Positions 1 through 64,000 of a DNA stretch of 64,000 nucleotides are shown here, piece after piece. A program made the position numbers and the translations under genes. The number at the start of each line of letters is the position of its first letter. Positions within the stretch are counted from its first letter, which is position 1. The notes beneath the pieces were generated by a model, which worked only from the letters and a program-made list of their open reading frames with translations, had not been told where the DNA came from and ran no database searches. Source of the DNA: Pseudoflavonifractor sp. MSJ-30 (GTDB lineage: Bacteria; Bacillota; Clostridia; Oscillospirales; Oscillospiraceae); the NCBI RefSeq assembly GCF_018918045.1, contig NZ_JAHLPU010000034.1, positions 1 through 64,000 of the forward strand. The letters run 5' to 3'.

Positions 1-76
1 GGCGACCCGGAACGGACTCGAACCGTCGACCTCCAGCGTGACAGGCTGGCGTGCTAACCGACTGCACCACCGGGCC
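1..76 (-). tRNA. tRNA-Asp (GTC)
   Basis: Read on the minus strand this folds as a full cloverleaf. The acceptor stem pairs GGCCCGG with CCGGGTC (one G-U), the T-loop is GGTTCGAGTCC, and the anticodon loop CTGTCAC gives anticodon GTC, so it reads aspartate codons. The 3' end (G, C, C) runs to the window edge, so whether the terminal A is encoded cannot be seen. It lies 7 bp downstream of tRNA-Val and is probably on the same transcript. Confidence 0.96.
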
Positions 77-83
77 AGATATA

Positions 84-159
84 TGGTGGGAACAACAGGG
101 CTCGAACCTGTGACCTCCTGCTTGTAAGGCAGATGCTCTCCCAGCTGAGCTATGCTCCC
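84..159 (-). tRNA. tRNA-Val (TAC)
   Basis: The minus strand folds as a 76-nt tRNA with an encoded 3' CCA. The acceptor stem pairs GGGAGCA with TGTTCCC, the anticodon loop CTTACAA gives anticodon TAC (valine), and the T-loop is GGTTCGAGCCC. It is first in a two-tRNA transcript from the strong promoter just upstream. Confidence 0.97.
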
Positions 160-201
160 GTACCGGCTGTCGCTTCCGACTGCTCATCAGCGACAAGACG
201 T

Positions 202-230
202 ATTATACACGAGAGGTACCATTTTGTCAA
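202..230 (-). promoter_or_regulatory. SigA promoter of the tRNA pair
   Basis: On the minus strand TTGACA (225-230) and TATAAT (202-207) are separated by exactly 17 bp. This is a perfect consensus promoter 43 bp upstream of tRNA-Val, as expected for a stable-RNA operon. Confidence 0.9.
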
Positions 231-266
231 GCAAAAAATCCCATTTTTTCGAAAAACTTTTCAAGG

Positions 267-297
267 CAGGAAACGGCGGAAATACCACCGTTTCCTG
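267..297 (-). terminator. Hairpin after hslO
   Basis: A 10-bp inverted repeat (CAGGAAACGG paired with CCGTTTCCTG) lies 8 bp downstream of the hslO stop. The T-tract on the minus strand is weak, so it may be a weak terminator or an RNA-stabilising hairpin. Confidence 0.5.
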
Positions 298-304
298 TCC
301 AAAA

Positions 305-1183
305 TCAAATCTTCTTCAGAAGTGCCTGGATATCCTCCGGAGTGAATGTATACACAGTATCACAGAACTGGCACTCCACCGGAAATGCCTTTCCGTCTCG
401 AACGATGTCCCCCAGCTCTTCCCGGCCCAGGCTGATGAGGGCCTGTTCCACCCGATCCCGGCTGCAATAGCATTTGTAGGCAACCGGCACCGTCTCCATG
501 AACACCACGCCCAGGTCACCGCAGACCTGGCCCAGAATGTCCTCCGGGGTCATGCCCTGCTCCAGCATAGGCGTCACAGCACCGGCGCGCTGAATGCCGG
601 CTTCCAGCTTGTCAATGATCTCATCCGGAGCGCCGGGCAATAGTTGGATAAGATAACCGCCGGCAACCTTTACGCTGTGGTCCCGGTCCACCAGAACCCC
701 CAGAGCGCAGGCGGTGGGCACCTGCTCACTCTGGACAAAGTAGGCCGTTACATCATCGCCGATCTCACCGGACACCAGCTGCACGGAGCCGATATACGGT
801 TCCTTCATCTGCAGATCCCGGATCACCGTCAGCGTGCCGTCTGTGCCCACGGTTGCGCCCACGTCCAGCTTGCCGGGATATTTCTCAGCCAGAGGTACAT
901 TGGCCTCTGTAACACAGCCCCGGACATTGCCCACAGCGTCGGACACCACCGTAATGGTGCCGATAGGGCCGCCGCCCCGGATCTGCAGGGTCATAGACCC
1001 GTTTTCCACCTTCTGCATATTGCCCATCATGGAGGCAGCCGTCAACGCCCGTCCAAAGGCCGCCGTGGCATTGGGCGTGGTCTTGTGAATGGACGCTCCC
1101 CGCTGCACAAGCTCGGTAGAGCGGATGGCGGCGACCTTTACGAAGCCATCCATGCTCATACCGCGAACCAGATAATCACTCAT
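305..1183 (-). CDS. hslO: Hsp33 redox-regulated chaperone
   Basis: A protein of 292 residues covering the whole Hsp33 family length. Hsp33 is a cytosolic holdase chaperone that is switched on when its four zinc-binding cysteines are oxidised. Those cysteines are present near the C-terminus as C-x-C (about residues 238 and 240) and C-x-x-C (about 271 and 274). I chose the ATG at 1183: it is preceded by GAAAGGG and overlaps the TGA of the upstream methyltransferase gene by 4 bp (ATGA), so the two are translationally coupled. A start 15 codons earlier would lie inside the upstream gene and lacks a ribosome binding site. It ends the long minus-strand run that begins with the dcw cluster. Confidence 0.95.
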   Translation of the reverse strand: MSDYLVRGMSMDGFVKVAAIRSTELVQRGASIHKTTPNATAAFGRALTAASMMGNMQKVENGSMTLQIRGGGPIGTITVVSDAVGNVRGCVTEANVPLAEKYPGKLDVGATVGTDGTLTVIRDLQMKEPYIGSVQLVSGEIGDDVTAYFVQSEQVPTACALGVLVDRDHSVKVAGGYLIQLLPGAPDEIIDKLEAGIQRAGAVTPMLEQGMTPEDILGQVCGDLGVVFMETVPVAYKCYCSRDRVEQALISLGREELGDIVRDGKAFPVECQFCDTVYTFTPEDIQALLKKI

Positions 1184-1929
1184 TTGATAATTCCCTTTCT
1201 CGCTTTGATATAAATGCGCTGCTCCCATTTTTCAGGGGGTGCCATACGGCGGTCGCCATAGACGGCGATCCTTGTGAAGCCCGCCTGCTTTAAGTAGTCC
1301 GTCAGTGTCTCGGCAGAATAGGCATACTCCCGGTGTTCCTCAAAAGAGCGGCTCCAGAGCTTTCCCTGCCGCTGGAACAGATCCATACCATAGGAACAGA
1401 TATTGGTCTGCTCATCGAATTCCCCCCGCCAGACGCAGTACACATCGTCGTCCTCGTCCAGGAACACCTGGCCGTCCATAGCACGGAGTTTTTCCGGCGT
1501 GTTCACGTCAAAGATAAAGATACCGCCGGGGTTCAGCGCCCTATAGACCCGCCGAATGGCCTCCCGGCACTTTTCCGGCTCCGTAATATAGTCCAGACTA
1601 TCCAGTGCGCACACCGCCAGATCCACAGCCCTGGGCAGCCGCAGCCGCTCCAGCCGTTGGCAGGAGAAGAATGGCCGGGGCGTCAGCTCCATGGTCTTCT
1701 GCTGGGCTACCGTCAGCATATCCTCAGACATATCCACACCGGTGGTCGGAATGCCCATCTTTGCGAGAATCGCCGTTACGGAACCGGTACCGCAGGCCAG
1801 GTCCGCCGCCGTTCTGGGATGTACCTTCTCGGCGTTCAGAATCTGCCGGTAGAATTTCACCGTGGCTTCATAGTCCACGTCACTGGTCAAGCGGTCATAG
1901 CTGACCGCCAAATCTTTGTAAGCGTCCAT
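1180..1929 (-). CDS. Class I SAM-dependent methyltransferase, substrate unknown
   Basis: A 249-residue Rossmann-fold methyltransferase. The SAM-binding motif I (DLACGTGSV, about residues 43-51) is followed by the acidic end of strand 2 (GVDMSEDML). The middle of the protein contains VCALDSLDYI and a later FDVNTPEKL segment, as in the UbiE/methyltransferase-25 group. The start ATG has GGAGACGCT in front. It overlaps hslO by 4 bp and follows ftsZ after a hairpin. Nothing in the sequence tells the substrate; small molecules and proteins are both possible. Confidence 0.85.
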   Translation of the reverse strand: MDAYKDLAVSYDRLTSDVDYEATVKFYRQILNAEKVHPRTAADLACGTGSVTAILAKMGIPTTGVDMSEDMLTVAQQKTMELTPRPFFSCQRLERLRLPRAVDLAVCALDSLDYITEPEKCREAIRRVYRALNPGGIFIFDVNTPEKLRAMDGQVFLDEDDDVYCVWRGEFDEQTNICSYGMDLFQRQGKLWSRSFEEHREYAYSAETLTDYLKQAGFTRIAVYGDRRMAPPEKWEQRIYIKARKGIIK

Positions 1930-1949
1930 AGCGTCTCCATATACTTTGA

Positions 1950-1972
1950 AGGGGCGGCTGAAAGCCGCCCCT
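1950..1972 (-). terminator. Hairpin between ftsZ and the methyltransferase
   Basis: A perfect 10-bp inverted repeat (AGGGGCGGCT and AGCCGCCCCT) with a 3-base loop lies 14 bp after the ftsZ stop. The following bases on the minus strand are only partly T-rich, so it may reduce rather than stop read-through into the methyltransferase gene, whose start is only 21 bp further on. Confidence 0.5.
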
Positions 1973-1985
1973 GAAAGATCTTTAT

Positions 1986-3080
<1,095 letters not shown>

Positions 3081-3156
3081 ACATTCTTTCCTCCTATGTA
3101 TCTTTTTGCAGTTTGAGCCCGACCGCTTCTGCATAATATCCGAATCGTACCTTTCT

Positions 3157-3185
3157 ATTTTAGCTTGTTATGGTGGATTGGTCAA
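3157..3185 (-). promoter_or_regulatory. SigA promoter of ftsZ
   Basis: On the minus strand TTGACC (3180-3185) and TAAAAT (3157-3162) are 17 bp apart in the 161-bp gap between ftsQ and ftsZ. This lets ftsZ be expressed separately from the rest of the dcw operon. Confidence 0.8.
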
Positions 3186-3241
3186 TAGAAAATCTTTGAA
3201 ATCCACAAAAATTTCATGGATTTTTCCTTGGAATCATCCGC

Positions 3242-4711
3242 TCAGGAGCTGAAGGGCGTCAAAACGACCTGGTCCTCCCGGATGGTAAAGCTCACATCCA
3301 GAATGCCCGTAGTATACTCCGCCATCTGCAGAATGGCATCATACATGCAGGCAATGCGGTAATCGATGCTGTGGGTGGTGTCCGCGCCATCGCCAAGATT
3401 CACCTGATACTGGGTGCCATACCAGAGGATGATATCATCAAGGTAGGTAATATCGATACTGGCAACGGAACCTACAATATCGTTGTTCTCCAGAGCCTTC
3501 AGGACTTCCAGCAAGACATCCATCTTCTGGGCACCCGTCACAACGTTGGAGGGCGCAACGGTTGGCAGCGTCGTCTCCTCCGAGCCGGCGGAAGGATCTG
3601 TGGCGTCGGTCTGCACCGCCCGCTCTGTGGCGACAGCGGTCTGGCCCACCACGGGATCCGAAATAGTCAGGCCCGTGATTTGGGTGTATTGGCTGGCCCG
3701 GACGGTGTTGGCCATTTCCGTGACTTTGCCCTCCGCACTCATGAGCCACCAGATGCCTGTGTCATCCTGAATGGCGTAGACAATGCTGTCTTCCTTGATT
3801 TCAATATTAACCGTATCCGGTAATTTTATTCCAATTCTAACACTTTTTACATAGGGCAGCTTTGCCAAAATCTGGCTGGTGGCCCGGGCTCGGCTGAAGG
3901 TCAGAAGATTGTCTCCCTCTGAAATGCCGGATGCCTCCTGAATGGAATAAGGGCTGTAAACACCCGCGCCGGAAACCGTGATGACCTTCACCTTGAAAAA
4001 CACGGAAAGGCCGATCATGAATGCCGCCACCACAGCCAGAACCGTGATGAGCTGCACAATCAACCGGTCCCGGTTGAAGGACGCGGGCTGGGTGTAGATA
4101 ACGGCAGGCGTATTCAGGCGGTTCTGGCGTCTGCGTCGCTTTTCCTCTTCCGCCGCCCGGTATTCCTTACGCTGCCGGGCAATATCCGAATTCTCGGCAA
4201 AGCTGTCCTTGCTGTAGCGGACCTTTTCAAACCACTTGAGCACCGGATTCTGGGCGGAGAAGAAGGTCTTTACATCCATAGACCGCTGAGCCTTCCGCTT
4301 CTGGTTTGCCCGGCGGTAGGGCTGGTAGCCGGAATCTCCCGTATTTTGTCTGGGCTTCCGGTCGGATGACGCCTGTGTACGCTTCCGGGGCTCAGTAGGC
4401 GTGCGACGGGCGCTCTGGCCCTCTGCCGCGGCGGCAGGTCTTGGCCTCGGCTGCCGGGGGCGTTCCTCCGTCTGGGCATTTCTCTGCTGGCCGGAACGCC
4501 GGTCGCCCTTCGCTCCGCTTTGGGACGGGCGGCGCCTGGGCGCCTGACTTCCCTGTGGGTTTCCGGTCTTTTCCGGTTCCCTCTTCCGGGGACGGTCTGC
4601 CGCTTCCCCCGGGCGGCGGGGCCGCCCGCCGACATCGGAAGCGCTCATTCTGGGCGCGCTCTGCTTCGGCGCTTTCCGTACCGCTTCCCGGTTGTTTTCG
4701 TTTGTATCCAT
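3242..4711 (-). CDS. ftsQ: Cell division protein FtsQ/DivIB
   Basis: A 489-residue bitopic division protein. Residues 1 to about 210 form an unusually long, low-complexity, Arg/Pro/Lys/Gln-rich cytoplasmic region. One membrane segment follows at about 217-239, then a POTRA domain (about 243-312, beginning KVKVITVSGAGVYS) and the FtsQ beta domain. In the family this protein links with FtsB/DivIC and FtsL and controls septal wall synthesis. The domain order and the position between murG and ftsZ support the call. Its cytoplasmic tail is several times longer than in Bacillus DivIB. Confidence 0.9.
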   Translation of the reverse strand: MDTNENNREAVRKAPKQSAPRMSASDVGGRPRRPGEAADRPRKREPEKTGNPQGSQAPRRRPSQSGAKGDRRSGQQRNAQTEERPRQPRPRPAAAAEGQSARRTPTEPRKRTQASSDRKPRQNTGDSGYQPYRRANQKRKAQRSMDVKTFFSAQNPVLKWFEKVRYSKDSFAENSDIARQRKEYRAAEEEKRRRRQNRLNTPAVIYTQPASFNRDRLIVQLITVLAVVAAFMIGLSVFFKVKVITVSGAGVYSPYSIQEASGISEGDNLLTFSRARATSQILAKLPYVKSVRIGIKLPDTVNIEIKEDSIVYAIQDDTGIWWLMSAEGKVTEMANTVRASQYTQITGLTISDPVVGQTAVATERAVQTDATDPSAGSEETTLPTVAPSNVVTGAQKMDVLLEVLKALENNDIVGSVASIDITYLDDIILWYGTQYQVNLGDGADTTHSIDYRIACMYDAILQMAEYTTGILDVSFTIREDQVVLTPFSS

Positions 4712-4733
4712 GCTATGTTCCTCCGGGCCTTGT

Positions 4734-5858
4734 TCAGGCCTTGGTCAGTTCCTCGGCGATGTCGCAGATGCGCTGGGCAGAATCGACGCGCACCATGGTT
4801 TTCAGTGTCTTGCTCATATTCTCCCGCCGCTCCGGATCTGCCAGCAGGCGGTTGATCTCATCAAAAAGCACCTGTGCCGTGCAGTCCTTTTCCAGAATGG
4901 TCACGGCGGCGTCTCTGTCGGACAGCAGCCGGGCATTGTGCTCCTGATGGTTATTGGTCACATTGGGAGACGGGATCAGAATGCTTGGTGTTCCGGAAAC
5001 GCCGATCTCATTGCAGGTAGCCGCGCCGGAACGGCTGATGACAACGTCTGCCGCCGCCATCTCCACAGGCATATCGTAGATATACTCCCGCATATCGATG
5101 CTGGGGGTATGGGGCAAATCCAGACCGTCCTTTTCCAAAAGCTCCGGCATCCATTCCCAGCCGAAACCGCCGGTGGCGTGGATATGGTGGAGGGGATAGC
5201 CCGCCTCTTTTTCCAGGCACATGAGCTCGGCTACGATCTCATTCATATGCTTTGCGCCCAGGCTGCCGAAAGCGGAGAGCACCACAGGCTTGTCTCCCAG
5301 GCCCAACTCCTTCCGGGCACTGGCCTTGTCGTTGTACAAAAAGCCCTGCTGCACCGGCATACCTACAACCTCCACCCTTTCGGGATGGCTGTAGTATTTG
5401 ACACTCTCCTCAAAGGCCACCAGCACCCGGCTGGCCCGGTTGGCGATCATCTTTGTGGTAACACCGGGCACGGCGTTGGACTCGTGGACGCAGGTGGGGA
5501 TGCCCATTTTGCTTCCGGCATAGAGAGCCGGGAAGCTGGCATAGCCGCCGGTACCAATGATCACATCCGGCTGGAATTCCCGAAAAATCTTCTTGCAGGC
5601 GGAAACCGCCTGCAGCACGCAGTTGACGGCGTGGATATTCTGCTTCAGGCCCGCCAGCGTCTTTTTGCGGCTCAGGCCGGAGCCCGGCAGAGTCCGCAGC
5701 TCATAGCCCGCCTGAGGCACCAGCTTTTCCTCCATATGGCCTACGGCACCGATGAACAGGACCTTGCAGTCCGGGTGCCGCTGCCGCATTTCGTTGGCAA
5801 TGGCGATGGCGGGGTTAATATGTCCGGCGGTACCGCCGCAAGTAAAAACAAAATTCAA
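4734..5858 (-). CDS. murG: MurG, lipid II synthase
   Basis: UDP-N-acetylglucosamine transferase that turns lipid I into lipid II at the inner face of the membrane. The family signature GGTAGH is at residues 8-13. The glycosyltransferase C-domain contains the family segment ISRSGAATCNEI, and SPNVTNNHQEHNA follows. The start is a TTG at 5858, 7 bp after a perfect AGGAGGC, and it overlaps the ftsW stop as TTGA. This gives 374 residues, close to the family length. A longer reading frame exists upstream but would begin inside ftsW. Confidence 0.96.
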   Translation of the reverse strand: MNFVFTCGGTAGHINPAIAIANEMRQRHPDCKVLFIGAVGHMEEKLVPQAGYELRTLPGSGLSRKKTLAGLKQNIHAVNCVLQAVSACKKIFREFQPDVIIGTGGYASFPALYAGSKMGIPTCVHESNAVPGVTTKMIANRASRVLVAFEESVKYYSHPERVEVVGMPVQQGFLYNDKASARKELGLGDKPVVLSAFGSLGAKHMNEIVAELMCLEKEAGYPLHHIHATGGFGWEWMPELLEKDGLDLPHTPSIDMREYIYDMPVEMAAADVVISRSGAATCNEIGVSGTPSILIPSPNVTNNHQEHNARLLSDRDAAVTILEKDCTAQVLFDEINRLLADPERRENMSKTLKTMVRVDSAQRICDIAEELTKA

Positions 5859-7009
5859 TTTGCTGCCTCCTGAATGGTTCTTTTCTTCCCGGAACGGGAT
5901 ATATTCAGCACGATCCCCATCTCCCCCAGATTCACCGCCAGCGCCGTGCCGCCATAGGAAAAGAATGGCAGCGCAATGCCGGTGGAGGGCAGAAGATTCG
6001 TGACAACGCACAAGTTCAGAATGGTCTGCACCGCGATCAGGCTGATAAGCCCCGCGGCCAGAGCCGTGGAAAAACGATTCTCCGCCTGCCGCGCGATGCG
6101 GTAGCCCCGGAAAATCAGCAGCGCGAACGGCGCCATAATGCCCAGCGCGCCCACAAGGCCCAATTCCTCGCAGACGATGGCAAAGATATAGTCGTTATAC
6201 TGAAACGGCAGATAGAGATACTTCTGTCTGCTCTTGCCCGGCCCCAGGCCGAAAAAGCCGCCGGAGCCGATGGCATAAAGGGATTGCAGGATCTGATACC
6301 CCGTATCCCCGGGGTCCAGCTCCGGATGCCGCCAGGCAGTCACCCGGTCGCCGGCGTAGCCCATAAACCGGATATACACCAGCAGGAATACCGCCGCGCC
6401 CGCTGCCCCCAGCAGAAGCCACTTGGGATGGGTCCCGGCGATATACATCATGACCACCGCCACCATGCCCATGAGCATAATGGCGCTCAAATGCTTTTCC
6501 AGTGCCAGCGGCACCAGAATTCCCAGCAGCGCCCCGCCGAAGCCAAGGACGCCGAAGCGGAAGCGCTTTGCCTTTTCCCCATAGTTCAGGGTCAGCCGGG
6601 AAAGCAAGACGATCATGGCAAATTTCGCCACTTCCGATGGCTGGAACTGAAGCCCCGCGATATTGATCCAGCGCTTCGCACCGTTCACCTGCTGACCGAT
6701 CACAAGCACGCTCAGCAGAAGCACGATGCTGACAAAGTAAATGGGCCAGGCCAATCTGTACCAGACAATTGCCGGAATACGGCTGAAGGCCCACATGGCA
6801 ATCAGCCCCAGCCCAGCGCACACGGCCTGTTTCTGCAGATACCGGGTGGTCATGGTGTAGCGGGTGTCATAGGCGCTTTGGGCCGAGCTTGCGGAATACA
6901 GCACCGCAAGCCCCACCGTCAGCAGCAGGAGCGTCAGGACCAGAAATGGAATGTCCACAGCTGCGCCGTTTTGGCGGTCCTCTTTGGCAAAGAGCTTCGC
7001 TCCCGCCAT
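5855..7009 (-). CDS. ftsW: FtsW/SpoVE-type SEDS glycosyltransferase
   Basis: A 384-residue polytopic membrane protein of the SEDS family (FtsW, RodA, SpoVE), which polymerises lipid II glycan with a partner class B PBP. About ten hydrophobic segments are visible, along with typical segments such as QPSEVAKFA, EELGLVG and PFFSYGGT. The start ATG has AGGAG 8 bp upstream. Its place between mraY and murG in a dcw cluster, with a PBP of the SpoVD/FtsI type in the same operon, favours FtsW or SpoVE over RodA. The sequence alone does not decide between division and spore-cortex duty. Confidence 0.92.
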   Translation of the reverse strand: MAGAKLFAKEDRQNGAAVDIPFLVLTLLLLTVGLAVLYSASSAQSAYDTRYTMTTRYLQKQAVCAGLGLIAMWAFSRIPAIVWYRLAWPIYFVSIVLLLSVLVIGQQVNGAKRWINIAGLQFQPSEVAKFAMIVLLSRLTLNYGEKAKRFRFGVLGFGGALLGILVPLALEKHLSAIMLMGMVAVVMMYIAGTHPKWLLLGAAGAAVFLLVYIRFMGYAGDRVTAWRHPELDPGDTGYQILQSLYAIGSGGFFGLGPGKSRQKYLYLPFQYNDYIFAIVCEELGLVGALGIMAPFALLIFRGYRIARQAENRFSTALAAGLISLIAVQTILNLCVVTNLLPSTGIALPFFSYGGTALAVNLGEMGIVLNISRSGKKRTIQEAAN

Positions 7010-7030
7010 ATGACGCTCCTTTCAGAATCG

Positions 7031-8011
7031 TTAATGGGTCAGGCCGGAAATGCTGAACCAGGCGATCAGACACATGACGGCAGACACGGCCGCAAAGGTC
7101 AGCACGATTTTTTCTTCCTTCCAGCCGCTCATTTCAAAATGATGGTGGATGGGGGACATCTTGAACAGGCGCTTGCCGTGGGTCGCCTTGAAATAGGTCA
7201 CCTGAAGGATCACGGAAAGGGTCTCCACAATGTAGACAAAGCCCGCCAAAATCAGGACCAGAGGAATATCCAGGGCAAAGGCCAGGCCGCAGACGATTCC
7301 GCCCATGAACAGAGAGCCGGTATCGCCCATGAATGCCTTTGCGGGGTGCCAGTTCAGGCGCAGATAGGCAAGCAGGCCGCCGATCATGCAGGCGGGCAGC
7401 AGCGCCAGATTTTCTCTGCCCAGAGCGACGGACGCGGCAACGAAGAATACCATGACCGGAATGGTCACGGAAGCGCTCAGGCCATCGATGCCGTCAGTCA
7501 GGTTCACAGCGTTGACGGTGCCCACAATGACAAACATGGCAAAGAGGACGAAGAACGCCGGGTGGATATAGAACCGGACGTTCCAGAAGGGAATGTACAG
7601 GTCGCAGGTCAGGACGCCCTCTCTGTACAGCACGTACAGGAACACCGCAGATACCGCCATCTGCAGCAGGGACTTTTGAATGGCCGTCAGACCCATGTCC
7701 CGCTTTTTCTTGACCTTGCAATAGTCATCCAGGAAACCCACGGCGCCGAAGCAGAAGGCCAGGGCGTAAACATAGAAGGGGGTGTAGTCCGTCATACCGA
7801 AGGCCAGATTGACCAGCAGGCAGATCAGCGTACCGCCGATGAACATCAGGCCCATCATCAGCGGGGTACCCGCCTTGTTGTTATGCCAGGTGGGGCCAAT
7901 GGAGCGAACAGACTGCCCGGCCTTCAGCGCCCGAAGCACCGGCAGCAGAAAATGGCCCAGCAGGGCAGATACACCGCAGCAGACAGCCGCGGTAAGCAGA
8001 ATTCGGATCAT
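7031..8011 (-). CDS. mraY: MraY, phospho-MurNAc-pentapeptide transferase
   Basis: A 326-residue membrane enzyme that moves phospho-MurNAc-pentapeptide onto undecaprenyl phosphate to make lipid I. The conserved catalytic segments are present: GFLDDYCKVKKKR, NAVNLTDGIDGL, FMGDTGS and the C-terminal SPIHHHFE. The ATG at 8011 overlaps the murF TGA by 4 bp and has GGAGG upstream. In most Firmicutes murD follows mraY. Here ftsW follows directly after 21 bp. Confidence 0.97.
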   Translation of the reverse strand: MIRILLTAAVCCGVSALLGHFLLPVLRALKAGQSVRSIGPTWHNNKAGTPLMMGLMFIGGTLICLLVNLAFGMTDYTPFYVYALAFCFGAVGFLDDYCKVKKKRDMGLTAIQKSLLQMAVSAVFLYVLYREGVLTCDLYIPFWNVRFYIHPAFFVLFAMFVIVGTVNAVNLTDGIDGLSASVTIPVMVFFVAASVALGRENLALLPACMIGGLLAYLRLNWHPAKAFMGDTGSLFMGGIVCGLAFALDIPLVLILAGFVYIVETLSVILQVTYFKATHGKRLFKMSPIHHHFEMSGWKEEKIVLTFAAVSAVMCLIAWFSISGLTH

Positions 8012-9390
8012 ACGGGATCTCCTCCGTTCAGGTCTTTTTCGTATTTCATAAAGGCGTCCAATACACGCTCCATGTGCATGCTGTGACTGCCCTTAAACAG
8101 GATCACATCTCCGGGCCTGGCAATGCGCTGCAGTTCGCAGGACAATGCCTGCTGATCCTTAAAAGCCTGGGCACGGCTGTCCGGCATACCTCCGGTAATA
8201 CAGCCGCCGATGACCCGATCCGCACAGTCGCCGTAGGCCAGCACGAAGTCCACCCGCTCCGCGGCAATGCGGCCAATGCGGTAGTGCTCCGCGGCGGCAC
8301 GGTCGCCCAGCTCCAGCATATCGCCCAGAACGGCGATTTTCCGTCCCTGCTTCTCCCCCAGCACCTTCAGCGCCGCTTCCATGGATTCAGGGCCCGCATT
8401 ATAGCAGTCCTTGATCAGGGTATAGCCGTAAGCGCGCAGGGTCTCCTGCCGCCCGGCCAGATTCCGGAAGGAGCGCAGGCCCTGCCGGATCCTTTCCTCG
8501 GGCACACCCATTTCCAGACCCACCGCCACGGCTGCCATGGCGTCGCTGACAAAATGGCGGCCCTCCAGATTCATGATAACGGAAAAACTCTCGTCTCCGT
8601 AGGTCACCCGAAACCGCAGGCCGTCCACGGCGTTGACGATCTCCCGGCAGCGCACGGCGCAGCCCTCATCGGCCCCGAAATAGACGATGCGCTGCCCGGG
8701 GATCTGGTCCAGATCCCGCAGCATCCGGTCGTCCCCATTGAGCAGCAGGGTGCCGTTTTCGGGCATTCCCTCCACAATTTCCATCTTCGCCTGACGGATC
8801 CCCGTCTGGCTGCCCAGGTACTCAATATGGGCCGTACCAATATTGACGATCACGGCGATATCCGGTTTCCCGATGGAGGACAGATACGCCATTTCCCGGA
8901 AGTGGTTCATGCCCATTTCCAGCACGGCAACCTCCGTATCCGCGGGCATGCCCAGAATCGCCATGGGCATACCGATATCATTGTTGTGGTTCACCGGGGT
9001 CTTGGCCGTACGATAGGTCTTTTCCAGCACTGCAGCGATCATCTCTTTTGTAGTGCTCTTGCCCACGGAGCCGGTGACGCCAACCACCTTCATGCCGATG
9101 CGCTCACGCTCTCCCCGGGCGATGTCTCCCAGGGCCAGACGCACATCCTTGACGATGATTGCCGGATAATCCCCCACGCTGTGGGTACACAGCACGGCAG
9201 CCGCCCCTTTTTCCATGGCGGCGGGGATAAAGTCGTGCCCGTCCCGGGCACCCTGCAGAGCCAGAAACAGCTGGCCGGGCTGCAAGGTCCGGGTGTCATT
9301 GTTGGCACCCAAAAATTCGATATCCGCGTACTTTTCTTCCACAGTGCCGCCGCACCAGGCAGCCGCCTGCTTCAGGGATATTTTACTCAT
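8008..9390 (-). CDS. murF: MurF, D-Ala-D-Ala-adding ligase
   Basis: A 460-residue cytoplasmic Mur ligase that adds D-Ala-D-Ala to UDP-MurNAc-tripeptide. The ATP loop GVTGSVGKST is at about residues 104-113. The central domain carries NIGTAHIEYLGS, and the C-terminal domain carries KDCYNAGPESM and GDMLELG, which are typical of MurF. Its start overlaps murE by 8 bp and its stop overlaps mraY by 4 bp, so the three ligation and transfer genes are translationally coupled. Confidence 0.97.
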   Translation of the reverse strand: MSKISLKQAAAWCGGTVEEKYADIEFLGANNDTRTLQPGQLFLALQGARDGHDFIPAAMEKGAAAVLCTHSVGDYPAIIVKDVRLALGDIARGERERIGMKVVGVTGSVGKSTTKEMIAAVLEKTYRTAKTPVNHNNDIGMPMAILGMPADTEVAVLEMGMNHFREMAYLSSIGKPDIAVIVNIGTAHIEYLGSQTGIRQAKMEIVEGMPENGTLLLNGDDRMLRDLDQIPGQRIVYFGADEGCAVRCREIVNAVDGLRFRVTYGDESFSVIMNLEGRHFVSDAMAAVAVGLEMGVPEERIRQGLRSFRNLAGRQETLRAYGYTLIKDCYNAGPESMEAALKVLGEKQGRKIAVLGDMLELGDRAAAEHYRIGRIAAERVDFVLAYGDCADRVIGGCITGGMPDSRAQAFKDQQALSCELQRIARPGDVILFKGSHSMHMERVLDAFMKYEKDLNGGDPV

Positions 9391-10843
9391 GCGATTTCCT
9401 CAATTCCGACAGGTAAGATTGGACCTCTTCCCGTTCGTCCAGATGATACTTATGTCCACCGATATCCTGATATGTTTCATGGCCCTTTCCTGCCAATACA
9501 ATTATATCATTTTTTTTGCCAATGTCCATAGCGTATCTGATGGCCTTGCGCCGATCTTCAATAACGGTATATTCCCCCATATCCGGGGAAACGCCCTTCA
9601 GAATGTCCTCTATGATGGCCATAGGCTCCTCCGTCCGGGGATTGTCAGAGGTAATGACGGCAATATCCGCGTTTTTGACGCCGATCTTTCCCATAATGGG
9701 CCGTTTCATCGGGTCCCGGTCGCCGCCGCAGCCGAACACCGCGATCAGCCGCCCCTTGCAGAAGTCCCGCACGGACAGCAAAACTTTTTCCAGGCCATCC
9801 GGTGTATGGGCGTAGTCGATCAGCACCGTATAGGGCATTCCGGGGGTGGGAACCACCTCAATGCGTCCCTTGACGCCGGAAACCTTTCCCATGGCTTCGG
9901 CGCATTCGGCGAGAGAAATGCCCAGCTGCTTCGCCACACCCAGCACTGTCAGGGCGTTATAAACCGTAAACCGTCCCGGAATGGGCACTGCCACATGCGC
10001 CGTCTCCTCTGCGCAAACCGCCGTAAACTCCACACCCTGAGCATGGAGGGCAATGTCTTTGGCGTACAGCCCGGCTTCACTGTGTGCCGATACCGTCAGT
10101 ACCGGGCATGCGGCTGCCCCGAGTATCCGGGAGGCGTATGGGTCGTCCTGATTGACGACTGCCCGATCACAGCGGCGGAACAGCTCCGCTTTGGCGTCGC
10201 AATAGGCATCCATGGTCTTGTGGAAATCCAGATGGTCCTCCGTCAGGTTGGTAAAGGCCGCCACGTCATAGTGAACGCCCCCGATGCGGTCCAACGCAAT
10301 GGCATGGCTGGATACCTCCATAACGGCATACCGGCAGCCGGCATCCCGCATCCGGGCAAAGAGCTGCTGCAGCTCCAGGCTTTCCGGGGTCGTCCGGTCC
10401 GAAGCAACGGCCTCCTGGCCGATCATATTGCCCATGGTGCCCACGAGTCCAACCTTTGCCCCCCTGGTCTGCTCCAGGACGGATTTCAGAAGCAGCGTCA
10501 CGGAGGTCTTTCCGTTGGTGCCCGTAATGCCGATAAGCTTCATGGATGTGGCCGGATTTCCATAGAAATTACAGGCCGTCCGGGCCAGGGCCAGCCGGTC
10601 GGAAGCCACCAGTACATAGGGCACATCCTCTTCCGGCTTCCTGGCGGTAATGACCGCCGCGGCCCCTTTTTCCAGCGCCATGGGGATGAATCGGTTCCCA
10701 TCGGAGGCAAAGCCGGAAATGGCCGCGAACAGACATCCCGGCTCTGCTTTTCTGGAATCATAGGCAATGGAGGTGATCTCCGTCTCCGGGTCGGCGTGGA
10801 TTTCCAGCACCGCTACCCCCTGCAAAAGCTCTCGTAGTTTCAT
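9383..10843 (-). CDS. murE: MurE, UDP-MurNAc-tripeptide ligase (meso-DAP type)
   Basis: A 486-residue Mur ligase. The ATP loop GITGTNGKTS is at about residues 105-114. The substrate motif DNPR (about 400-403) is the form linked to meso-diaminopimelate addition, as opposed to the lysine-type motif, so the wall is predicted to be DAP-type. The start is the ATG at 10843 with AGGAGCG in front. An open frame reaching to 11110 runs inside the PBP gene and is discarded. It lies 19 bp after the PBP gene and overlaps murF by 8 bp. Confidence 0.97.
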   Translation of the reverse strand: MKLRELLQGVAVLEIHADPETEITSIAYDSRKAEPGCLFAAISGFASDGNRFIPMALEKGAAAVITARKPEEDVPYVLVASDRLALARTACNFYGNPATSMKLIGITGTNGKTSVTLLLKSVLEQTRGAKVGLVGTMGNMIGQEAVASDRTTPESLELQQLFARMRDAGCRYAVMEVSSHAIALDRIGGVHYDVAAFTNLTEDHLDFHKTMDAYCDAKAELFRRCDRAVVNQDDPYASRILGAAACPVLTVSAHSEAGLYAKDIALHAQGVEFTAVCAEETAHVAVPIPGRFTVYNALTVLGVAKQLGISLAECAEAMGKVSGVKGRIEVVPTPGMPYTVLIDYAHTPDGLEKVLLSVRDFCKGRLIAVFGCGGDRDPMKRPIMGKIGVKNADIAVITSDNPRTEEPMAIIEDILKGVSPDMGEYTVIEDRRKAIRYAMDIGKKNDIIVLAGKGHETYQDIGGHKYHLDEREEVQSYLSELRKSHE

Positions 10844-10862
10844 ATAAAACGCTCCTGTATCT

Positions 10863-13187
10863 CTAATCTTCTGCCGAACCGTCGGCAAAGCGAATTGTAA
10901 TCGTTGTTCCGGCGCGTACCTGAGTCCCCGCCGCCATGTCCTGAGAAATGGCCGTGACGCCTGCTGCCGTATCCGGATTGCCGGACGCCAGAATATACAG
11001 CCCCAGCGTCCCCGCCAGGTCGGCGGCCTGCTGGCGGGTCTTGCCCAGAAAATCCGGCACTGTGACCAGCCTTTCCTCCGGCGTCTCTCCGAAGTACAGC
11101 AAAACCTCACTGCCGCCGGGCAGGCTCATCCCCGCCGCCGGGATCTGTCCTGTGACCGTCTCCCCGCTGCCAACGCACCGGGAAGACAGCCCGGAATCTT
11201 TCAAAAGCTCCTGCGCTTCTTTCGCTGACAGTCCCGCGCAATCCGGCAGGAGGATCTGCCGCCCGGGCAGGTCGTCTTCGGTATAATTCCGCCGGACACC
11301 CAGGTAGGGCAGGATATCCGTCATAACGGCCCCCACGGTGGGCGCCGCCATAACGCCGCCGGAAATATAAATGCCGGTACTTCTCGACGGCGTGTCCAGG
11401 GCCGCCAATACAATATACTCCGGATCTTCCATTGGCGCAATCCCCACGAAGGAGACAATTTTATCCAGAACACGCTGGCAGTTTTCATCAAAAACGTCAA
11501 TTTTCTCGCTGGTTCCGGTTTTTCCTCCAATGGAAAAGCCCGCAACACTGGCGTTTTTCGCGGTTCCCTCCGTCACCACGGAGCGAATGAGCGTCCGCAT
11601 GGTCTCGGAGGTCCGCGGCGAAATGGTCCGGCGCACCACCGTAGGCTCCTGCTTCAGAACCGTATTGCCGTCCTTGTCGATGACCTCGGAGACGATGTAG
11701 GGCTCCAGAAGATTCCCGCCGTTGACCACGGAGGCGATGGCCCGGACCAGCTGCAAGGGCGTGATCTTGAAAGTCTGGCCGAAGGAGCCGGAGGTCAGGC
11801 TGGCCGTGCCCCATTTGTCGGTGTTTGTCACCAGAGCCTTGTCGAAAAACACGCCCTTGCTCTCGCCGGACAGATCGATGCCGGTTTTCTCCAGAATACC
11901 GAAGGTCTTCACATAGTCATAAAACCGCTCGCCCCCCAATTTCAGAGCGATGTGGGCGAAAGCCAGGTTACAGGAGTTCTGCAGGGCCTGGGGCGTTTTT
12001 TCCGATCCATGACCGGCAGCACGCCAGCAGTGCAGCAACTGGGACCGTCCGGGAATCTGCTCGGCGCCCTTACAATAGAAGGAGGTATTCAGATCAATGG
12101 CACCGCAGTCCAGAGCTGCCGCCATGGTCAGCGCCTTGAAGGTAGACCCCGGCTCGTAGCCGTCGGACAGGACCCGGTTGCGCCACTGCTTCAGCCGCGC
12201 CTGGGTCAGTGCTGTCTCATAGCTCTGCTTCCCCTGAAGATATTCCGCGCTTCCCTGAGGGTACTGGGTATAGGTGCTTTGGGCTTTCTCCAGGGCGGCC
12301 CGCACATCTTCGTCCCACACCAGCTGGTAGTCATTGGGGTCATAGCTGCCAAGCGTTGCCATGGCCAGAATCTCCCCGGTCTTGCAGTTCATGACCAGTC
12401 CGAAGGCACCGTTGCGCACATCATAGCGGTCTATGGCCGCCCGGAGCTGCTTTTCCAGGATCTCCTGGATCGTGGCATCCAAGGTCAGCACTACGCTGCA
12501 GCCCGTCTGGGATGCCGTAAAATTCTCATAGGAAAAGGGCATATCCATTTCGTTATTGCCCTTGGTGGTAATCACTTTTCCGGTCTTTCCGGAGAGGAAG
12601 CTGTCGTAGGCCGCCTCAATGCCCTCGCTGCCCTGGCCGGATAGATTGGTAAAGCCAATGACCTGGGCGGCCAACGTTTCAAATGGATAGGTCCGCAGGG
12701 CGGCCGGCTCCAGGTGGATGCCGGAAATGTTCTCTTCCTGAATGTAGTCCCGGATCTTCGCGGCGGTGTCCTCCGGGATACGGCTGCCCACTTGTTTATA
12801 GCGACGGCGGAGATCCTGTCCCTGCTCCAGAATCCACCGGGCATCCCTTTCCAGCAGCGGGCTAAGAAAGGCGGCGATCCGCGTCAGGTCCGCCTGGGAC
12901 TGCTTCAGCTCATGAGGGTCCAAATAGACATTCTCCACGCTCTGAGACGCCGCCAGAATATTCATGTTCCGATCGTACACATAGCCCCGGTTGGAAGCCG
13001 CCGCCGTGGAACGGGTCTGATTGTTCAGGGCCTTGGCGGCGTAATAGTCATAATCCACCACCATCAGCCGGTACAGTCGTGCCGCCACAGTCAGAAAGCC
13101 CAGCACGCCAAGCATCAGCGCCGTCAGTCGGATCCGCCAGTGCTGGGCACTGTCCATACGTACCCTGCGATAAATTGGTTTTCCCAA
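10863..13187 (-). CDS. SpoVD/FtsI-type class B penicillin-binding protein
   Basis: A 774-residue transpeptidase with one N-terminal membrane anchor (about 22-44), a dimerisation domain and a transpeptidase domain. The three catalytic motifs are S-T-F-K (about 348-351), S-C-N (405-407) and K-T-G (556-558). Two PASTA domains follow at about 645-708 and 709-770, which bind wall precursors or beta-lactams in the family. It cross-links septal or cortex peptidoglycan with the SEDS protein encoded downstream. The start is a TTG at 13187 with AAGGGG 7 bp upstream; an internal ATG ten codons later is possible. Whether it is the vegetative or the sporulation enzyme cannot be told. Confidence 0.93.
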   Translation of the reverse strand: MGKPIYRRVRMDSAQHWRIRLTALMLGVLGFLTVAARLYRLMVVDYDYYAAKALNNQTRSTAAASNRGYVYDRNMNILAASQSVENVYLDPHELKQSQADLTRIAAFLSPLLERDARWILEQGQDLRRRYKQVGSRIPEDTAAKIRDYIQEENISGIHLEPAALRTYPFETLAAQVIGFTNLSGQGSEGIEAAYDSFLSGKTGKVITTKGNNEMDMPFSYENFTASQTGCSVVLTLDATIQEILEKQLRAAIDRYDVRNGAFGLVMNCKTGEILAMATLGSYDPNDYQLVWDEDVRAALEKAQSTYTQYPQGSAEYLQGKQSYETALTQARLKQWRNRVLSDGYEPGSTFKALTMAAALDCGAIDLNTSFYCKGAEQIPGRSQLLHCWRAAGHGSEKTPQALQNSCNLAFAHIALKLGGERFYDYVKTFGILEKTGIDLSGESKGVFFDKALVTNTDKWGTASLTSGSFGQTFKITPLQLVRAIASVVNGGNLLEPYIVSEVIDKDGNTVLKQEPTVVRRTISPRTSETMRTLIRSVVTEGTAKNASVAGFSIGGKTGTSEKIDVFDENCQRVLDKIVSFVGIAPMEDPEYIVLAALDTPSRSTGIYISGGVMAAPTVGAVMTDILPYLGVRRNYTEDDLPGRQILLPDCAGLSAKEAQELLKDSGLSSRCVGSGETVTGQIPAAGMSLPGGSEVLLYFGETPEERLVTVPDFLGKTRQQAADLAGTLGLYILASGNPDTAAGVTAISQDMAAGTQVRAGTTITIRFADGSAED

Positions 13188-13222
13188 GGCGATACCCCTT
13201 CCGGCAGCGGATGACTTTTAAA

Positions 13223-13253
13223 ATGGGCGGCAAGGGAATCCCTCGCCGCCCAT
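13223..13253 (-). terminator. Intrinsic-terminator-like hairpin inside the dcw operon
   Basis: A 9-bp stem (ATGGGCGGC with GCCGCCCAT) encloses a second small stem (GGG/CCC) in the ftsL to PBP gap. On the transcribed minus strand it is followed by TTTT, so it may act as a partial terminator or attenuator within the operon. Confidence 0.5.
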
Positions 13254-13301
13254 TCGCAGCTGCCGTTTTGAGTATATGCCTGAGCGGATGGCTTCATGCT
13301 C

Positions 13302-13787
13302 TCAGGGCGTTTCCTCCGTCTGGGCCAGCAGGCCGGACAGGAACCAGAGGAAATTCTCCCAGGCCGTAGGCTCCTGGGCACGCTCGGGCACCGTGACCCG
13401 AATGCTGATATGCTCGGCGTCCTCAGCGGGGATCATGCCCAGCTTCTCTGCCTGCTCCCGCACCGCATCCAGGTTCAGGGAGGTACGGTAGGCATGCTCC
13501 AGCTTGGCGTTTTCCCGCTTCAGCTCCGTCAGCGTATCCACGGCCTCGTTATAGCCCTGCATGCAGGCGGTAAGCTGCAAGGCACCGACCACCAGGGCAA
13601 TCAGCACCACTACAGCAAGCGCAATACCGCCTACAGCTACAGGGTCCACGTAAACGCGGCGTTCCTTGCCGGGCTTCAGCTTCGGCAGGACGGCCTTTTT
13701 CGGAGTTTGCTTCTTCTTCGGCGCTTTTACTTCGCTGCCGTATACATAAAACTGGCCAACATATTGAATAACAGGTTTCTGATCCAT
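13302..13787 (-). CDS. ftsL: FtsL-like division protein
   Basis: A 161-residue bitopic protein. It has a basic cytoplasmic N-terminus (about 1-55, rich in KPKK runs), one membrane segment (about 58-82), then a short coiled coil rich in Leu, Glu and Lys with the family-like segment NLDAVREQAEKLGM. FtsL joins DivIC and FtsQ to control the septal synthase. Sequence identity in this family is always low; the call rests on topology, the coiled coil and the place between rsmH and the PBP gene. The ATG at 13787 is preceded by GGAGG; an upstream start at 13820 would overlap rsmH and has no clear site. Confidence 0.75.
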   Translation of the reverse strand: MDQKPVIQYVGQFYVYGSEVKAPKKKQTPKKAVLPKLKPGKERRVYVDPVAVGGIALAVVVLIALVVGALQLTACMQGYNEAVDTLTELKRENAKLEHAYRTSLNLDAVREQAEKLGMIPAEDAEHISIRVTVPERAQEPTAWENFLWFLSGLLAQTEETP

Positions 13788-13806
13788 GTTTTGCCTCCGG
13801 CCAATG

Positions 13807-14742
13807 TTATCGTTTCTCACAAACGCGCAGCTTTGCGCTCCTTGCTCTGGGGTTCCGCTCCAGCTCTTCCTTGCCGGACACGATGGGCTTCCGGGTAAGT
13901 ACCGTCACCTGGGGCTTCCGGCCGCAGACGCACACCGGGAATTCCGGCGGGCAGATGCAGCCCTTGGCCGCGGCTGCCATGGCGTTTTTCACGATCCGAT
14001 CCTCCAGAGAATGGAAGGTGATCACCGCCAGCCGTCCACCGGGATTCAGGCAGGGAATGGCGGCATCCATGGCTTTCGCCACGGAATTCAATTCGTCATT
14101 TACCGCAATGCGGATGGCCTGAAAGGTTCGCTTTGCCGGATGCTGTTTTTCCCGCAGGGCAGCGGGGGGCATGGCGGAGCGGATCACATCCACAAGTTCC
14201 AAAGTCGTTCGGATAGGGGTATTCTCCCGCCTGCGGACGATGGCCGCCGCAATGGCCGGGGCGTAGCGCTCCTCACCGTAGTCATAGAGGATCCGCTTCA
14301 GTTCTTCATAGGACCAGGTATTGACCACCGCATCGGCAGTCAGCGCGTCTCCATTGTCCATGCGCATATCCAGCGGGGCATCCGTCATATAGGAGAAGCC
14401 TCTGCTGCCGTCATCCAATTGGGGGGAAGAAACGCCCAAATCCAGCAAAATGCCGTCCACACCGGAAATACCCAGATCCCGCAGGACCTCTCCCATACGG
14501 CAGAAATTGGAGTGTACCAGGGTCACTCTGTCCGCAAAGGGCTCCAACCGCTTTCCCGCGGCCTCCAGGGCCACAGGGTCCCGGTCGATGCCGATGAGCC
14601 GCCCGGTGGTCAGCCTCTCGGAGATGTGACAGGAGTGGCCCGCGCCGCCCAGGGTGCCGTCCACATAGATCCCGTCAGGCTTGATGTTCAGGCCCTCGAT
14701 GCATTCGTCCAGGAGGACGGAAACGTGATGAAATTCGCTCAT
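13807..14742 (-). CDS. rsmH: RsmH, 16S rRNA (cytosine-1402-N4)-methyltransferase
   Basis: A 311-residue methyltransferase that modifies C1402 in the ribosomal decoding centre. The SAM motif DGTLGGAGH is at about residues 28-36. DLGVSSPQLD, RGFSY and FHSLEDRIVK are family hallmarks. Its ATG overlaps the mraZ stop by 4 bp (ATGA). The pair mraZ-rsmH at the head of the dcw cluster is the standard arrangement. Confidence 0.98.
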   Translation of the reverse strand: MSEFHHVSVLLDECIEGLNIKPDGIYVDGTLGGAGHSCHISERLTTGRLIGIDRDPVALEAAGKRLEPFADRVTLVHSNFCRMGEVLRDLGISGVDGILLDLGVSSPQLDDGSRGFSYMTDAPLDMRMDNGDALTADAVVNTWSYEELKRILYDYGEERYAPAIAAAIVRRRENTPIRTTLELVDVIRSAMPPAALREKQHPAKRTFQAIRIAVNDELNSVAKAMDAAIPCLNPGGRLAVITFHSLEDRIVKNAMAAAAKGCICPPEFPVCVCGRKPQVTVLTRKPIVSGKEELERNPRARSAKLRVCEKR

Positions 14743-15167
14743 AGTCCGATTGCCTCCAAGGATGCCAACAATTTTTCGGGCGTCAGATTTTCTTCCTCAA
14801 ACCTCTGGAATTCCGCCGCGTCCCATATCTCCGCCTGGCCTGCCCGGCCCACAATCATGACGTCCCGGTCAATCCCGGCGTAGGTCTGCAGGAAAGGCGT
14901 CAGGGTAAAACGGAACTGCTTGTCCGGAGTGCATTCCGCGGCGTTCATGAAGATCAGGCTGGTGGCTCCCGCCCGCTGAGAGATGCTCAGGGCGTTGAAG
15001 TTCTCGCTGAGACGCTGCCACTCCTCCGCGGTATAGACGGTGAGACAGCGGTGACCGCAGTTCACCCCGAGGGTCACATAAAAGCTCTCGCCCAGCTCCT
15101 TCCGGAGCTTCGCCGGGACGATAAGCCGATTCTTGTCGTCCGTCCGGGCTGCGTATTTGCCGATCAC
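14739..15167 (-). CDS. mraZ: MraZ, transcriptional regulator of the dcw operon
   Basis: A 142-residue protein with two AbrB-like SpoVT domains, containing D-x-K-x-R (DDKNR) and the second-repeat equivalent SQRAG, followed by CTPDKQFR. In other bacteria MraZ binds short direct repeats in front of its own gene and regulates the dcw operon. The start is a GTG at 15167 with AAGGCGG upstream. A cluster of TGGA repeats lies between this start and the promoter, which fits autoregulation. Confidence 0.95.
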   Translation of the reverse strand: MIGKYAARTDDKNRLIVPAKLRKELGESFYVTLGVNCGHRCLTVYTAEEWQRLSENFNALSISQRAGATSLIFMNAAECTPDKQFRFTLTPFLQTYAGIDRDVMIVGRAGQAEIWDAAEFQRFEEENLTPEKLLASLEAIGL

Positions 15168-15191
15168 TGTCTCACCGCCTTTCCCTAATCC

Positions 15192-15254
15192 TCCACTTTA
15201 CATCCATTCCACTCCATTTTTGTACAGTATAAATCCTCTTCCGAAAAAAATCAA
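15192..15254 (-). promoter_or_regulatory. dcw promoter with a candidate MraZ box
   Basis: On the minus strand TTGATT (15249-15254) and TATACT (15226-15231) are 17 bp apart. Just downstream, over the expected start of transcription and early leader, TGGA occurs four times (complement of TCCA at 15192, 15203, 15208 and 15213), with copies about 5, 5 and 11 bp apart, so three lie near a 10-bp helical phase. MraZ is known to bind tandem TGGG-type repeats with 10-bp phasing in other species. The match here is by pattern only. Confidence 0.65.
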
Positions 15255-15341
15255 TCGTTTTTTGCGAAACCCTCCCGGAATTCTCTGGAAAAGCCTATTT
15301 TTCCCCGTATTTTCAAACGTGTGTTCAGTTATTCTGTCGAT

Positions 15342-17669
15342 TCAGGCGCCAAACCGCAGCTTTCCGTCCTCCAGCCGTGACCGGACCCTGCCGGGCTTTC
15401 GGGGACAGCGCAGCAGGAACATGGCCAGTGCGTCCTCTACCTCGGTCTGCACCAGCCGGCGCAGCTGCCGCGCTCCGTCCTTCCCTCCGCAGCGGCTGCT
15501 CAGCGCTTGAGAAAGGCCGTTGGGGAGCACCAGCTGGATTCCGGCGGCGGCGCTGCGCTGCTCCAGCTGCCGCAGATATTTCTGGGCGATGGCCTCCATG
15601 GCGCTCTCCCCCAGTGGGTCGAAGAACACCGTGGCGTCCAGACGACCCAGAAATTCCGGCGTAAACTGGTCCTGCAGTGCCTGGACGAAGAGGCCCTTCT
15701 TTCCGTCCGAGCAGAAGCCAAGCCCCTCGCCCCGAAGGCTGCCGCCTACATTGGAGGTCATGACCACAATGGTATTCTTGAAGCTGACATGCCGCCCGGT
15801 GGAATCCGTCAGCTCCCCCTCCTCCATAATTTGCAGCAGCAGGCCCAGCACCTCCGGGTGGGCCTTTTCCAGCTCATCCAGCAGCACCAGGGAATAGGGC
15901 CGTCTGCGGACTGCCTCTGTCAGCTTGCCGCCTTCCTCATAGCCTACATAGCCCGGGGGCGCGCCGATCAGCCGGGACACGGAATGTTTTTCCATATACT
16001 CCGTCATATCCAGCCGCAGCATGGCATCCGCGCTTCCGTAGACCTCTGTGGCAAGCGCCCGGCACAGCTCGGTCTTCCCTACACCGGTTGGCCCGGTAAA
16101 AAGCAGACAGGCAATGGGGCGGCCAGCGTCACGGATGCCGGAAAAACCTCGCCGCACCGCCTCCGCCACGGTTTTCACCGCCTTGGGCTGGCCCATGACG
16201 TGGGCAGACAGCAGTCCTTCCAGATTCAGCAGGCGTTCTCGCTCCCCTGCCGTCAAACGGCCCACGGGAATCCCTGTCCGGGCGGAGACCACCCAGGCAA
16301 TATCCGCCGCCGTCACCGCCCGGGCCCGCTTGCCGTCCGGGGCACGCTCCATCAGATTCTGGACCTTATCCCGCAGCTCTGCCGCCCGCTCAAACCGCCG
16401 CTCCCGCACCGCCTCCCGCAGTTCCTCCTCCAATTCTTTCCGGGCGGAGGAACCACGGGTGCAGGTCGTCTCCTCCATTTTTGCCCGGGCCGCGCCCTCA
16501 TCCAGCAGGTCGATGGCCTTATCCGGCAGGTACAGGTCCGGAAGATACCGGACAGACAGCCGCACCGCCTCCCGCATAGCCTCTTCCGTGATCCGCAGTC
16601 TGTGGTGGCGTTCCAGGCCGGGTTTCAGCGCCCGGAGAATTTCCAGCGCCGTCTCCCCATCCGGCTCCTCCACGCTTACAGGGCGAAATCGCCGCTCCAG
16701 GGCGGCATCCTTTTCAATATATTTCCGGTACTCCTCCCGGGTAGTGGCTCCCACCATTTGCAGCTCTCCCCGGCCCAGGGCAGGTTTCAGAATATTGGCG
16801 GCGTCAATGGCCCCCTCCGCCGCGCCGGCCCCGACAATGGTATGCATTTCGTCCACAAAGAGAATCACGTCCCCGCTGCGCCGGATCTCCGCCAGCACAT
16901 CCCGCAGCCGCTCCTCAAATTCCCCCCGGTACTTGGTACCCGCCACCAGGCTTGCCATATTCAGGCTGTAGAGGCGCTTTTCTTTTAACTGGGGCGGCAC
17001 GTTGCCCACGGCCATCCGCTGGGCCAGGCCCTCGGCAATAGCCGTCTTTCCCACTCCCGGCTCCCCAATCAGGGCGGGGTTATTCTTGTTCTTCCGGCAC
17101 AGGATCCCCACCACCGTATCGATCTCCTTCTCCCGTCCGATGACGGGATCCATATTCACGGCTTTCTGGACCAGATCCTCACTGAATTGCTCCAAAAGTT
17201 TCGTAGATACTCCCTCCTTTTTTCCGCCCCGCAGCCGGGGTACGTCCTGAAACAGATACTCCAGCGTATGGGTGAACAGTGCGTCCGCACTGACGCCGCA
17301 GGTTTTCAGCAGCTGGCTTGCACCGCTATCTTCCACTCTGGCCATAGCCAGCAGCACATGGGCAGGCCGCGCCTCCCGGAATCCCTGATGTTTCGCTTCC
17401 CGGGCCGCCTGACGCAAAATTCTTCTGGCCGCCCGGGTCAGTCCCTGGGGAAGGGGCAGCTCCGCCCGGCCGACGCCATAGAGCAGCATGGTCAGCTGCC
17501 GCAGGAATTCCGGCTCGATGCCGAATGACCGCAGCAGCTGGGCCGTGCCGCCGGACATCTGGCACAGTGCCAGCAGCAGATGCACCGAGCCCACATAGCT
17601 GTGGCCCAGACGTCTGGCCTCCGCCCCGGAGCGCCGGATCAGTTCCTCCGTTTGTCCGTAATAGCCCAT
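15342..17669 (-). CDS. clpC: ClpC-like AAA+ unfoldase
   Basis: A 775-residue two-ring Hsp100 ATPase that feeds proteins to ClpP. In order: two N-terminal Clp repeats (about 1-140), the first AAA+ module with GEPGVGKT, a short UVR-type coiled segment ([15 protein letters not shown], the mark of ClpC), then the second AAA+ module with GPTGVGKT and the DELEKAHPE Walker B region. A GLGF tripeptide-type loop for ClpP docking is present. The ATG at 17669 has AAGGGGG upstream; a longer frame to 17705 lacks a good site. No ctsR-mcsAB genes are next to it, unlike Bacillus, so it may be a second ClpC-like copy. Confidence 0.85.
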
Positions 17670-17746
17670 GGAATGCCCCCTTTCGGCTTCAGTTTCGCCA
17701 GTCAAAAGAGGAAATATACGGAAATCAAAAATTTATAAAAAAGGAA

Positions 17747-17774
17747 TTGCATTTTTAAAAATCCATGCTAGAAT
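17747..17774 (+). promoter_or_regulatory. SigA promoter of the ferredoxin gene
   Basis: TTGCAT (17747-17752) and TAGAAT (17769-17774) are 16 bp apart, 51 bp upstream of the ferredoxin start. The surrounding DNA is AT-rich, as in strong Firmicutes promoters. Confidence 0.7.
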
Positions 17775-17825
17775 ATAGGTGCATTGTGAGAATGCACACC
17801 GAAAAAACGATAGGAGGTATTTTTC

Positions 17826-17996
17826 ATGGCTTACAAAATTACCGATGCTTGCCTGAAGTGTGGTTCCTGCGCTGAGCAGTGCCCCGTTGAGGCTATTTCC
17901 GAGGGCGAAGACAAGTACGTAATCGATCCCGATGTCTGTGTCAGCTGCGGTTCCTGCGCCGATCAGTGCCCCGCTGATGCTATCGAGGAAGGCTAA
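17826..17996 (+). CDS. 2[4Fe-4S] ferredoxin
   Basis: A 56-residue small electron carrier. Two CxxCxxCxxxCP cluster motifs are visible (CLKCGSCAEQCP and CVSCGSCADQCP), so it should hold two [4Fe-4S] clusters as in clostridial ferredoxins. The ATG follows AGGAGGT by 8 bp. It has its own promoter and a strong terminator and so is a single-gene unit. Such a ferredoxin serves low-potential electron transfer in anaerobic metabolism. Confidence 0.96.
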   Translation: MAYKITDACLKCGSCAEQCPVEAISEGEDKYVIDPDVCVSCGSCADQCPADAIEEG

Positions 17997-18009
17997 TTCT
18001 TCGGAAACC

Positions 18010-18039
18010 ACCGGCCTGCGTCCTGCGCAGGCCGGTTTT
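18010..18039 (+). terminator. Terminator after the ferredoxin gene
   Basis: A 10-11 bp GC-rich stem (CCGGCCTGCG with CGCAGGCCGG, 5-base loop) followed by TTTT, 14 bp after the ferredoxin stop. Confidence 0.85.
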
Positions 18040-18057
18040 CAATATAAGGAACACAAC

Positions 18058-18747
18058 TTGGAAACACTTTTGAATGGCTTTACCCTGGATGTACCGGAAG
18101 GCTGCTTCCCTCTGAGCACGGACAGCATGCTCCTGAGCTGGTTTGCGAAACTGCCCAGGAACGCCCGGGTTCTGGACCTCGGTTCCGGCTGCGGTACCCT
18201 TGGGCTGCTGCTCTGCGCCCGGGAAAAACAATGCCGCGTTACCGGCATTGAACTGACAGAGCAGGCCCACCGGGCGGCCCTTGAGAACATCGGCCGGAAT
18301 GGTCTGGAGCACCGCATGGAAAGTATATGCGTGGACATCCGGCAAGTTCCCTCCCTGCTTTCCCCCGGAATCTTCACAACCGTCGTCTCCAATCCGCCCT
18401 ATTTTTCCGCCGGTCCCCAAAGCGCCGCTCTGCCCCTGGCCCGGCGGGAGGACTGCTGCACCATCCGGGAGCTGCTGCGAAGCGCCGCCTGGGCCCTGAA
18501 ATACAGCGGAGACCTGTTTCTTGTCCACCGCCCGGAGCGACTGGGGGAGATCATCGCCCGGGCAGGTTCCTTTTCCCTGGAAGCCAAAGAGCTGTGTCTG
18601 GTACGGCACCGTCCGAACGGGCCCATCATTCTGATCCTTCTGCGGCTGCGCAAGGGTGGAAAGCCCGGTCTTATCTTCCGGGAACTGACGCTGACGGACG
18701 AATACGGACGTCCTTCCGAAGAATACAAATCCATCTACCATATATAG
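18058..18747 (+). CDS. TrmN6-like tRNA/DNA adenine-N6 methyltransferase
   Basis: A 229-residue SAM-dependent methyltransferase. Motif I is DLGSGCGTLGLLL and the adenine-N6 catalytic motif is NPPY, preceded by TTVVSN, as in TrmN6 (YfiC), which modifies A37 of tRNA-Val. I chose a TTG start at 18058 with AAGGA 7 bp upstream, because the reading frame further upstream passes through the ferredoxin gene and terminator. It is followed 14 bp later by rsmI, so the two probably form an RNA-modification operon. In other Firmicutes a YfiC-like gene also sits beside rsmI. Confidence 0.8.
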   Translation: METLLNGFTLDVPEGCFPLSTDSMLLSWFAKLPRNARVLDLGSGCGTLGLLLCAREKQCRVTGIELTEQAHRAALENIGRNGLEHRMESICVDIRQVPSLLSPGIFTTVVSNPPYFSAGPQSAALPLARREDCCTIRELLRSAAWALKYSGDLFLVHRPERLGEIIARAGSFSLEAKELCLVRHRPNGPIILILLRLRKGGKPGLIFRELTLTDEYGRPSEEYKSIYHI

Positions 18748-18761
18748 AATAGGAGGCCCCT

Positions 18762-19595
18762 ATGGCCGGAATGCTGTATCTCGTCCCCACCCCTATCGGG
18801 AACCTGGGAGACATCTCCAAACGCGCCCGGGAAACTCTGGAAAGCGCGGACTTTATCGCCGCAGAGGATACCCGGGTGACGCTGAAGCTCCTGAACCATC
18901 TGGAACTGAAAAAGCCCCTTGTAAGCTACTATGAGCACAACAAGTCCTTCAAGGGCGAGAAAATTCTGGATAGGATTTTGTCCGGGGAGACCTGCGCTCT
19001 GGTCTCCGACGCCGGAAGCCCTGCCATCTCTGACCCGGGAGAGGATTTGGTGAAGCAGTGCGCCGCCGCGGGCATTACGGTCTGCGCCATCCCCGGTCCC
19101 TGCGCCGCCATCACCGCCCTGAGCATTTCCGGCCAGTCTACCGGCCGGTTCTGCTTTGAGGGCTTTCTGTCCACCGCCAAGAAAAGCCGCCGGGAACACC
19201 TGGACAGCTTAAAGGGCGAGCAGCGAACCATGATTTTCTACGAAGCTCCCCACAAGCTGCTGAACACCCTGCAGGATATGGCAGAGGCCTTTGGCCCTGA
19301 CCGGCCCATCAGCCTCTGCCGGGAACTGACCAAGCTCCACGAGGAGGTGGTCCGGACCACCCTGGGGGAAGCCATCGCCAAATACACCGAAACCGCCCCC
19401 AAGGGCGAATTCGTCCTTATCCTGGCCGGTGCCCCTGAGGAGGTCAAAGAAGCCCCCTCCGAAGCCGATGCCGCCGCCCGGGTAAAAGAACTTCTTTCCC
19501 AGGGTCTATCCCGTAAGGATGCGGTAAAGCAAACCGCCACAGAACTGGGGCTGCCCAAAAACACCGTTTACGCTCTGGCGTTGGAAGAAGAATGA
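18762..19595 (+). CDS. rsmI: RsmI, 16S rRNA (cytidine-1402-2'-O)-methyltransferase
   Basis: A 277-residue enzyme of the tetrapyrrole-methylase fold. The family signature PTPIGNLGDIS stands at the N-terminus, followed by AEDTR, SDAGSPAISDPG and IPGPCA. It methylates the 2'-O of C1402, the same nucleotide that RsmH (encoded 4 kb away) methylates on the base. AGGAGG lies just upstream of the ATG. It is downstream of the trmN6-like gene and ends at a strong terminator. Confidence 0.97.
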   Translation: MAGMLYLVPTPIGNLGDISKRARETLESADFIAAEDTRVTLKLLNHLELKKPLVSYYEHNKSFKGEKILDRILSGETCALVSDAGSPAISDPGEDLVKQCAAAGITVCAIPGPCAAITALSISGQSTGRFCFEGFLSTAKKSRREHLDSLKGEQRTMIFYEAPHKLLNTLQDMAEAFGPDRPISLCRELTKLHEEVVRTTLGEAIAKYTETAPKGEFVLILAGAPEEVKEAPSEADAAARVKELLSQGLSRKDAVKQTATELGLPKNTVYALALEEE

Positions 19596-19612
19596 CCCCA
19601 AGATTTCCTTAT

Positions 19613-19661
19613 AAAAAAGCACCGGGAAGGTCCGATTTCTTCGGCTTCCCGGTGCTTTTTA
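19613..19661. terminator. Bidirectional terminator between rsmI and the ABC exporter
   Basis: An 11-bp stem (GCACCGGGAAG with CTTCCCGGTGC, 19619-19629 and 19645-19655) flanked by A-runs on the left and T-runs on the right. It ends both the plus-strand rsmI transcript and the converging minus-strand ABC transcript. Confidence 0.9.
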
Positions 19662-19726
19662 TAATTCTTTTCTTTTGAATATGATTTGATTGGATATGCG
19701 GCCCTCTGCTTTTTCGTTGTTGGATT

Positions 19727-22369
19727 CTATTGGGTATCTCTCAACTGTTCCACAATGCTGCATCTGGCAGTGTGATTATACATAACACCAGGAATCAGCC
19801 ATCCCAGCAGTGCAAACATCGGTATGGCAAGCAAAACAGGAACGATTGTAAACCTTGCGCTGAAGAACCAGAACATATGCTCCAGAAGATCACCGACCAA
19901 AGGATTCAGCACGAAAGAAAGAACAAGTGCTGCGGCGGCAGAACTGAGTGCATAAAACAGGCCCTCGTAGATCAGCATGGCTCTTAACTGTTTGTTGGTC
20001 ATACCTACTGCCTGTAATACCGCAAATTCTCTCTTTCGAGAAATAATTCCTGTCATAATGGCATTGAAGAAGTTGAGAACACCCACAAGCCCAATGATGG
20101 CGCAGAGCAGGCCGCCCAACAGCAGGAACATATTCTGATAGCTCTTAAATTCTGCACGGAGGGTGGTCTTGCTTTCGTACATCAGTGGCGATAAATCATT
20201 GGCTGTAAGTTCCGAAAGATAGCTTTCCGCAGCATCTTCTGCGGCCATATCCGGGGTATCGAACAGCCAGAATAAGGGGACCGGCTCTTGTTGACTGTCC
20301 CGCGCCAGTGTTGTTACAGGCAGAAGAAAACGGTGTCCGAATGTACCATATCGGTAACTCATGGAGTTGGGTATCGTCACATAAGCGCAGACGGTATAGT
20401 TCACATCACGGCTTTGGGAAACGTAGTATTGCAGAAATTCCTGGGGTGTGGATTCCTCACATTTTTTGCCCGTTCGACTGTCAATGTAATAGCCATCCTC
20501 CACATAGCTGATGGTCTGTGGAGAACCGATACGCGGGTATTGTTCCGAAATGGACACCTTGCCGTAATCGTCTGTAGAAACCGCCATGGCAATTGCATTG
20601 CTGCCTTCTTGAAACAAAGGAGCCAGATCTCCCTCTACAACCGTCAGCTTTTCAAACAGGCTTTCGTCCAATCCTTCGATTTGGGCTTCAGCACCAACCA
20701 GTTCTCCTCGGTGGGCCGTCATGGCCAGTTCCGATTCCAGCGTTTCCGAGAAACCGAATCTGGAACGCTCTGCACGCCATGCTTCTTCTGTTATCCAAGA
20801 TTTCGAGCCTAGCAATTGATAGCCGCATCCTGAAAGAGATGACCGTGTATTTGCTTTTATTTGCTCTATCTGCTCCTGAGAAATATAGCTTTCGGAGCAA
20901 TTGTACCGAAAATAGTCTGTAGAGCTGACGATAAAGTCCGCACAGGTTTGCTTGGCCAGATACTTTTCCATATCAAAGCCCCCGGTAAAAGTGACCAGGA
21001 TGTTGAGAAGTACCACGGAAAGAGAAAGAGAGATTACTACAAGAACCGTTTTTCTTTTATTGCGACCCAAATTGGCAAATGCCATTTGATATACTTTTGC
21101 GCCACGGGTGCTACGCTGTTTCTTTTTGCTTTTTACAGTTTCCGTATACTTTGTTGCTTCCACCGGAGAGACCTTTGAAGCGATTTTCCCCGGACGGGCG
21201 CAGGAGAGCATCACTGTAAGGAGCGCAAACAGCGCAGAAGCGAGGAAAATGAGCGGTGAAGTGCTGACGGTAGAAACGCCGGCACCAAAAGTGGTCCGTG
21301 CCATTATGACTGGTGTCAGAAACGCACCGACACCGTATCCAAACAGCAAACCGGTGGGAATGCCTGCAACACACAAAAACAGTGCCTGCTGACGAATAAT
21401 GCGCTTCAGCTGCCGGGGGGTGACACCGATGGTTTTCAGCAAACCATAGAATCGAATATCCCCGGTAACGGAAATCTGAAAAATGTTGTAGATGATGAGA
21501 TACCCTGTAAAGATCACCAGCACAAGGAAAGCGACAATCGCCAGGAGCGTTGCTGCATCCATGCTTTCGCCAAGCTGAGAAGATGTATAGCCCCAGTTTA
21601 CACCGATGCGCACAAGCTCCCCTTCCCCCGTTTCGTCCCAGGCATACCCCAAGTCCTGATCCACCTGCTCCATCTGTCCCCGGATGTTGATGCCGGATGC
21701 CAGCATCACATTCAAATCAACACGGAACGGTTCCAATCCCTTGGACAGGGCTTCGGTTTCGATTTCCTTTGCGTATTGTTCGCTGATATTGATATAGTGA
21801 ACGGGACTGATATCATCATATTCCCACCAGCCAACCAGAGTAAACCTATCTGTTTTCTCATAAGGCATTGCGGATAAAGAACCCACCGTAAAGGACAGTT
21901 CAATTTCCGCACCCAGTTCAGGCGCAACACCCAACAGCTTTAAGGTATAGGTATCCATGGTGATTTCATTTCTTCCCTGTGGGACATGTCCTGTGGTGGG
22001 TTCTGCGAAACTCCATTCGGTGCAATTGTCATCCATGAAGCTAACTTCGGCAGGGGCTTTCGCAAAAATCCCACTGTCCATATATCCAATGGTAATACGT
22101 TTTCCAGTGGCTTTTACGTTTGGGTGGGCTGATATATTCTCGATCTGTTCTTCTGTCACTTCCTTAAAGGTTCCGTGGCAGTAACCGCCGACCTGACGGA
22201 ACGTGTACATTTCGTAACTGGAATTCATGGACATGACGATGGTAAACAGCGAGGTAAACAGCAGCGCAGTCAGGGCAATAGCGATAATTGCGATCATGTT
22301 GCGCTTCCGGGATGCCCATAAAAAACGCCAACTTAGTTTTCGGATACATTTTCTGTTTTTGACATTCAT
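19727..22369 (-). CDS. FtsX-like ABC transporter permease
   Basis: An 880-residue membrane protein. An N-terminal membrane helix (about 25-48) is followed by a large extracytoplasmic region, a first FtsX domain with three helices (about 275-400, containing LKTIGVTPRQLKRI), a second large extracytoplasmic region, and a C-terminal FtsX domain (LQAVGMTNKQLRAM). This is the architecture of permeases for peptide antibiotics or lipoproteins. The ATG at 22369 lies 9 bp after AGGAGG; a GTG directly next to AGGAGG is too close. It forms a unit with the ATPase gene 15 bp upstream and sits beside a two-component system, which suggests sensing and removal of an antimicrobial peptide. The substrate is not known. 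Confidence 0.85.
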   Translation of the reverse strand: MNVKNRKCIRKLSWRFLWASRKRNMIAIIAIALTALLFTSLFTIVMSMNSSYEMYTFRQVGGYCHGTFKEVTEEQIENISAHPNVKATGKRITIGYMDSGIFAKAPAEVSFMDDNCTEWSFAEPTTGHVPQGRNEITMDTYTLKLLGVAPELGAEIELSFTVGSLSAMPYEKTDRFTLVGWWEYDDISPVHYINISEQYAKEIETEALSKGLEPFRVDLNVMLASGINIRGQMEQVDQDLGYAWDETGEGELVRIGVNWGYTSSQLGESMDAATLLAIVAFLVLVIFTGYLIIYNIFQISVTGDIRFYGLLKTIGVTPRQLKRIIRQQALFLCVAGIPTGLLFGYGVGAFLTPVIMARTTFGAGVSTVSTSPLIFLASALFALLTVMLSCARPGKIASKVSPVEATKYTETVKSKKKQRSTRGAKVYQMAFANLGRNKRKTVLVVISLSLSVVLLNILVTFTGGFDMEKYLAKQTCADFIVSSTDYFRYNCSESYISQEQIEQIKANTRSSLSGCGYQLLGSKSWITEEAWRAERSRFGFSETLESELAMTAHRGELVGAEAQIEGLDESLFEKLTVVEGDLAPLFQEGSNAIAMAVSTDDYGKVSISEQYPRIGSPQTISYVEDGYYIDSRTGKKCEESTPQEFLQYYVSQSRDVNYTVCAYVTIPNSMSYRYGTFGHRFLLPVTTLARDSQQEPVPLFWLFDTPDMAAEDAAESYLSELTANDLSPLMYESKTTLRAEFKSYQNMFLLLGGLLCAIIGLVGVLNFFNAIMTGIISRKREFAVLQAVGMTNKQLRAMLIYEGLFYALSSAAAALVLSFVLNPLVGDLLEHMFWFFSARFTIVPVLLAIPMFALLGWLIPGVMYNHTARCSIVEQLRDTQ

Positions 22370-22384
22370 TTTCGCCACCTCCTG

Positions 22385-23056
22385 TTAGTTCCGGGTGACG
22401 ATCCGTCCATCTTCGATACGGATAATGCGGTCTGCCATCTGCGCAATTTCTTCGTTGTGGGTGATCATTACAATGGTCTGGGCGAACTTCTGGCTGGTAA
22501 CTTTCAAAAGGCTCAATACATCCTGGCTGGTTTTGGAATCCAGATTGCCTGTGGGTTCGTCAGCGAGAATGATGGCCGGAGCGGCGGCCAATGCACGGGC
22601 AATGGCTACACGCTGCTGCTGACCACCGGAAAGCTGGCTGGGCAGAGCATCCAGCTTCTGCTCCAGTCCCAGTGTCTGCACGATCTGCTGAACAAAGTCC
22701 TTGTTGACTTTGCCACCGTCCAGTTCAATGGGAAGAATGATATTTTCATACACATTCAGCACCGGAACAAGATTGTAGCTCTGAAATACAAAGCCGATTT
22801 TCCTGCGGCGGAAGATGGTCAGGGCTTCCTCTTTCAAGGAGAAAATATTCTGTCTGTCCACCAAGACCGTGCCGCTGGTAGGGCGGTCCAGCCCGCCCAG
22901 CATATGCAGCAGTGTGGATTTTCCGGAGCCGGATGTGCCGACGATTGCCACAAATTCGCCTTTCTCCACACTCAAATCAACGCCGTCCAGCGCATGAACC
23001 GCATTATTGCCAGTGCCATAAATTTTTCTCAGGTTCTTTGCCTGTAAAATTTCCAT
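22385..23056 (-). CDS. ABC transporter ATPase (MacB/LolD type)
   Basis: A 223-residue nucleotide-binding subunit. The Walker A is GTSGSGKST, the signature is [15 protein letters not shown], the Walker B is [12 protein letters not shown], and the switch histidine lies in MITHNEE. This pattern with NLDSKT is typical of the exporters that pair with FtsX permeases. The ATG at 23056 follows GGAGG. The reading frame extends further upstream, but that part crosses the terminator hairpin. It is encoded immediately before its permease. Confidence 0.93.
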
Positions 23057-23078
23057 AAACGGGTACCTCCATGAAAAA

Positions 23079-23153
23079 AATCTGTATGTACGCAAAGAAG
23101 TCCTCCTTTGATACATACAGATTATGGCATAGGATTCTTTCCACATTCTTTCC
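23079..23153 (-). promoter_or_regulatory. Control region of the ABC exporter: direct repeats, weak promoter, terminator hairpin
   Basis: On the minus strand GGAAAGAAT occurs twice with an 11-bp period (complements at 23134-23142 and 23145-23153), a typical layout for an OmpR-type response regulator. A CATAAT -10 (23121-23126) follows with no good -35, which fits an activated promoter. Right after it a 12-bp inverted repeat (23079-23090 with 23112-23123), with an inner CAAAG/CTTTG stem, runs into seven Ts: an intrinsic terminator that either ends the kinase transcript or attenuates the exporter genes. Confidence 0.65.
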
Positions 23154-23192
23154 GGTTGGAAATGAATTCTAACAGTTTTGAAAGAATGGATG

Positions 23193-24083
23193 CTATTTCG
23201 GCAGAAACACAGAAAAAGTGCTTCCTTTGCCGGGAATGGAAGAGACCTTGATATAGCCGCCCTCGCCGGATAGGATTTGCCGTGCTAAATACAAGCCGAT
23301 TCCAACGCCCTCCTGTTCCCCCGCATTCTTTGAACGGTAAAACCGGGTGAAGATTTTGGATCGTTCACTTTCCGGGATGCCAGGGCCGGTATCCGATATA
23401 TCGATCCTGGCAAACATTTCATAGCTCACAGCAGAAATCGTGATCACGCCATGCTCTGTATATTTGATGGCATTGTCTACCACATTCGCCAGTGCTTCTG
23501 CTGTCCATTTCATATCAAAGGTAGCAGCAGTATCTGTATCATGCAGTTGCAAAGACAATCCTTTTTCAGCAGCTTTGGCAGCATATTGTTCCGCAATTCC
23601 CCCAAGTAGTGGCTGTAATGCCGTGGGCTGCGGTGACAGAGAAAGAATCCCATTCTCCAACCGGGACAGCTTCACAAGCGAATCAATCAAAAATCGCAAT
23701 TTCTCCGCCTGATCATATAGCGCATCCACATTTGCTTTTGCCGATGGAGGAAGATCTTCTTCCATCAAAAGTTCACTGTATAACAGCAGGTTTGCAATCG
23801 GCGTTTTTGTCTGATGCGAAATATCCGCAATCAGAGATTTGATCCTATCCTTTTCCTGTGCCACATTCCGTGAAGAAGTTTCTGCCGCGGAAAGGTAATG
23901 CGCAAACTTCGTTTCCAGTGCAGACAGTTTGCTTTCATCAAAACCGCTTTCAGAAAAGGAGCCGGCCATGGCGGCATCCAACATTTTCTCGATTGTCTCC
24001 ATGGTTTTTCTGGCTTTTCTTTGATTCCAAAACACAATAACTGCCGCTGCCAGAAAACACAGCAGTATAACAGCAATTCCCAT
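23193..24083 (-). CDS. Sensor histidine kinase
   Basis: A 296-residue kinase with a single N-terminal membrane helix (about 2-20) and almost no extracellular part. The HisKA phospho-acceptor box is ISHQTKTP, followed by N (NVVDNAIKYTEHG), G1 (DTGPGIP), F and G2 boxes (GVGIGLYLAR). It starts 1 bp after the stop of the response regulator gene, so they are co-translated. Lacking its own sensor domain, it may sense through the ABC permease, as BceS-type kinases do. That last point is inference from the neighbourhood. Confidence 0.9.
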   Translation of the reverse strand: MGIAVILLCFLAAAVIVFWNQRKARKTMETIEKMLDAAMAGSFSESGFDESKLSALETKFAHYLSAAETSSRNVAQEKDRIKSLIADISHQTKTPIANLLLYSELLMEEDLPPSAKANVDALYDQAEKLRFLIDSLVKLSRLENGILSLSPQPTALQPLLGGIAEQYAAKAAEKGLSLQLHDTDTAATFDMKWTAEALANVVDNAIKYTEHGVITISAVSYEMFARIDISDTGPGIPESERSKIFTRFYRSKNAGEQEGVGIGLYLARQILSGEGGYIKVSSIPGKGSTFSVFLPK

Positions 24084-24084
24084 C

Positions 24085-24762
24085 TCATTCCTCTTTCTTT
24101 ACCCAGCTATACCCGATTCCATAAACAGTCTTGATATATTCCTGTGCGCCAAGTTTATCTCTCAAACGCTTGATCGTAACAGACAAAGCGTTTTCATCCA
24201 CATATTCTGCGCCGTCTGTCCAAATCCGGTCTACAAGATCTCCACGGGTCATGGTTCTCCCTCGGTTTTCCACAAGCAAGCGCAGCAGTTTTTGCTCTGT
24301 TTTGCTCAGTTCCACCTTGGCTTCCCCTACACAAAAGGTCATGGTTCCAAAGTCAAAGGAAAAATGGTCGATCTGAATCGGTGTGTTTTTATGGATGGTC
24401 ATTTTCTTTCGCAGTTGGGTATTGACCCTTGCCCGCAAAACCGAAAGAGAAAAAGGCTTGGTAATGTAGTCGTCAGCCCCTCGTTCCAATCCGTCTACAA
24501 TATCCAGATCGGTGTCATTGGCAGTCAGCAGAATGACAGGAATATCGGGTGTGTTTTCCTTGACCTCCCGGAGCAGTTCAAGCCCACTGCCATCCGGCAG
24601 ATTGATATCCAACAAAATCAAGGATACTCCGCCGAAAAGCAGCTGCTCTTTCGCCGTTTTCAGGTCCTGGCAGGAAATGATCTGCCGATTCTCTGCTTTC
24701 AGTGCTTTGCATAAGCCCTGATTCAAACCAATATCATCTTCAACGATCAATAATTGCTCCAT
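24085..24762 (-). CDS. OmpR-family response regulator
   Basis: A 225-residue two-domain regulator. The receiver domain has the acidic pair VEDD, the phospho-acceptor D in LILLDINLPDGSG, and the conserved T and K (LLTAN, ITKPFS). A winged-helix DNA-binding domain follows (about 130-222). The ATG at 24762 is taken as the start because MEQLLIVEDD matches the family N-terminus; the open frame further upstream overlaps the divergent spmA gene and is not real. Its probable target is the 11-bp direct repeat in front of the exporter genes. Confidence 0.92.
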   Translation of the reverse strand: MEQLLIVEDDIGLNQGLCKALKAENRQIISCQDLKTAKEQLLFGGVSLILLDINLPDGSGLELLREVKENTPDIPVILLTANDTDLDIVDGLERGADDYITKPFSLSVLRARVNTQLRKKMTIHKNTPIQIDHFSFDFGTMTFCVGEAKVELSKTEQKLLRLLVENRGRTMTRGDLVDRIWTDGAEYVDENALSVTIKRLRDKLGAQEYIKTVYGIGYSWVKKEE

Positions 24763-24919
24763 CTGTCTCACGCCCTTATTACTCAGAGCTTCCCTGGTTA
24801 TTGTCACGACTCTGAAAAGATACTGTATTTTCTGATGATTATACCCCAAGACGCCCCTATAATCAATCCGTTCTTTTTCCCCGGCCCCGGCATAGGCTTG
24901 TTTCGAAGGGGGCGGAAAC

Positions 24920-25498
24920 ATGGTTTTGGGGTGGATTTGGACAGGTCTTATTGCCGTCAGCATTCTTTCGGCGGCACTGACCGGCAAAGGCGGCGGGCTT
25001 GCGGCGGCGGCTATGAGGGGGGCGCAGTCGGGGGTGACGGTGGCCATTTCTATGGCCGGGGGGCTGTGTCTGTGGTCCGGAGTGGGGCGGCTGCTGGAGG
25101 CAAACGGAGTCATGGAGGCGTTGTCCCGGCTTCTGGACCCTGTTTTGGGGCGGGTCTTTCCGGACAGCCGGAAGAATCCTGATCTTCGCAAATCTCTTTG
25201 CGGCAACATCTGCGCCAATCTCCTGGGGCTGGGCAACGCCGCCACTCCCATGGGCATCCGGGCAGCCAAAGCATTAAAGCCCCCGGGTTCTCCAACCGCC
25301 GGGGACCAGCTGTGCCGACTGGTGGTTTTAAACACCGCCTCCATTCAGCTGCTGCCCACCAATGTGGCCGCCCTCCGGGCCGCCCTGGGCTGCCCCCGGC
25401 CCTTTGATATTCTCCCGGCGGTATGGCTGACAAGCCTTCTCTCCGCCGGGCTGGGAGTGGCCGCCGCCACGGCCCTGGGAAAGCTATGGAAGTCTTAA
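24920..25498 (+). CDS. spmA: Spore maturation protein SpmA
   Basis: A 192-residue membrane protein with about four to five hydrophobic segments and the nucleoside-recognition (Gate) fold. GNAATPMGIRAAKAL and LNTASIQLLPTNVAALR are typical of SpmA. In Bacillus SpmA and SpmB act together in spore core dehydration and heat resistance. The stop overlaps the start of spmB by 13 bp. Its GGGGGCGG ribosome binding site lies 6 bp before the ATG. Confidence 0.92.
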   Translation: MVLGWIWTGLIAVSILSAALTGKGGGLAAAAMRGAQSGVTVAISMAGGLCLWSGVGRLLEANGVMEALSRLLDPVLGRVFPDSRKNPDLRKSLCGNICANLLGLGNAATPMGIRAAKALKPPGSPTAGDQLCRLVVLNTASIQLLPTNVAALRAALGCPRPFDILPAVWLTSLLSAGLGVAAATALGKLWKS

Positions 25499-26004
25499 CG
25501 GACTATCTGGTTCCCGTGATTTTGTTGCTGGCATCGGGCCTGGCCCTGAGGAAAAAGGAAAACAGCTATGCCTTGCTGCTGGAGGGAGGGGCGGAGGGGC
25601 TGCGGCTTCTCAAAGATATTCTCCCCACCCTCATTATGCTGCTTACCGCCGTAGAACTGTTCCGCTCCTCCGGGGCGGCGGAACTTTTGCAGCGGTTCTT
25701 ATCACCGGTCTTTTCGTTCCTGGGTATTCCTGTGGAATGCGCTCTGCTGGTGCTGGTGCGGCCCATCAGCGGCAGTGCCGCCCTGGCTGTGGCCACAGAC
25801 CTGATGGGCGTTTACGGTGTGGATTCCCAAATTGGCCGGACAGCGGCAATCATGCTTGGCTCCACGGAGACCACTTTTTATACCATCAGCGTTTATTTTG
25901 GAGCCGCAAATATCCGCCGCAGCCGCTACACCCTCCCCGCCGCCCTGTTTGCGGACCTGGTAGGGTTTACCGCCGCCGCCTGGACTGCAAAGCTGTTTTT
26001 CTGA
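25486..26004 (+). CDS. spmB: Spore maturation protein SpmB
   Basis: A 172-residue membrane protein, the partner of SpmA. The segments VRPISGSAALAVATD and GSTETTFYTISVYFGA identify it. The ATG at 25486 lies within the last codons of spmA with GGGAAAG upstream, so translation is coupled; a longer frame starting at 25423 lies mostly inside spmA. A bidirectional terminator follows within 10 bp. Confidence 0.92.
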   Translation: MEVLTDYLVPVILLLASGLALRKKENSYALLLEGGAEGLRLLKDILPTLIMLLTAVELFRSSGAAELLQRFLSPVFSFLGIPVECALLVLVRPISGSAALAVATDLMGVYGVDSQIGRTAAIMLGSTETTFYTISVYFGAANIRRSRYTLPAALFADLVGFTAAAWTAKLFF

Positions 26005-26010
26005 GGATGC

Positions 26011-26049
26011 AAAGACGTTCGATCCAAAAATTTGGACCGAACGTCTTTT
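26011..26049. terminator. Bidirectional terminator after spmB
   Basis: A long near-perfect stem starting AAAGACGTTCG and ending CGAACGTCTTTT (one mismatch, 2-base loop). It serves spmB on the plus strand and the DUF4367 gene on the minus strand. Confidence 0.88.
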
Positions 26050-26054
26050 GCGCG

Positions 26055-27155
26055 TTATTTGACCTTTTGAACGCTGTCCGCCAGTTGTTGCAGCTGGTCA
26101 GCGGTCATGCTATCCGCAGTGATCTGAAAGACTACCTTGTTCTCCCAATCCACCCAGACAATGTGTCCCTGGGTTACAGCGGCAGGCATTCCCTGAACCG
26201 TTGCGGCTTCTCCGCCGCCGTTCATTTTGAGAATTGTATCCGGGGTCTCGGGAACCGGCTCTGAATCCTGGGCAGAATCTCCATCCTTGTCACCATTCAG
26301 CAGGAACGTTTCATATTCCAGTTCCACAGTGGTATTTTTCTTGGCATCAATGTACCAGCGATACACGTAGGCGAACCAACCGCTGCCATCTTCCCTGGGG
26401 CTGGCAATGAATTCCGTCTCCGGGTAGTTTTCCGGCAGTCCGGTAATTTGATAGTCCCCCAGCTCCTCCAGTGCCAGCTGATAACGGTCTTCATTGGTGG
26501 GTTTCAGGTCCGGATCCGGCCGGACGCTCTCGGCAACCCGCATCAGATCCAGCTCCGTATCTCCCGTCAGCAACATGAAGCCAACGCCCCGGTCCTCATC
26601 CGTCCAGAGCAGCACCCGCTCACCGCCGGTGCAGGTATACAGTGTTCCGGGAATGCTCCCCACGGTGATGCTTTCTTCCTTCGTGACGCTTTCAAGCACC
26701 AGGTCGGTGGCGTTGTCTCCCCGGGTCGTCTCCAGCACAAGTGCGCTTTCGTCCGATGCCGTTGCAAAGTGCAGTGTCTGGTGTCCATAGGCCTTGGCAC
26801 TGACAAAACGCAGATGGTAGCCCTCCGGGAGCCAGGTGGGGCAATACGTTTGCAGGCCCTCATAGGTATCGGCAGTCGATTGAAAATTGATTTCCGCCTC
26901 ATAGGGCGCGGAGACATTTGCTTCCACACTTTCCCCGGTTCCCTGCATATACCGCTTGGTGTTCAGCTGAATTCTCGCCGTTACCGCATAGGCTGTAACG
27001 CCCAGCAGGCTGACAAGCACTGCCGCAATCAAAAAATACCGAATCTTACCGCTGTGCTTTTTCATAGAAATATCCTCCTTATTTGGAGCATCCGCCATAG
27101 CAAGATATCGATCCTCAATACCGCTCATTGCGCCGTAAAGGTCTTTTCCGGTCAT
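26055..27155 (-). CDS. DUF4367 membrane protein, probable anti-sigma partner
   Basis: A 366-residue protein with an N-terminal cytoplasmic part of about 35 residues, one membrane segment (about 37-60) and a large extracytoplasmic region. Two DUF4367-like units are visible: WLPEGYHL ... DTELDLMRVAESVR and, at the end, VQGMPAAV ... MTADQLQQLADSVQ. Such proteins are commonly encoded after ECF sigma factors and are thought to hold them at the membrane. Its ATG overlaps the sigma gene stop by 4 bp and has AGGAGG upstream. Anti-sigma function is inferred from context and topology. Confidence 0.75.
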   Translation of the reverse strand: MTGKDLYGAMSGIEDRYLAMADAPNKEDISMKKHSGKIRYFLIAAVLVSLLGVTAYAVTARIQLNTKRYMQGTGESVEANVSAPYEAEINFQSTADTYEGLQTYCPTWLPEGYHLRFVSAKAYGHQTLHFATASDESALVLETTRGDNATDLVLESVTKEESITVGSIPGTLYTCTGGERVLLWTDEDRGVGFMLLTGDTELDLMRVAESVRPDPDLKPTNEDRYQLALEELGDYQITGLPENYPETEFIASPREDGSGWFAYVYRWYIDAKKNTTVELEYETFLLNGDKDGDSAQDSEPVPETPDTILKMNGGGEAATVQGMPAAVTQGHIVWVDWENKVVFQITADSMTADQLQQLADSVQKVK

Positions 27156-27712
27156 TGTGTATAGCCCTCCTTTTCCAGAAACCGTTTCAGTTCCGCCCGA
27201 AGCTTTTTCAGCCGGTATTTTACCTGGTACTCCCGCATATCGTACTTTCCCCCCAGCTCCGCCGCTGTCCGATTATAGTAGTATCGGCCCACAAACAGGG
27301 CGCAGTCGGTTCCGCTCAGGCGGGACAAAAACCGGTTCAGGGTCTTCGCCAACTCCCGCTGTTCGGCACGCATCTCCGGCTGCGCGGCCGGATCCGGAAT
27401 GCACTCCTCCAGCTCGGAAATGGCGACCTCCGCGAAGGCGGAACGCTTTTGGGCGTTCCCATAGTCAAACCGGCTCAGGGCCAGATTGCGGGTAATGCGG
27501 GATAAATAGTATTTGAGCGCTTTGGGCACCTCCGGCGGGATCTTGTTCCAGGCCGCCAGATAGGTATCGTTTACGACTTCCTCGGAATCCTCCGGGACGG
27601 AAAGAATCCGCCCGGCAACACTCCGCAAAAATCGGCCATATTTTCGGTCCGTCTGCGAAACGGCTTCCTCAGAGCGCTGAAAGAAAAGCTCGATGATCTG
27701 TAAATCTTCCAT
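27152..27712 (-). CDS. ECF-type sigma-70 family factor
   Basis: A 186-residue sigma factor with region 2 (about 20-85, containing EDSEEVVNDTYLAAWN) and region 4 (about 120-180, with YYYNRTAAELGGKYDMREYQVKYR-like helices), joined by a linker. It steers RNA polymerase to a small regulon, probably in response to an envelope signal passed by the DUF4367 partner encoded downstream. GGAG precedes the ATG. A 5' remnant of a related sigma gene is found at 44672-44812. Confidence 0.9.
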   Translation of the reverse strand: MEDLQIIELFFQRSEEAVSQTDRKYGRFLRSVAGRILSVPEDSEEVVNDTYLAAWNKIPPEVPKALKYYLSRITRNLALSRFDYGNAQKRSAFAEVAISELEECIPDPAAQPEMRAEQRELAKTLNRFLSRLSGTDCALFVGRYYYNRTAAELGGKYDMREYQVKYRLKKLRAELKRFLEKEGYTQ

Positions 27713-27741
27713 GGGTTACTCCTTGGGTCACTCTTTTTGAT

Positions 27742-27755
27742 TGTAAGGCCTTACA
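27742..27755. promoter_or_regulatory. 14-bp perfect palindrome upstream of the sigma gene
   Basis: TGTAAGGCCTTACA stands 30 bp before the sigma start. It could be an operator or part of an autoregulated promoter; no protein can be assigned. The rest of the 165-bp gap shows no other clear signal. Confidence 0.4.
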
Positions 27756-27877
27756 TCCATACAGTAGGATTTTCACGCTCGGGCGGAGAAATTTTTCCAA
27801 AACAAAAAGACGTGGCCGCAAACGTCACGCCTTTCTGGTTTCCGGGCAAGCTGCCCGTATCCGGTGGGATTCCCCGG

Positions 27878-28867
27878 TCATTCTGTTTTCTGCTTTCCGG
27901 CCCCGCGGGAGCGTCTTCTTCTCCGGCGGCGGGGGCGCTCCTCGGGGTCAGCCTTTTCTGCCCGGCGGGCGTAGGCCTCGGCGGCCTCGGAGGTAGCCTC
28001 ATAGGTCAAGCGGCTGACCCGCACCATGCCGTCCGGCTGCTCGCTGAGCCGGATACGGATCAGGAACTTCCCGTGCTCCGGGCAGGTTGCCAGATCCATG
28101 TACCGGTGGCCCGGCTGTGCGAACCAACGGGAGCCCAGCATCTGCCGCCCGCACTCCGGGCAGAGATTTTCCGGCCCGGACATGGCGGCCAGAGCCGCGG
28201 TCTTATCCGGCAGATCCCGGAAGACCTCCCGCTGGATGCAGCCGGGCAGCTCTGCCCCATGGAAGCCGTTTTCATGGTTCCGCAGGGCTGTGTCATATTC
28301 CATTTTTCCACGCTCCAGGTCCAGCCTTGCGCAGATCAGCGCCGTATGATAGGCATCTCCCAGGGCGTCATGGGCCGGGCGGCTGGCTTCAATACCGCAG
28401 ATCTCCATGGCGGTCTTCAGGGCCTTTTGGGAGGTGGAGCCGTCGGTCTGGGCATTGAAAATCATCTGGGCGTTATACCAGCGGCCTGTCCAGCTTTCAT
28501 CCAGCCCGTACAGCCGCAGGTTCTCCCGGAGAATGCCGATATCGTCAAACCCCCAGGTCAGGAAAGTGATATCCTCGCCGCACCAGCCGCGGAACCGCTC
28601 CACGGCCTCCGGAAAGGGCACCCCCTCCTCCCGCAGCCGGGTCTCCTTGATGCCCGTCAGCTTGCTGACCCGGCGGTTCAGGTGCCGGTAGACCTTGGGC
28701 CGCACCATGATCTGGAACTCATCCGCAACCTGTCCCGCTTCCGTGACCCGGACGGCGCCGATCTGGATGATCTCCCCCCGGATGGCAACGGGAAGCTGCT
28801 TCTGGGAAGAAGGGGACCCGGGCCAGGGCTGATTCCATTCCATATCCAAAACGATATAATCCATCAT
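27878..28867 (-). CDS. DEDDh 3'-5' exonuclease with zinc-ribbon-like and Arg-rich tail
   Basis: A protein of about 330 residues. The N-terminus VLDMEWNQP carries the D-x-E pair of DEDD exonucleases (D8, E10), TWGFDD supplies the second acidic site and HDALGDAYHTALI gives the H-x4-D of the DEDDh type. After the nuclease domain comes a CPECG...CPEHG cluster that may bind zinc, then a C-terminus with a run of eight arginines, which suggests nucleic-acid binding. It resembles KapD/ERI-like RNA exonucleases. Two adjacent ATGs (28867 and 28864) follow AAGAGG; the second has the better spacing. It is divergent from glgA. Confidence 0.8.
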   Translation of the reverse strand: MMDYIVLDMEWNQPWPGSPSSQKQLPVAIRGEIIQIGAVRVTEAGQVADEFQIMVRPKVYRHLNRRVSKLTGIKETRLREEGVPFPEAVERFRGWCGEDITFLTWGFDDIGILRENLRLYGLDESWTGRWYNAQMIFNAQTDGSTSQKALKTAMEICGIEASRPAHDALGDAYHTALICARLDLERGKMEYDTALRNHENGFHGAELPGCIQREVFRDLPDKTAALAAMSGPENLCPECGRQMLGSRWFAQPGHRYMDLATCPEHGKFLIRIRLSEQPDGMVRVSRLTYEATSEAAEAYARRAEKADPEERPRRRRRRRSRGAGKQKTE

Positions 28868-28959
28868 GAAAACCTCTTGATTCCGTCTTTTTTGTATCAT
28901 ACCACACATATGCCGCTTCTGTAAATATGTTCTTCCGAAAACTTCTGAAATTATTCCGA

Positions 28960-28988
28960 TTGCATTTCCCCGAAAGATGTATTATACT
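28960..28988 (+). promoter_or_regulatory. SigA promoter of glgA
   Basis: TTGCAT (28960-28965) and TATACT (28983-28988) with a 17-bp spacer, 90 bp before the glgA start. Confidence 0.8.
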
Positions 28989-29078
28989 TAGGGTAGGGTT
29001 TGTAAGATTTCCCATGTATTCCCGGATTCGACCCATTTTGATTTGTTGATTCTGTGTAAATTCAGGAGGTAAAAACCC

Positions 29079-30947
29079 ATGCCGAATACCAAGGAAGCTG
29101 CCGTAACCGAACCGGCAGAAAAGCCCGCCAAAAAGCGCGGAGCAAATAAAGCGGCCGCCGACGCCCCCAGGAAGCGCGCGTCCTCCAAGGCCGCTTCCCG
29201 AACCAAAGAAACCGCCCCGGAGGTGAAGACTGCCGAAGCGCCCAAACGTCAGCGCGCCAGAAAGGCACCCGCGCCAAAGGCTGAAGATATTACAAAGCCG
29301 GAGACAGCCCCCCAGTTGCCCAGAGAATCGGCCCAGGAAGCACCGGCGGAGGACATCTCCGCGCCGGAAGTCCCCGTTTTGGAAATGCCCATCGAAACTG
29401 CCCCGGAAACGGCTGAAACCGTTCCGGAACCCATTCAAGAGGAGGCCAAGTCTATGCCTGAATCCTATTTCATACCCCAGCCCGGCCCCAGAAGAAGCGT
29501 CGTCTTCATCGGCTCGGAATGCTATCCCTTTGTAAAAACCGGCGGTCTGGCAGACGTGATGTATGCCCTGCCCAAGGCTCTGTCCCGGATGAACTGCGAC
29601 GTGAAAGTCATTCTTCCCCGCTATGCCTGCATTCCCTGGGAGTACCAGTGCAAAATGGTCTACCGGGGCGAATTCCAGATGCCCCTGTGCAGCGATGGCC
29701 GCAGCTTTTATGTAGGCATCATGGAATACGTCTGGGACGGCGTTGTCTATGATTTCATTGACAACCAGGAATTTTTCTCCGACGGCAACCCCTACACCAG
29801 CATCATCGGGGATATCCCCAAGTTCTGCTTCTTCTCCAAGGCCGCTCTGGCGGCCCTGAACTACATGGACTGGATTCCGGATGTGATTCACTGCCACGAC
29901 TGGCAGGCGGCGCTGGTGCCCGTATATCTGCGGACCCTGTTCCAGACCACGCCCCTGAGCCGGGCCAAAACCATGCTGACTATCCACAATCTGCGCTTCC
30001 AGGGTGTTTATAACATCCCCACCATTCGCTACTGGTCCGGGCTTCCGAACTTCGTATTCAACAAGGACGCCCTGTCCCAGAACTGGCTGGACGCCAATAT
30101 GCTCAAGGGCGGCCTGACCTACTGCAATATGATCACCACCGTCAGCAATACTTACGCCGGAGAGATTCAGACCCCGGAGTACGGCGAAACATTGGACGCC
30201 CACCTGCGCTACCACTCCGGCAAGCTGCGGGGCATCGTCAACGGCATTGACTACGACATCTGGAACCCCTGGACGGATCCCATGCTGCACACCAATTACG
30301 ACATCACCAACGTCCTGCCCCGGAAGAAGGAGAATAAGCGGGCATTGCAGGAGGAGCTTGGGCTATGGCAGGACGACCACAAGTTTGTCATTGGCCTGAT
30401 CTCCCGGCTGACCAACCAGAAGGGTCTGGATCTGGTAAACGCCATTCTGCCCCAGATCATGGACGAGCACACCCAGGTTGTTGTCCTCGGCACCGGCGAC
30501 AAGGGCTATGAGGATGCTTTCCGGTACTATGAAAACGCCTACAGGGGTAACCTCTGTGCCAACATCATGTATGACGAAGGCCGGGCCCACCGGATCTACG
30601 CCGGCGCGGATGCCCTGCTTGTGCCCTCCAAGTTCGAGCCCTGCGGCCTGACCCAGCTCATCGGTATGCACTACGGCACCATTCCCATCGTCCGGGAAAC
30701 CGGCGGCTTGAAGGACACCGTGCAGCCCCACAACGAATTCACCCACGACGGCAACGGCTTCACCTTCGACCGATACGATCCGGGCCTTCTGCTGGACGCC
30801 ATCAACCGGGCCAAGACCTTCTATTTCACCAACCGCTACTGCTGGGACGAAATGGTCCAGCGGGATATGGACAAGAACGTTTCCTGGGAGAACTCCGCCT
30901 GGCAGTATCGCAACCTGTACCTGGAGCTGACGGCAGACCGGGGGTAA
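29079..30947 (+). CDS. glgA: Glycogen synthase with a long N-terminal tail
   Basis: A 622-residue GT5 glycogen synthase that transfers glucose from ADP-glucose to glycogen. The catalytic part starts near residue 139 and has the donor-binding KTGGLADV (153-160), HCHDWQ, and EPCGLTQ in the C-domain. Before it lies an extra tail: residues 1 to about 70 are rich in Ala, Lys and Arg, and about 71-135 are rich in Glu and Pro. The whole tail reads in frame from an ATG with AGGAGG, so it is most likely translated. No other glg genes lie next to it. The tail is not part of the usual enzyme of about 480 residues. Confidence 0.93.
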   Translation: MPNTKEAAVTEPAEKPAKKRGANKAAADAPRKRASSKAASRTKETAPEVKTAEAPKRQRARKAPAPKAEDITKPETAPQLPRESAQEAPAEDISAPEVPVLEMPIETAPETAETVPEPIQEEAKSMPESYFIPQPGPRRSVVFIGSECYPFVKTGGLADVMYALPKALSRMNCDVKVILPRYACIPWEYQCKMVYRGEFQMPLCSDGRSFYVGIMEYVWDGVVYDFIDNQEFFSDGNPYTSIIGDIPKFCFFSKAALAALNYMDWIPDVIHCHDWQAALVPVYLRTLFQTTPLSRAKTMLTIHNLRFQGVYNIPTIRYWSGLPNFVFNKDALSQNWLDANMLKGGLTYCNMITTVSNTYAGEIQTPEYGETLDAHLRYHSGKLRGIVNGIDYDIWNPWTDPMLHTNYDITNVLPRKKENKRALQEELGLWQDDHKFVIGLISRLTNQKGLDLVNAILPQIMDEHTQVVVLGTGDKGYEDAFRYYENAYRGNLCANIMYDEGRAHRIYAGADALLVPSKFEPCGLTQLIGMHYGTIPIVRETGGLKDTVQPHNEFTHDGNGFTFDRYDPGLLLDAINRAKTFYFTNRYCWDEMVQRDMDKNVSWENSAWQYRNLYLELTADRG

Positions 30948-30983
30948 CTGCCGGGGTTCCGCTTCAAAGGCAATAACCATTTC

Positions 30984-31025
30984 GGGGGTGCCGCAACTTG
31001 TAAGTTAGCAGCACCCCCGCAGTTT
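30984..31025 (+). terminator. Terminator after glgA
   Basis: An 8-bp GC-rich stem (GGGGGTGC with GCACCCCC) with an inner AACTT/AAGTT stem, followed by GCAGTTTT. Confidence 0.65.
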
Positions 31026-31037
31026 TGCAGCCGCCTT

Positions 31038-31472
31038 TTACAGCGTCGCAAAAAAATAGATTACCCCATAGACCACCGAGGCGCTGAGTCCATAGACGAT
31101 GACCGGCCCCGCTATGGTGAACATTTTAGCCCCTACGCCCAGAACAAAACCCTCAGTCTGAAACTCCACGGCCGGGGCAGCGATGGCGTTGGCAAAGCCT
31201 GTGATGGGAACCAGTGTCCCGGCTCCCGCAATTTTGGCGATATCGTCATACAGGCTCAATCCCGTCAGCAGGGCGGAAAGGGCAACCAGCGTCATGGAGG
31301 CGGCTGTCCCCGCGTCCTGCTTGCCGGCTCCCATGGTGCCGTAAAGCGTCATCAGGCATTGCCCCAGCAGGCAGATCAGCCCGCCGATGACAAAGGCAAA
31401 CAGGCAGTCCTTCCCGATATGGGATCTGGGGCTGATTTCTTTTACGAGCTTGGCATACTGTTTTTGGGTCAT
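31038..31472 (-). CDS. spoVAC: Stage V sporulation protein AC
   Basis: A 144-residue protein with four hydrophobic segments. The N-terminal YAKLVKEISP and the segments GGLICLLGQ, DDIAKIAGAGT, VPITGFANA and EGFVLGVG match SpoVAC. In spore formers the SpoVA proteins form the channel that moves dipicolinic acid into the spore. The ATG at 31472 follows GGAGG. Normally spoVAD and spoVAE lie next to it; here it stands alone, between glgA and an unrelated gene. Confidence 0.9.
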   Translation of the reverse strand: MTQKQYAKLVKEISPRSHIGKDCLFAFVIGGLICLLGQCLMTLYGTMGAGKQDAGTAASMTLVALSALLTGLSLYDDIAKIAGAGTLVPITGFANAIAAPAVEFQTEGFVLGVGAKMFTIAGPVIVYGLSASVVYGVIYFFATL

Positions 31473-31521
31473 ACAAATCCCTCCTGACGGCAGTATGCCC
31501 GGATTCCCGAAGAATAGCACA

Positions 31522-31555
31522 AACCGGGATGACGCCTGAGGGCACCATCCCGGTT
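31522..31555. terminator. Hairpin in the spoVAC upstream region
   Basis: A 10-bp stem (AACCGGGATG with CATCCCGGTT), 50 bp before the spoVAC start, followed on the plus strand by TTCT. It may end the minus-strand transcript of the upstream orphan gene or fold in the spoVAC leader. The rest of the 31473-31739 gap shows no gene. Confidence 0.5.
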
Positions 31556-31739
31556 TTCTGCAATTACCCCACATCAACAGGTCTTCCTGATAAGGCAATT
31601 ATACGTTGTCATCCTTACAAGGGGCGTGGACAAAAAGAATCTCATCCTCTGTCTCAATTATTTCCTCTTCATGGATTGGGAGAATTTCCCATTTCATTCT
31701 TGGCTTTGAAAGAAGGCCCGTGCGCTGCGGGTCTAGAAA

Positions 31740-32774
31740 TTATTTCTTTGTCATTCTTTCCACCCCGGGATATAGCCCATTGTACAGTAGATCTCTCATT
31801 TTTCGCAGATCACTGACATCAACCAAATCCGGGTCCATCTGCAGTTTCAAGTTAACGCTTCCATTGGAATGCTTCTTTACCAAAATTTCAGGTGTATTTT
31901 CAGCATCGTTGAATAGCATCGGCAAATGTGTTTGCGCCAATGGTGAAATGACGTTAAACCATTCCGCTCCACAAATATAGTAGTACGGATACCACTCTAT
32001 TGGAAAGTAGCCATTGGGTATCGGTCCTAATTGCAAACGTGATTCGTTGCCGAAATACTTCATATGCCCGCTACATTTAGAGGGATAATCTATTGGCGTT
32101 ACAGCCACGCGCCCGTTCATATTTGCTATTTGGCAGGATATTTCGTTCAGAAATATCGCAAACTGCTCCGCCACGCTTGAAACCTGCTTATTCAGGCAGA
32201 ATATGGGAATAGATAACCCTATTTCCCCATTGAATAAGTGGGCATTTGAAAAATATGGTGTTCTTGTAACATATCCCTCAGCCTCCAGACGTTGAATTGT
32301 TGTCTGAGCAATCCGATTGGGCTCGTAAAAAAAGGATAAAATGGCATCTATCCATTCAATTTGTTTGTTGTTGATTTGGGCTACCCGTTCTCTGTAAAAT
32401 TCAAAATAATCCTCAAATATTTCTGTATCTCTCTTGCCACATGTTGTTGGATACCAAAGTTCTTTCTTATATGCACGGAATGTTTTCTTATTATAAATTC
32501 TCTCGCATTGAACCGCCGCTTCAACACCAGCAAAGCAAGTGTCTTCCTGCTTTATTCTGTCCAGTAACGTTTCTACCTTGACATTTTTTTCTTTCCAATA
32601 CCAGTCGACAACAAATTGTTCCGAAAAGAAAGACTCACACCAAATCACAAATGACCTAAGTAAAAAATCCGACTGATTCTTTTCCAGTTCGAAAAATTCC
32701 GCTTCCAGATGTAGGTAACGTGCATCTATCATGCCATTTTGGGGGCACGTTGTCACAGATTGAAACACTTCCAT
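31740..32774 (-). CDS. AT-rich orphan gene, unknown function
   Basis: A 344-residue protein I do not recognise. It is rich in aromatic residues and cysteines (for example EWYPYYYICGAEWF), has no membrane segment or signal peptide, and has no motif I can assign. The middle part RIAQTTIQRLEAEGYVTRTPYFSN looks like a winged-helix recognition segment, but this is weak. Base composition is clearly more AT-rich than the neighbours on both sides, so it was probably acquired. The ATG at 32774 has GGAGG upstream, and a consensus promoter lies about 170 bp further up. It is a single-gene insertion between spoVAC and rluA. Confidence 0.6.
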   Translation of the reverse strand: MEVFQSVTTCPQNGMIDARYLHLEAEFFELEKNQSDFLLRSFVIWCESFFSEQFVVDWYWKEKNVKVETLLDRIKQEDTCFAGVEAAVQCERIYNKKTFRAYKKELWYPTTCGKRDTEIFEDYFEFYRERVAQINNKQIEWIDAILSFFYEPNRIAQTTIQRLEAEGYVTRTPYFSNAHLFNGEIGLSIPIFCLNKQVSSVAEQFAIFLNEISCQIANMNGRVAVTPIDYPSKCSGHMKYFGNESRLQLGPIPNGYFPIEWYPYYYICGAEWFNVISPLAQTHLPMLFNDAENTPEILVKKHSNGSVNLKLQMDPDLVDVSDLRKMRDLLYNGLYPGVERMTKK

Positions 32775-32944
32775 TGGTACATCCTCCCTTTTTACAACAG
32801 CATACATGATATTTTCAACATGGCAACCAGGCATGCATCTTTTCCCTTCCAGAAAAACTGATGTATGCCTTTAATCCCCTTCATCAATTCGTTCCAGTCA
32901 TGAAACCGGGCGCCGCACCGTATGGTAAAATCTTTACCAATGCA

Positions 32945-32973
32945 ATTATACACCAACGCCGCGTGATCCGCAA
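32945..32973 (-). promoter_or_regulatory. SigA promoter of the orphan gene
   Basis: On the minus strand TTGCGG (32968-32973) and TATAAT (32945-32950) are 17 bp apart. The leader to the ATG at 32774 would be about 160 nt long. It contains a short open frame of unclear meaning. The gap 32775-33080 holds this promoter and that of rluA, and nothing else I can name. Confidence 0.7.
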
Positions 32974-33031
32974 CACCTGTTCCCATCATACGGTTTTAAA
33001 CGCATGCCCATTCCCGTGCAAAAACTCTTTC

Positions 33032-33060
33032 TTGAAAACCTGGAACAGCTTTGCTACAAT
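33032..33060 (+). promoter_or_regulatory. SigA promoter of rluA and following genes
   Basis: TTGAAA (33032-33037) and TACAAT (33055-33060) with a 17-bp spacer, 20 bp before the pseudouridine synthase start. Confidence 0.75.
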
Positions 33061-33080
33061 AAGGGAAACGAGGTGAAGTC

Positions 33081-33716
33081 ATGGAGATTCTATACAGCGA
33101 CGCGGATATTCTGGTCTGCGTCAAGCCCGCCCGGGTGCTGTCTACGGACGAGCCGGGGGGGCTGCCGGAGCTTGTTCGGCAGGCGTTGGGAGACGAAAAA
33201 GCGGATGTGCGGACGGTCCACCGGCTGGACCGGGTGGTCAGCGGTCTGATGGTGCTGGCCCGGAACGCTGCCAGCGCTTCGGAGCTTTCCCGGCAGATCC
33301 GGGAAGGGTCCTTTGGGAAAGAGTATCTGGCCGTCGTCCATGGCGCACCGCGGGAGCACTCCGGCACCTTCCGGGACCTCCTTGGCCGGGACAAGGCCCG
33401 GCGCATGACCTTTGTAGCGGAAAAGGAAGCCAGGGGAATCCAGGAAGCGGTCCTAGACTATGCAGTCCTGAAAACGGCGGAGCAGATGAGCAAGGTCCGC
33501 ATCCGTCTGCATACGGGCCGCACACACCAGATTCGGGTGCAGTTTGCCAGCCGCGGAATGCCGCTGGTGGGAGAGCGGAAGTATTCCGAAAGGAACGATC
33601 CCTGCGAGATCGCCCTCTGGTCCTGCCGTCTGACCTTTGCCCACCCCGCAACCGGCAAAAAAATGGAATTTTCCAAGGAGCCGCCCCAGGCGTTTCCCTG
33701 GAATGTATTTGCATAA
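33081..33716 (+). CDS. RluA-family RNA pseudouridine synthase
   Basis: A 211-residue enzyme of the RluA family that isomerises uridine in rRNA or tRNA. The catalytic aspartate lies in HRLDR (residues 47-51), followed by VVSGLMVLA, and the KEYLAVVHG, TGRTHQIRVQ and GMPLVGERKY blocks are present. There is no N-terminal S4 domain, so it is a short form. It is followed by a Cys-rich gene 12 bp later and then an aldo/keto reductase, forming a probable three-gene operon. Confidence 0.9.
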   Translation: MEILYSDADILVCVKPARVLSTDEPGGLPELVRQALGDEKADVRTVHRLDRVVSGLMVLARNAASASELSRQIREGSFGKEYLAVVHGAPREHSGTFRDLLGRDKARRMTFVAEKEARGIQEAVLDYAVLKTAEQMSKVRIRLHTGRTHQIRVQFASRGMPLVGERKYSERNDPCEIALWSCRLTFAHPATGKKMEFSKEPPQAFPWNVFA

Positions 33717-33728
33717 GGAGGCAGAGCA

Positions 33729-33989
33729 ATGCCCAATTACGATTTTTTCCAGCACAAAAAATGTGAATATTTTCCCTGCCACAAGGGGGCTGACCCTGAA
33801 ACCTTCAGTTGCATTTTCTGCTATTGTCCTCTGTACGCCCTGGGAGAAAACTGTGGCGGCAGCTTTACTTATACCAAAGATGGCATCAAGGACTGCTCCC
33901 GCTGCCTGCGTCCCCACAGGCGGGAAAATTACAACGCCATCTGCGAAAAAATGTCCGGAATTCTGGAATTGGCAAGGAAGAAGGAGTAA
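33729..33989 (+). CDS. Small cysteine-rich domain protein
   Basis: An 86-residue protein with nine cysteines, starting MPNYDFFQHKKCEYFPCHKG and continuing with CIFCYCPLY and CSRCLRPH. The spacing fits the cysteine-rich small domain family, which is common in anaerobes and often lies beside cobalamin or RNA-modification genes. It probably binds metal or an Fe-S cluster. Its biochemical role is unknown. AAGGAGG lies 9 bp before the ATG. Confidence 0.8.
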   Translation: MPNYDFFQHKKCEYFPCHKGADPETFSCIFCYCPLYALGENCGGSFTYTKDGIKDCSRCLRPHRRENYNAICEKMSGILELARKKE

Positions 33990-33993
33990 CCCT

Positions 33994-35106
33994 ATGGAAA
34001 AAATGCAAAAAAAGTTAGGCTTCGGCTTCATGCGTCTGCCCATGAAGGATGGGCAGGCGGACATTCCTCAGACCTGCGATATGGTAGACCTGTTTCTGCG
34101 CCGGGGCTTCAACTATTTCGATACGGCCCGGGGCTATCTGGACGGCAAGGCGGAGACGCTGATCCGCACCTGCCTGACCAGCCGTCACCCCAGAGAAAGC
34201 TACCTTCTGACGGATAAGCTCTCCGGGAATTACTTCAAAACCGAGGCGGATATCCGCCCGCTGTTTGAAAGCCAGCTGACGGACTGCGGCGTGGAGTACT
34301 TCGATTTCTACCTGATGCACTCTCAGTGCCGGGAGAATTACGACCATTATCAGCAGTGCCATGCCTATGAGACTGCCTTTGCCCTGAAAGCCGAAGGAAA
34401 GATCCGCCATGTGGGCATTTCCTTCCACGACACGGCAGACTTTCTGGACCAGATTCTGACGGAGCACCCGGAGATTGAAATCGTCCAGCTCCAATTCAAC
34501 TACCTGGACTATGAAGATCCGGCCATTCAAAGCAGGCTTTGCTACGAGGTCTGCCGGAAGCACGGAAAGCCTGTACTGGTCATGGAGCCGGTCAAGGGTG
34601 GACGGCTGACCCAGCTGCCGGAGAAGGCCCGGAAAATTCTGGACGAACTTCATGGCGGCAGCAACGCCAGCTACGCCATCCGCTTCGCCGCGGGCTTTGA
34701 GGGCATCAAAATGGTGCTCTCCGGTATGAGTTCCATTGAACAGCTCAGGGACAACACGGATTACATGACGGATTTCAAACCTCTGGACGACCGGGAGCGG
34801 AAGGCGCTTTCCGAGGTCTGCCGGGTGTTCCGGGGCATGCATCTGATTCCCTGTACCGCCTGCCGCTACTGCGAGGCCGGATGCCCCAGGAAGATCCATA
34901 TTCCGGATCTCTTCGCCGTCCTGAATGCCCGCCAGATTTACAGCGACTGGAACGGCGAATTCTATTACGACGTCCACACCCGGAACGGCGGAAAAGCCTC
35001 GGATTGCATAAAATGCGGCCAATGTGAGAATATCTGCCCCCAGCATTTACACATCCGGGAACTGTTGGAGCAGGTAGCGGAAATCTATGACAAAAAGGCG
35101 GAATAG
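33994..35106 (+). CDS. Aldo/keto reductase with C-terminal 2[4Fe-4S] ferredoxin domain
   Basis: A 370-residue protein. The aldo/keto reductase barrel starts with LGFGFMRLPM and has FDTARGY and a KPVLVMEPVKGG segment. The C-terminus carries two cluster motifs, CTACRYCEAGCP and CIKCGQCENICP, so it holds two [4Fe-4S] clusters. Members of this group are common in strict anaerobes; substrates are unknown. The ATG at 33994 follows AAGGAG, only 4 bp after the Cys-rich gene; a longer frame runs back through two upstream genes and is not used. Confidence 0.9.
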   Translation: MEKMQKKLGFGFMRLPMKDGQADIPQTCDMVDLFLRRGFNYFDTARGYLDGKAETLIRTCLTSRHPRESYLLTDKLSGNYFKTEADIRPLFESQLTDCGVEYFDFYLMHSQCRENYDHYQQCHAYETAFALKAEGKIRHVGISFHDTADFLDQILTEHPEIEIVQLQFNYLDYEDPAIQSRLCYEVCRKHGKPVLVMEPVKGGRLTQLPEKARKILDELHGGSNASYAIRFAAGFEGIKMVLSGMSSIEQLRDNTDYMTDFKPLDDRERKALSEVCRVFRGMHLIPCTACRYCEAGCPRKIHIPDLFAVLNARQIYSDWNGEFYYDVHTRNGGKASDCIKCGQCENICPQHLHIRELLEQVAEIYDKKAE

Positions 35107-35117
35107 CCTCGCCAAAC

Positions 35118-35146
35118 TTGACAGAATTGCCTATGGGCGGTATACT
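35118..35146 (+). promoter_or_regulatory. SigA promoter of the second exonuclease
   Basis: TTGACA (35118-35123) and TATACT (35141-35146) are exactly 17 bp apart, starting 12 bp after the reductase stop and ending 33 bp before the exonuclease start. Confidence 0.8.
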
Positions 35147-35178
35147 GTCCGCAAAAGAGAGATTGGAGAACCTTTTGT

Positions 35179-35853
35179 ATGCTTGCTTCCGCTCAGGGAA
35201 AGAATCTGAACCGCTACATCCCGGACTATGTGCTGTTCGATCTGGAAACCACCGGAATTTCCTGCAATTGCGACGATGTGATCGAAATCTCCGCCGTAAA
35301 GGTCCGGGGCGGGAAAATTGTGGATAGTTTCTCGTCACTGGTCAACCCCGGCAGACCCATCCCCTGGGCAGCCAGTCAAGTGAACAATATCACGGACGAA
35401 CTGGTGTCCGACGCCCCGACCATGGAGGAGATTCTTCCGCGGTTCCTGGACTTCTTCGGCAACGATATTCTGGTGGGCCACAACATTGAGCGGTTCGACC
35501 TGAAATTCCTTGCCCGGGACTGCCGGACCCGGTTCGGCCTGGTACCGGGCAATGACTATGTGGATACCCTGCGCTATGCCCGCTGCCGCCTGGCAGGGCT
35601 CCAAACCTACCGGCTGACGGCGCTGGCGGAGCACTATGGCCTTTCCACATCCGGCGCCCATCGGGCCCTGAACGACTGCCGGATGAACCAGCAGGTCTTC
35701 GAGCGCCTGGCCCGGGAGCCGGAGACAAACGCCGCCCCGGAGAAGCTCTGCCCTCTCTGCGGCGCCCCCATGACCAAACGCCGTGGCCGCTTCGGCGCCT
35801 TCTACGGCTGCACCGGCTACCCATTGTGCCGGTATACGGAAAATATTCCATAA
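35179..35853 (+). CDS. DnaQ-like 3'-5' exonuclease with topoisomerase-type zinc ribbon
   Basis: A 224-residue protein. The nuclease domain has D-x-E in FDLETTG (D21, E23), HNIERFDLKF and HRALNDCRMNQQ (H-x4-D), as in PolC/DnaQ proofreading nucleases. After about residue 190 a zinc finger follows (CPLCG, then FYGCTGYPLC), of the kind found at the C-terminus of topoisomerase I. The combination suggests a DNA-binding exonuclease in repair. The start has GGAG upstream. Confidence 0.85.
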   Translation: MLASAQGKNLNRYIPDYVLFDLETTGISCNCDDVIEISAVKVRGGKIVDSFSSLVNPGRPIPWAASQVNNITDELVSDAPTMEEILPRFLDFFGNDILVGHNIERFDLKFLARDCRTRFGLVPGNDYVDTLRYARCRLAGLQTYRLTALAEHYGLSTSGAHRALNDCRMNQQVFERLAREPETNAAPEKLCPLCGAPMTKRRGRFGAFYGCTGYPLCRYTENIP

Positions 35854-35864
35854 TGGCAAAAAAA

Positions 35865-36088
35865 GGGACTGTCTCAAAATAGCAAAGTGCCCAAAGAGAA
35901 CAATGTCATTGCGAACCAGCGCGCACGCTGGTGTGGCAATCCCCCCGATTTTCAAACATCTACGTTAGAAAGTCCTAGATTTTACGTCTATCCGGGGGAT
36001 TGCCACACCAGTGACTCGGTCACTGGCTCGCAATGACATTTCATTTTTGGTTATTTTGACCCATTAAAGTGCATAGTGAAACAGCCCC
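35865..36088. mobile_element. MITE-like palindromic repeat element
   Basis: A 224-bp non-coding element. Its outer ends are imperfect inverted repeats (GGGACTGTCTCA on the left, TGAAACAGCCCC on the right). Inside are long inverted arms that start AATGTCATTGCGA and meet near CCCCCCGATTT/CCGGGGGATTG, so the whole unit can fold as a long stem with a hairpin at CAGTGACTCGGTCACTG. It contains no open frame. Such CATTGCGA-type palindromes occur as dispersed repeats in many bacteria. It sits between two convergent genes. No clear target duplication is visible. Confidence 0.75.
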
Positions 36089-36095
36089 TTCTCTG

Positions 36096-37454
36096 TTACA
36101 GCCTTTCCGCCGCCCTGTTCCAGTTCAGGCGGAAGATGTAGATAACGAAGAGAATGCAGCTGACCGTCCAGGTCAGGGGGTAGGCCCAGGAGATCATGCG
36201 GAATTCGTGGATGAATTGCAGAATGACCGTCACATAGATGCTCCGCAGCACGCACCAGCAGCCCAGCATGACCACCATAGGCACCGTGGATTTGCCGCAG
36301 CCCCGGAGAACGCCGGCCGCGCAGTGGGCCAAGGCCAGCATGCAGTAAAAGAGCGTGTCAATTCGCGCGTGGATAATGCCGTAGACGATGGCCTCCGGAT
36401 CGCTGATAAAGAGCTTCAGCAGCTGCGGAATCGAGATGTACAGGATAATGCCAATGATTTCCGCCGCGATCATAGCGGAGAGAACGCCGAAAAGAGAGCC
36501 TTTCTTGGCCCGTTCGATGTTGCCCGCGCCCAGATTCTGGCTGACGAAGGTGGGAAGCGTCATACTCATGGCAGTCACAGGCAGGAAAGCAAAGCCTTCC
36601 ACCTTGCTGTAGGCCCCCAGGCCGCTCATGGCGTAGGCGCCGAAGGAATTGACGTTGGACTGAATGACCACATTGCCAAGACCGATCACAGCGTTCTGGA
36701 CGCCCGTTGGCAATCCCTGCCGGATGATCCGGGACATCATCTCTTTGTCCCAGCGGATAAGGCGCGGATTCAGGCGCAGGTGCTCCTCCGGCTCCCGGAG
36801 CATCCGGACAAGACACAGCACCACGCTGAGGCCCTGCGCAATGACCGTTGCCACGGCAGCGCCGGTGACGTCCCAGTGGAACACGGCTACAAACAGCAGA
36901 TCCAGCACCACGTTCGTCGCGGAGGAAATGCCCAGGTAGTACAGCGGCCGCAGGCTGTCGCCCTGGGCCTGCATGATGGACATGCAGATGTTGTACAGCA
37001 CGATGGTGGTCACACCGCCGAAGTACACCCGGAAATACTGCAAGGAGTAAGGAAGCACATCCTCCGGGGTTTTCATCCAGACCAGCATCCTGGGCACAAT
37101 CAACAATCCCGCCACTGTGGCAATGACAGAGGCGGCAATGCCGAAAAAGAAGTCCGTATGGATGGCTTTTTGGGTGTTCGCCTTGTCCTGGGCGCCGAAG
37201 TAGCGGGAGATGACCACGCCGCCGCCGACACCGATGCCGCTGAAAAAGCCGATAATCATAAAGGTCAGATTGCCGCCGCTGCTGACAGCGGCGAAGGCAT
37301 TGTTGCTTGCAAAATTGCCAATGACCCAGGCGTCCGCCATATTGTAAAACTGCTGCAGAAGCTGCCCCAGGAACAGGGGCAGCGCAAAGCGCAGAATGGA
37401 GTCCGGGATGCTGCCGGAGGTCAGAGATTGGACCTTTTTCAATTGGGTGTTCAT
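36096..37454 (-). CDS. MATE-family multidrug/Na+ antiporter
   Basis: A 452-residue membrane protein with twelve predicted helices. The first repeat contains LPLFLGQLLQQFYNMADAW and the second LPTGVQNAVIGLGNV, as in the MATE family that exports cationic drugs. It ends 8 bp from the MITE-like element. It may be co-transcribed with coaBC, 59 bp upstream, although a hairpin lies between them. GGAAATGGA precedes the ATG. Substrate not predictable. Confidence 0.92.
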   Translation of the reverse strand: MNTQLKKVQSLTSGSIPDSILRFALPLFLGQLLQQFYNMADAWVIGNFASNNAFAAVSSGGNLTFMIIGFFSGIGVGGGVVISRYFGAQDKANTQKAIHTDFFFGIAASVIATVAGLLIVPRMLVWMKTPEDVLPYSLQYFRVYFGGVTTIVLYNICMSIMQAQGDSLRPLYYLGISSATNVVLDLLFVAVFHWDVTGAAVATVIAQGLSVVLCLVRMLREPEEHLRLNPRLIRWDKEMMSRIIRQGLPTGVQNAVIGLGNVVIQSNVNSFGAYAMSGLGAYSKVEGFAFLPVTAMSMTLPTFVSQNLGAGNIERAKKGSLFGVLSAMIAAEIIGIILYISIPQLLKLFISDPEAIVYGIIHARIDTLFYCMLALAHCAAGVLRGCGKSTVPMVVMLGCWCVLRSIYVTVILQFIHEFRMISWAYPLTWTVSCILFVIYIFRLNWNRAAERL

Positions 37455-37481
37455 TCCATTTCCTTTCTGTATCCGTGATTC

Positions 37482-37507
37482 ACGCCCCTGCCTGAAAGCA
37501 GGGGCGT
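37482..37507. other. GC-rich hairpin between coaBC and the MATE gene
   Basis: A perfect 10-bp inverted repeat (ACGCCCCTGC with GCAGGGGCGT, 6-base loop) just after the coaBC stop. There is no T-run on the transcribed strand, so it is not a classical terminator. Confidence 0.55.
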
Positions 37508-37513
37508 AAACAA

Positions 37514-38713
37514 TTATTTCCGTCTCTCCAGAATGGCGTCCAGCAGTTGGGATGCCACCTGATCCTTGCCCATAAGGGGCAGCTCCCGGATACCGTCGGC
37601 GGTCAGGATAGTAACCACATTGGTGTCCACGCCGAAGCCCGCGCCTGCTACCTTCAGATTGTTGGCAGCAATCATATCCAGATGCTTTTTCGCAAGCTTT
37701 TTCTTGGAATTCTCCACCATGTCCCGGGTCTCCATAGAGAAGCCGCAGACAAACAGGCCCGGATGCCGATGCTCAGCTACCCAGCCTAAGATATCATCCG
37801 TCCGCTCCAGAGGGATAGACATGTCGCCGGGCTGTTTTTTGATTTTGTCCTCGGCGACGTTGGCGGGCCGATAGTCAGCCACGGCTGCGGCTTTTATCAA
37901 AATATCCGTTTCCGGCAAGGCTGTTTGCACTGCCTCAAACATATCTCTGGCGGAGACCACATCCACCGTTTTGACACCGGGTACAGGTTTTAGCGCCGTA
38001 GGGCCGGAGATCAGGGTCACGTCAGCTCCCCGCAGCATGGCCTCTCTGGCGATGGCATAGCCCATGCGGCCGGTGGAATGGTTGGTGAGGTAACGCACGG
38101 GGTCCAGCGCCTCCTGCGTTGGGCCCGCGGTAACGGTGACCTGCAGCCCCGCCATATCCTTTTCCCGGGCCAGCTCCATGGCAATGCAGTCCAGAAGTGT
38201 TTCCGGTTCCGGCAGCTTGCCGCTACCAACGTCCTTGCAGGCCAGCATTCCCACGGCAGGTTCGATGATTCCAAAGCCATACCGCTTCAGCCTGGCAATG
38301 TTATCCTGAGTAATGGGGTTTTCCAGCATGGCCGTATTCATTGCCGGGGCCACCAGCTTTTTGCATTTTGCGGCCAGCACCGTAGTCGTCAGCATATCGT
38401 CCGCCAGACCGTTTGCCAGCTTCGCGATGACGTTGGCAGTAGCGGGGGCGATCAGAATCAGATCCGCCGCCTTCGCCAGAGAGATGTGCTTCACATCATA
38501 CTGAAAGTCCCTTGCGAAGGTGTCTACCACGCACCGATTGTTGGTCAAGGTTTCGAAGGTCAAGGGGGTAATGAATTTTGTGGCGTTCTCCGTCATTATG
38601 ACATGCACCGTGGCCCCCGCTTTGCGCAGGCCTGAGGCGACATTCGCCATCTTGTAGGCTGCGATGCCGCCGGTAACGCCGAGAAGCACGCATTTCCCCT
38701 GTAAATTTTCCAT
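37514..38713 (-). CDS. coaBC: CoaBC, phosphopantothenoylcysteine synthetase/decarboxylase
   Basis: A 399-residue bifunctional enzyme. The N-terminal CoaC flavoprotein part has GVTGGIAAYK, the catalytic histidine region DVKHISLAKAAD and the PAMN motif. The C-terminal CoaB part has TAGPTQEALDPVR, NHSTGRMG and the KIKKQ loop. It joins phosphopantothenate with cysteine and decarboxylates the product on the way to coenzyme A. The ATG at 38713 follows AAGGG; the frame running far upstream crosses the divergent coaX gene and is not used. It is divergent from coaX. Confidence 0.96.
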   Translation of the reverse strand: MENLQGKCVLLGVTGGIAAYKMANVASGLRKAGATVHVIMTENATKFITPLTFETLTNNRCVVDTFARDFQYDVKHISLAKAADLILIAPATANVIAKLANGLADDMLTTTVLAAKCKKLVAPAMNTAMLENPITQDNIARLKRYGFGIIEPAVGMLACKDVGSGKLPEPETLLDCIAMELAREKDMAGLQVTVTAGPTQEALDPVRYLTNHSTGRMGYAIAREAMLRGADVTLISGPTALKPVPGVKTVDVVSARDMFEAVQTALPETDILIKAAAVADYRPANVAEDKIKKQPGDMSIPLERTDDILGWVAEHRHPGLFVCGFSMETRDMVENSKKKLAKKHLDMIAANNLKVAGAGFGVDTNVVTILTADGIRELPLMGKDQVASQLLDAILERRK

Positions 38714-38743
38714 AATATCCCTTCCTGCTTTCTGATTATATAA

Positions 38744-38808
38744 AGTATACCAAAGAAATGGAGAATTTGCAACAGGGTATTGCCAACGGGGAAAAAGCCG
38801 GGTATAAT
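38744..38808. promoter_or_regulatory. Back-to-back promoters of coaBC and coaX
   Basis: For coaBC on the minus strand: TTGCAA (38767-38772) and TATACT (38744-38749), 17-bp spacer. For coaX on the plus strand: TTGCCA (38780-38785) and TATAAT (38803-38808), 17-bp spacer. The two -35 boxes are only 7 bp apart, so expression of the two CoA genes is likely to be linked. Confidence 0.8.
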
Positions 38809-38869
38809 AATCGCAGCAGCCCACGGCCTTTCGCTTGCCGGGGTGAGCCTTCCGACAGGGGAATACTAT

Positions 38870-39658
38870 ATGATTCTGGTAGTTGACATCGGCAATACCA
38901 CGGTTTCTTTCGGCGGCATTGAAATCAGTGACCGCAATGGGTACCGTGTGGATTTTACCACCAAGCTGGACACAAACTGCACCTGGGACACGGCGGACTA
39001 TACCATCCGACTCCTGAAAAAGCTGCGGCTTCTTGGAAAAGAAACCGCCGAATTCTCCGGCATCGTGATCTCCAGTGTTGTGCCCAGGGTCTTGGACGTA
39101 GTTCGGGAGGCATTGAACTCCATATTTGGCCTGGAACCTTTGGTCGTTACCTGCGAAAGCAGATTGGGACTGACTCTGGATGTACCGGAGCCTCAGAAAC
39201 TGGGCCGGGACCGTCTGGCAGACAGCGCCTGGGCGGCTGCCAACTATCCCCTTCCTGTGGTGACGGCAGATTTGGGCACGGCGACAACCTTTAACGTGAT
39301 TAAAGCGGGCGGCGTTTTCTGCGGCGGCGTTATTGCGGCGGGTATGGAAACCGGATTGAAGGCGCTTGGAATCCACACAGCCCAGCTGCCCAAACTGGAA
39401 CTGCGGGCCCCGGAACAAGTCATCGGCAAGAATACTGAGGCATGCATGCTCTCCGGCGCGGTCATCGGCACCGCGGCACTGTTGGATGGCATCGTCACAG
39501 CCATTGAGCAGGAACTCGGGGAACCCGTCAGCTTTGTAATCACCGGCGGCGGCGCGGCATATGTGGACAAACTGGTGCGTCATCCGCATAGTTATGATCC
39601 GAATATGATTCTCAAGGGCCTTGCTTATCTCTATCAGCTTAATAAAGCGGAAAATTAA
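38870..39658 (+). CDS. coaX: CoaX, type III pantothenate kinase
   Basis: A 262-residue kinase of the acetate/sugar kinase fold. The phosphate loop DIGNTT is at residues 6-11, followed by WAAANYPLPVVTADLGTATT-type segments (D and GTATT) and the C-terminal ITGGGAAY. Type III enzymes make phosphopantothenate and are not inhibited by CoA. The ATG at 38870 has AGGGG upstream; the longer frame from 38780 lies over the promoter. Next come coaBC (divergent) and an ECF S component, all for CoA. Confidence 0.96.
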   Translation: MILVVDIGNTTVSFGGIEISDRNGYRVDFTTKLDTNCTWDTADYTIRLLKKLRLLGKETAEFSGIVISSVVPRVLDVVREALNSIFGLEPLVVTCESRLGLTLDVPEPQKLGRDRLADSAWAAANYPLPVVTADLGTATTFNVIKAGGVFCGGVIAAGMETGLKALGIHTAQLPKLELRAPEQVIGKNTEACMLSGAVIGTAALLDGIVTAIEQELGEPVSFVITGGGAAYVDKLVRHPHSYDPNMILKGLAYLYQLNKAEN

Positions 39659-39660
39659 TC

Positions 39661-39828
39661 TTGCATTTCACGGAAAGCCTGTTATAATTAGGATGTTTGC
39701 GGCCAACGCCAGACATCCGCGCTGTATCCCGTTCCGGGAACGGCAGCGGAGGAAAAGAGCGTTGCCGCGGCAAATAAACAATGCGTTGTATCCGGCAAAG
39801 GACGGAACGACAGCAGGAGGAATTGAAT
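39661..39828 (+). promoter_or_regulatory. Promoter and structured leader of the ECF S component gene
   Basis: TTGCAT (39661-39666) and TATAAT (39683-39688), 16-bp spacer. The leader of about 135 nt can form several stems: GATGT...ACATC (about 39693-39718), a CCGTTCC/GGAACGG hairpin (about 39729-39743) and a GCGTTG...CAATGC pairing. It could be a regulatory RNA, but I could not match it to a known riboswitch class. Confidence 0.55.
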
Positions 39829-40443
39829 ATGAAAACCACAAGTACGAGCGTTCAGAGACTGACGAAGCTTGCGTTGCTGCTGGCCATTGAGCTGGCTATG
39901 CGGGCCATTGGGCTGGACTCCATTATGATTGGGCCACTGAAAATGAGCTTTTTGACCCTGCCCATTGCGGTTGCCGCAATGCTCTGCGGGCCGCTGGAAA
40001 GCATGGCTCTGGGTGCGGTCTTTGGCATTCTGAGCCTGACAGACGCCATTACCGGCCGCTCTCCGATGACGGGTACTTTTTTCGCCCTGAGTCCTGTGCA
40101 CACGGTGATTCTGTGTGTAGGTATGCGGATGCTCATGGGCCTTTGCTGCGGCTATGCGTATAAGCTCTGCCGCAAAGCGGATGTCAAGGGTACCTGGAGC
40201 TATTTTGTAGGCGCTGTCAGCGCGCCTCTGCTGAACACCCTGTTCTTCATGGGCTACATCGTGCTTGTTTTTTATCGCACGGATTACATCCAGGCATTGG
40301 TCAGCAAACTGGGAGCTGCGAATCCGCTGATGTTCGTGGTGCTTCTGGTAGGCGTTCAGGGACTCATTGAAGCCGGCACCTGCGGCGTCCTGGGCGGTGT
40401 TCTGGGCAAGACCCTGGATTCCGTACTGAAGCGGCAGAATTGA
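39829..40443 (+). CDS. ECF transporter S component, probably for pantothenate
   Basis: A 204-residue membrane protein with about six helices and the typical S-component N-terminus (TSVQRLTKLALLLAIELAMR). It would bind a vitamin and dock to a shared ECF energising module encoded elsewhere. The neighbours coaX and coaBC suggest pantothenate (PanT-like), which is inference from context. The ATG at 39829 follows AGGAGG; the upstream part of the frame lies in the leader. Confidence 0.75.
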   Translation: MKTTSTSVQRLTKLALLLAIELAMRAIGLDSIMIGPLKMSFLTLPIAVAAMLCGPLESMALGAVFGILSLTDAITGRSPMTGTFFALSPVHTVILCVGMRMLMGLCCGYAYKLCRKADVKGTWSYFVGAVSAPLLNTLFFMGYIVLVFYRTDYIQALVSKLGAANPLMFVVLLVGVQGLIEAGTCGVLGGVLGKTLDSVLKRQN

Positions 40444-40452
40444 AGAAACAGA

Positions 40453-40482
40453 AGACACCCGGAATTCCGGGTGTCTCTTTTT
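40453..40482 (+). terminator. Terminator after the ECF S component gene
   Basis: A perfect 10-bp stem (AGACACCCGG with CCGGGTGTCT, AATT loop) followed by CTTTTT. Confidence 0.92.
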
Positions 40483-40567
40483 GCATGATATGGAATTCTT
40501 TACAGCGGTATTCCTTCCGTAGCTTTTGCGGAAAACATCCGTCAAAAGGACTATTCCAAAAAACCAA

Positions 40568-40610
40568 ACACAGCGGGACGGCAGCTTGCCGTCCCGCTGT
40601 GTTTTCTTTT
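40568..40610. terminator. Bidirectional terminator before the DivIVA-domain gene end
   Basis: A perfect 16-bp stem (ACACAGCGGGACGGCA and its complement, 3-base loop) with T-rich flanks on both strands. It ends the minus-strand DivIVA transcript. Confidence 0.9.
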
Positions 40611-40629
40611 ACAACGGTCCTTAAAACTG

Positions 40630-41121
40630 TTACTTACGCTTCGCCCGAAGGGTATCGGAGAACTTTTTCAGAGAGTCCTTTGCCGCGGCGCCAACCTCCG
40701 CCAGCCGATTCTGGGGCTGGGCCTCCAGACTTTTTTCCAAAGTCCTGCTGCGCTGTTCCGCCTGAACCGCGTCCGCCTGTGCGGCGGCCAGAGCGGAACG
40801 CATACGCTCCAGCTCAGCGTTCAGCTGCGAGGAGCGAAGTTCTTCCGCACGGAGAGCCTCTCTGGTCTGCGTGAGCTGCGTTTCCAAAGTCTGACTTTCC
40901 CGGCGCACATCCTCCAGTTCGGCGGTCAGCAGCGCAAGCCGCCGTGCCTGATCCGCATTTTCCCGAAGCTCCTGCTGCAGTCTCTTTTCGGCATTCTCCT
41001 GTTCCAGATCCCGGCGGCGGAACATCCCCTCCATCTGTTCCAGGAAAGAATCCACCTCCGCCATATTGTATCCCCGCAGGGTCCGGGAAAACTCCACTTC
41101 TCTGACAATATCCGCGTCCAT
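40630..41121 (-). CDS. DivIVA-domain coiled-coil protein
   Basis: A 163-residue protein. The N-terminus IVREVEFSRTLRGYNMAEVDSFLEQM-like region (about 4-28) matches the membrane-curvature-sensing DivIVA domain (GYN then VD). It is followed by a long heptad-rich coiled coil (about 35-140) and a basic C-terminus ending KRK. It may help to position division or wall-synthesis proteins. The ATG at 41121 sits 6 bp after AGAGGG, a better spacing than the ATG two codons earlier. It is in line with the deacetylase-like gene 23 bp upstream. Confidence 0.8.
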   Translation of the reverse strand: MDADIVREVEFSRTLRGYNMAEVDSFLEQMEGMFRRRDLEQENAEKRLQQELRENADQARRLALLTAELEDVRRESQTLETQLTQTREALRAEELRSSQLNAELERMRSALAAAQADAVQAEQRSRTLEKSLEAQPQNRLAEVGAAAKDSLKKFSDTLRAKRK

Positions 41122-41144
41122 TGTCATCCCTCTGCTTTCTCCTG

Positions 41145-43238
41145 TTAGTTGGGAACATTGCCGCGGCTGGCCACGTCCAGCACCACGTTGCAGTCAAAGT
41201 AGTTTGTGAAGAGGTTGTTGTGCCAGGCCATGGCGTTGCCCGTAACCATCAGACGGTTCTGGTGGACATAGGTGATGTTGATCTCGGTCTTGATCTCCTG
41301 GGCCGCGCCGATAAAGTAACGGTAGCCCTGACCATAGAGCACATCAAACTTGTTGCCGGAATAGTCGTCCATATCCACACCCTGGGCAAAGATGATGGTA
41401 TCCACATCTCCCAGTACAGGGATTGCCTGGTTGGTGAAGTTCTGAATATCCGTCCGGATCTCATTGACGCTCATGGTCCGGTAGTTTTTGTTGGCGTAGG
41501 TATAGCAGGCGATGGTATAGCCCTTCTCCCGCAGTGCGTCCACAACCACCTTGGCCTGGGCCACCTGCTGATCCCGGTACTCCTGGCCCTTGGTGGCCAC
41601 ATAGGAGCTGTCGGTACGGTAGCCGAAGACGCCCTCGGAGCCGGAGACGGCCAGCGTCGCCCGGGAGCCCTTATAGACAAAGTCCGGGTGAGCCTTGATA
41701 AAGGTCTCCAGGATAGGCACCAGATCGTAGTCGCCCGTCAGGGTCTGGTTGCTGCTGTCCACATACTCTGCCTTGATATCGCCGTTGCCGTCCACCACCA
41801 GCCTGGTTGCAAAGCCGTCGCCGCCGGCGTCCGGCTCGCCGTCATCGTTGCCGTCGATCATATAGTTGAAATAGTTCACCATGGTCTCGGAGATCATGAC
41901 GGGCTTTTTGCCCTCTGGCAGATAGATGGAATTATAGGAGAAATTCATGGTACCGGTCAGGTCCTGATTGCTGGCCACAAAGCTCTTCATATCCACCAGA
42001 ACATAGCCGTTGTTATACAGCTGCTCCAGGATCTTGGAGAATTCCCCGGCGGTCACGAAGTTTTTGTTGTACAGTCCGCCGAACTCCTTGTCCGCATAGG
42101 CCCGCTGGGGGTCGTTGATCAGCACATGGAAGGACAGGTTGGGAATGGCGTTCACGTCCTTCCACTCCACCAGCTTGGACTTCTCATTCATATAGGCGGA
42201 CTTCTTCGCCGTCAGCTCATTCTTGACGTCGTCAGAGGTGTCGGTCAGACTTTCCAGCACGGCAATGGCGCCGTCATAGTCATATTCCGTAGCCTTCAGC
42301 TCAGCCTCCGCCAGCAGCTGCTGGTAAGCGGCAGCCGCCTCGTCCGCCTGCTGCTGGGCAGCAATAGAGGACTGTTTGGCCGCCTCGTCCTTGACCTTCT
42401 TATTCTTGAAGCCATTGGTGATCGCGCCGACCACGAAGGACAGAATCAGAATCAGCGCCACGCCCGCAATGATCGCGGGCAGATAGGCCTCCTTGAAGAT
42501 CTGCTCTCTGGTGGGCTTTCTTCTTCTGCGGCGGCGGCCGTTCTCATCCACATACTCCTGATCCGGCTCGTTGCGCCGGTTGATGGGCTCCATATACCAA
42601 TCCAAAAATTTGGAGAGGAGGCCCGGCTTGGAAGGTTTCCGGGTGCGTTCCTTCTTCTCAGGTTCGCTCCCCTTCTCCGTACCCGCGGCGCTCCGAGGCT
42701 TCTTTTTGAAGAACTTGGAAAGGTTCAGTTTCTTCCGGTCCTCCCGGGTGCTGGGCTCGTCCACAGGCTCCACGCCCTGGGGATAGGGGTCCACATCCGG
42801 GTCGTATTCGCCGCCCTCCTCCGGGGCATAATCCTCGGGAGAATAGCTGTCCTGGGTATAGGCATCCGGGTCATAGCCGTCGGGATCAAAGCCCTCGTCG
42901 GCGGCCTGCCGGCGGTCGCGCTTGGGAAAATACAAATCCTCCCCCAGGTCCTCGCTCTCATTATAGTCGGCATCATCCGCGGTCTGACCGGTGCCGTCCC
43001 CATCGGAATAGGGGTCGAAGGTATCCTCGCTCCGAGCCTTCTCTTCCTCCATGTTGTAATCCTGGAAGTCCGCCGCGTCACCGCCGTCCTCCCCCAGAAT
43101 ATCCGACAAATTCAGATCATCATCGTCAAACTGCGACATATCAAAATCCCCGGGATCGTCACTGCCCAGGAACTCCTCCGGGTCAAAACCCATATCCTTG
43201 TCAAAATCAAAATCGACGTCAAAATCGTTCTTATCCAT
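41145..43238 (-). CDS. Membrane-anchored polysaccharide-deacetylase-like protein, probably non-catalytic
   Basis: A 697-residue protein in four parts: a very acidic, Asp/Tyr-rich cytoplasmic domain (about 1-165, with repeats such as FDPDGYDPDAY), a basic linker (about 166-250, ending in a run of arginines), one membrane helix (about 252-275), then a coiled coil (280-330) and an outside domain that resembles NodB-type deacetylases. Where active enzymes have TFDD, this protein reads GKKPVMISETMVNYF; where they have H-x3-H, it reads CYTYANKNYR. The metal ligands therefore appear to be lost. Co-transcription with a DivIVA-domain gene hints at a role in wall growth or division. Function is unknown. 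Confidence 0.65.
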   Translation of the reverse strand: MDKNDFDVDFDFDKDMGFDPEEFLGSDDPGDFDMSQFDDDDLNLSDILGEDGGDAADFQDYNMEEEKARSEDTFDPYSDGDGTGQTADDADYNESEDLGEDLYFPKRDRRQAADEGFDPDGYDPDAYTQDSYSPEDYAPEEGGEYDPDVDPYPQGVEPVDEPSTREDRKKLNLSKFFKKKPRSAAGTEKGSEPEKKERTRKPSKPGLLSKFLDWYMEPINRRNEPDQEYVDENGRRRRRRKPTREQIFKEAYLPAIIAGVALILILSFVVGAITNGFKNKKVKDEAAKQSSIAAQQQADEAAAAYQQLLAEAELKATEYDYDGAIAVLESLTDTSDDVKNELTAKKSAYMNEKSKLVEWKDVNAIPNLSFHVLINDPQRAYADKEFGGLYNKNFVTAGEFSKILEQLYNNGYVLVDMKSFVASNQDLTGTMNFSYNSIYLPEGKKPVMISETMVNYFNYMIDGNDDGEPDAGGDGFATRLVVDGNGDIKAEYVDSSNQTLTGDYDLVPILETFIKAHPDFVYKGSRATLAVSGSEGVFGYRTDSSYVATKGQEYRDQQVAQAKVVVDALREKGYTIACYTYANKNYRTMSVNEIRTDIQNFTNQAIPVLGDVDTIIFAQGVDMDDYSGNKFDVLYGQGYRYFIGAAQEIKTEINITYVHQNRLMVTGNAMAWHNNLFTNYFDCNVVLDVASRGNVPN

Positions 43239-43271
43239 GGCAAATCCCTACCTTATGGTATAGTCAATGAT

Positions 43272-43300
43272 ATTCTATCATTCCTGCCGAAAAAAAGCAA
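43272..43300 (-). promoter_or_regulatory. SigA promoter of the deacetylase-like gene
   Basis: On the minus strand TTGCTT (43295-43300) and TAGAAT (43272-43277) with a 17-bp spacer, 34 bp before the start codon. Confidence 0.7.
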
Positions 43301-43366
43301 GCCGAATTGACATAAAACATGTTTAAGAATCCATGAATCTTTTTCGGCTTCTTTCGGCGGCTTTCC

Positions 43367-43395
43367 TTGCTTTTCGACCTGTTCTGTGGTATCAT
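43367..43395 (+). promoter_or_regulatory. SigA promoter of luxS-mtnN
   Basis: TTGCTT (43367-43372) and TATCAT (43390-43395) with a 17-bp spacer, 36 bp before the luxS start. Confidence 0.65.
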
Positions 43396-43431
43396 GTCCG
43401 GGAAAATACGAAATTACCCGGAGGGTTTTCT

Positions 43432-43908
43432 ATGGAAAAAATTACCAGCTTTACCATTGACCATATCCGCCTTCAGCCCGGGCTTTACGTCTCCCGGAAA
43501 GATGCCGTGGGGACGGAGACCGTCACCACCTTCGATCTGCGGCTCACCAGCCCCAACGAGGAGCCTGTGATAAACACCGCGGAGGTGCATACCATTGAGC
43601 ACCTGGCGGCCACATTCCTGCGGAATGATCCTGTCTGGAAGGACCGCGTTCTCTACTTTGGCCCCATGGGCTGCCGGACCGGCTTCTACCTGCTGCTTGC
43701 GGGAGATCTCTCCTCCCGGGATGCGCTGCCTCTGGTAACGGACTGCTTCCGCTTCATCCGGGACTATCGGGGCGAGGTCCCCGGCGCCAGCCCCAGAGAC
43801 TGCGGGAACTACCTGGATATGAATCTTCCCATGGCAAACTACTGGGGCAGACGCTACACCGCTCTGCTGGAGAACATTACGGACGACCGGCTCACATACC
43901 CGGAATAA
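43432..43908 (+). CDS. luxS: LuxS, S-ribosylhomocysteine lyase
   Basis: A 158-residue metalloenzyme that cleaves S-ribosylhomocysteine to homocysteine and the AI-2 precursor DPD. The metal-binding HTIEH is at residues 53-57, the catalytic cysteine at C81 (GPMGCRTGF) and the third metal ligand at C124. The ATG follows GGAGGG; the frame further upstream overlaps the promoter. It is followed 10 bp later by mtnN, the enzyme that makes its substrate, so the pair is a complete SAH recycling operon. Confidence 0.97.
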   Translation: MEKITSFTIDHIRLQPGLYVSRKDAVGTETVTTFDLRLTSPNEEPVINTAEVHTIEHLAATFLRNDPVWKDRVLYFGPMGCRTGFYLLLAGDLSSRDALPLVTDCFRFIRDYRGEVPGASPRDCGNYLDMNLPMANYWGRRYTALLENITDDRLTYPE

Positions 43909-43918
43909 GGAGGACACT

Positions 43919-44629
43919 ATGACAAAGCTTGGAATCATCGGAGCCATGACCCAGGAGGTCGAAACCCTGGTCGCATCCATGGCCGATCACATTGCAAAAG
44001 AAATCGCCGGCAGCACCTTTTATGAAGGCACTCTGGATGGACTGCCCGCCGTCATCGTCCAGTGCGGCGTGGGCAAGGTCAACGCTGCCTTGTGCGCGCA
44101 GATCCTCTGCTCCTGCTTTGGGGTCACCCACCTGGTGAACACCGGCATTGCGGGTTCCCTTTCCAACGACTTGGACATTGCGGATCTGGTAGTCAGCCGG
44201 GACGCCATGTACCATGACTTCGACTGCGTTCACTTCGGCTACCCTTATGGAAAAGTGCCCGGTATGGATGTGATTTCCTTCCCGGCAGATGAAACCCTGA
44301 TGGCCTATGCCTTTTCTGCCGCCGAAGCCGTGAACCCCGGCCACACAAAAATCGGCAGAGTGGCCAGCGGCGACCAGTTCATCGCCAGCAAGGAAACGAA
44401 AGATTCTATCATCGAGAAAACCCATGCCCTCTGCACCGAAATGGAAGGCACCGCCATCGCCCAGACAGCCTACCGCAACGGCATTCCCTTCGTGATCCTG
44501 CGGGCCATTTCCGACAAAGCTGACAACAGTGCGGAAATGGACTACCCCACCTTTGAGACTCTTTCCGCCCACCGCTGCGCGGAGGTCACCCACCGGCTGG
44601 CCAAGATGCTGCTGGAAGCGGAAAACTAA
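43919..44629 (+). CDS. mtnN: MtnN, methylthioadenosine/SAH nucleosidase
   Basis: A 236-residue nucleosidase that removes adenine from S-adenosylhomocysteine and methylthioadenosine. The N-terminal GIIGAMTQEVE, the loop NTGIAGSL and the catalytic EMEGTAIAQ and AISDKAD are typical. AAGGAGG lies before the ATG. It supplies S-ribosylhomocysteine to LuxS, encoded just upstream. Confidence 0.97.
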   Translation: MTKLGIIGAMTQEVETLVASMADHIAKEIAGSTFYEGTLDGLPAVIVQCGVGKVNAALCAQILCSCFGVTHLVNTGIAGSLSNDLDIADLVVSRDAMYHDFDCVHFGYPYGKVPGMDVISFPADETLMAYAFSAAEAVNPGHTKIGRVASGDQFIASKETKDSIIEKTHALCTEMEGTAIAQTAYRNGIPFVILRAISDKADNSAEMDYPTFETLSAHRCAEVTHRLAKMLLEAEN

Positions 44630-44671
44630 AATCCGATCTCCAGGGAAGCTCTGATTAAATCGACAAGAGCT

Positions 44672-44812
44672 GACGCTTTCCTCCGCGTCCTCCCGGCTCA
44701 GCAGTATCCGGTTCGCCAGCGTATGCAGCCTCCGGCCATAGGCCAGGTCCGTTTCGTGGATGGCCTGCGCATCCCGTGCCAGAAACAGGGCAATGATCTG
44801 TGTGTCGTCCAA
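44672..44812 (-). pseudogene. 5' remnant of an ECF sigma factor gene
   Basis: Starting from a TTG at 44812 with AGGAG 9 bp upstream, 47 codons (MDDTQIIALF to REDAEESV) are clearly related to the start of the ECF sigma gene at 27152-27712, including the ED-EE-V stretch of region 2. After that the similarity stops abruptly and the frame continues into DNA antisense to mtnN. Region 4 and most of region 2 are missing. The break lies next to AGCTCTGATTAAATC, which may be a mobile-element end. Confidence 0.7.
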
Positions 44813-45086
44813 TGCGTGTCACTCCTTTCTCCGGGAATCTCTGAGGTTCCTCACCCATGTAATAAGAATTGGAAGGGGAAAAGTCACGGGTTTCAAAAGA
44901 AATCTGACTATATTTTAGCATGATATGCCAACTTTCGTAAATAGCGGCCTTTGAAAACGCGTTCATATATCTGCGCTGTGTCGACAAATATATGTCAGTC
45001 TCGCAAAAATTACAGGTTTTAGAGTGAGAGAATAGCTCTATTTGCCTGGAAATTTTCAGATGCTCCCTGGTTCTATAATAAATGCT

Positions 45087-45335
45087 GGGGTCAGGCTATG
45101 CGCCTGACCCCTTTGCTATACAAAAAAGGTGAGCATAGAGATACAATCTTTTACAACAAAAGTACCCTACGGCACTGAAAGGAACATCTCTATGCGCAAT
45201 AAAGACGATACCACAAAGCTGCCGAAAGGGCCTGCCGCCTGCAAATCACAGACAACAAGCCCTTTCGGCAGCTTGAACAATTTACGTTAAAACTTTTGTC
45301 TAACTTTTAGGGGGCAGTTCATTTCCCGGGCCATG
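45087..45335 (+). mobile_element. Hairpin-rich remnant, probably a decayed insertion sequence
   Basis: Three nested hairpins lie here: GGGGTCAGGC/GCCTGACCCC (45087-45111), GCATAGAGAT/ATCTCTATGC (45133-45142 with 45186-45195) and a perfect 16-bp pair, AAGCTGCCGAAAGGGC and its complement (45216-45231 with 45259-45274). A short frame (45192-45290, 32 codons, starting MRNKDDTTKL, with AAGGAA upstream) resembles the start of a transposase that was then cut short. The 3' end CTTTTAGGGGGCAGTTCA also looks like an element end. The 44813-45086 stretch before it is AT-rich and shows no gene. Confidence 0.4.
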
Positions 45336-45342
45336 CGGTCAA

Positions 45343-45750
45343 TTATTTTTCTTTCAGCAGGTCCGCCAGGGTGATTCCCTCAAAGAAATCATCGATCATG
45401 GCGTCCAGCTTGTCCCACATGGGCCTTGTCTCGCAGCAGGAGCTGCGGGAGCAGGCGGAGGGGCCTTCCGAAGTGCAGGATACGGCGCTGAGACCGCCCT
45501 CTGTGAGCTTCAGAATGCTGCCCACCGTATACTTTTCGGGAGGCCGATTCAGGCGATAGCCGCCGCCCTTGCCGTGTACCGCGTCCACCAGACCGCCCTT
45601 GGATAAAATAGTCATAATGGACTCCAGGTATTTCAGGCTGATTCCTTCCTGCTCAGCAATCTCCTTAATGGGGATGTACTCGTCCCCGCCCCGCTGTGCC
45701 ATGGCTACCATCACCCGCAGGGCATAGCGTCCTTTGGTAGATACGATCAT
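45343..45750 (-). CDS. Rrf2-family (IscR-like) regulator
   Basis: A 135-residue winged-helix repressor. The N-terminal STKGRYALRVMVAMA, the recognition region EIAEQEGISLKYLESIM and GKGGGYRLNR are typical. Cysteines in VSCTSEGPSACSRSSCC fit an Fe-S cluster site, so it probably senses cluster supply like IscR. It is the last gene of iscS-iscU-rrf2, 4 bp after iscU, and an Rrf2-type palindrome covers the promoter of that operon. The ATG at 45750 gives the standard N-terminus; its ribosome binding site is weak, which fits coupling to iscU. Confidence 0.9.
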   Translation of the reverse strand: MIVSTKGRYALRVMVAMAQRGGDEYIPIKEIAEQEGISLKYLESIMTILSKGGLVDAVHGKGGGYRLNRPPEKYTVGSILKLTEGGLSAVSCTSEGPSACSRSSCCETRPMWDKLDAMIDDFFEGITLADLLKEK

Positions 45751-45754
45751 AGGC

Positions 45755-46183
45755 TTACTCGCAGTGCTCGCAATGCTCGCAGTCGGGGAAATCCTTCTCG
45801 TCGTAGGGCAGGCCCGCCCGGTCATAGTAGTCCTTCAGCGCATTCTTGATGGCCTCCTCGGCCAGCACGGAGCAGTGCAACTTGTGGGCAGGCAGACCGT
45901 CCAGAGCCTCGGCCACAGCCTTGTTGGTCAGAGCCATAGCCTCATGGATGGACTTGCCCTTGATCATCTCGGTAGCCATGGAAGAGGAAGCGATGGCGCT
46001 GCCGCAGCCGAAGGTCTCGAACTTCACATCTTTGATGATGTCGTCCTCGATCTTCAGGTAGATTTTCATGATATCGCCGCACTTGGCGTTGCCGACCTCA
46101 CCAATGCCGTTGGCATCCTCAATGACGCCGACGTTCCGGGGATGGGTGAAGTGATCCATAACTTTTTCACTGTAAAGTGCCAT
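45755..46183 (-). CDS. iscU: IscU/NifU-like Fe-S scaffold
   Basis: A 142-residue scaffold on which [2Fe-2S] and [4Fe-4S] clusters are built. The three cluster cysteines are in NAKCGD, TFGCGSA and LHCSVLA. The C-terminus carries an extra CEHCEHCE tail with three more cysteines that may bind metal. It lies 17 bp after iscS, its sulfur donor, with GGAGG upstream. Confidence 0.96.
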   Translation of the reverse strand: MALYSEKVMDHFTHPRNVGVIEDANGIGEVGNAKCGDIMKIYLKIEDDIIKDVKFETFGCGSAIASSSMATEMIKGKSIHEAMALTNKAVAEALDGLPAHKLHCSVLAEEAIKNALKDYYDRAGLPYDEKDFPDCEHCEHCE

Positions 46184-46200
46184 TTTTCTTTTCCTCCAAA

Positions 46201-47388
46201 TTACAGAATATAGGTTCTCTTGCCGGTCTGCAGATCTCTCCAGACAGGGGACATGCTGCGCAGATATTCAACGACCTCCGGGACACACTTCAGAATGTGG
46301 TCCATTTCCTCCATGGTATTCCACTCGCACAAGCTCAGACGCAGAGATCCATGGGCCACGTCATGAACCCGGCCAATGGCCAGCAGCACGTGGCTGGGGT
46401 CCAGGGAGCCGGAGGTGCAGGCAGAGCCGGAAGAAGCGCAGATGCCCTTCTGATCCAGCAGCAGCAGCAGGCTCTCGCCCTCAATGCCCTCAAAGCAGAA
46501 GGACACGTTGCCGGGCAGCCGGTGCACCAGGTCGCCGTTGACAGCGCTGTGGGGGATCTTGGACAGGCCCTCAATCAGCTTGTCCCGCATGGCGGAAACC
46601 TTGGCGGCGTTCTCATCAATATGGTCGCAGGCCTCCTTCATGGCAGCGGCCATGCCGCAGATGGCAGGGATATTCTCGGTACCGGCCCGCTTGCCCCGCT
46701 CCTGAGCGCCGCCCTCAATGATATTCACCAGAGGGAAGCCCTTGCGGACATACAGCGCGCCGATACCCTTGGGGCCATGGAACTTATGGCCGGACAGGCT
46801 CAGCATATCGATATTCTGTTCCTTCACATTGATGTGCAGATGCCCAACGGCCTGAACGGCATCGGTGTGGAAAGGCACGCCCGCTTCTTTGCAGATGGCG
46901 CCGATTTCGGGAATCGGCAGAATGGAACCGATCTCGTTGTTGGCATACATGGTGGTCACCAGGCAGGTATCGGGCCGGATGGCGTCCTTTACCTGCTGGG
47001 CGGTGATGTTGTGACCCTGACGCACATCCAGCAGCTCAACCTCAAAGCCTTCCTTTTCCAGCTTTTTCAGAGTGTGCAGCACGGCATGATGCTCAAAGGC
47101 AGTAGAAATAATGTGCTTCTTGCCCTTTTTCTCTCCCAGACGAGCGGCGGAAATGATGGCCTGATTGTCGGCCTCGCTGCCGCCGGAGGTGAAGATGATC
47201 TCCCGAGGCTCGCAGCCCAGGCACTGGGCAACGGTCTCCCGGGCGGCATCCAGTGCCTCCTTGGCCTTCTGGCCCACGGAGTGCAGGCTGGAAGGGTTGC
47301 CGTAAATGGTGGTCATGTAGGGCAGCATGGCATCGATGGCCGTCTGGCTCATCTTTGTAGTTGCCGCATTATCGGCGTAAACTTGCAT
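46201..47388 (-). CDS. iscS: IscS/NifS-type cysteine desulfurase
   Basis: A 395-residue PLP enzyme that takes sulfur from cysteine for Fe-S cluster assembly. The N-terminus YADNAATTKM, the PLP lysine in SLSGHKFHGPKG, and the catalytic cysteine in SSGSACTSGSLDPSHVL are all present. AGGAGG precedes the ATG. It is first in the operon iscS-iscU-rrf2 and has a promoter covered by a palindrome. Confidence 0.97.
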   Translation of the reverse strand: MQVYADNAATTKMSQTAIDAMLPYMTTIYGNPSSLHSVGQKAKEALDAARETVAQCLGCEPREIIFTSGGSEADNQAIISAARLGEKKGKKHIISTAFEHHAVLHTLKKLEKEGFEVELLDVRQGHNITAQQVKDAIRPDTCLVTTMYANNEIGSILPIPEIGAICKEAGVPFHTDAVQAVGHLHINVKEQNIDMLSLSGHKFHGPKGIGALYVRKGFPLVNIIEGGAQERGKRAGTENIPAICGMAAAMKEACDHIDENAAKVSAMRDKLIEGLSKIPHSAVNGDLVHRLPGNVSFCFEGIEGESLLLLLDQKGICASSGSACTSGSLDPSHVLLAIGRVHDVAHGSLRLSLCEWNTMEEMDHILKCVPEVVEYLRSMSPVWRDLQTGKRTYIL

Positions 47389-47431
47389 AAATACCTCCTA
47401 TGGTTTGAAAGGACTTCGAATAGCCGAAGTT

Positions 47432-47480
47432 TCCCTAGTATTCCACTGGGGAGCATACCACATTTTGCCTACCCTGTCAA
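47432..47480 (-). promoter_or_regulatory. iscS promoter with Rrf2-type operator
   Basis: On the minus strand TTGACA (47475-47480) and TATGCT (47452-47457) have a 17-bp spacer. Directly downstream, TCCCTAGT-N5-ACTGGGGA (47432-47452) is a near-perfect inverted repeat (7 of 8 positions) lying on the expected start of transcription. This is the place for the Rrf2 repressor encoded in the same operon. A small ACTTCG/CGAAGT hairpin follows in the leader. Confidence 0.75.
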
Positions 47481-47495
47481 TAGGTAAATGCTGTG

Positions 47496-47951
47496 TTATA
47501 GAAAAGCCTCGATGATTTTCGTCAGATTTTCCAGTTCCTGCCGGTCGTTTTCCGTAAAACGGCCCACATAGGGGCTATCCAGATCCAGCACACCCCAGAG
47601 ATTCCCATTCTTATACAGCGGCACAACAACCTCGGAATTGGAGGCACAGTCACAGGCAATGTGCCCCGGAAAATTGTGGACGTTTTCTACCAGCTGGGTC
47701 CTCCCCTGCTCCGCCGCCGTGCCGCATACACCCCGGCCCAAGGGGATGCGGATACAGGCCGTCTTCCCCTGAAAGGGGCCCAGCACCAGAGCGCCGTCCG
47801 TTAAAATATAAAACCCCGCCCAGTTCAGGCCCTCCATCCGCTCCCAAATCAGAGCGGAGGTATTGGCCAGATTGGCAATGAGATAGGGCACGTTCTCTGT
47901 CAGAGACGCAAGGTCACGGCACAAAGAAGCATAGTCCGTTTCAAATTTCAT
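47496..47951 (-). CDS. Free methionine-(R)-sulfoxide reductase (GAF type)
   Basis: A 151-residue GAF-fold enzyme that repairs free methionine sulfoxide. The family cysteines are visible in RGVCGTAA and HIACDCASNSEVVVP, and the DLDSP segment near the end is typical. GGCGGG precedes the ATG. It stands beside the Fe-S operon but has its own start region, and could be part of an oxidative stress defence. Confidence 0.9.
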   Translation of the reverse strand: MKFETDYASLCRDLASLTENVPYLIANLANTSALIWERMEGLNWAGFYILTDGALVLGPFQGKTACIRIPLGRGVCGTAAEQGRTQLVENVHNFPGHIACDCASNSEVVVPLYKNGNLWGVLDLDSPYVGRFTENDRQELENLTKIIEAFL

Positions 47952-48111
47952 AATTTTTCCCGCCTTTCACGTTCTTTCCCTATTTTAGCGGTTTTCGTGG
48001 CCACAATCAAGAAAAATCTGAGAACCCGGCCAGACCGTTCCAGATTTTTCGACTTTTTCTGCGGTTACATTGCCGTCTGCGCGGAATAGTAAGACAGAGA
48101 GGAGGGATCAC

Positions 48112-49071
48112 ATGAAACGCAGGATCGCGATTTTTATTCTTTTTTTATGGATGCTGCCCGTTTCTGCCTGGGCGGCAGATTATCTGGTGCCTGTGGGCAG
48201 TCTGGTGGGCCTGCAGCTGCGCACGGACAGCATTACGGTCGCCGCTTTTGACGATGCCCTGGGTACCGCCGCCCGGGAGGCGGGACTGAAGATCGGCGAC
48301 CGGATCACCGCCGTCAACGGCACACCGGCGCAGAGCATCGAGGACATGAAGGCCATGCTGCAAAAAACGGATGGACCTGTACAGCTCAGCGTCACCCGGG
48401 GCAGCCGGAATCTGACTCTGCGGCTGACTCCCGGGCAAGAGGACGGCCAGCGGGTGCTGGGCGTCTACCTGCGCCAGGGCATCTCCGGCATCGGCACCGT
48501 CACCTGGTACGACCCGGAGACCAGACAGTTCGCCGCCCTGGGCCACGGCGTCAGCACCGGCAAGGAGGGACTTTTGAGACTGGTTTCCGGCGACATTTTC
48601 CCGGCGGAGGTCTATTCCGTCCGGAAGGGTGCCGCTGGAAATCCGGGCCTTCTCAAAGGCCAGACTCTCTCCCCCATCCCCATCGGCACTGTCTCCGCAA
48701 ACACGCCACAGGGTATTTTCGGCAGCACAGCCGCAGGCTTTTCCGGTTCCCCCGTCCCCGTCGGAGACTGGGATTCCCTGCACACAGGCCCCGCCACCAT
48801 CCTCGCCACCGTCGCGCAGGGGCCGCCACGGGAGTATTCTGTGGAAATTCTGAAATTATATCCCAAAGACCGTACAACCTACCGGAATTTCCTTCTGAAA
48901 GTCACAGACCCGGAACTGCTGAATACCACCGGCGGCATTGTTCAGGGAATGTCCGGCAGTCCCATTTTGCAAGACGGCAAGCTCATCGGCGCCGTGACCC
49001 ATGTGCTGGTAAATGATCCAACTTCCGGCTATGGGATTTTTATTGAGAATATGCTGGAGGCGGCGGGATGA
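48112..49071 (+). CDS. spoIVB: SpoIVB, sporulation signalling serine peptidase
   Basis: A 319-residue protein with an N-terminal signal/anchor helix (about 4-22), a PDZ domain (about 45-110) and an S55 peptidase domain. The histidine in ALGHGVS and the serine in QGMSGSP are the expected catalytic residues. In Bacillus SpoIVB is secreted from the forespore to trigger SigK processing in the mother cell. The ATG at 48112 follows GGAGGG. Its last 122 bp are repeated at 56005-56126 at the far end of an AT-rich island, so the 3' end may have been exchanged on integration. Confidence 0.93.
   Translation: MKRRIAIFILFLWMLPVSAWAADYLVPVGSLVGLQLRTDSITVAAFDDALGTAAREAGLKIGDRITAVNGTPAQSIEDMKAMLQKTDGPVQLSVTRGSRNLTLRLTPGQEDGQRVLGVYLRQGISGIGTVTWYDPETRQFAALGHGVSTGKEGLLRLVSGDIFPAEVYSVRKGAAGNPGLLKGQTLSPIPIGTVSANTPQGIFGSTAAGFSGSPVPVGDWDSLHTGPATILATVAQGPPREYSVEILKLYPKDRTTYRNFLLKVTDPELLNTTGGIVQGMSGSPILQDGKLIGAVTHVLVNDPTSGYGIFIENMLEAAG
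48950..49071 (+). repeat. Left copy of the 122-bp spoIVB 3'-end repeat
   Basis: The final 122 bp of spoIVB, from the codons of the active-site serine to the stop. A copy of the same length with 11 mismatches (91% identity, no gaps) is at 56005-56126. Together they bound the AT-rich island and look like attachment sites. This is inference from position and similarity. Confidence 0.75.
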
Positions 49072-49107
49072 AAAACAGCTCTCCCGGAGAGGTTTTCCGG
49101 GAGAGCT
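49071..49107 (-). terminator. Terminator of the TfoX-like gene
   Basis: A perfect 12-bp stem (AGCTCTCCCGGA with TCCGGGAGAGCT). On the minus strand it is followed by GTTTTT. It overlaps the stop region of the minus-strand TfoX-like gene and also lies right after spoIVB. Confidence 0.8.
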
Positions 49108-49450
49108 AGTTCGATAAACTGGAAGTTGTTAATTTCTTCTTTTTCGGTTTTGGGGCTGGCAGTTCATCATACATTGCATGAAACAAGCCTGTCAAAAATT
49201 CCTTATTATCAACTTCATCTACCAACAGCATCTCTTTTGCTCCCTCATAGGGTAATTCATACGGAGCTGTCAGCATATAACTAATTGCTGATTTTACTGG
49301 TTTAACAAGTAATCTATCATCATAGATACCGCCTACAATCTTGCCACGATAATAAATAATAAATTCTCCCATCATAGCTCGATAAGTAATTTCTTCTAAC
49401 TCAGATAGCTGCCCTAAAATAAACTCTAAGTATTCCTTGCTTGATGCCAT
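49106..49450 (-). CDS. TfoX N-terminal domain protein
   Basis: A 114-residue protein with the TfoX_N fold (ITYRAMMGEFIIYYRGKIVGGIYDDRLLVKP, shortened here to key blocks RAMMGEF and GGIYDDRLLVK). TfoX controls competence in gamma-proteobacteria, but stand-alone TfoX_N proteins in Firmicutes have no known role. The C-terminus is lysine-rich (KPKKKK). GGAGG precedes the ATG. Its AT-rich composition fits the island. Confidence 0.8.
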   Translation of the reverse strand: MASSKEYLEFILGQLSELEEITYRAMMGEFIIYYRGKIVGGIYDDRLLVKPVKSAISYMLTAPYELPYEGAKEMLLVDEVDNKEFLTGLFHAMYDELPAPKPKKKKLTTSSLSN

Positions 49451-49505
49451 ATTTCCTCCTCAAATTACGATTTTCTCAATTCTCCAATGCTTGAAGTTGT
49501 AAATA

Positions 49506-49712
49506 TCATTTTACATTTTTATATGAAATCACAATATGACTTGGTGCAAATAATACTGATGCAATAATCAATAGCACTGACCTACTCATAATCCCACTAA
49601 ATAAGAACAACATTGAAGGAATAATAGAAAGTGCTAATGCTCTGAAAACGCTGTTTTTCTTAAAACATATAATCCAAATAGCACAATAAAGCATTTGCAA
49701 TGGTATTTTCAA
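49506..49712 (-). CDS. Small hydrophobic protein or membrane-protein fragment
   Basis: A 68-residue hydrophobic frame with two possible membrane segments and the end PSHIVISYKNVK. The only start is a TTG with no ribosome binding site, so it may be the 3' remnant of a longer membrane protein gene. No function can be given. Confidence 0.35.
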   Translation of the reverse strand: MKIPLQMLYCAIWIICFKKNSVFRALALSIIPSMLFLFSGIMSRSVLLIIASVLFAPSHIVISYKNVK

Positions 49713-49719
49713 TCACACA

Positions 49720-50214
49720 TTGTTGTGTGAATTTCATCAAGGCAAGCTGTTACTCCATTTAACGATACCTTTTGAAGAAAAGCCAAAGACCAACTTACCG
49801 AGCGACAATCTCAAGTACTACCGTCAGCGAAAACAGATGACAACAAGACAGTTGGCGGAAAAGATGGATATTGTACCATCAACTGTTGTGATGTATGAAA
49901 ATGGAAAACATCCTATTCCTTATAATGTAGCTATTAAGCTGGCAGATGTTTTGGAAATCGAAGCGTCCTTACTCTATGATGATTTCTCTCGTTTCCTTTC
50001 TGTACCCTATACCGAAGCGCTAAAGAGCGTTAGAACGGCTTTGGGGCTGTCACAGAAGGCTTTTGCAGAACGGATAGGGCTTGTACCAAGCTACTACTAT
50101 AAAATCGAAGAAGGCAATCGCAGACCGTCACGAAAGGTTTATCAGAAGATATATGCTGCGCTTGAAACGACCAGTCTACAAACTTCACTTTTAGGGGAGC
50201 ATCCATTACAATGA
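49720..50214 (+). CDS. XRE-family regulator with two HTH domains
   Basis: A 164-residue protein with two helix-turn-helix units: MTTRQLAEKMDIVPSTVVMYENG (about 40-62) and LSQKAFAERIGLVPSYYYKIEEG (about 115-137, each listed by its edge residues). The N-terminal segment FHQGKLLLHLTIPFEEKPKT is seen in similar regulators. The frame has only TTG starts and no ribosome binding site, so the gene may have lost its 5' end when the island was rearranged. Its stop overlaps a frame leading to tnpV, so they probably belong to one mobile unit. Confidence 0.7.
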   Translation: MLCEFHQGKLLLHLTIPFEEKPKTNLPSDNLKYYRQRKQMTTRQLAEKMDIVPSTVVMYENGKHPIPYNVAIKLADVLEIEASLLYDDFSRFLSVPYTEALKSVRTALGLSQKAFAERIGLVPSYYYKIEEGNRRPSRKVYQKIYAALETTSLQTSLLGEHPLQ

Positions 50215-50246
50215 AAGTGAAAGAAAAAATGATTGGAGGAGTTGCT

Positions 50247-50597
50247 ATGACACAGAATTTGACTTATACCCGTTGTGGTGATTATCTCATCCCTGATGTT
50301 CGGTTGAGCTATGTAAGCGATAAACCACTTGGGAAGTACGGTAGAATGCGCAGAGTTTTTCTTGCGGAAAATAATCCAATACTCTTAGATGACATGATTC
50401 TAACAGAGACATTATTTCCGCATTTATGGGAAATTGACGAAACTGCTCACCGTAGAGTGGAACAGATAATGACTGAACTTCTGGAGAAAAATCCGGCTCC
50501 GGATAAGTCAACTCAACAATTTGCATGGATTCAGCACATGAATATGCTGAAAGCACAGGCTGAAGAAATTATAGTTGCAGAGCTGATTTACAGTTAA
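50247..50597 (+). CDS. TnpV-family transposon protein
   Basis: A 116-residue protein. YTRCGDYLIPDVRL, GKYGRMRRVFL and, near the end, MNMLKAQAEEIIVAELIY match the TnpV family that occurs on Tn4451-like and related clostridial mobile elements. Its role is unknown, but it marks the region as mobile DNA. The ATG at 50247 follows GGAGG. No recombinase gene accompanies it here. Confidence 0.8.
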   Translation: MTQNLTYTRCGDYLIPDVRLSYVSDKPLGKYGRMRRVFLAENNPILLDDMILTETLFPHLWEIDETAHRRVEQIMTELLEKNPAPDKSTQQFAWIQHMNMLKAQAEEIIVAELIYS

Positions 50598-50611
50598 ATA
50601 ACCAATAAAAG

Positions 50612-50646
50612 AATGGGCTGGCTCGAAAGGGTCAGTCCATTTGTTA
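50612..50646 (+). terminator. Probable terminator after tnpV
   Basis: An imperfect stem (AATGGGCTG with CAGTCCATT) followed by TGTT, 15 bp after the tnpV stop. Confidence 0.55.
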
Positions 50647-50690
50647 TGCAGAAAAACAATTCTTGAATTGTGTTTTTGACAGTTCCAGAA

Positions 50691-50728
50691 TTGTGATTTT
50701 CACAATTCAAGAGTTGTGAAAATCACAA
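50691..50728. promoter_or_regulatory. Twin TTGTGA-N3-TCACAA palindromes
   Basis: Two palindromes, TTGTGATTTTCACAA (50691-50705) and TTGTGAAAATCACAA (50714-50728), 8 bp apart, are also complements of each other, so the pair forms a larger 15-bp inverted repeat. This looks like a double operator. The rest of the 50598-51010 gap is AT-rich and has no gene. The downstream target would be the ATPase gene. Confidence 0.55.
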
Positions 50729-51010
50729 TGTAATAATACTGATAATAACTATACTGATTATAGTGATACTGATCCGTTCCTTTCTCTTCCTATCCGGAAT
50801 GGAAAAGAAATGATAAGATGTTATATAACTGATGATGAGGCAGTGGTATGCCTCTATTGCAGAATATCTTTTTCACTATCTCATATAGAAATGTGATCGA
50901 TGAGCATAAAAAATTAATAATTTTGTGATTGTAATTTATATAGATTTCGCATATAATAAAAGCGTGATTATAAAGCATAAGACTCCAATAAAAATGTGAG
51001 GAGTGATTCT

Positions 51011-52360
51011 ATGGAACGATTTATCTTAAAAAAGTTGCTGGATTGGAAGAATTCTCCCTACCGCAAGCCTTTAATCTTGAAGGGCGTACGTCAGGTGGGT
51101 AAGACTTGGATTCTGAAAGAGTTCGGCAGACACTATTATGAAAATACCGCCTATTTCAACTTTGACGAGAACGAGGAATATAAGCAATTCTTTGAAACTA
51201 CAAAAGATGTTGACCGTATCCTGCAAAATTTGATGCTGGCAAGCGGTCAGAAGATAGTGCCGGAAAAGACCCTCATCATCTTTGATGAGGTGCAGGACTG
51301 CCCTAAGGTCATCAACTCCATGAAATATTTTTGTGAGAATGCCCCGCAGTATCACATTGTCTGCGCCGGTTCTCTGCTGGGCATTGCTCTGGCAAAGCCA
51401 TCTTCCTTCCCGGTAGGCAAGGTCAACTTCATGCAGATTGACCCTATGACCTTCACAGAATTTCTGCTTGCCAACGGTGATGAAAACTTAGCAAAGTATC
51501 TGGAAACGGTAAACACCATTGAACCGATTCCCGATGCGTTCTTTAATCCTCTGTATGAGAAATTGAAAATGTACTATGTGACTGGCGGTATGCCGGAATC
51601 AGTTAAAATGTGGACAGAGGCAAGGGATGTTGCAGCCATGCAAGAAGCCTTGTCTGGTATTATCGGTGCGTATGAGCGGGACTTTGCAAAACATCCCAAT
51701 ATCAGCGAGTTCCCAAAGATTTCGATGATCTGGAAATCGATTCCTTCTCAACTGGCAAGGGAGAATAAAAAGTTTATCTACAAGGTTGTCAAAGAAGGGG
51801 CCAGAGCCCGTGAGTACGAGGATGCTTTGCAGTGGCTGGTGGATGCCCGATTGGTTCATAAAATCTACCGTAGCTCCGCTCCTGGTCTTCCAGTGGCTGC
51901 CTACGATGACCTCTCGGCCTTTAAGATTTATTTGGTGGATGTTGGTCTGCTCCGCCGTCTGGCACAGTTGGCCCCCACTGCTTTTGGTGAAGGTAACCGC
52001 CTTTTCACTGAATTCAAAGGCGCATTAACTGAAAACTTTGTGTTGCAGACTTTAATTACTCAGTTTGAAGTCATGCCCCGTTATTGGAGCCAGAATAATC
52101 CACCTTATGAAGTGGATTTCCTCATACAACGAGAAAATGACATTTTCCCTGTTGAGGTCAAGTCTGAGGCCAATACCACCAGCAAGAGCCTTAAGAAGTT
52201 TAAGGAGCTGTTCCCGGATCAAGTCAAGCTCCGTGTGCGGTTCTCTCTGGATAATCTGAAGCTGGATGATGATGTACTGAACATCCCTTTGTTCATGGCT
52301 GATCAAGCAGATAGATTGATTGGATTGGCATTAGAAAAGAAGAATAGCTTTGGTCAGTAA
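51011..52360 (+). CDS. AAA_14/DUF4143 ATP-binding protein
   Basis: A 449-residue protein. Walker A is GVRQVGKT (25-32) and Walker B LIIFDEVQ (about 92-99). The second half is a DUF4143 domain ending in a nuclease-like strand pattern (YEVDFLIQ ... FPVEVKSE), which resembles a PD-(D/E)xK core: D in VDFL and E-V-K. These proteins are common in accessory regions and are of uncertain role; a link with toxin-antitoxin or defence has been proposed. AGGAG lies 9 bp before the ATG. It is AT-richer than the core genome. Confidence 0.88.
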   Translation: MERFILKKLLDWKNSPYRKPLILKGVRQVGKTWILKEFGRHYYENTAYFNFDENEEYKQFFETTKDVDRILQNLMLASGQKIVPEKTLIIFDEVQDCPKVINSMKYFCENAPQYHIVCAGSLLGIALAKPSSFPVGKVNFMQIDPMTFTEFLLANGDENLAKYLETVNTIEPIPDAFFNPLYEKLKMYYVTGGMPESVKMWTEARDVAAMQEALSGIIGAYERDFAKHPNISEFPKISMIWKSIPSQLARENKKFIYKVVKEGARAREYEDALQWLVDARLVHKIYRSSAPGLPVAAYDDLSAFKIYLVDVGLLRRLAQLAPTAFGEGNRLFTEFKGALTENFVLQTLITQFEVMPRYWSQNNPPYEVDFLIQRENDIFPVEVKSEANTTSKSLKKFKELFPDQVKLRVRFSLDNLKLDDDVLNIPLFMADQADRLIGLALEKKNSFGQ

Positions 52361-52421
52361 TGGTTCATCAATATAAAAAGTAACAATTTGACCTATAGAA
52401 TGAAAGAAATAGAAAGGTGAT

Positions 52422-53573
52422 ATGATGGTCAAAGGCTTCATTTTCTTCAGAGACGGAAAGATACCATTCGTAATCGAAAACTACCGCATGGAATTATTTA
52501 CGGATGACTCGCTGCTGGATGATTTTTGTAAAGAATATAATTTTAAAGAAAACTATATCCTGCATGGACAATGTTTTGATATCGGAATTCGTGGACGGAA
52601 AGCAACTTTTTTAGTAGAAAACTCTATGGGCAGTACCTGCTATTTACGTTGCTATACTATCAATATGTTCGACAAAGATGAAGAGTATGACTCCATAGGC
52701 CTTCAATCACCGTCCCTCGATGAAGTTTTTAGATACGAATATGAATACATTGACATGGTGCAAGCGGGAATCAATTTGGCTATAGAGCCTAAGGTTGTAT
52801 ATAAGGTTCCGTTTGGTATGAACGATCAGAAGTATGAATTAGAATTCCGGATAGGTCACGATAACCGACTCGGGCTTTTGGAAGACCTCGACAGAAAGTG
52901 CGAATTGATTCTGCCACTACACACCAACGAGATACAAGAGTGCTATGATATTACTAATGTTCTACATAGGCTTGCAATGTTTATGACATCCCATGCAGAA
53001 GTTCCTTTCAAACGGATTACACTTTATAAACAAGGATTGAAAGCAGGGTGGTTCTACTGTCCTCTCATTTCAGAAGATATAGTTGGTGGGCATGGCGGTT
53101 TCTTCCACGAATTTGATGTTATGAAATACATCCCGAAAATCTTAAATAACATAGCGTTAGATTCCGGCAATAAAATAACACAAAGCATTCCCCTGGGGCA
53201 TTTAGGGGATTTTAACTCCATGTATACACCGCAGCGATTTGCAGAACAAGTTATGGCGTTTGAGTATTTGTTCGACAAGCTGGATCACAAGAATGCTCAA
53301 AACCCTAAATTTCCCCTAAAAAAAGAATTGGAATGTATGTTTAATGAATTCCCACAATTACTATCACGAACGAAGATTTCTGCAGAGAAGATTAGTGATC
53401 AAATTAAGGAAATTAGGCGTACTATTGCACATGGATATGCGTATTACTATGATTTCAAAAATGACTCCAACACCAAATATTTGATGATTCTTCTCGATGA
53501 ATTGATCAAATGCATGAGCTTGAAATGGATAGGGTTTTCTAATGATGACATTTCAAACTATATTCTCTTTTAG
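52422..53573 (+). CDS. ApeA-like HEPN-domain protein, probable anti-phage ribonuclease
   Basis: A 383-residue protein. The N-terminal half is beta-rich (KGFIFFRDGKIPF, then YILHGQCFDIGIRG), like the ApeA N-terminal domain. The C-terminal helical part contains FAEQVMAFEYLFDKL and the HEPN signature R-x4-H (R332 and H337 in RRTIAHG), followed by more helices. HEPN proteins of this kind cleave RNA in abortive infection. AAAGG precedes tandem ATGs. It lies between the ATPase gene and the methylase gene, all on the plus strand, in the island. Family assignment is by pattern and is not proven. Confidence 0.6.
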   Translation: MMVKGFIFFRDGKIPFVIENYRMELFTDDSLLDDFCKEYNFKENYILHGQCFDIGIRGRKATFLVENSMGSTCYLRCYTINMFDKDEEYDSIGLQSPSLDEVFRYEYEYIDMVQAGINLAIEPKVVYKVPFGMNDQKYELEFRIGHDNRLGLLEDLDRKCELILPLHTNEIQECYDITNVLHRLAMFMTSHAEVPFKRITLYKQGLKAGWFYCPLISEDIVGGHGGFFHEFDVMKYIPKILNNIALDSGNKITQSIPLGHLGDFNSMYTPQRFAEQVMAFEYLFDKLDHKNAQNPKFPLKKELECMFNEFPQLLSRTKISAEKISDQIKEIRRTIAHGYAYYYDFKNDSNTKYLMILLDELIKCMSLKWIGFSNDDISNYILF

Positions 53574-53665
53574 AAAAAACATACAAGCTTAATATAGAAA
53601 CTCAGTTAGATACTCAGAAATTAGGCAATATGTCCTTACAGATACTTAGAAAGGGCGAAAATGAA

Positions 53666-55156
53666 ATGGCAAAGAAAGAAGTTAAAACCGATTTGTGGGT
53701 CGCTCGTCAGCTCGATGACTCCAAAATTAAATATGATGCTCAAGGTAGCGATGTTAAGGAAATCAATGACGCTTTGCAGAGTGCATCAAAGCGTGGTACT
53801 GGCAACGCTGGATACCCCGAGTATGTTGCAGTTGTTAAAGATTTTGTTATTGTCATTGAGGACAAAGCTGATCTTGCCAAGCATCAGAAACTGAGCAATA
53901 CAGGAATCCTTTCTATCGATCAGAAAGATATTGCAGATTACGCTGTTAATGGAGCATATTTTTACGCCAAGCACATTGCGCAAAACAGCAGCTTCCATAA
54001 GATTTTTGCAATCGGTGTTTCAGGAGATGAAAAGCACCATAAAATCACTCCGCTGTATGTGGATGATAGAGATGGGTATAAGCAGCTCCCTGATATTGAA
54101 TCTTTTACCTCCTTCACCGCTGTCAATATCGACGAATACTATACTCGTTATGTTCTGGCAGAAAAGACCGATGTCGAAAAGACTACTGAGGAAATTCTAA
54201 AAGATGCGGCGGAACTGCACGAATATCTGCGCACCTATGGCTCCCTGAAGGATCAGGACAAGCCTTTGGTGGTCTCCGGTATTCTTCTGGCACTGGATGA
54301 TAAGTTTTTCAAACCCGATGATTTGCTCGGTGACGAAACGACCACAGATGGTCAGCTGATTTACGATGCGATTCAGCGCCGCCTCAAAGCATCCAATGTT
54401 GGGCCTGATGCAAAACGTGACAAGCTGATGAGTGAATTTTCTATCATCCGCACAAGCGCCCGTTTGAACGAAGTTGATGCCAAACTGGGCAAAACCCCAC
54501 TGAAATTCTACACTGAGTTCTTGAAGAAGAATGTCTTTGACAACATTAAGTATCGAAGCTCTAGCGAGGATTTCATTGGAAGATTCTATGGCGAATTTAT
54601 GCGCTATTCTGGCGGTGATGGTCAGACACTGGGCATTGTCCTTACGCCTCGCCATATCTGCGATTTGTTCTGTGACCTTCTGAACATTCAGACCACAGAT
54701 ATTGTGCTTGACCCTTGTTGTGGTACTGCCGGATTTCTTGTTGCAGCGATGCATCACATGCTTGAAAAGGCAGGTGCTGATCAGAACAAGCGAAAGAACA
54801 TCAAGAAGAAACAGTTACACGGATTTGAACTCCAGAGCAATATGTTTGCTATTGCTGCAACCAATATGATCCTCCGGGATGATGGTAATAGCAATATCAA
54901 ATGCGAAGATTTTCTCCGACAAAATCCTGCCCAAGTGCAGCTCAAAGGCGCAACTGTTGGCATGATGAATCCTCCTTATTCGCAAGGAACCAAGTCAGAT
55001 CCGTCTCAGTATGAATTGTCCTTTGTGGAGCATTTGCTCGATTCCCTGACCGAAGGAGCAAGGGCTGCGGTAATTGTTCCTCAATCGTCCATGACAGGCA
55101 AGACCAAAGACGAACAGACTTTTAAGGAAAATATTCTGAAACACCATACATTGTAA
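53666..55156 (+). pseudogene. Truncated N6-adenine DNA methylase with N-terminal nuclease-like domain
   Basis: The remaining 496 codons start with a restriction-type segment (YPEYVAVVKDFVIVIEDKADL, reading D...EDK as in PD-(D/E)xK folds; given here by its key residues), then a HsdM-like methylase with motif I DPCCGTAGFLVAA and catalytic NPPY. The frame stops right after KENILKHHTL, in the middle of a conserved segment, and the following DNA belongs to a different gene on the other strand. The target recognition part is missing. It is probably inactive. AAAGGG lies upstream of the ATG at 53666. Confidence 0.85.
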
Positions 55157-55878
55157 AACAGCAAATCAATATAAAAATCATCTCCACCCACATTCAGGTG
55201 ATATTGATTTCCAAGGAAGGCGAATCCTGTTCCCAGTTCCAACAGTAGCTTTGTAACATCTTTCACAAGTGCCTGTTCTATATCCCGCTCCATCATATCT
55301 TCTTTAAACGGGATAAAGTCAAACACATAGGGGTCCTTCATTGTCTGTGCGGCAAGCTCACTTTGCGGGGAGGGTAAGCGTTCTTCAAAATTTGCTATTT
55401 TCTTAGCCAGCGCTTGGCGTTGATAGAGCCCTATCTCAATTTGGTGTACCAAAACATTGCGTGACCACCCGTTCCCAGCTGCTTGATCGGCATACCAAAT
55501 GTGCTCCTCCGCTGTCCTCACCTTATCCATCAATGCAATGTGATGATACCACGTTATTTGTGCAAGCGCCGCTTGCACAATTTCAAAGTTCGGAAAACGG
55601 AGCGCAAACTTCGCCATATATTTGAGATTTCGCACCGAATACCCTTTTGCTTCCGGGAATGCCAGCCTAATGTCTGTAGCAAGGTTTTCAATAAATTTAT
55701 TTCCCCAGGTTTTATGCTCGTTGATGGCTGACCCAATATCGTAGTACAGGCATATCAGTTCCCTGTTGACATTCAGCGCTGCCCTATATTGCGCACTTTG
55801 GATTTCCTGCTTGATACTCTGTACCAAATCCAAGTACTCGCCACTGTTCATCAGCATTTGCAAATCCTCCATTCTCAT
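55081..55878 (-). pseudogene. Truncated DUF1016 (YhcG-like) PD-(D/E)xK nuclease
   Basis: The N-terminal DUF1016 domain is intact (VNRELICLYYDIGSAI, SVRNLKYMAKFA, ITWYHHIALMDK), and the nuclease domain begins (FLGNQYHLNVGGDDFYIDLLFYN), but after the N at about 55150 the frame runs into the antisense of the methylase gene. The catalytic (D/E)-x-K strand is therefore missing. These proteins occur with restriction-modification loci and may cleave DNA or act as holding factors. I take MRMEDL at 55878 as the start; a promoter lies 29 bp upstream. Confidence 0.85.
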
Positions 55879-55906
55879 GAAACGAAACACACCTTTTTCT
55901 TTGGAT

Positions 55907-55935
55907 ATTTTACCATACAGCGCAAAAGAAAGCAA
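55907..55935 (-). promoter_or_regulatory. SigA promoter of the DUF1016 gene
   Basis: On the minus strand TTGCTT (55930-55935) and TAAAAT (55907-55912) with a 17-bp spacer. Confidence 0.65.
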
Positions 55936-56004
55936 TCGGCTTTCAACAGTACAAATAAAAAGGCATTGTAAACATATTGTGTTGTCCATAATGGCAATCA
56001 CTCG

Positions 56005-56126
56005 TGTCCGGCAGTCCCATTTTGCAGGACGGCAAGCTCATCGGCGCCGTCACCCATGTGCTGGTAAATGACCCATCTTCAGGGTATGGCATTTTTATTG
56101 AGAACATGCTGGAGGCTGCGGGGTAA
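56005..56126 (+). pseudogene. Duplicated 3' end of spoIVB (right copy of the 122-bp repeat)
   Basis: Codes for the last 40 residues of SpoIVB, from SGSPILQDG to EAAG and a TAA stop. It matches 48950-49071 at 111 of 122 positions with no gap, and most differences are silent. It has no start. A GC-rich hairpin (AGGGCC...GGGCCCT, 56130-56153) follows, probably the original spoIVB terminator. It is either the displaced original 3' end after integration at the spoIVB end, or a fragment from a related strain. Confidence 0.85.
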
Positions 56127-56162
56127 AATTAGGGCCTGGACTTTCCGGGCCCTAAAAAAGTT

Positions 56163-56198
56163 TTGACTTCCATACTTTATTCGTATATAATAAAGTAT
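56163..56198 (+). promoter_or_regulatory. Toxin-antitoxin promoter with overlapping operator
   Basis: TTGACT (56163-56168) and TATAAT (56186-56191) are 17 bp apart. A 27-bp palindrome with 10-bp arms (ATACTTTATT at 56172-56181, complement at 56189-56198) covers the -10 box. This is the expected layout for autorepression by a Phd-ParE complex. Confidence 0.85.
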
Positions 56199-56225
56199 CA
56201 ATAAAGGAATTTGGAGGGCTGAACA

Positions 56226-56492
56226 ATGATGATTCGTTCCGCAACTGCCATGCGTAATGATTACGACGGTATGGTAAAGCTTTCAAAAGAGAAACAGGAA
56301 CCGATTTTTTTGACCAGAAACGGCGAGGGCGAGATGGTCTTTCTGCCCCTGGAGCTTTGGGAAAAGCGTGAGGCCGAGTTGGACCTGCTCTCTGAAATGC
56401 TCCGTCGGGAAGAAAACCATCTGGCTGGAGCCAAAACAGCCAGTCAGGAGCAGATGCATGCTCTAACCGAGGAACTGCTGCATGAAAATTGA
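56226..56492 (+). CDS. Phd/YefM-type antitoxin
   Basis: An 88-residue antitoxin. The N-terminal half (IRSATAMRNDYDGMVKLSKEK) is the Phd/YefM DNA-binding fold, followed by PIFLTRNGEGEMVFLPLELWEKRE and an acidic helical tail for binding the toxin. GGAGGG precedes the tandem ATGs. It overlaps the toxin gene by 11 bp. It should neutralise the toxin and repress the operon through the palindrome upstream. Confidence 0.92.
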   Translation: MMIRSATAMRNDYDGMVKLSKEKQEPIFLTRNGEGEMVFLPLELWEKREAELDLLSEMLRREENHLAGAKTASQEQMHALTEELLHEN

Positions 56493-56808
56493 GTGGCTGT
56501 ATGAGGCACAGCGGGAATATGCGGAACTGCTGACATTTTACCGCTATCAAGTCGGTCTTGAAGCCGCCAGGCATTTTGCCGCAACGATCATGGATTCTGT
56601 AGAAAACCTTGCGTCTTTCCCGGAAATGGGTGTGTTGAAGTCAAATACATTGATGGGCAAATATGGGTTCCGTGCCCTGTTTATTCGGCAGTACGCCTGT
56701 ATTTATAAGATTTCAGACGATGTTATCTATATCTACCATATCACAGACGCACGAAAAAATTATATTTACAACATCTTCGGTTTAGATAACAATACAAATA
56801 ATCAATAG
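56482..56808 (+). CDS. RelE/ParE-family toxin
   Basis: A 108-residue toxin. IEWLYEAQREYAELLTFY and, near the end, RALFIRQYACIYKISDDVIYIYHITDAR (key blocks given) match the RelE/ParE fold. ParE members poison gyrase and RelE members cut mRNA on the ribosome; the sequence does not decide between them. It is translated from inside the antitoxin gene. Confidence 0.9.
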   Translation: MKIEWLYEAQREYAELLTFYRYQVGLEAARHFAATIMDSVENLASFPEMGVLKSNTLMGKYGFRALFIRQYACIYKISDDVIYIYHITDARKNYIYNIFGLDNNTNNQ

Positions 56809-57110
56809 GTGGAAACACACGTCGCATTCTCACGATTTCTCGCGCTCCCGCCTGATCAGGTGCCGCATCTGATTTCCTTCGCCTCCCTGTTGTCCCCGCA
56901 TTTGAGCAAGTCCCCATACTGGCAGAGGGCTCAATTATTATGGCTTTACGGTCATTCGCTATAAGGGATTTGCTGAATTGGTAGGCGTTCCCAAAGGCTT
57001 TTCTGAGAGTAAGCCATATAACGAAAGATGCGATGGCTTTAGAGCAGCATATCCTGCATTGCGGGGTGCAGACGCCCCATTTCCATGATATCAGAATTGA
57101 GGTGAAACAC

Positions 57111-57590
57111 ATGTATTACGAAAAAACCAAGACCAAAGAAGCCTGGCTTGCGCTGATTGCCGGGTTGATCGTGGCTACGGTTTTCACCTTTGGGATGCCG
57201 CGCTGGAATGCGCCTGTTGCCCGGGAAGAGGCCACAGCCGTCACCGCTATCTATGCCTCCTGCAAAGAGACAACGCACAGAGGGCATGTAAATGACGTGA
57301 TCCTGCGCTTTACGGATCACGATCAGCTGGAAATCGACAACACCTGCGTCACTACGGAGCTTCTGGAGAACATACGCAGTCTCACCCCCGGCACGAAGCT
57401 GTTTATGCTGGTACGCCCCGATTCCGACGTCATTCTGGAGCTTCGGACGGGCGATTCCATATGGCGGGACTTTCAGGATGCCTCTGACCGGATGGCCAAC
57501 GAAGCGGGCGGTTTTATGATTCTCGGGATCATTCTCTACATAGGGTCGGCAATCTGTGGCGTGAGGCTGCTGGTCAAAAAGGATGATTGA
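57111..57590 (+). CDS. Small membrane protein of unknown function
   Basis: A 159-residue protein with an N-terminal membrane helix (about 12-32), an outside domain of about 90 residues and a second helix near the C-terminus (about 134-153) followed by KKDD. I recognise no family. GAGG lies 8 bp before the ATG. The region before it (56809-57110) has no gene that I can support; short frames there have no ribosome binding site. Confidence 0.65.
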   Translation: MYYEKTKTKEAWLALIAGLIVATVFTFGMPRWNAPVAREEATAVTAIYASCKETTHRGHVNDVILRFTDHDQLEIDNTCVTTELLENIRSLTPGTKLFMLVRPDSDVILELRTGDSIWRDFQDASDRMANEAGGFMILGIILYIGSAICGVRLLVKKDD

Positions 57591-57653
57591 ACACCATTCC
57601 AGCAGTTTCCTCCTTCCGTTTTTGAAAATCCAAAATGAAAAGAGGAATTTTCA

Positions 57654-58211
57654 ATGCTCAAAATCGGTGATTGGGTAACGCAGTACAGTGCCGGTTACTG
57701 GAAGGTTCTGAATATTCTCCCCAAATACGCAGACAGCGACTACAGTTACAATGGTAACATGTGGCAGAAGGGCGACAGACTCGGCGATTGGGTGATCCTG
57801 AAAAAGGGTTTTACCCCCAAACTGCGGCCCAGCAACGCCTGCGAATGTGTGGACGCGCAATGGTGCAAGGCGGTAACCACCGACACACTGGAAGCAATCA
57901 AGGCAGCGTTCCGTGAAAATCCAAAAGCCAGGCAGAAATTTGATTTGTCCCCCGATATGCCAACGCCAGCCATTGCCAGCACATGGCTTAGGCTAACCGA
58001 AGCGCAAGCCGCTGCCTTGAAAGAACTGCTTGCAAGCCTGCCGGAACGGTTCACAAAGGAGCGGTTCTGGGCACAGGCCGTAGCTTTCCAGAAATCCATT
58101 GCAGACCCCTCCGCCGGAACGCACATTCTATACATTTACGGCTATCCATGGGAAATGGATGCGATGTTTGAGCCTCTTTTCTTTGATGCGGAACTCAAGG
58201 AAATCCCGTAA
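57654..58211 (+). CDS. Hypothetical cytosolic protein
   Basis: A 185-residue protein with no membrane segment. The N-terminus LKIGDWVTQYSAGYWKVLNI looks like a small beta-barrel (SH3- or KOW-like), and the C-terminal half is helical (LTEAQAAALKELLASLPERF). I recognise no family. AGAGG precedes the ATG. A short GGCGGCAA/TTGCCG hairpin follows the stop. Confidence 0.65.
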   Translation: MLKIGDWVTQYSAGYWKVLNILPKYADSDYSYNGNMWQKGDRLGDWVILKKGFTPKLRPSNACECVDAQWCKAVTTDTLEAIKAAFRENPKARQKFDLSPDMPTPAIASTWLRLTEAQAAALKELLASLPERFTKERFWAQAVAFQKSIADPSAGTHILYIYGYPWEMDAMFEPLFFDAELKEIP

Positions 58212-58309
58212 AGGCGGCAATCTTGCCGTCCCTACTAGCCTGTTAACTCTAAAGCCTTGCTTTTCATGTTTCGGACAATAACCCTAGCCACCCATCAGCT
58301 GATTGCCTC

Positions 58310-58395
58310 CGGCGGGGAGCTTCTTGTCCCGCCAAGAAGCTCCGCAAGAATGCGGCTTAAGGGAGGCGCTGTCGGCGAAGCCGCCCTCCCTTAAG
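58310..58395. repeat. REP-like palindromic repeats
   Basis: Two adjacent stems: an 11-bp pair GGAGCTTCTTG/CAAGAAGCTCC (58316-58343) and an 11-bp pair CTTAAGGGAGG/CCTCCCTTAAG (58356-58395) with an inner CGGC-GAA-GCCG hairpin. Such motifs are typical intergenic repeats. The whole 58212-58639 gap is non-coding; near its end CTTCTC-N4-GAGAAG followed by six Ts (58618-58641) could be a terminator. Confidence 0.6.
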
Positions 58396-58639
58396 AATCC
58401 TTTCCGGCCTCAAAACCAACAGGGCTTGTACTTGCGTAGCTTACCGGGCGTGTAGCCGCCATTCATCGAAGATAGTGCAAAATTTAAGCAAAGAGATCCC
58501 AGTTGAAAGACGGACGTGGCTTTCAGTTAAAATAAAAGCTATGTTACTGAGCTAACAAACTACTACAGATATGTCCTGCTAAGTCATTCCGCAAATCAAT
58601 TTGTACCGCCCCGCCACCTTCTCCAAGGAGAAGACTTTT

Positions 58640-59953
58640 TTATGCCTTCTTCGCTCCGGACACAAGTCCAACCACCAGACTTGCCGCCAGCATTCCACCG
58701 GCCACGCAGAGCCAGCCGAAGCCCAGCTTGTAGAGGGGCAGCTTATGCAGGGCAGTCTCAAGAGCCCCCAGAGGGACGCCGGCGTCCGACAGAGCATACA
58801 GAGTGCTGACCACTGCCGTGCCCAAAACCGTCATGGGATAGACAAAGCGGTTCCGCTTCCACAGGTCATGGCTGAGGCCCAGCAGGATCAGGACGATGGA
58901 CACAGGATAAATGGCATTCAGGATTGGCACAGAAATGCTCAAAATCATATTCAGGCCCAGATTACAGATCAAAAATGAGAAAAATGTAATGATATACACC
59001 CAGGCGCGGTAAGATACCTTTTTGAAAAGCATGGAAAAATACTGGGAAATGGAGTTGATCAGCCCCACGCAGGTGGTCAGGCAGGCCAAAGTGAAGATAG
59101 CCGCCAGCAGGACCGCGCCGGTGCTGCCGAAGACCTGGTAGACGATGCACCGCAATGTCCAGGCACCGTTCTCCTGCACCGCGTACACGCCGGAACTGCA
59201 CATACCCATATAGGACAGCATGGCATACACCAATACCAGAATGGCCCCCGCCAGGACACCCGCCAGAATGGTATAACGCATCCGGTCCCGCTTTTCCCGC
59301 AGACCAAAGGAGCCCAGAGTGGTGGAGATCACCAGTCCGAAGTTCAGGGCCGCAATGGTGTCCATGGTGTTATACCCCTCCGTAAAGCCCTTCAGGAAGG
59401 GGGCGGCGGCGTAGCTGTCCTGAGGGGCAGCCACCTCGGTTTCTCCCCGGAACAGGAAGCAGACGAAGAGCAGGGCCAGAAGCGTCAGCAGGGCGGGAGT
59501 TAGTCCCCGGCCGATGCGGTTCACCAGCTTGCCGGGATTCAGGCAGAGCCAGAGCGCCACCAGAAAGAACACCAGAGAATACCCCGCCATCCAAAGAGAT
59601 GCTTTGGCGCCCTCCGGCAGATAGGGCGCAACCGCCATTTCGAAGGGAACGGAGGCCGCTCTGGGAATGCCCAATCCGGGGCCGATGGAAATGTAAATGA
59701 GCACGGTGAACACAAGCGCAAAGCGTTTGTCCACCTGCTGTCCCAGTCTTTCCAGACCATCAAATCGGGCTACGACCACAACGCCCAGAACCGGCAGAAT
59801 GACCGCCGTAGCCAGAAAACCCGCCATAGCGGGCAGCGTATTGCGTCCCGCGTTCTGCCCCAGAAAGGGCGGAAAAATCAGATTTCCCGCGCCGAAAAAC
59901 AGCGCAAACAGCATAACGCTTACCACCAATAGATCCCGTTTTCCCAATTTCAT
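58640..59953 (-). CDS. brnQ: BrnQ, branched-chain amino acid carrier
   Basis: A 437-residue membrane protein with about twelve helices. MLFALFFGAGNLIFPP, GPGLGIPRAASVPFEM and LTCLTTCVGLINS-like segments (ACLTTCVGL) match the LIVCS family that imports leucine, isoleucine and valine with sodium or protons. The ATG at 59953 has AGAGG with 9-bp spacing; the ATG two codons earlier is too close. A T-box leader controls it, so it should be induced when a branched-chain aminoacyl-tRNA runs low. Confidence 0.95.
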   Translation of the reverse strand: MKLGKRDLLVVSVMLFALFFGAGNLIFPPFLGQNAGRNTLPAMAGFLATAVILPVLGVVVVARFDGLERLGQQVDKRFALVFTVLIYISIGPGLGIPRAASVPFEMAVAPYLPEGAKASLWMAGYSLVFFLVALWLCLNPGKLVNRIGRGLTPALLTLLALLFVCFLFRGETEVAAPQDSYAAAPFLKGFTEGYNTMDTIAALNFGLVISTTLGSFGLREKRDRMRYTILAGVLAGAILVLVYAMLSYMGMCSSGVYAVQENGAWTLRCIVYQVFGSTGAVLLAAIFTLACLTTCVGLINSISQYFSMLFKKVSYRAWVYIITFFSFLICNLGLNMILSISVPILNAIYPVSIVLILLGLSHDLWKRNRFVYPMTVLGTAVVSTLYALSDAGVPLGALETALHKLPLYKLGFGWLCVAGGMLAASLVVGLVSGAKKA

Positions 59954-59978
59954 TGTCATTTTCCTCTCTTTTTTGCAT

Positions 59979-60257
59979 AAAAAATAAGGACCCGTCTCAA
60001 ATTTCTTTGAGACGGGTCCAAAAACACCCGCGGTACCACTCAAATTGTATGCCAAGGCACACCACTCTTTTTCAGGCTCCAACAAGCCCTAGGCACTTAC
60101 GCAGCCTGCGCGGAAGCCCCTACTTGCGGCGCTTTCGGGGACTTCAGCTCGGAAGGGATGGGATTTTTGACCGCAGTCCGCCAGGCTTCCACCGTCCCCG
60201 GCTCTCTATACGCCGCATAATCAAATCCGTCTTCGTCATCGCTTTTGCTATTCAGTT
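59979..60257 (-). ncRNA. T-box riboswitch leader of brnQ
   Basis: On the minus strand the leader starts about 7 bp after the -10 box. The AGAGAGCC stem I segment (about 60206-60199) and the T-box sequence GTGGTACCGCGG (around 60029-60041) are clear. The terminator is a perfect 14-bp stem (59988-60001 with 60006-60019) followed by TTATTTTTT. In the loop of stem I the likely specifier is ATC, for isoleucine, in AAAATCC; this last step is inference. Confidence 0.9.
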
Positions 60258-60263
60258 TAGCCT

Positions 60264-60292
60264 ATTGTACACGCAAACGCGCTGCCTGTCAA
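60264..60292 (-). promoter_or_regulatory. SigA promoter of the brnQ T-box operon
   Basis: On the minus strand TTGACA (60287-60292) and TACAAT (60264-60269) with a 17-bp spacer. Confidence 0.85.
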
Positions 60293-60428
60293 CAGGGAAT
60301 CTCCTTTATCATGCTGCCGGGCCGTCGGAAGATATCTTTTGCAGCTTCCGGTTCCAGAAAAGAAGTCCGCATTGGCCTCCAAAGGGAGTAGATGATGGGA
60401 TTTTTTTCGTTTACATCAGGCTGCAAAA

Positions 60429-61283
60429 TCAGCCGACGGAGGAATCCAGTCTGCCATCCTGGGCGGTCCAGGAACCGGCGACGCAGGTCAGAATTCTGCC
60501 ATCGGAGAGTTCGGCGGTGAGCACCAGGTCAATAGCAGCACCGTCCTCCATAGGCGGATTCTCCAGCCGGACCGGGAACTGCCCCGTCAGACTGCCCTCC
60601 GTCTCCCCTTCCCGCAGATTCAGGATCTGCTCGGAGAGCAGCTGGTCCTCCCGCTGCCAGCGCAGCTTTGCCAGCACCAGCACCACCGGATTTCCGTCCG
60701 CTGAGAGCAGCGGCGTCTGCACCGCAACGGTGACGTCCGCGCCGATGGCGTCTTCCTGCACCGTGACATTTTCCGCCAAAGCATTGGCGTAAGCACTCAG
60801 GCTTCCCGCAAGATAGGTCAGTTTGGGAGCTGCTGGGCTGTCCGGCGTGCTGAGCAGCACCTGTTCCGTCTCCCCCGTTTCTCCGGTCAGCAGACAATAA
60901 TAACCGTAGCCGTCCTCCGGCAGCAGGGACAACTCCGCTGTATAGTTTTCACCATCCCACCGGCAATCCTCTCTGGCGATCTCCGCCCCGTCCAAGGTCA
61001 CCAGCAGTTGGGCAGTCTGCCCCCCCTGCCGGGCAAGGGGGCTGGCAGAAAACAGGATCTGGGCGGGAGATTCCTCATCCGTCCCCCTGGCATCCAGGCT
61101 CCAGCGCTCCAAAGCCGTACTTTGCAGCGCCGAAAGCTGCTCCTGAAGCTGCGCAATGGTCTCCTGCAAAGCAGTATTCTCCCGCTTCAGCCGATCGACC
61201 TCGCTCTGCAGGGACTTGCTGTCCCCGGAGCAGCCCGCAAGGAGCAGACACAGGGGCAATAAAAACGCAAGTAAACGTTTCAT
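60429..61283 (-). CDS. Lipoprotein with a coiled coil, unknown function
   Basis: A 284-residue protein with a type II signal peptide and lipobox LLAGC (cysteine about residue 18). A coiled coil follows (about 26-58, SEVDRLKRENTALQETIAQL in part), then a beta-rich outside domain with no match I can name. AGGAG precedes the ATG. It is not in an operon with brnQ (136 bp from the brnQ promoter). A membrane-surface role is likely. Confidence 0.75.
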   Translation of the reverse strand: MKRLLAFLLPLCLLLAGCSGDSKSLQSEVDRLKRENTALQETIAQLQEQLSALQSTALERWSLDARGTDEESPAQILFSASPLARQGGQTAQLLVTLDGAEIAREDCRWDGENYTAELSLLPEDGYGYYCLLTGETGETEQVLLSTPDSPAAPKLTYLAGSLSAYANALAENVTVQEDAIGADVTVAVQTPLLSADGNPVVLVLAKLRWQREDQLLSEQILNLREGETEGSLTGQFPVRLENPPMEDGAAIDLVLTAELSDGRILTCVAGSWTAQDGRLDSSVG

Positions 61284-61518
61284 TGGAAAACTCCTTTTCT
61301 TCTTTTTTTGCTAGTATACCCAAAAAACATGAATAAATCAACATTTACATCGCTTATGGATTCTCAGGAATACCGCATTTTCTGCATGATCGCCGGGAGC
61401 GAAGGACCAGGCAGCTCAGTCGCACAGCAACCTGCGCGCATTGTGCGGAAAATACACGCAGGCTCTCGCCTTTCCACACAAACCCGCGCATTGGCACACA
61501 TCAAAAAGTCAAAAGATG

Positions 61519-61763
61519 TTGAAAGAATCGTGGTTTTATGATATACTTAAGAACCGTGATGCAGCTGCATTCCCTATGCACAGGGATTGCAGCACCGAAC
61601 GAAAAAAACGAAAAGCGTCTGTCAGAAGAATTCGCCGCCTCCAGCCGTCTGTTGTACGCGATATCCCCGGGTCAGAGAATTGGTGCGGTGGCTACCCCCT
61701 TAATCCAAAACACTCTAGAGAATAAAGGAGATTTTAAACGATATGAAATTAGGTATTGTAGGA
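61519..61763 (+). pseudogene. ychF: Promoter, leader and first codons of ychF, interrupted
   Basis: A promoter (TTGAAA at 61519-61524, TATACT at 61542-61547, 17-bp spacer) leads through a leader of about 190 nt to AAGGAG and an ATG at 61743. The first codons read MKLGIVG, the invariant start of the YchF/OLA1 GTPase (normally MKLGIVGLPNVGKST). After GGA at about 61763 the sequence changes to AT-rich DNA and stops at TAA 33 bp later. The rest of ychF is not in this window. This looks like an insertion into the 5' end of the gene. Confidence 0.7.
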
Positions 61764-61893
61764 AATTACCTATTTTCATATCTCCATAATTCTCAATAAA
61801 CATTCATATTCCTCATTTTCCAGAACTTTTCCGCTTTATATCTTCATGTACTTTTATATAATTTCATGGTAATTTGGTGCGGAATTGGTGCGG
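61678..61893. repeat. Repeated AATTGGTGCGG motifs around the ychF junction
   Basis: AATTGGTGCGG occurs exactly at 61678-61688 and 61883-61893, with a variant ATTTGGTGCGG at 61872-61882. The first lies before the ychF start and the other two after the break. They may be recombinase arm sites or attachment sequence. The 61764-61969 stretch has no gene. The 61284-61518 stretch before the promoter also shows none. Confidence 0.45.
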
Positions 61894-61969
61894 CGAATGA
61901 GGTACAACTTTTGGGAAACGGGTTCACCACGGAAAAGTTTGTCAGAAAATTAAGACATAATCGTGCGTA

Positions 61970-62007
61970 AAAGCCGGTGTATCGTGATTAGGCGATACAC
62001 CGGCTTT
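61970..62007. terminator. Bidirectional terminator after the Mod-Res gene
   Basis: A perfect 15-bp stem (AAAGCCGGTGTATCG and its complement) with an 8-base loop, 7 bp after the stop of the restriction gene, with a T-run on the minus strand. Confidence 0.85.
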
Positions 62008-62013
62008 CGCATA

Positions 62014-63948
62014 TTACCGCATGACTTTTTCCATTAAGGACGCATAGCTGTCCACAACATCATAGACCACATTTCCGTCGCTGATAGCCTTGAAATGCTC
62101 TCTTGCGCAGTGGATTTTGGATTCCTCAATGAGCCGGAGCTGCATGGAGGACATGGAGCCCTTTGTCTCTGCCACAAAGTAGATGTGTTTTACTGTACCC
62201 TCATAGAAAGCAATCGCCCAGTCCGGATTATAGTGTCCAACCGGTGTCGCAATATAGAAGCTGTCCGGCAGTTTCACATAAACCGCAACATCCGTATTCG
62301 TATCCAGGTCCGCCGCAAAATCGCGCTCGTTCGTGGAATCATACACAATATGATCATATAGATGCCGCTGCGCTTTCATTGCATTTGTACCCAGCTTCCC
62401 CTTGATGGTCGGTTCCGTGAAGATGTCCGTGTCGTAGCGCTCCTCCAGCATATTATAGGTGATATGCTGAATAATTGCGGTTGCCTTTTCGTCGTTGATC
62501 AAAGCTGCTGCTTTGATAATGAATTCTTCCGGATTGAACTTGAACTGCTCAAAAACGGATTTTTCAATGCCTGTCAGGATTGCGACAACTGCCTTTCGTG
62601 TTAAACCGGTTTCTCCAACTAATTTGCCGACCAGATCATACTTCACGCTGCTGTTGGTGCGGATTCTCCTGCTGCTGTCGTAAGTAGACGACTTTGACTT
62701 TGAGAATGCACTTCCCTCCAGAAGCGAGTCCTTGGACTTAATCTCCTCCATTGCGCCGGTTTCAACTTTGAAGTAGATTTTCGGCACATGGAGATTTCGG
62801 TTGATGGAAGCTATCGCCTTGTCAACAAGTTCATCTGTGTCAAAATCGACCACATATACAGATTTCGGACTAATGCGGTTCCAGAGGGCCTTGAACTCCG
62901 GCATAGCCAGTTTATCTGGATTGACCTGCAGCTCAACATTCTTGTCACGGGCATTCTCCGGCTGCATAGCGCGGCTGTCATAGACGGAATCCAGGATCGC
63001 GATTACGGAATCGCGGCTGTCTGCCACTTCTTCCGCAATCTGAACTGTACCGTTTGCTTTGTCAGCGTAATACTTATCGGTCAATACACCTTTTTTGTCG
63101 ATATAGCCGTTGACAATCAAATCAAAGAAGATGGCCTGTGCCGTGTCGCCGTCCACAACCTGCTCGTTGCCTCTTGCATCCACAATGACCTTTCCTTTGA
63201 ACAGATCAGCAGTAACCGCCACAGGCCGTCCCGCAACCGCTTCCGCAAGCTCACTCTGTAACCCCTTCGCAAAGCTGTCGTAGCTTTCGCTGGCAATGAC
63301 GGTCAGAATATTGACAGAATGCACATCGTTTCCAAGGACATTTGCATCCATGCGCTCGCCATCCTGGTTGACACACAGGCGCAAACCGCGGCCAACCTCC
63401 TGCCGTTTGCGCACCTCGCTGCTGCTCTGCTTCAGCGTACAAATTTGGAACACGTTTGGATTGTCCCAGCCTTCACGCAGCGCGGAGTGGGAGAAAATAA
63501 AGCGTACCGGAGACCTTTTCGGGTCACGATCCAGAAGCAGCTCCTTGTTCTTCATAATCAGGTCATAAGCATCAATATCGTCGGACGTGCCTTCCTTTTT
63601 ATCGGAGAGCTTGCTGTCGGTCATTTTGCCCTTTTTGTCAACAGAGAAGTAACCGGCATGGGTGTCATGGGCGGAAATTGCGTCCAGATACCGTATGTAG
63701 TCCTCGTCTCCGATTTCCCGCTGCATGGAGCTGAGAATGTCGTTGTATTCTTCCTCGAACATATCCGCATACTTCCTTTTTCCTCCATCTTCTTCGTTGA
63801 CTCGCATTACTGCCTCAGAAGTAGTTGCAGAACCCGAAAACAGGTCTAAAATCACTCCATCTGAACCCATTGAAACTCGAATGAGATATTTCATGAGGTT
63901 AATAGGTTTTGGATTATCAAACTTCATTTCCGGAATTAAATGTTTCAA
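62014..63948 (-). pseudogene. In-frame chimera of type III Mod (C-terminus) and Res (C-terminal half)
   Basis: A 644-residue frame. Residues 1 to about 58 (PEMKFDNPKP ... DLFSGSATTSEAVMRVNEEDGG) are the C-terminal SAM-binding end of a type III DNA methylase. From about residue 61 (ADMFEEEYNDI) the frame is type III restriction subunit: helicase motifs near GWDNPN and RKRQEVGRGLR, then a long linker and the nuclease core PD-x20-E-T-K (NPDWAIAFYE ... FVAETKGSM). The Walker A and DExH parts of Res and the front of Mod are missing. The TTG at 63948 has no good ribosome binding site, and an in-frame TGA lies 24 bp upstream. It is most likely a deletion scar. Confidence 0.75.
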
Positions 63949-64000
63949 AAAACAGTTGTACTTTGGGCTTCAAACACGCCCCAGTTGCTTTTGATTGCCT

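Follow-up and report, generated by a model that had tools for sequence, protein, structure and literature searches.

The TG of spoIVB codon 280 as a probable chromosomal attachment site for elements associated with large serine recombinases

The window analysed here, a stretch of 64,000 nucleotides, holds the 3' end of the sporulation gene spoIVB twice, which raises the question of whether the DNA between the two copies entered by site-specific integration into the end of the gene. The last 122 bp of spoIVB are repeated 7,055 bp downstream (48950–49071 and 56005–56126), and alignment confirmed that the copies differ by 11 mismatches and no gaps, as the initial annotation had reported. A repeat search returned 124 nt at 91%; when base 48949/56004 is counted in, 111 of 123 positions are identical, and as the bases there differ, 11 mismatches in 122 bp are left. 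The first two bases of each copy are the TG of codon 280. Within the host assembly (75 contigs, 94% complete) the tail was found at these two places only, with E = 6.4e-45 for the second copy, so the repeat is not due to chance, and the 9% divergence of the tails argues against an assembly duplicate. Relative to their closest relative, the window tails are identical at 98 of 123 and 96 of 123 bases. GC content falls from 0.60 at 48001–49000 to 0.37–0.46 between the copies, bearing out the earlier description of this DNA as AT-rich. Immediately before the second copy lies a conserved element end of 25 bp, here termed PL; together with the TG (55980–56006) it matches the PL pattern with 0 mismatches, and is the sole match in the window when up to 3 are allowed, compared to 0 in 100 shuffles. 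The unit leaves spoIVB whole and does not split it (Table 1).

Pfam and PADLOC matches confirmed most of the cargo named by the initial annotation, i.e. TnpV (the sole transposon-type protein in the island), the XRE regulator, the AAA/DUF4143 ATPase and two broken defence genes. The label of ApeA-like HEPN protein was not upheld, as the 383-aa product had no match in Pfam, PADLOC or NCBIfam at E 0.001. The statement that no recombinase is left inside proved true for tyrosine and serine recombinase domains alike (PF00589 and PF00239), with zero matches to either on the contig that carries the window, so that the island itself has no large serine recombinase (LSR) gene by PF00239. The restriction-modification gene and the YhcG nuclease gene, both lacking their 3' ends, converge and overlap at 55081–55156, which looks like a deletion joint.

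Table 1. Features of the spoIVB-associated unit in the window and of palindromes at related loci
Feature	Position	Strand	Evidence or remark
spoIVB, intact, SpoIVB peptidase S55 + PDZ	48112..49071	+	PF05580 E 1.7e-67; frame open from 48070
spoIVB tail, left edge of unit	48950..49071	+	TG of codon 280 (recombination point) to stop codon
Complete unit (7,055 bp), from tail through cargo to PL	48950..56004	+	Edges match those in relatives
TfoX_N protein	49106..49450	-	PF04993 E 2e-7
XRE regulator, two HTH domains	49720..50214	+	PF01381 E 1.6e-22
TnpV	50211..50597	+	PF14198 E 2.3e-32
AAA_14/DUF4143 ATPase (PADLOC candidate PDC-S01)	50996..52360	+	PF13635, PF13173, PDLC04786
383-aa protein, no family match	52422..53573	+	Pfam, PADLOC and NCBIfam searched
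Type IIG restriction-modification gene, without 3' end	53630..55156	+	PDLC03602 positions 2-498 of 637
DUF1016/YhcG nuclease, without 3' end	55081..56001	-	YhcG_C positions 2-80 of 157; open frame, family match from residue 44-63
Element end PL, conserved, immediately 5' of orphan tail	55980..56004	+	Pattern match
Orphan spoIVB tail, right of unit	56005..56126	+	Repeat of 48950-49071
Phd/ParE toxin-antitoxin pair, right flank	56226..56808	+	PF02604, PF05016
attP-layout palindromes	L040 from 12379; L083 from 10965; L093 from 6924; L295 and L296 after tail		L295/L296 by eye

The same boundary recurs in relatives. Among 76 distinct orphan tails (tail copies separate from a spoIVB gene), 56 begin at residues 280–283, and PL precedes 51 of these; of the other five, three (L122:107, L232 and L234) are gene ends truncated at the contig boundary, L025:3079 has a partial PL, and L122:6128 lacks it. 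The other 20 orphan tails begin after residue 283, which we count against the attachment-site model. Codon 280 is ATG in 115 gene copies and its first base is G in 71% of the 56 orphans, while the codon after the TG varies between tails; the exchange therefore lies at the TG, a precise insertion at a short core as in serine-recombinase elements. Consistent with this, bases 1–6586 of L154 are identical in L155 through the GTG, beyond which the two continue into different spoIVB tails (L148, L150, L154 and L155 are contigs of a viral collection, which alone does not make them viruses). The type-A PL pattern had 12 matches in 9 of 136 same-genus genomes and 0 in the reversed control; for 10 of these matches a listed spoIVB tail is 30 bp away or less, and 1 is at a contig edge near spoIVB. 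Type-A PL was not found in the viral contigs searched.

Orphan tails are widespread. Tail-only copies were present in at least 28 of 101 same-genus genomes, the window's own included, by hand count among the matches listed (spoIVB protein search, E ≤ 1e-6; 94 of the 101 had a spoIVB match). When 394 genomes of the order were searched with the 40-aa tail, 355 gave a match and 31, from 11 families, gave two or more, counted by eye from the tail matches irrespective of PL. From a species collection in which 571 relatives were found, 80 loci were kept, and an orphan tail follows spoIVB in 17 of them, or in 16 of the 65 that have at least 2 kb of DNA behind the gene; spo0A adjoins the site in 20 of these 65. 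Arrays reach five tails in a row, the gene's own counted (L040/L113). Many of the genomes compared are fragmented metagenome assemblies. In seven of the 80 loci (L033, L045, L051, L058, L060, L083 and L100) the contig stops no more than 300 bp past spoIVB, and contigs of G088 and G043 stop right at codon 280, a pattern that breakage of assemblies by the repeated tail, or differences between cells at this point, would produce. The tail also occurs in three plasmid records, of which one (H11, L290), labelled plasmid, contains spoIVB in full and the other two are annotated spoIVB, and in ten phage records. Nine of the ten hold most of spoIVB and are host DNA; the tenth, MT836038.1, is an element with three LSRs, PL and an orphan tail.

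At the same codon, spoIVB is split in 9 genomes by a second type of end, termed PR (G421, G062, G066 and G093, plus G807, G809, G777, G561 and G630, which were found by the PR pattern), so that these elements interrupt a sporulation gene in the manner of sporulation gene-intervening elements. The PR pattern had 7 matches in 388 genomes of the order and 0 in the reversed control; five of the seven are a spoIVB broken at codon 280, and two (G870 and G768) lie behind an intact spoIVB, which counts against the model. In the near-complete, two-contig genome G421 the spoIVB match ends at residue 280–281 and the tail lies ~94.6 kb away on the same contig, in the order spoIVB 5' part, type IV secretion system (T4SS) genes, LSR trio, PL, tail and Spo0A; the insert between the spoIVB halves is a conjugative element of ~95 kb. 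The split ends agree between genomes of different families, at 102 of 102 bases for G093 and G561 and at 116 of 118 for G062 and G630. The tail lost by splitting is the part of spoIVB that we take to contain the catalytic serine. When reversed, PL agrees with the PR consensus at 18 of 25 positions, a value that 0 of 100,000 letter shuffles reached; the real G421 ends agree at 14 of 25, the shuffle control applying to the consensus strings only. PL and PR are therefore inverted half-sites around a core, as in an attP, and inverted ends together with three tandem LSRs indicate a serine-recombinase attachment site. The joined PL-TG-PR junction was absent from the viral contigs searched, hence no circle was seen there. 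The closest relatives of the window Phd and ParE among the compared loci lie on the G421 splitting element (L253:3510–4086; 77% and 59% identity), which also has an AAA_14/DUF4143 protein 44% identical to that of the window.

Recombinase genes were found directly beside the site. LSRs near it have the domains PF00239, PF07508 and PF13408 and occur in two arrangements, as a trio that precedes PL and an orphan tail (L148, L150, L154, L155, L291 and G421) and as a single gene that starts ~95–230 bp after the spoIVB tail (G091, G067, L154 and, cut by the contig end, G100); elements in all of these genomes and loci thus carry an LSR. When the array-carrying contigs of 16 genomes were scanned, PF00589 was not found and PF00239 only in G091 and G067. 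An LSR model run on 136 same-genus genomes matched 12 of them at E ≤ 1e-90; the three LSRs beside spoIVB score 713–1036 bits and others at most 337, and only the position of the top three is informative, because the model was built from them. An LSR search of 400 genomes of the family at E 1e-120 returned at least G421, a lower bound because few candidates were scored per genome. Resemblance of the site LSRs to the XisF and Ccr models of NCBIfam is far below the cut-offs (best CcrB score 126.5, cf. a cut-off of 900), and none was assigned to CcrA, CcrB or CcrC. The LSR-bearing unit of G091 (L131:4280–9633) also has genes for an AlbA_2 protein, DUF2397, DUF2398, DUF2399/DUF3323 and an IstB-type IS21 protein; its three DUF genes are presumably Wadjet-like.

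The spoIVB bodies of L103 and L240 are 42.9% identical in protein and 61.9% in DNA, and from the TG onward the two loci have 95.0% DNA identity over 505 columns; the same tail-plus-cassette unit lies behind PL in L124 (93.4%). Other pairs that start at the same TG are L154/L230 (92.2%) and L121/L128 (90.4%), such that units 90–95% identical from the TG are common to hosts with very different spoIVB bodies. In these alignments, the tail travels with its cassette as one unit. The 58 intervals between successive tails, drawn from 37 loci and made non-redundant by hand, have a median of 1,114 bp; 51 measure 0.28–4 kb, 5 are longer, and 2 under 100 bp come from split matches. An LSR relative is present in 2 of the 58, which we count against the LSR model. 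Twelve aligned type-B cassettes have a common right end of ~180 bp, in which blastx for LSR remnants gave nothing below E 0.25; type-A cassettes, the window's among them, have only PL in common (by eye). A Pfam scan of 40 of the 95 cassette proteins that are 95 aa or longer left 16 below every cut-off, the others including ribonuclease, Zeta/CPT-like kinase, GNAT, AbiEii, Fic, CHAP, HTH, VanW, CotH, M20 peptidase and transporter families. Genes with the PF00545 ribonuclease domain recur as cassettes (L075 and L113). The term defence island therefore suits the cargo of the window and not the site in general, where cassettes carry mixed genes.

Overall, these results make it very probable that LSR-moved elements in this order use the TG of spoIVB codon 280 as a chromosomal attachment site, that such elements are of two kinds, and that the window holds a tail-carrying unit. 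Boundaries, element ends, split genes, arrays, units common to unlike hosts and LSR genes beside the site were all observed; that these LSRs carry out the recombination, that the units move as circles and that recombinase-free cassettes move in trans is what we infer from them. Elements of one kind would split the gene, with inverted ends PL and PR and three tandem LSRs where the right end was seen; they cut after codon 280 and therefore remove the last 39–40 codons of spoIVB. Units of the other kind would be bounded on one side by PL and on the other by a copy of the last ~120 bp of spoIVB, and would recombine at the TG such that the unit's tail completes spoIVB and the old tail stays behind PL. 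Because spoIVB is kept intact and the site is formed anew, further units could stack. The window island is of the gene-preserving kind, now without a recombinase of either family searched (PF00589/PF00239), and would be a single 7,055-bp unit that lost its recombinase or always had it supplied in trans. Accordingly, the earlier proposal of integration into a gene end with spoIVB as attachment site is supported, since the left edge of the repeat is the recombination point in many genomes, and site-specific integration is further backed by the conserved element end adjoining that edge and by the LSRs of related elements. The proposed search of relatives for an empty site was slightly supportive: Phd homologues lie 95–308 bp after an intact spoIVB in L004/L241 (G019), L016 and L050, yet they are 31–33% identical to the window Phd.

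Two further features of the site bear on this model. If PL-TG-tail acted as attP, one half-site would come from the element and the other from the host, and a near palindrome after some intact tails is not predicted; both count against the model. Whole palindromes of 49–51 bp with the layout of the element attP (GTTGTCCC...GGGACAAC) occur shortly 3' of the spoIVB tail in five loci (Table 1) and may be an attP copy, an operator or a terminator. A loose search for attP-like palindromes 3' of tails did no better than its control (12 in 183, cf. 14 in control windows). Separately, the orphan tail of L126 and the two of L130 are broken at the same place, ~10 codons from their start, by an insert of ~106 bp, the sequence of which also flanks the orphan of L037.

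An alternative is that only the splitting elements are mobile, that hosts later regained spoIVB through homologous recombination with a tail acquired from other cells, and that the cassettes are decayed, immobile remnants. The 56 of 58 intervals without an LSR, the common ~180-bp right end of the 12 aligned type-B cassettes, as deletion derivatives would have, and the two truncated genes in the window cargo all fit this scenario, but it has to contend with single LSRs directly behind tails and with a tail-plus-cassette common to hosts with unlike spoIVB bodies and with its left edge at the TG. Homologous repair would not give the same single-base edge every time, and we therefore consider the scenario unlikely. 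The second tail could also stem from simple duplication of the spoIVB end in place, or from misassembly, the intervening genes then being unrelated; that the assembly is a draft, that the copies lie 7 kb apart and that no recombinase separates them would fit. Such an origin is contradicted by the 91% identity and unique flanks of the copies, by PL directly before the second copy (0 expected by chance) and by the same edge in many genomes. PL and the common edge already refute it, unless in the window strain these turn out to be unrelated, and we give it very little weight.

If codon 280 is an attachment site for LSR-moved elements, as we favour, the tail-carrying units may form an integron-like cassette system based on serine recombinases, in which the spoIVB end serves as recombination site and at the same time as the part that every cassette has to bring, each insertion swapping the end of the sporulation protease while leaving it functional; we put this forward tentatively, as somewhat short of an even chance. 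spoIVB is a forespore gene, and the strategy of carrying a spare gene end may have arisen because excision in the forespore would remove the element from the germ line, unlike that of skin and gin in mother-cell genes. Accessory genes concentrate at the end of spoIVB in many families within a single order of gut bacteria, and this hotspot illustrates a way for mobile DNA to reside in a sporulation gene and leave it intact. Since splitting and tail-carrying elements use the same base pair, why sporulation gene-intervening elements sit where they do becomes testable. The site recombinases come with a readable attachment site and could be turned into a tool for integration.

In the literature searched, which covered titles and the starts of abstracts, with subscription papers and preprints largely outside it, spoIVB was not described as an attachment site. 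Integron gene cassettes form tandem arrays of small units with mixed cargo, often one gene each and mostly without a recombinase, all of which applies to the spoIVB cassettes as arrays of small, mixed and mostly recombinase-free units. In contrast, integrons use a tyrosine integrase and attC, whereas PF00589 was lacking from the scanned spoIVB arrays and the common site there is the end of a protein gene.

Among known systems, the nearest are SCC/ECC at rlmH and, in gerE, the gin element with its three recombinases. SCCmec and ECC have LSRs, an attachment site in the 3' region of rlmH with att repeats of ~50 bp, inverted repeats both in attR and at the junction of the circle, several attR sites within a single genome and very variable cargo (PMC6222049). 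The spoIVB elements thus resemble them in LSRs, in a site within the 3' region of a conserved gene and in unit layout, and differ in the target, which is spoIVB (PF05580) and not rlmH, in carrying a ~120-bp end that codes for 40 residues, in arrays of up to five tails, in size (21–78 kb for ECC, compared to 0.28–4 kb for most spoIVB intervals, mostly without an LSR) and in recombinases that fall far below the CcrA/B/C cut-offs of NCBIfam. The gin element, taken here together with skin in sigK and SPbeta in spsM, is not a phage; it carries three genes for serine recombinases and interrupts Bacillus cereus gerE (PMC5595907). It shares with the spoIVB splitting elements three serine recombinases and a split sporulation gene, but girC lies apart in gin (PMC5595907) whereas the three LSRs at spoIVB are in tandem; moreover, the target is spoIVB here, the G421 element has T4SS genes, and a second class of spoIVB elements keeps the gene whole. 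Streptococcal ICEs have three adjacent serine integrases at one element end, in the same orientation, which cluster by position in the triplet (PMC4701971), and LSRs A, B and C of different spoIVB-site elements likewise pair by position. In contrast to the tail-carrying units at spoIVB, those ICEs are described as targeting mutT, traG and hsdM, which they disrupt, leaving 2–8 bp repeats and carrying no gene end (PMC4701971).
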